DNA of 12,877 bases from Deltaproteobacteria bacterium (GTDB taxonomy: Bacteria > Bdellovibrionota > UBA1018): contig JABDFB010000065.1 in assembly GCA_013286765.1 (NCBI GenBank), positions 1-12,877 on the forward strand. Direction: 5' to 3'. How positions within the stretch are numbered: position 1 is the stretch's first letter; each line of letters begins with the position of its first letter. Both the position numbers and the translations under genes were made by a program. The notes beneath the pieces are model-generated. The model ran no database searches. It saw nothing but the letters and a program-made list of their open reading frames with translations, and was not told the DNA's origin. Positions 1 to 12,877 of this stretch are shown here, one piece after another.

Positions 1-1
1 A

Positions 2-355
2 CTTTCGGCTAGTCCCTCCCTTTCGGTAAGGATTGAGCAAAGCCCGAAACCAAAGACGACAGCCGGTGCTCAAAAGCCCTTTCCTGGTCCCTCTGTTCCC
101 CCTACCAGCCTTGTCGCGGCTTCAACTCCTGCAAAAATTCCAGCAGAGAGCATTCAGCCAAGTCTGCATTCAGGTGCATTTCCGGCCGAATCAAAGGCAA
201 CGCTTTCGGCACCTTGTAGAAACTTCCCCAGTAATTTTAGCGATCTCTTTGAGCTTCAGTCGCAGCTCGAGGGAGCTGAAACATTCGAATCGATTATATT
301 TCGGCCTACCGACATGACCAGTGAGCAGGAATTTGACGAATGGATAAACAACTGA
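2..355 (+). CDS. 3' end of an unrecognised Pro/Ser/Ala-rich protein (partial)
   Basis: An open frame runs from the window edge to a TGA at 353-355, giving 117 residues without a start, so the gene begins upstream of the window. The first ~75 residues are rich in Pro, Ser, Ala and Thr (for example PFPGPSVPPTSLVAASTPAK), as in a flexible linker. The last ~40 residues become acidic and helix-like and end in EQEFDEWINN. This frame is a better candidate than the overlapping one at 33-317, whose product is an Arg/Gln/Ser-rich shadow. I do not recognise the family. The gene before grpE is often the repressor gene hrcA, but this tail does not resemble HrcA. A linker followed by a short acidic C-terminal segment could be a regulator or an envelope protein. 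The function is unknown. Confidence 0.6.
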   Translation, partial: LSASPSLSVRIEQSPKPKTTAGAQKPFPGPSVPPTSLVAASTPAKIPAESIQPSLHSGAFPAESKATLSAPCRNFPSNFSDLFELQSQLEGAETFESIIFRPTDMTSEQEFDEWINN

Positions 356-455
356 CTTCACCCTGCCTTCTGCGCCCTAGAAAAAAAACGACCAATGATA
401 ATCAGATCATTAAAGAGCGCGAATAATACAATGTAAGCACCTCCAGCGGCCCGTT

Positions 456-494
456 CAAGGAGCTCCTGGCGATGTTCTTCTAAGGGGCTCCTTG
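456..494 (+). terminator. 11-bp inverted repeat between the upstream gene and grpE (terminator or operator)
   Basis: CAAGGAGCTCC (456-466) pairs with GGGGCTCCTTG (484-494) over 11 base pairs with one G-T wobble, leaving a 17-base loop. A TTTTT run lies at 503-507, eight bases after the stem. That is further than in a textbook intrinsic terminator, and the loop is long. The 3' arm overlaps the -35 part of the candidate grpE promoter, so the repeat could instead be a protein-binding operator. It is not the CIRCE element bound by HrcA (TTAGCACTC-N9-GAGTGCTAA). The pairing is seen directly; the role is undecided. Confidence 0.5.
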
Positions 495-516
495 ACTCCT
501 CCTTTTTCAAGACCAT
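491..516 (+). promoter_or_regulatory. candidate sigma-32-like heat-shock promoter of grpE-dnaK-dnaJ
   Basis: CTTGAC at 491-496 and GACCAT at 511-516, followed by AAGTA, are 14 bases apart. The E. coli heat-shock sigma factor recognises CTTGAA, a spacer of about 13-17 bases, then CCCCAT followed by A/T-rich bases, so the match is 5/6 and 4/6. Transcription would start around 522-526, giving a very short leader before the GGAGG Shine-Dalgarno site (531-535) and the GTG start at 544. The position directly ahead of a chaperone operon is appropriate. The match is by eye and sigma-32 use in this organism is assumed. A sigma-70 reading (TTGACT with ATAAGT, 17-base spacing) is weaker. Confidence 0.4.
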
Positions 517-543
517 AAGTATTTACTATCGGAGGTTTCAACT

Positions 544-1101
544 GTGGTAGAAGTCCAGGAAATGAACGTCGGTGACAAAGATGCCAAAAAGCCAAATCTA
601 GCTGAATCAGAATCAGCCGGGAATAGCGAACTGCTCAAGAAGCAGATTTCCGATTTACAAACGAGCATCAAAGATAAAGAAGGCAAATACCTTTATCTTT
701 ATGCAGAATTTGAAAACTTTAAAAAGCGTGCAGCCAGAGAACGAACTGATTTAATCAAGTACGGGTGGGAATCAGCTGCTCGTGAGCTTTTGCAAGTGGT
801 TGATAACCTAGAACGAGCGCTATCCCATATCCCCCCGGAAACAGATAAGACTTTTATAGAGGGCCTAAACATGGTTGTCGGTCAACTCAAGGCCGCCCTC
901 AAAAAACAGGGTATTGAACCCATTCCAACCCATCAAAAGATCTTTGATCCGAATTTTCACGAGGCAGTAAGCCAGGAGCCTTCAGAGCTGCCGTCAGGGA
1001 CTATCGTTAAGGAGCATTCTGCTGGTTATACTCTACACGGGCGATTATTAAGACCAGCAAAAGTCTCAATAAGTACAGGTACTAACGACAAGTCGAGTTG
1101 A
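544..1101 (+). CDS. grpE: GrpE, nucleotide exchange factor for DnaK
   Basis: This 185-residue cytoplasmic co-chaperone is a dimer that releases ADP from DnaK and so resets its substrate-binding cycle. The layout is typical of the family: a short acidic, disordered N-terminus (about 1-27), a long coiled-coil helix (about 28-95) containing AEFENFKKRAARER (54-67), and a C-terminal beta domain. That domain carries FDPNFHEAV (134-142) and the closing signature GYTLHGRLLRPAKV (161-174). The start is GTG, chosen because GGAGG (531-535) sits 8 bases ahead of it; the next in-frame ATG (codon 7) has no such site. Length is close to the family norm. It is the first gene of the chaperone operon, 84 bases ahead of dnaK, and probably heat-induced through the promoter candidate just upstream. 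Confidence 0.97.
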   Translation: MVEVQEMNVGDKDAKKPNLAESESAGNSELLKKQISDLQTSIKDKEGKYLYLYAEFENFKKRAARERTDLIKYGWESAARELLQVVDNLERALSHIPPETDKTFIEGLNMVVGQLKAALKKQGIEPIPTHQKIFDPNFHEAVSQEPSELPSGTIVKEHSAGYTLHGRLLRPAKVSISTGTNDKSS

Positions 1102-1185
1102 CGAAACGAATTTCGAGCGCATCTTATTATTAAATGGATTTTTAGAATTAGTAGATTTTGGACTGACTAATAAAGTGAGGAAGTT

Positions 1186-3147
1186 ATGAGTAAAATAATT
1201 GGTATTGATTTGGGAACGACAAATTCATGTGTAGCCGTTTTGGAAGGCAGTGAACCGAAGGTTATTCCTAATTCCGAAGGTTTGAATACAACTCCTTCCA
1301 TTGTAGCCTTTCTACCATCCGGTGAAAAAGCGGTAGGTCAAACGGCAAAACGTCAGGCTATTACAAATCCAGAAAAGACGGTTTTTGAAGCAAAGCGACT
1401 GATTGGTCGTAAGTTCAACTCTAGAGAGGTGCAAGAGTTCATTAAAGTTACACCATTTAAAATTGTGGAAGCAAAAAATGGCGATGCTTGGGTAAAGGTC
1501 GGAGACCGTGAATATTCGCCACAAGAAATTTCAGCTCTTGTTCTTCAGAAAATGAAAAAGACAGCAGAAGATTATCTGGGTGAACCGGTCACAGAAGCTG
1601 TTGTCACAGTACCTGCCTATTTTAATGATGCTCAAAGACAAGCCACTAAAGATGCCGGCCGAATTGCCGGACTCGATGTAAAACGTATTATTAACGAACC
1701 TACATCTGCTGCCCTTGCTTATGGACTTGATAAACAAGGTAAAGAAATGACGGTTGCTGTTTTTGACCTTGGTGGTGGAACCTTCGATATCTCTATTCTA
1801 GAAATGGGTGACGGCGTTTTCGAAGTGAAAGCTACCAACGGAGACACATTCTTAGGCGGAGGTAATTTTGACCAACGCATTATCGACTGGCTTGCAGATG
1901 AGTTTAAGAGAGAATCCGGAATTGATCTTCGAAAAGATAAGATGGCACTTCAGCGCTTAAAGGAAGCTGCTGAAAAGGCAAAACACGAACTCTCCAATAT
2001 TACTGAGACAGAAATTAATTTGCCTTTCATTACCGCTGATTCATCCGGACCTAAGCACCTGGGCATTAAATTGACCAGAGCTAAGCTAGAATCCCTGGTG
2101 GATGACCTCATCGAAAAACTCACAGGCCCTTGCGAGACATGCATTAAGGATGCTGGAGTTCAAAAGAGCAAAATTAGTGAAGTCATTCTGGTCGGCGGAA
2201 TGACCCGAATGCCAAAAGTTCAACAAAAAGTAAGAGAGATTTTTGGTAAAGAACCACATAAAGGAGTTAATCCAGATGAAGTAGTAGCCGTCGGTGCTGC
2301 TATTCAAGGTGGTGTCTTAAGAGGTGATGTAAAAGATGTTCTGCTTCTTGACGTCACACCGCTATCGTTGGGAATTGAAACTCTTGGCGGAGTTTTTACA
2401 AAGTTGATTGAGAAAAACACAACTATTCCAAGTAAGAAATCACAGACTTTTTCAACTGCTGCAGACAGTCAATCTGCTGTGACAATCCATGTTCTGCAAG
2501 GTGAACGCGAGTTTGCTGAGTACAATAAGTCACTGGGTCGATTTGATCTTGTAGGAATTCCACCTGCACCAAGAGGGGTTCCTCAAATTGAAGTAACCTT
2601 TGATATCGATGCCAATGGTATTGTGCATGTAAGTGCAAAAGATCTGGGCACCTCTAAAGAACAGTCTATTCGGATTACTGCATCCAGCGGATTATCTGAA
2701 GACGAGATTAAAAGGATGCAGAAAGAGGCCGAAGCCCATCGCGCAGAGGACGAGAAGAGAAAAGAGCTAGTCAATGCACGTAATAGCCTAGACAGTCTTA
2801 TCTATACCATTGAGAAGACATTGAAAGAGTATGGCGACAAGGTTGCGGCAGACTCCAAGAAACAAGTCGAAGAAGCTTTGGTTGAGGCTCGAAAGCACTT
2901 GGATAGTAAGGATCTAACTGAGCTCCAAAATGCGACTGAGAAACTCACCGCTGCTTCCAATAAGATGGCAGAGCAGATGTACAAGTCGACCGGAGCAGCT
3001 CCGGGCGGAGGACAGGGCGCTGGTTCTGAGCATGATCATGGTCACGGCCAAGGCCCAACTGGCGATGGTGGTGCTAATTCATCACAACAGTCTAAAAAGG
3101 ATGCAAAAAAGGACGATGTGATAGATGCAGACTATAAAGAAGTCTGA
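1186..3147 (+). CDS. dnaK: DnaK, Hsp70 molecular chaperone
   Basis: This 653-residue ATP-driven chaperone binds exposed hydrophobic peptides and cycles with DnaJ and GrpE. The nucleotide-binding domain spans about 1-380, with phosphate loops GIDLGTTNS (6-14) and [10 protein letters not shown] (194-203) and the adenosine motif [14 protein letters not shown]. The linker and substrate-binding domain begin at [14 protein letters not shown] (386-399). The helical lid covers about 505-600. The tail is low-complexity, Gly/Gln/Ser-rich, and ends [11 protein letters not shown], matching the usual DnaK ending. The full extra stretch in the N-terminal subdomain is that of Gram-negative rather than Gram-positive DnaK. 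An unusual EHDHGHG patch (615-621) lies in the tail. ATG is preceded by GAGGAAG (1177-1183). DnaJ follows 19 bases after the stop. Confidence 0.99.
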
Positions 3148-3166
3148 TATCTTCATCTGAACAAAA

Positions 3167-4321
3167 ATGGCCAGTAAGCGTGACTACTATGAAATATTGA
3201 GTGTAGCCCGGAACGCATCCTCCGAAGAGATTAAAAAATCTTATCGTAAGCTTGCCGTTCAATTTCATCCGGACAAAAATCCGGGAGATAAGAAGGCGGA
3301 GGAGCGTTTCAAGGAATTATCTGAAGCTTATGAAGTTCTTTCAGATAGCCAGAAGCGCCAGCTCTACGATCAATTCGGCCACGCCGCAGTTGGCGGGGCC
3401 GGACAGGGGCCGGGCCAGGGCGGATTCGATTTCCAAAATTTTGGCGGCGGCTCAATCAATGATATCTTCGGTGATATTTTTGGTGATTTATTCGGAGCGG
3501 GAGCGCAGGGACGTGGTCGTACAGCTCGTGGCAGACGATCCACCGCAAAGGCGGGTGACGATCTTAGAACTAATATCGACATCACGTTTGAGGAAGCAGC
3601 CTTTGGTACCGAAAAAGTTATTACCGTACCAAAAACCGTTCGCTGTGATACCTGCGAAGGTACCGGAGCGAAGGCCGGCACACAGCCGGAAAACTGCCCC
3701 CAATGCGGAGGTCGCGGCGAAGTCAGTTTTCAGCAGGGCTTTTTTGCCATCACACGTACATGTCCGAGGTGTGAGGGAAGCGGGCAAAGCATTCCCAATC
3801 CTTGCCTAACTTGCAACGGCACTGGACATGTCAAGAAGCGCTCCCAAATCGCAGTAAAAATTCCCGCTGGTGTGGACAGTGGTCAAAGACTGAAACTCAC
3901 TGGTGAAGGTGAAGCTGGAGAGCGCGGCGGCCCGCCGGGCGATCTGTATGTTGTGATTAATGTTCTTCCTCACGATTTTTTTACTCGCGAGGATGCCGAC
4001 ATTATTTGCGAGGTACCCGTTACCTTTGCGCACGCTGCTCTCGGTGCGGAGGTGGAGGTTCCTACGCTCGAAGGCAAAATAAAGTTAAAAATTCCCGCTG
4101 GCACCCAATCGCATAAGGTGCTTAGATTGAAGAACAAAGGACTAGCCCGCCTCGGCTCCTACGGACGAGGAGATCAGCTAGTTAGGATTATTGTGGAAGT
4201 ACCGACCAAGCTTAGCAGTGAACAAAAAGACCTTTTAAAGAAATTTTCAGAACTCGATGGTGAGTCGAGTCACCCGATGTACCAAAGTTTCTTTGAAAAG
4301 GTAAAAAATCTCTTTGGCTGA
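3167..4321 (+). CDS. dnaJ: DnaJ, Hsp40 co-chaperone
   Basis: This 384-residue class I J-protein delivers unfolded proteins to DnaK and stimulates its ATPase. It has the full domain order. The J domain (1-70) carries the essential HPD at 34-36. A Gly/Phe-rich linker (about 72-125) follows. The zinc-binding region has four CxxCxGxG repeats: CDTCEGTG (160-167), CPQCGGRG (177-184), CPRCEGSG (199-206) and CLTCNGTG (213-220). Two C-terminal substrate-binding beta domains and a dimerisation tail complete it. The [11 protein letters not shown] start matches the family. The 19 bases before the ATG contain no convincing Shine-Dalgarno site, so translation may depend on ribosomes arriving from dnaK, which would keep DnaJ below DnaK in amount. 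Length is close to the usual 375-385. Confidence 0.99.
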
Positions 4322-4330
4322 ATACGAGAC

Positions 4331-6049
4331 ATGCAAAAAAAACTACAGCATTTTCTGATGAACACGATCGTGAGTTCACTTTTTTGTCATATCGCTTTCA
4401 TTCAACCTTACGCTCACGCCCAGATAAACTCTTCGCCGGTTGAAATGAATGCCTACAAACACGTTGAAGCCCTCTATAATAGCAATGCGTTGGACGAGGC
4501 CAAAAGCAAAGCCTCTGATTTTATTACCCACTATCCGGCCAGCCAATTGATTCCTCTGATCGATAATATTCGAGGTCTAATTTTTCTTCGGAATAAACAA
4601 CCCAACGACGCCATCCCTTACTTCCAAAATGCTTTAAAGCAATTGCCGACCGAAAAGGATGAGTACCAGCGCTACCACCACTCGGTACTTTTCAATCTAG
4701 CGACGGCATATTTGGAAGCAGGTCAGCTGGACAATGCTTACCAAACGGTTCAGCAAGTCAAACCAGAGATGTTGGACAAATCGAGCCAAAATAAAACTAA
4801 TATTTTGAAGTCTGCCATCGAGGAAAAGCGAACCAAGCTAGAGAATGACAAAAAAGACCAAGCCCTCGAAAAGACGCAAACAAATTCAGTGGGCATACTT
4901 CTCCCCATGACTGGGAAATTTGCAAAATACGGAATGAAGAGCCTCCAAGCAATTCAACTCGCATTCGAGATCTTTGGTGAAGGCGATTCGATCCGACCCA
5001 AATTAAATCTGATTATTGAAGACAGCGGAGATCAAACCGACCAAACTTTAACGGCGCTCAATCGCTTGGCTCTGAAACACCGAGTCGTTGCCGTGATTGG
5101 GCCGATGCTCACTAAGGGCATTGATGAAATTACAAAACGCGCAGAGACTCTCAAGATACCCCTACTCTCCTTGTCCCGACGATCATCCACTTTCGCGAGT
5201 GAATATGTCATTTCTGCGGGCCTTACCCAACAAATGCAAGCCACCGAGATGGCCAGGCACGCTGTTGAAAGCCTGAATCTCAAAAAATTTGCGATTATTT
5301 ATCCGGATGAAAAACTAGGCTACGAACTTGGCAATAGCTTCTGGGATGCAGTCGAATCGCTGGGTGGCAAGGTAGTCGGAGCCGAAGCTTATACGCCGGG
5401 CCAAACGGATTTTAGAAAGACAGTCGACAAACTCGCAGGGCTTTACTATTCTGACGCAAGGCATCGAGAGCTGGAAGAACTAACAAAACAGCGTGAGACC
5501 AACAATATAACGCGGCGAACCAGAAAAACTGAACAATTTTATTCGCTCAAGCCCATTGTAGACTTCGAAGCGGTTTTTGTAGCTGACGATCCGATTCAGG
5601 AAGGTCAAATCCTCCCCACTTTTGCGTACCGAGACGTTGACCATGTTCGCTTTCTGGGTACTTCGTCTTGGAACTCAGCAGAGTTTGTATCTAGGACTCA
5701 AAGTTATGGCGAAAACGCAGCTTTAGTAGACGTTTACCCTCCTGGACCTGCGTCGAACTCCCCAATGATGACACGTTTTGTCGAAAATTATAAAACCCAA
5801 TTTGGGCAAGAACCCTCCTCGCTCGAAGCCATCGCCTACGATGCGGGAAGAATCTTGGCAAATCTTCTCTCGCACCATTCTGAGTCGGATCAGTTTACAA
5901 GGGCAGATCTTCTGAAAGAACTCACCTCTGTTAAGAATTTTTCCGGCGTCACAGGAACCATTACCTTCAAAACCGGACAGTTTTTTAGACCGATGAAACT
6001 CATCATTGTCAAGAGCGGCCAGTTGACAGAAGCCCGCACATCCCAGTGA
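4331..6049 (+). CDS. secreted LpoA-like penicillin-binding-protein activator (TPR plus periplasmic-binding fold)
   Basis: This 572-residue protein is predicted to be exported. The N-terminus has two lysines, a hydrophobic stretch (about 9-25) and a likely signal peptidase I site after AHA (28-30). There is no lipobox (the residues before C19 are SLF), so unlike E. coli LpoA it is probably not a lipoprotein. Residues about 40-165 form TPR-like helical pairs. From V187 (VGILLPMTGKFAKYG) to the end it has a type I periplasmic-binding fold, as in branched-chain amino-acid receptors and the C-domain of LpoA/YraM. That fold carries motifs such as VVAVIGPMLTKG and FAIIYPDEKLGYELGNSFWD, and a charged insertion around 375-412. 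The TPR-plus-binding-fold order is that of LpoA, which stimulates the peptidoglycan synthase PBP1A. The PBP-activator role is inferred from architecture. The start lies 9 bases after the dnaJ stop, with only a weak ribosome site, so it is probably in the same transcript. A solute-receptor role is the main alternative. Confidence 0.8.
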   Translation: MQKKLQHFLMNTIVSSLFCHIAFIQPYAHAQINSSPVEMNAYKHVEALYNSNALDEAKSKASDFITHYPASQLIPLIDNIRGLIFLRNKQPNDAIPYFQNALKQLPTEKDEYQRYHHSVLFNLATAYLEAGQLDNAYQTVQQVKPEMLDKSSQNKTNILKSAIEEKRTKLENDKKDQALEKTQTNSVGILLPMTGKFAKYGMKSLQAIQLAFEIFGEGDSIRPKLNLIIEDSGDQTDQTLTALNRLALKHRVVAVIGPMLTKGIDEITKRAETLKIPLLSLSRRSSTFASEYVISAGLTQQMQATEMARHAVESLNLKKFAIIYPDEKLGYELGNSFWDAVESLGGKVVGAEAYTPGQTDFRKTVDKLAGLYYSDARHRELEELTKQRETNNITRRTRKTEQFYSLKPIVDFEAVFVADDPIQEGQILPTFAYRDVDHVRFLGTSSWNSAEFVSRTQSYGENAALVDVYPPGPASNSPMMTRFVENYKTQFGQEPSSLEAIAYDAGRILANLLSHHSESDQFTRADLLKELTSVKNFSGVTGTITFKTGQFFRPMKLIIVKSGQLTEARTSQ

Positions 6050-6085
6050 ACCGCAGAGTCGGCATTGCAGGGTAAATTCTTCCTA

Positions 6086-6113
6086 TTTAAAAAATCTGAA
6101 ACTCTGCCATAAT
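6086..6113 (+). promoter_or_regulatory. candidate promoter ahead of fliD (flagellar sigma-28-like or sigma-70)
   Basis: The 104-base gap before fliD contains an A/T-rich box and a -10-like sequence. Read as sigma-70, TTTAAA (6086-6091) and CATAAT (6108-6113) are 16 bases apart, matching 4/6 and 5/6. Read as the flagellar sigma factor FliA, TAAA (6088-6091) is followed 14 bases later by GCCATAAT (6106-6113), close to TAAA-N15-GCCGATAA but one base short and lacking the inner G. Either would start transcription near 6120 and serve fliD and the genes after it. The assignment is by eye. No convincing terminator was found between the preceding gene and this site. Confidence 0.35.
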
Positions 6114-6153
6114 CTTTGATAGGAGCCTGTAGCTCACTTTCTGGAGGTTCAGC

Positions 6154-7557
6154 GTGGGACTTCGATTTGACCCTGTAGGTGGGGGTCAGTTTAAGCAAGC
6201 CGTTCAAAGTATTATTGAAGCTGAAAGCCAGCCTCTCAAGGCTTTGAACGGGCGTAAGTCCAAAGAAGACGCCAAAATGAAGCTCTTACAGGACTTTAAG
6301 GGCAAGTTTAATGGTTTGGACAAATTGCTCACCGACATGTCGGACTTTCGAAAGTTCAGAGAGTTAAAAGTCGACCTAGGGGAGGGCAAAGATATTGTCG
6401 ACGTCTCCTTGGATAAAGATCGAGTAGAACCAGGCAGATACACTATCGAAATTGAATCACTAGCGGAACGCACTTCCTTGATCACCAACGGCATCTCGGA
6501 TCCCAATGAACCCCTCCTAGGTACAGGTTTCATCGTTTTTGAATCAGAAGATCATGACACAATAGAAGTTTATATAGATGACAAGCATTCCAGTCTCAAC
6601 GGAATAGCCAGTCTTATTAATCGTAATGAAAACTCGCCCTATCAAGCCTCTGTTATCAAAGACGATTCTGATGCTGACAGTCCTTGGAAGCTTCTTTTTG
6701 CTGCAAAAAAGGAGGGTGAGGCTCACCAGCTTGATCGCCCGGACTTTTACTTTTCTAGTGCAAATGCAGATCTTTATATTGATGACGATGTCGAATCTCG
6801 TAACGCGAAGATACTCATCGACGGATTTCGCGTCGAAAAAGATAGCAATGATGAAAAAGATTTTCTGCCTGGGGTCAATCTACATATAAAGCAAGCGAGT
6901 CCGGGAAAGCCTTTTACCCTGACGATTACGGAAGACTTTCAGAAAATATCAGGAAAGGTGAAGGCCGTTCTCGATCAAGTCAATCAAATCCTAGGATTCA
7001 TTACAAAACAAAATGCCGTAGACGCCAATTCAGACACTTCAACGACTTTTGCCGGAGATACCAGCCTCCAGTCTTTGGAATACCAGATACGCAACGCCGT
7101 TCACCAGGGCTATGGAATTGTTGAAGAAGATACTCATAACGAAAAATATGTCTATCTCAGTCAAATCGGAGTGGAATTCGATAAAGCCGGTCAAATTGCT
7201 TTCAAAGAAGACAAGTTTGCCGCGAATCTTGAAAAAAATTATGGCTCCATTGCCATGGCAGTCAGCGGCCCCAACGGATTTGCCAATCAAATGAAAAGAC
7301 TGATCGACAGCTTTACAAGACCTCAGACTGGCTCTTTGACCTCAAAGGAACAAGGGATCAAAACGAGAATTAAAGATATCGATAACCAAATCGACCAAAA
7401 AAACCGCTACCTGGACCAGAGGAAACAAGCTTTGACAGATCAATTTGCGAGGCTCGAAGGCACGCTGAGCGGTCTACAAAAGCAACAGCAATATCTTGCT
7501 GCTTCACTTCCCGGTGCCGGAGGTGGAAACCCCATCTCGCAACTTTTAGGAGGCTAA
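6154..7557 (+). CDS. fliD: FliD, flagellar filament cap (hook-associated protein 2)
   Basis: This 467-residue protein is exported through the flagellar secretion channel and forms the cap under which flagellin subunits fold onto the growing filament. Residues about 8-105 match the FliD N-terminal domain: RFDPVGGGQFKQAVQSIIEA, then a long amphipathic helix and the segment LVxVSLxKDxVEPGRYTIEI (here ending in GRYTIEIESLAERT). The C-terminal domain occupies about 220-450 and ends in a coiled coil (about 395-445) followed by the Gly-rich tail LPGAGGGNPISQLLGG. The length equals that of E. coli FliD (468). The start is GTG with CTGGAGG at 6141-6147, six bases ahead. No transmembrane segment or signal peptide is seen, as expected for a type III flagellar export substrate. 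The fliS Shine-Dalgarno site lies within the last codons of this gene. Confidence 0.95.
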   Translation: MGLRFDPVGGGQFKQAVQSIIEAESQPLKALNGRKSKEDAKMKLLQDFKGKFNGLDKLLTDMSDFRKFRELKVDLGEGKDIVDVSLDKDRVEPGRYTIEIESLAERTSLITNGISDPNEPLLGTGFIVFESEDHDTIEVYIDDKHSSLNGIASLINRNENSPYQASVIKDDSDADSPWKLLFAAKKEGEAHQLDRPDFYFSSANADLYIDDDVESRNAKILIDGFRVEKDSNDEKDFLPGVNLHIKQASPGKPFTLTITEDFQKISGKVKAVLDQVNQILGFITKQNAVDANSDTSTTFAGDTSLQSLEYQIRNAVHQGYGIVEEDTHNEKYVYLSQIGVEFDKAGQIAFKEDKFAANLEKNYGSIAMAVSGPNGFANQMKRLIDSFTRPQTGSLTSKEQGIKTRIKDIDNQIDQKNRYLDQRKQALTDQFARLEGTLSGLQKQQQYLAASLPGAGGGNPISQLLGG

Positions 7558-7561
7558 TCAT

Positions 7562-7948
7562 ATGTCTAATAGCAGCGCAAATAACTACCGAGAGATGGCG
7601 ATCAAAACTGCAAACCGCGGTCAATTGTTGGTCATGCTCTACGAGGCTGCCATCCGAAATGTCAAAAAAGCGTCGATCGCCCTGGATAAAAAGGACATTG
7701 CTGCCAAGGGCGCTGCCATTAGTAAAGCCCACGATATCGTCAATGAATTGTTAAATACCCTCAATTTCGAAGCCGGTGGAGATATTGCTAGAGAACTCGA
7801 ACGGCTATATAATTTTATTATTGAACACCTGATTGCCGCGAATTTAGAGAACTCAAAGGAAAAACTAAAAGCGATAGAAAAAATTTTAGAGACTCTGCTA
7901 GGTGCTTGGAAAATCGCAGTTGAGAATATGAATCAACAAAAGAAATAA
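7562..7948 (+). CDS. fliS: FliS, flagellin export chaperone
   Basis: This 128-residue cytoplasmic helical protein belongs to the family that binds the C-terminus of flagellin, prevents premature assembly and delivers it to the export gate. Recognisable features are an N-terminal ANNYREMAIKTA segment equivalent to the family's Y-x-x-x-x-V/I-x-T-A motif, QLLVMLYEAAIRNVKKA, and the closing helical block with LLGAWKIAVEN. Family members are usually 120-140 residues. The start ATG is 4 bases after the fliD stop, and AGGAGG at 7548-7553 lies 8 bases before it, so fliD and fliS are likely translationally coupled. The fliD-fliS pairing is itself strong support. No flagellin gene is present in the window. 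Confidence 0.95.
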   Translation: MSNSSANNYREMAIKTANRGQLLVMLYEAAIRNVKKASIALDKKDIAAKGAAISKAHDIVNELLNTLNFEAGGDIARELERLYNFIIEHLIAANLENSKEKLKAIEKILETLLGAWKIAVENMNQQKK

Positions 7949-7959
7949 GAAGCTTGAAC

Positions 7960-8388
7960 ATGGATGTAATAAAACTTCTTGAATGCAAAAATCGCTGGCT
8001 CCTGAGTCTCTTCAATTACTCAGAGCGTTTTTATCTCCAAGTTCAATGTGGAGACTTTGAACTCATTGGTCAATATGAACGCCATCGTCACCGAATCGAC
8101 AAATCATTGTCTACCTGTGATGAACTGATCTATAAAAATAGAACTCAGCTTCTCGAACTAAAAAAAGACCCTCGTTCTTCCAAACATATCGAGAATCTCG
8201 TTGAATATCAAAAACGAATGATTGAAAAAATTTTTAAGGTAAACGAAAATATTATTAAATATATAGAGATTAAAAAATTGGAACTCTGCGGTGAATTGAC
8301 CAAATCAGACCAACAGAAGAAGACTCTTGGAAAATTCAGAAGCACCTGGGTGCCGACCTCCGGCACAGGGCTGGACGGACAATTATGA
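7960..8388 (+). CDS. small FliT/FlgN-like flagellar protein (putative chaperone)
   Basis: This 142-residue, highly charged, all-helical protein lies in the position where FliT usually follows fliS. In other bacteria FliT is the export chaperone for FliD and can bind the flagellar master regulator. Sequence identity to known FliT is not obvious by eye, and the call rests on position, size, helical content and a heptad-like Leu/Ile pattern (residues about 60-110). I start it at ATG 7960, which has AAGAAG (7947-7952) at good spacing. A TTG at 7954 would add two residues but sits one base from that site. The stop overlaps the next start in ATGA (8385-8388). The C-terminal ~25 residues (from about TLGKFRSTW) look disordered, as in FliT-type regulatory tails. 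FlgN-like or unrelated helical protein are alternatives. Confidence 0.6.
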   Translation: MDVIKLLECKNRWLLSLFNYSERFYLQVQCGDFELIGQYERHRHRIDKSLSTCDELIYKNRTQLLELKKDPRSSKHIENLVEYQKRMIEKIFKVNENIIKYIEIKKLELCGELTKSDQQKKTLGKFRSTWVPTSGTGLDGQL

Positions 8389-9356
8389 GCGACTTAGCGA
8401 ATGCACCAACTGGCGAACTAGCCAATAGCAGTACAATAAACGACGCAGAATCGATCTATTTACCGGACAAAAAACTCAATGTCCCTATTCTTCTCAAGCA
8501 CGGAGAGGTTCTATTTAATGCTCATGAATTCTCCCTGGCAAAAAATATTTATCGCCTGCTGGTAGCGTCAGGGGAAGTTACAGGCCTTGGTCTCTTTCAT
8601 CTTGGAAAATGCGCCGAGGCCGAAGGTGACGTAGAAGAGGCGATTTCAAAGTACGAAGAGTCAGCTACTTATCAACCGTCTCTGGATACCTACCGTAAGC
8701 TTGCGGCTCTCTGTTTGAAACAATCAAATGACAGGAAAGCGGCCGAAATTTTTGAACGGGCTATTCTCTTAAAGGATCTCACAAAGACCGTTCTTTTTGA
8801 ACTACACCAAGCCTGTGGAAACTGCTGGTCCCGAGTCAAGGAGATACAACGTGCGGAGACTCACTTCCGAAAATGTCTCGATATCAACCCTTCAGCTGAC
8901 GAGATCAGATCAAATTTAGGAACGATCTATCTACAGGCAAACCAGCTAGACACCGCCAAAAGGAATTTTAGAGATGCTATTGCCTCTAATCCTGAAAACT
9001 CCTTAGCTCTTGCGGGCTTAGGAATGTGTTTTTATCTCGAAAATGATAAGAAATCTGCCCACGACACGTTCGTTCGATCCTTAGAACTGAATATTCGGAA
9101 CTCAGCAGCTCTGTTTCATCTTATTAAATGTGCTTATGAAATTAGAAGCTATGCAGTCGCAACGAAAATCCTAACAGAATATGTCGAAATAGCGCCCGTA
9201 CAACCTGACCTTCTCTACTGCCTGGCAGGACTCCAATTTCAACTCGGCAAAATGAAAGAAGCAAGAGCAACCGCTCAAAAAGTGATTCAAATCCGGCCGG
9301 AACATGCCGCGGTTTTGGAATTGATCAAGAAGATCGAGAGGTATCATGGGAATTGA
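8385..9356 (+). CDS. eight-unit TPR protein of the flagellar cluster
   Basis: This 323-residue soluble protein has no signal peptide or membrane segment. After a disordered ~30-residue N-terminus, about eight tandem tetratricopeptide units of ~34 residues cover the rest (roughly 35-318). Typical unit features recur: an A/G at helix-A position 8, A at 20 and P near 32, as in ALAGLGMCFYLENDKKSAHD and GTIYLQANQLDTAKRNFRDA. The fourth unit is irregular, with a longer loop (CGNCWSRVKEIQRAE). TPR superhelices are protein-binding scaffolds, and no enzymatic motif is visible. The start overlaps the preceding stop in ATGA, and its 3' end overlaps the next small gene by 11 bases. A partner or substrate-recruiting role for the GT9 enzyme two genes on, or for a flagellar export component, is inferred from context only. 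Confidence 0.85.
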   Translation: MSDLANAPTGELANSSTINDAESIYLPDKKLNVPILLKHGEVLFNAHEFSLAKNIYRLLVASGEVTGLGLFHLGKCAEAEGDVEEAISKYEESATYQPSLDTYRKLAALCLKQSNDRKAAEIFERAILLKDLTKTVLFELHQACGNCWSRVKEIQRAETHFRKCLDINPSADEIRSNLGTIYLQANQLDTAKRNFRDAIASNPENSLALAGLGMCFYLENDKKSAHDTFVRSLELNIRNSAALFHLIKCAYEIRSYAVATKILTEYVEIAPVQPDLLYCLAGLQFQLGKMKEARATAQKVIQIRPEHAAVLELIKKIERYHGN

Positions 9357-9540
9357 AATTAAACGCCTAATGGGAGAGGTAACCAAACATCCCGAAAGCG
9401 ATGAACGTAATGTGGAACTTATTCTAAAACTTTTGTTAGAATCTCTAATAGCAGAGCAGCCGATATTGAAACATTATAGTAGTCAAAGTCAAAACAGCAG
9501 TGACACCGCTGAAATTTGCGGACTCGAGGGTAACGCGTGA
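9346..9540 (+). CDS. small 64-residue protein of unknown function
   Basis: The ATG overlaps the 3' end of the TPR gene by 11 bases. GAGAGG at 9336-9341 lies four bases ahead of it, and the stop shares GTGA with the start of the next gene (9537-9540). Signals at both ends and lock-step overlaps argue that this is a real gene. The product has a charged N-terminal helix, a leucine-rich helix (about 22-37, ELILKLLLESLIAEQP) and a Ser/Gln-rich, probably disordered tail. No signal peptide or true membrane segment is evident; the leucine stretch is interrupted by charges. I do not recognise a family. It may be an adaptor between the neighbouring TPR and glycosyltransferase proteins, or it may simply couple their translation. 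Confidence 0.7.
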   Translation: MGIEIKRLMGEVTKHPESDERNVELILKLLLESLIAEQPILKHYSSQSQNSSDTAEICGLEGNA

Positions 9541-11267
9541 GTAATCAAGTGAGATGTCTCGTTATTCAAATTGCGGCCGTCAGTGATGTACTACAAAGTT
9601 TGATGGCACTTCGAGCGGCAAAACAGCTCTATCCCGAACTAGAGATTCATCTATTGGTGCGCGAAAAAAACGCTGCTCCTGCAAAGAAGGTTCCCTGGAT
9701 TACGCAGGTTTATACTCTTCCGACAGAACAAATCCTTGAACCTATTCTCAGAAATCCTAGTGATAATAACCAGGCTTTCAAAAATCTGGCTAAATGGCTC
9801 ATTCCTTTGGCAGAAAAGCCATGGGATATGCTGGTGAATTGGACCTTTTCTGAAGCAAGCAGTTATATTTCGGGTCTAGTACCTTCAAAGGTAAAACTTG
9901 GTTATTCATGCCGTCCTGACGGGGGTTTCTACGCCACCGATGGCTGGAGTCATTACGTGCAGGCGATTGTACAGGAAAAGATCAAGCAGAATATCCATTT
10001 AACGGATGTCCTGACAACCCAATTCCTGACTGCCCTCCAGATCCATCTGGGTGACCCCCTTTCCAATGGAGACTCTCCCGTTACTTCTAAGTACTTCTTT
10101 TCTTTAAAATTGACTGAGGAAGAAATAGAAAGATTCCCCAGAACAGCCAATAAGAAATGGATCGCCATTCAACTCGGTTCTGGCGATCCGAATAAAGCTT
10201 GGAAACCTGAAAACTGGGCTAAACTCGCTGAATCTGTTTTATTAAATCATCCGGATTACGGAATTCTCCTCCTAGGTGGGCCCGAAGATATTCCTAGAGA
10301 GCAGGCCTTTTACAATGCCCTTACGCCGGAACTCCAAACAGAATTTGAAGACTCTCACTCGATGGTTTCATTGGTTGGCGATACTCACTTTGACCTCTGG
10401 GCATCTGCGGTAAGCTTGAGTTCTTGGCTCTTTTCTTGCGAAACTGCGGCTGTTCATTTGGCCAGTGTCTTAGGAACCAGAATTCTAAATATTTCTGTAG
10501 GCGCCTCACGCTTCCACGAAACCGGTCCCTATGGCAATGGACACTATGTTATTAAGGATTTTGATTTGCTCAATGCAAAGGATGTTTATGAAGTTTGGAA
10601 TCACGTTATTCAGGGCAAGACCTCAGCACTTGCCGACTCTATTCCAAAAAATGTTCAAGTCTATAAATCCCGAATCAGGCAATCTCAGGATGGCGGTGGG
10701 GTTGTTTATGAGACAGTCACCGCACAACCGTTAGACTTAGAAAACTGGTCTTCGATGGTTCTAGGTCATATCGCTCGTTATTGGTATTGCGGATGGACAC
10801 CGGATATTGGAAAAGAAATTCAGCGAGAAATGGTCACCCCTGCACTCGTTCAAAATCTGAGAAGTTTGAAGGAAACTTCCGAAATATTCCTAAAAATCTA
10901 CGAAAAAGCGTGCCAAACCGCTATTGATCTCAAGAACAAGAGCTCGCACCTCAAGTCAGAAAAAGTTATGGAAGTTCAGGAGCGAGAAGAACTTGAAAAA
11001 CTCGGTGAATCTTTAATCCAACTGGACACATTGACTGAGCGGCTCATTCAAATTCACCCTTCGCTCAAGGCGTTTCTCAATATGACCAAAGTCCTGATGC
11101 ACCATTTGGATGGTAATCATATCTCTGAAATTAGCAAGGATGCAGCTGATAGCTACCAACAAGTCAAAGAAGGCGTCACAATTTTTAGAGATTGGATCGA
11201 CTACACCCTGAAATTGATCAAGCCTTTCAAGATTGAGGCAGCCTCTCCTCCTCCGATCTCACTTTAG
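9537..11267 (+). CDS. GT9-type (heptosyltransferase-like) glycosyltransferase with long helical C-terminal extension
   Basis: This 576-residue protein has an N-terminal ~350 residues resembling the GT-B fold of ADP-heptose:LPS heptosyltransferases (family GT9). The N-terminal AVSDVLQSLMALRAAK aligns with the heptosyltransferase segment MGDVLHTLPAL and keeps the catalytic Asp (D17), with Ser for Gly and Met for Pro. The donor-site region keeps IQLGSGDPNKAWKPENWAKL (K220) and LLLGGPED. The SCETAAVHLASVLGT segment has Glu302 where the usual residue is Asp (D-[ST]-G-x-x-H). ETGPYG near 330 fits the family's late motif. After about residue 370 it carries ~200 residues of helical, coiled-coil-prone sequence absent from LPS enzymes. 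Start GTG overlaps the preceding stop. Sitting after fliD-fliS suggests it modifies flagellin or FliD; LPS-core synthesis is the alternative. Donor and acceptor are unknown. It ends 21 bases from the convergent msrBA gene, without a clear terminator. Confidence 0.8.
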   Translation: MSNQVRCLVIQIAAVSDVLQSLMALRAAKQLYPELEIHLLVREKNAAPAKKVPWITQVYTLPTEQILEPILRNPSDNNQAFKNLAKWLIPLAEKPWDMLVNWTFSEASSYISGLVPSKVKLGYSCRPDGGFYATDGWSHYVQAIVQEKIKQNIHLTDVLTTQFLTALQIHLGDPLSNGDSPVTSKYFFSLKLTEEEIERFPRTANKKWIAIQLGSGDPNKAWKPENWAKLAESVLLNHPDYGILLLGGPEDIPREQAFYNALTPELQTEFEDSHSMVSLVGDTHFDLWASAVSLSSWLFSCETAAVHLASVLGTRILNISVGASRFHETGPYGNGHYVIKDFDLLNAKDVYEVWNHVIQGKTSALADSIPKNVQVYKSRIRQSQDGGGVVYETVTAQPLDLENWSSMVLGHIARYWYCGWTPDIGKEIQREMVTPALVQNLRSLKETSEIFLKIYEKACQTAIDLKNKSSHLKSEKVMEVQEREELEKLGESLIQLDTLTERLIQIHPSLKAFLNMTKVLMHHLDGNHISEISKDAADSYQQVKEGVTIFRDWIDYTLKLIKPFKIEAASPPPISL

Positions 11268-11288
11268 CCGAATTGATGGACCAACAAA

Positions 11289-12449
11289 TTAGAACTCAAA
11301 GTCTCTGACTCTGTGACAAGTATATCCGTCCGGATGTTTTACTAAATACTTCTGATGAAAATCCTCGGCGTCGTAAAAAGGACGGGACTGCTCAATGGTA
11401 GTCATGACTTTTCCGGACCACTTTCCAGAGTGATTGACCATTTCTTTGACCTTCTCTGCAATCTTCTTCTGCTCTTCATTTTCATAAAAGATCGCAGAAC
11501 GATATTGCGTGCCCTTATCGTTGCCTTGTCGATTGAGGGTGGTTGGGTCATGGATCCGAAAGAAATACTTTAAGAGTGCTTCATAGCTCAGTATAGACGG
11601 ATCAAAAATCACCTTTACTGACTCGGCGTGTCCTGAGTTCCCTTCATGAACAATTTCATAGTTAGGATCAGCAGCACTCCCGCCCGTATACCCTACCCGA
11701 GTTTCAATTACGCCCGGAAGTTTTCGGAGGAGGTCTTCCATGCCCCAAAAGCACCCACCTGCCAGAATCGCTTCTTCTCGCTTTTCTTTCTTTGTTCCAG
11801 GAAACTCCCGAGAAGCCGACGTACTATTGACGATTCCGGTAGAAGCTCCAGATGGAGCTCTGTCAATAAACTGAGACAAATTCGAAGGCTTGAGACCAAA
11901 AAGCGTTAAATATTGCCCGTAGCCCTCTTTTTCCATCTCCTCGACGGGAATAAATCGGAGTGATGCAGAGTTAATACAGTATCTCAATCCGGTAGGCCCA
12001 GGACCGTCATTAAAGACGTGTCCGAGATGGGAGTCTGCATTCTTAGACCGCACTTCAGTTCTTTCTAGAAATAACTCATTGTCAGTGTGGGCTGTCACTT
12101 CTCCGATCGGTTTTGTAAAACTCGGCCAGCCTGACTTCGAATCAAATTTATCGGTCGAGCTAAAGAGAGGTTCGCCACTGACCACGTCGACATAGATTCC
12201 AGGTTTCTTATTATTCCAATATAGATTGTGAAAGGGCGCTTCGGTTCCTTTCTCCTGAGTCACCCTGTATTGCTCGGACGACAATTTCGACTTCAACGAA
12301 GTCTTGTCGGGTCTTTTAAAGTTTTTCATGGTGGATACTCCTTTTTTGCGAGCTGGGACCTCAGCGCCAGTTTCTTGTCCTATTCCCAAGATTACCATTT
12401 GAAATAACACACCTGCTAAAACAAAGAAACTGAACCTGCAAGCAGCCAT
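11289..12449 (-). CDS. MsrB-MsrA fusion, peptide methionine sulfoxide reductase with signal peptide
   Basis: This 386-residue bifunctional enzyme reduces methionine-R-sulfoxide (MsrB part) and methionine-S-sulfoxide (MsrA part) in proteins. The MsrB domain is about 58-168: [40 protein letters not shown] with catalytic C158. The MsrA domain is about 226-386: GGCFWG with catalytic C233, NSGHAES, QYRSAI, and C378 near the end as likely resolving cysteine. MsrB lacks the usual zinc-binding CxxC pairs (YVDVVSG instead) and its resolving cysteine is Ser (S106 in SKSGWPSF). Residues 1-34 form a plausible signal peptide (hydrophobic 6-24, candidate cleavage after VPA), suggesting a periplasmic enzyme. 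AGGGAGG (12454-12460) lies four bases before the ATG. A second well-placed site precedes M41. It lies 33 bases downstream of rarA and may share its transcript. Confidence 0.95.
12327..12341 (-). promoter_or_regulatory. internal ribosome-binding site and ATG within msrBA (alternative start at M41)
   Basis: On the minus strand GGAGT (12341-12337), preceded by a run of A, stands seven bases ahead of an in-frame ATG (12329-12327) encoding M41. Starting here gives a 346-residue protein that omits the signal peptide but keeps both catalytic domains. The site is as good as or better spaced than the one serving the upstream ATG (AGGGAGG, four bases). Either the gene makes two forms, or one of the two starts is the only real one. 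The sequence alone cannot decide. Confidence 0.5.
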
Positions 12450-12482
12450 CAGGCCTCCCTGAGTGCAAAGTAATCCGATGAT

Positions 12483-12877
12483 CTATTCCTCAAAGTTAGA
12501 GTTTAAGCCGTCCAGCTTTTCTTTCAAAATCTTTTCGAAACCGACTTCCTTGGGGACATAGAAGCGCTTTCCTAAAATTTGTTTAGGTAAGTGAATTTGT
12601 TTTATATGACCCTTGGCATCCGAATGAGCATATTGATAGCCTTTGCCATACCCTTCCCGTCGCATCAGCGAAGTTACAGCGTTTCTGAGGTGTCCGGGTA
12701 CGGGCAACGCTCCAGAGCGACGAACCTCTTCGATCGCTTCGTCAATTCCAACATAACTTGCATTGCTCTTAGGTGCCATGGCCAGGTAGGTTACACCTTG
12801 CGCTAGGTTAATGCGCGCCTCTGGCATTCCTACAAATTCGACCGCCTCCTTTACAGCAACCGCTATCGAAATTGCTC
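12483..12877 (-). CDS. rarA: RarA (MgsA), replication-associated AAA+ ATPase, C-terminal part
   Basis: The frame is open from the window edge to TAG at 12483-12485, 131 residues, so the N-terminal and AAA+ parts lie outside. The visible part is the C-terminal MgsA/RarA oligomerisation domain: AVAVKEAVEFVGMPEARIN, then LAQGVTYLAMAPKSNASYVG, VPGHLRNAVTSLMRREGYGKGY, and LPKQILGKRFYVPKEVGFE. These are family hallmarks, and the catalytic Walker motifs are not in view. RarA acts at stalled replication forks with recombination and single-strand-binding proteins. The natural start is off the window; the ATG at 12827 is an internal methionine. The gene precedes msrBA on the same strand by 33 bases. 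Confidence 0.95.
   Translation of the reverse strand, partial: AISIAVAVKEAVEFVGMPEARINLAQGVTYLAMAPKSNASYVGIDEAIEEVRRSGALPVPGHLRNAVTSLMRREGYGKGYQYAHSDAKGHIKQIHLPKQILGKRFYVPKEVGFEKILKEKLDGLNSNFEE

Follow-up and report, generated by a model that had tools for sequence, protein, structure and literature searches.

Downstream of fliD and fliS, the window (the whole stretch of DNA analysed, 12,877 nucleotides) carries a TPR gene, a small ORF and a sugar-transferase-like gene of family GT9, raising the question of what these genes do beside those for the filament cap and the flagellin chaperone. Such a transferase-like gene with its helpers could possibly encode a flagellum-decorating system unlike the well-known ones. 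From the sequence comparisons below, we consider it probable (about 0.6) that the trio is part of a Bdellovibrionota locus for the modification of flagellin (or FliD), acting by the mechanism proposed here. A preliminary description had presented the trio as a candidate flagellar glycosylation module, which is partly supported, by a conserved locus, its tracking of flagellin and Maf-type components in relatives, whereas loss of the active site in many relatives and the absence of both Maf-type partners from the window speak against it.

Organization of the locus

The genes, coordinates and overlaps given in the preliminary description were confirmed when the junctions were read in the sequence (Table 1). 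The stop of the fliT-like gene and the start of the TPR gene share ATGA (8385-8388), the TPR stop and the small-ORF start lie in an 11-base overlap (9346-9356), and the small-ORF stop and the GT9 start share GTGA (9537-9540). Shine-Dalgarno-like sequences are found 5' of the small ORF (GAGAGG) and of the GT9 gene (GAGGG). Stop/start overlaps of this kind are common in bacterial operons; what goes beyond chance is the conserved gene order, not the overlaps, and the series fliD-fliS-fliT-TPR-small ORF-GT9 constitutes a genuine locus that is conserved. Within the 12.9 kb covered, the GT9 gene has fliD, fliS, the fliT-like gene, the TPR gene and msrAB as neighbours.

Table 1. Features of the flagellar locus in the window
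Feature	Position	Strand	Evidence
fliD, filament cap, 467 aa	6154..7557	+	PF07195 7e-37, PF02465 4e-9
fliS, flagellin export chaperone, 128 aa	7562..7948	+	PF02561 2e-36; TIGR00208 over cut-off
fliT-like gene, 142 aa from ATG 7960 (alternative TTG 7954)	7960..8388	+	Family-level FliT/FlgN matches
TPR protein, 323 aa, after fliT and before GT9	8385..9356	+	PF07719 E 3e-27
Conserved small protein, 64 aa	9346..9540	+	Alignment core; dN/dS
GT9 (heptosyltransferase-fold) protein, 576 aa	9537..11267	+	PF01075 E 3e-10
GT9 Asp17, column of WaaC Asp13	9585..9587	+	Alignment to E. coli K-12 WaaC
GT9 Lys220, column of WaaC Lys192	10194..10196	+	Alignment to E. coli K-12 WaaC
GT9 ETAAVH, Glu302-His307, at WaaC DTGLSH, Asp261..His266 (Asp to Glu)	10440..10457	+	Alignment to WaaC
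GT9 C-terminal helical-bundle domain, residues ~401-560	10737..11216	+	Structure model; hhalign

By itself, the FliT-like protein of the window gave no match to the FliT profile. When 14 aligned members of its family were searched, 11 matched FliT (PF05400) at E <= 1 (best 2.5e-5) and eight matched FlgN (best 3.4e-4). Of 64 FliS loci followed by 6.5 kb or more of sequence, 42 had a TPR-type homolog. The suggestion that the TPR protein serves as an adaptor for GT9 was not established, because the TPR gene is kept at some loci that lack GT9.

The small ORF had no match in Pfam or NCBIfam profile searches. Its 32 distinct sequences (42-95 aa, including that of the window) align with a common core, read by eye as LLxGE..NPE..DVEQLLxGFLxALLxEQ, and three close pairs of this very short gene showed dN/dS values of 0.09, 0.19 and 0.21. 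As the sequences align and the three ratios are low, the small ORF looks like a genuine gene.

The GT9 protein and its active site

The GT9 protein matched PF01075 with 40.1 bits (cut-off 22), and its predicted structure has a WaaC-like GT-B fold. In the monomer model, the GT-B domain (residues ~1-395) is followed by a conserved helical C-terminal domain (~400-560) covered by no Pfam family. In other lineages, the second of two tandem GT9s has this domain too (hhalign 94.8%, E 5e-8), compared with 0.8% for the first. Proteins of the window's clade are mostly 525-671 aa long, against 319-357 aa for the heptosyltransferases of E. coli.

Aligned to WaaC, whose D13, K192, D261 and H266 we take to be catalytic and donor-site residues, the window protein has D17, K220 and H307, with Glu302 in place of Asp261 and a Ser instead of Gly just before Asp17. 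Residues were counted on a single MAFFT alignment per count. All four were present in 106 of 151 close relatives and three in a further 23, at least five of which lack the fourth as the row starts late; in tandem lineages, 43 of 50 GT9s had all four. The active site was destroyed (0-1 of the four residues) in 14 of the 151 and in 23 of 81 GT9s from a biased sample of the phylum, a set that left out frames of <430 aa or with E >1e-6 and that included three GT9s from stretches without FliS (L042, L043). One measured lineage with a destroyed active site had a dN/dS of ~0.06, that is, strong purifying selection. Relatives with a destroyed active site, one lineage of them under such selection, indicate that a non-catalytic GT9 role exists as well.

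According to one alternative, which we regard as unlikely, the GT9 protein serves without catalysis, as a scaffold or as a co-chaperone of export. Its GT-B fold and helical C-terminus would bind flagellin or FliD together with the TPR protein, the small-ORF product and FliS/FliT, any residual catalysis not being its function. The residues kept in the close relatives and tandem lineages argue against this alternative.

Maf-type components in sister lineages

In sister lineages, the locus carries a stand-alone gene for a Maf N-terminal domain (MafN) and a second gene, X197; both are absent from the window, where the MafN profile matches nothing. This profile found 27 genes in other loci, 13 of which matched PF20157 at E <= 1 (best 2.8e-5). 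In hhalign comparisons, MafN matched two full-PF01973 proteins (97.0%, E 8e-11 and 96.8%, E 2e-10), the best partner (97%) being a clostridial Maf. GT9 was also present in all 26 long loci carrying MafN, and MafN is kept beside decayed GT9s in four loci (L074, L081, L083 and L084). X197 is homologous to an Acetoanaerobium protein encoded between flagellin and maf (95.5%, E 1.4e-8), a position that makes it a possible GlfM; like TPR, X197 is kept at some GT9-less loci. A scan of nine proteins from the window at E 1 gave no match to the MptE-like domain PF01973 itself, which matched in three of 47 genomes of relatives.

Given MafN and the maf-adjacent-protein homolog of the sister loci, the locus resembles an operon for flagellin glycosylation, with GT9 apparently replacing the catalytic domain of Maf. 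The same association suggests a glycosylation ancestry, contrary to a purely scaffolding GT9. A fuller version, to which we give slightly less than even odds, is a split, GT9-based flagellin heptosylation: the Maf catalytic domain would have given way to one or two GT9s, with the Maf N-terminal domain, the GlfM-like partner and the TPR protein separate, and in several lineages GT9 would then have become a pseudoenzyme acting as a flagellar export co-chaperone.

That the module modifies another flagellum-associated substrate (the FliD cap, hook-associated proteins or a sheath component) instead of flagellin seems improbable. The module does follow fliD directly, both in the window and in the examined loci, but its constant neighbour FliS is the flagellin chaperone, and at least three genomes (G066, G084 and G113) have a flagellin gene ~3 kb away from FliS. 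Moreover, MafN and, by position, X197 are related to the Maf proteins, whose substrate is flagellin (PMC4065374).

Distribution and phylogeny of GT9

Among the matches listed, strong GT9 matches occurred in at least 116 of 191 Bdellovibrionota genomes. GT9 was at most 9 kb from FliS in all 96 of these with both on one contig; in the others, the two were on different contigs (13) or FliS had no coordinate among the matches listed (seven). None of the 20 flagellin-less genomes was among the 116 in the matches listed; 15 of them gave weaker matches to the GT9 profile, the best of which (1.5e-15) falls just under the threshold of the matches listed, and three were checked for other GT9s.

In a tree that included 37 of the 81 GT9s, those of the fliDST locus came out as a single group (SH-aLRT 99), distinct both from 26 further GT9 paralogs and from the E. 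coli enzymes WaaC, WaaF, WaaQ and WaaU; four of 30 paralog loci (L131, L116, L142 and L138) had been dropped for wrong, over-long or partial frames. The arrangement, which the preliminary description had proposed to look for in related genomes, is thus widespread across the phylum, and the strong matches listed track flagellin, adjoin FliS and have a tree group of their own. Its family membership, its best NCBIfam models (those for LPS heptosyltransferases III, I and II, each scoring far short of the cut-off) and one genome with a GT9 of this type away from FliS (G095) could suggest that GT9 is an ordinary heptosyltransferase of the LPS core or cell surface, placed in a flagellar locus by chance. 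This is very improbable, since GT9 adjoins fliS and is found in neither an LPS clade nor an LPS cluster, and since no flagellin-less genome has a strong match among those listed.

Sugar donor and proposed mechanism

Strong hldE matches were found in 44 of the 47 genomes tested and strong NeuB matches in 16, which makes heptose the likelier donor sugar; hldE in relatives permits heptose transfer from ADP-heptose. All six flagellin-less genomes tested also had a strong hldE. Therefore, hldE does not discriminate.

From the observed locus, its conservation, the homologies, the co-occurrence with flagellin and the active-site residues, we infer a complex that would act in the cytoplasm, ahead of the escort of the subunit to the export gate by FliS/FliT. 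In it, the TPR protein would, together with the C-terminal domain of GT9, hold the unfolded or freshly made acceptor subunit, and GT9 would transfer the sugar to it, most likely heptose from ADP-heptose, a task that in other bacteria falls to Maf or FlmG. The complex of sister lineages would also include the detached Maf N-terminal domain and the Maf-partner (GlfM-like) protein, with GT9 standing in for the MptE-like catalytic domain of Maf.

If this mechanism holds, predatory bacteria and their relatives would decorate their flagella with a swapped transferase family while retaining other parts of the Maf machinery, which would show which parts of the Maf complex carry acceptor recognition and which the chemistry. 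The repeated active-site decay in retained GT9 genes provides natural separation-of-function cases for the export-chaperone question. The predictions can be tested in a cultured organism, Bdellovibrio bacteriovorus, which is genetically tractable.

Comparison with known systems

A GT9 in a Bdellovibrionota flagellar locus was not found among the literature titles and opening lines of abstracts that were listed, a scope mostly outside subscription journals. Such a flagellar role had been called unusual for GT9, and this holds, yet a GT9-fold enzyme that acts on protein is known, the bacterial autotransporter heptosyltransferase TibC (PMC4358343). No autotransporter gene lies beside the window GT9 within the 12.9 kb. 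TibC is an iron-containing dodecamer.

Maf (motility-associated factor) is a cytosolic flagellin nonulosonate transferase that acts ahead of the handover to FliS (PMC4065374); one Maf paralog employs a TPR domain and another requires GlfM (PMC13317340). Sister lineages resemble this system in their homologous Maf N-terminal domain and maf-adjacent-protein homolog, whereas 44 of 47 genomes gave no PF01973 match, GT9 domains being present instead, a strong NeuB is limited to 16 of the 47, and the window has neither MafN nor the partner protein. The Caulobacter flagellin O-glycosyltransferase FlmG, also cytoplasmic, has a TPR part that binds flagellin and a GT-B part (PMC7591256). Both parts recur here, but FlmG is one fused protein and uses pseudaminic acid, whereas the window encodes TPR and GT9 in two genes, which the small ORF separates. 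The LPS heptosyltransferases WaaC, WaaF and WaaQ share the fold and the Asp, Lys and His positions with the window GT9, but fall in another tree group, whereas the GT9s of the window's clade are longer and linked to fliDST and flagellin.

Gene content of the locus

The six genes that run from fliD through GT9, and the three overlaps among them, were read in the sequence at exactly the positions assigned to them in the preliminary description. FliD, FliS, TPR and GT9 were identified by Pfam, the last of them consisting of a WaaC-like GT-B domain and an additional helical C-terminal domain. The FliT-like protein of the window had no database match of its own, and FliT was matched by 11 of 14 aligned members of its family with E no higher than 1 (lowest 2.5e-5). 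The product of the 64-aa ORF was also without a database match; as a common core extends across 32 distinct aligned sequences, the window's included, and dN/dS is low in three close pairs (0.09, 0.19 and 0.21), this ORF is very likely a gene.

Features of the window and of related loci (L numbers)
Stretch	Position	Strand	Feature
Window	4331-6049		Periplasmic-binding-protein/LppC-like protein (PBP) with N-terminal TPR repeats, between dnaJ and fliD
Window	6154-7557	+	fliD
Window	7562-7948	+	fliS
Window	7960-8388	+	fliT-like
Window	8385-9356	+	TPR
Window	9346-9540	+	64-aa ORF
Window	9537-11267	+	GT9 (576 aa)
Window	11289-12449	-	Fused MsrA-MsrB methionine sulfoxide reductase, directly after GT9
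L001	11899-12489		X197 homolog
L075	11617-12978		Unrelated ~450-aa gene in the usual place of GT9
L078	6788-8137		Unrelated ~450-aa gene in the usual place of GT9

The dnaJ-PBP-fliD order is retained in L001, L044, L050 and several other loci, an odd constant neighbour of the flagellar operon. The MsrA-MsrB protein, with an N-terminus that by eye resembles a signal sequence, is encoded where many relatives carry X197, a homolog of a maf-adjacent protein.

Conservation across Bdellovibrionota

The closest source-named proteins to those of the window were mostly from Bdellovibrionota, and the Oligoflexia MAG G001 carries the same operon; findings beyond the window come from relatives, in 191 genomes of the phylum of G001. 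FliS was found in 167 of them, flagellin in 171 and GT9-profile matches at E 1e-5 or better in 148. Among the matches listed, at least 116 genomes had strong GT9 matches (E about 3e-16 or better), including none of the 20 flagellin-less genomes; weaker matches were present in 15 of these 20 (best 1.5e-15), three of which, searched with PF01075, contained 1 to 6 other GT9s. Among the same listed matches, GT9 and FliS shared a contig in 96 of the 116 genomes, at most 9 kb apart in all 96, and lay on separate contigs in 13, several near contig ends; in G095 the separation looks genuine. For the other 7, no FliS coordinate was among the matches listed.

Eighty stretches were fetched as a deliberately mixed sample: 20 for GT9 matches (2 of them without FliS), 40 around FliS, mostly from genomes without strong GT9 matches, and 20 taken as the first entries of the FliS list. 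Adding the window and L001 brought the total to 80 FliS loci, and in 64 the downstream sequence ran to 6.5 kb or more. Within this biased set of 64, profiles detected FliD in 64, FliT in 61, GT9 in 50, TPR in 42, X197 in 40 and MafN, a stand-alone Maf N-terminal-domain protein, in 26. Downstream of the module in L112, L057, L072 and L086, an uncharacterised protein of 500-650 aa is encoded, usually followed by a response-regulator-like protein, and further downstream by rsmD-like, coaD-like and aminotransferase-like genes (the latter four named by reading).

Relationship to LPS heptosyltransferases and sugar donor

A tree of 67 rows was built from 37 of the 81 locus-type GT9s, 26 of 30 paralogs and four E. 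coli K-12 Waa proteins. All 37 locus-type GT9s formed one group (SH-aLRT 99; quick tree, without bootstrap), with the paralogs outside it, four of them adjoining WaaC, WaaF or WaaQ. It is on this bipartition that the flagellar-locus GT9 is judged very unlikely to be an LPS gene.

Strong hldE-type matches (E 6e-79 or better) were found in 44 of 47 genomes, 26 passing the curated cut-off; all matches in G102, G187 and G042 were weak. Strong NeuB matches (E 7e-65 or better) were found in 16 of the 47; the weaker ones may be other synthases. Nine window-clade genomes have an intact GT9 (G075, G132, G109, G123, G102, G129, G147, G059 and G063): hldE was strong in eight; NeuB was strong in one, G132, and of intermediate strength in two, G059 and G075. 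The pattern speaks for ADP-heptose rather than nonulosonate as donor, but indirectly, since hldE also serves LPS and was strong in all six flagellin-less genomes tested.

State of the GT9 active site

At the positions of WaaC D13, K192, D261 and H266, the window GT9 has D17, K220, E302 and H307. In the close family (n = 151), all four residues were kept in 106 members (Asp or Glu accepted at 261), three in 23 (5 of which score three only because the row begins after D13), two in 8, and one or none in 14. Across the phylum (n = 81, with divergent loci over-represented), four were kept in 51, three in 4, two in 3, and one or none in 23; all four were present in 43 of 50 tandem copies versus 8 of 31 single copies. 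The 30 paralog frames kept four in 23, three in 4 and two in 2, one frame having been wrongly picked. In the window clade, the state (three or more kept versus fewer) changed at least five times on a 35-row tree.

The decayed GT9s of L105-L107, the loci covered by this analysis, have kept their full length and evolve under purifying selection, with dN/dS of 0.06 at dS 0.48 for L106/L107 and 0.05 at saturated dS for the other two pairs. The positions conserved in intact and decayed GT9s alike are other than the four catalytic ones. Because of these decayed lineages, the role of GT9 is likely to be in part non-catalytic in part of the phylum.

Maf-related partners and variable loci

MafN (198-272 aa) lies ahead of the first GT9 in 27 loci, and 24 of these carry a tandem pair of GT9 genes. 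Its commonest Pfam match was Maf_flag10_N (13 of 27 members with E no higher than 1; lowest 2.8e-5), followed by Methyltransf_25 (5 of 27). Profile comparison related it to two proteins that each contain a complete MptE-like domain, one clostridial (97.0%, E 8e-11) and one from Paenibacillus (96.8%, E 2e-10). X197, encoded after GT9, is a homolog of the product of the gene lying between flagellin and maf on the stretch that encodes this clostridial protein (95.5%, E 1.4e-8) and, more weakly, of the part of the Paenibacillus protein that precedes its Maf domains (80%, E 1.4e-5). Homologs of the X197 protein of L001 and its relatives carry precomputed PF26154 and PF27299 labels, which the Pfam search used here did not return; therefore, a newer Pfam may already hold a family for this Maf-partner-like protein. 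Of 47 genomes, 44 gave no match to PF01973, the catalytic domain of Maf, and no relationship between GT9 and Maf was detectable.

X197 occurred without GT9 in L056, L059, L061, L064 and L067, directly after TPR where examined, and in L075 and L078, where the ~450-aa gene between TPR and X197 encodes a possible further transferase replacement. TPR was found without GT9 or X197 in L057, L072, L077, L085 and L086, none of the three was found in L062 and L063, and MafN was retained beside decayed GT9s in L074, L081, L083 and L084. Genome-wide, X197 was not found in 18 of 26 draft genomes of the window's wider clade, several of them with intact GT9. Thus, no single partner is obligatory.

Comparison with known systems

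One report describes flagellin as glycosylated by Maf while still in the cytosol, ahead of its transfer to the chaperone (PMC4065374); another has the TPR half of FlmG binding flagellin and its GT-B half required for transfer (PMC7591256). If the same logic applies here, the subunit would be recruited by the TPR domain and the helical C-terminal domain, modified by GT9 through a putative chemistry, and carried to export by FliS/FliT; the gene overlaps would suit the assembly of such a complex. The reading proposed in the preliminary description, a glycosylation module, is strengthened to that of a probable flagellar modification locus, given the MafN and X197 homologies in relatives, whereas its enzymatic part is weakened where GT9 has decayed. 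According to PMC13317340, Maf-1 obtains acceptor specificity through a TPR domain and another Maf paralog needs GlfM; X197 may be GlfM-like. Judged from sequence, the locus probably serves flagellar modification and is partly akin to Maf systems, with a putative enzymatic activity.
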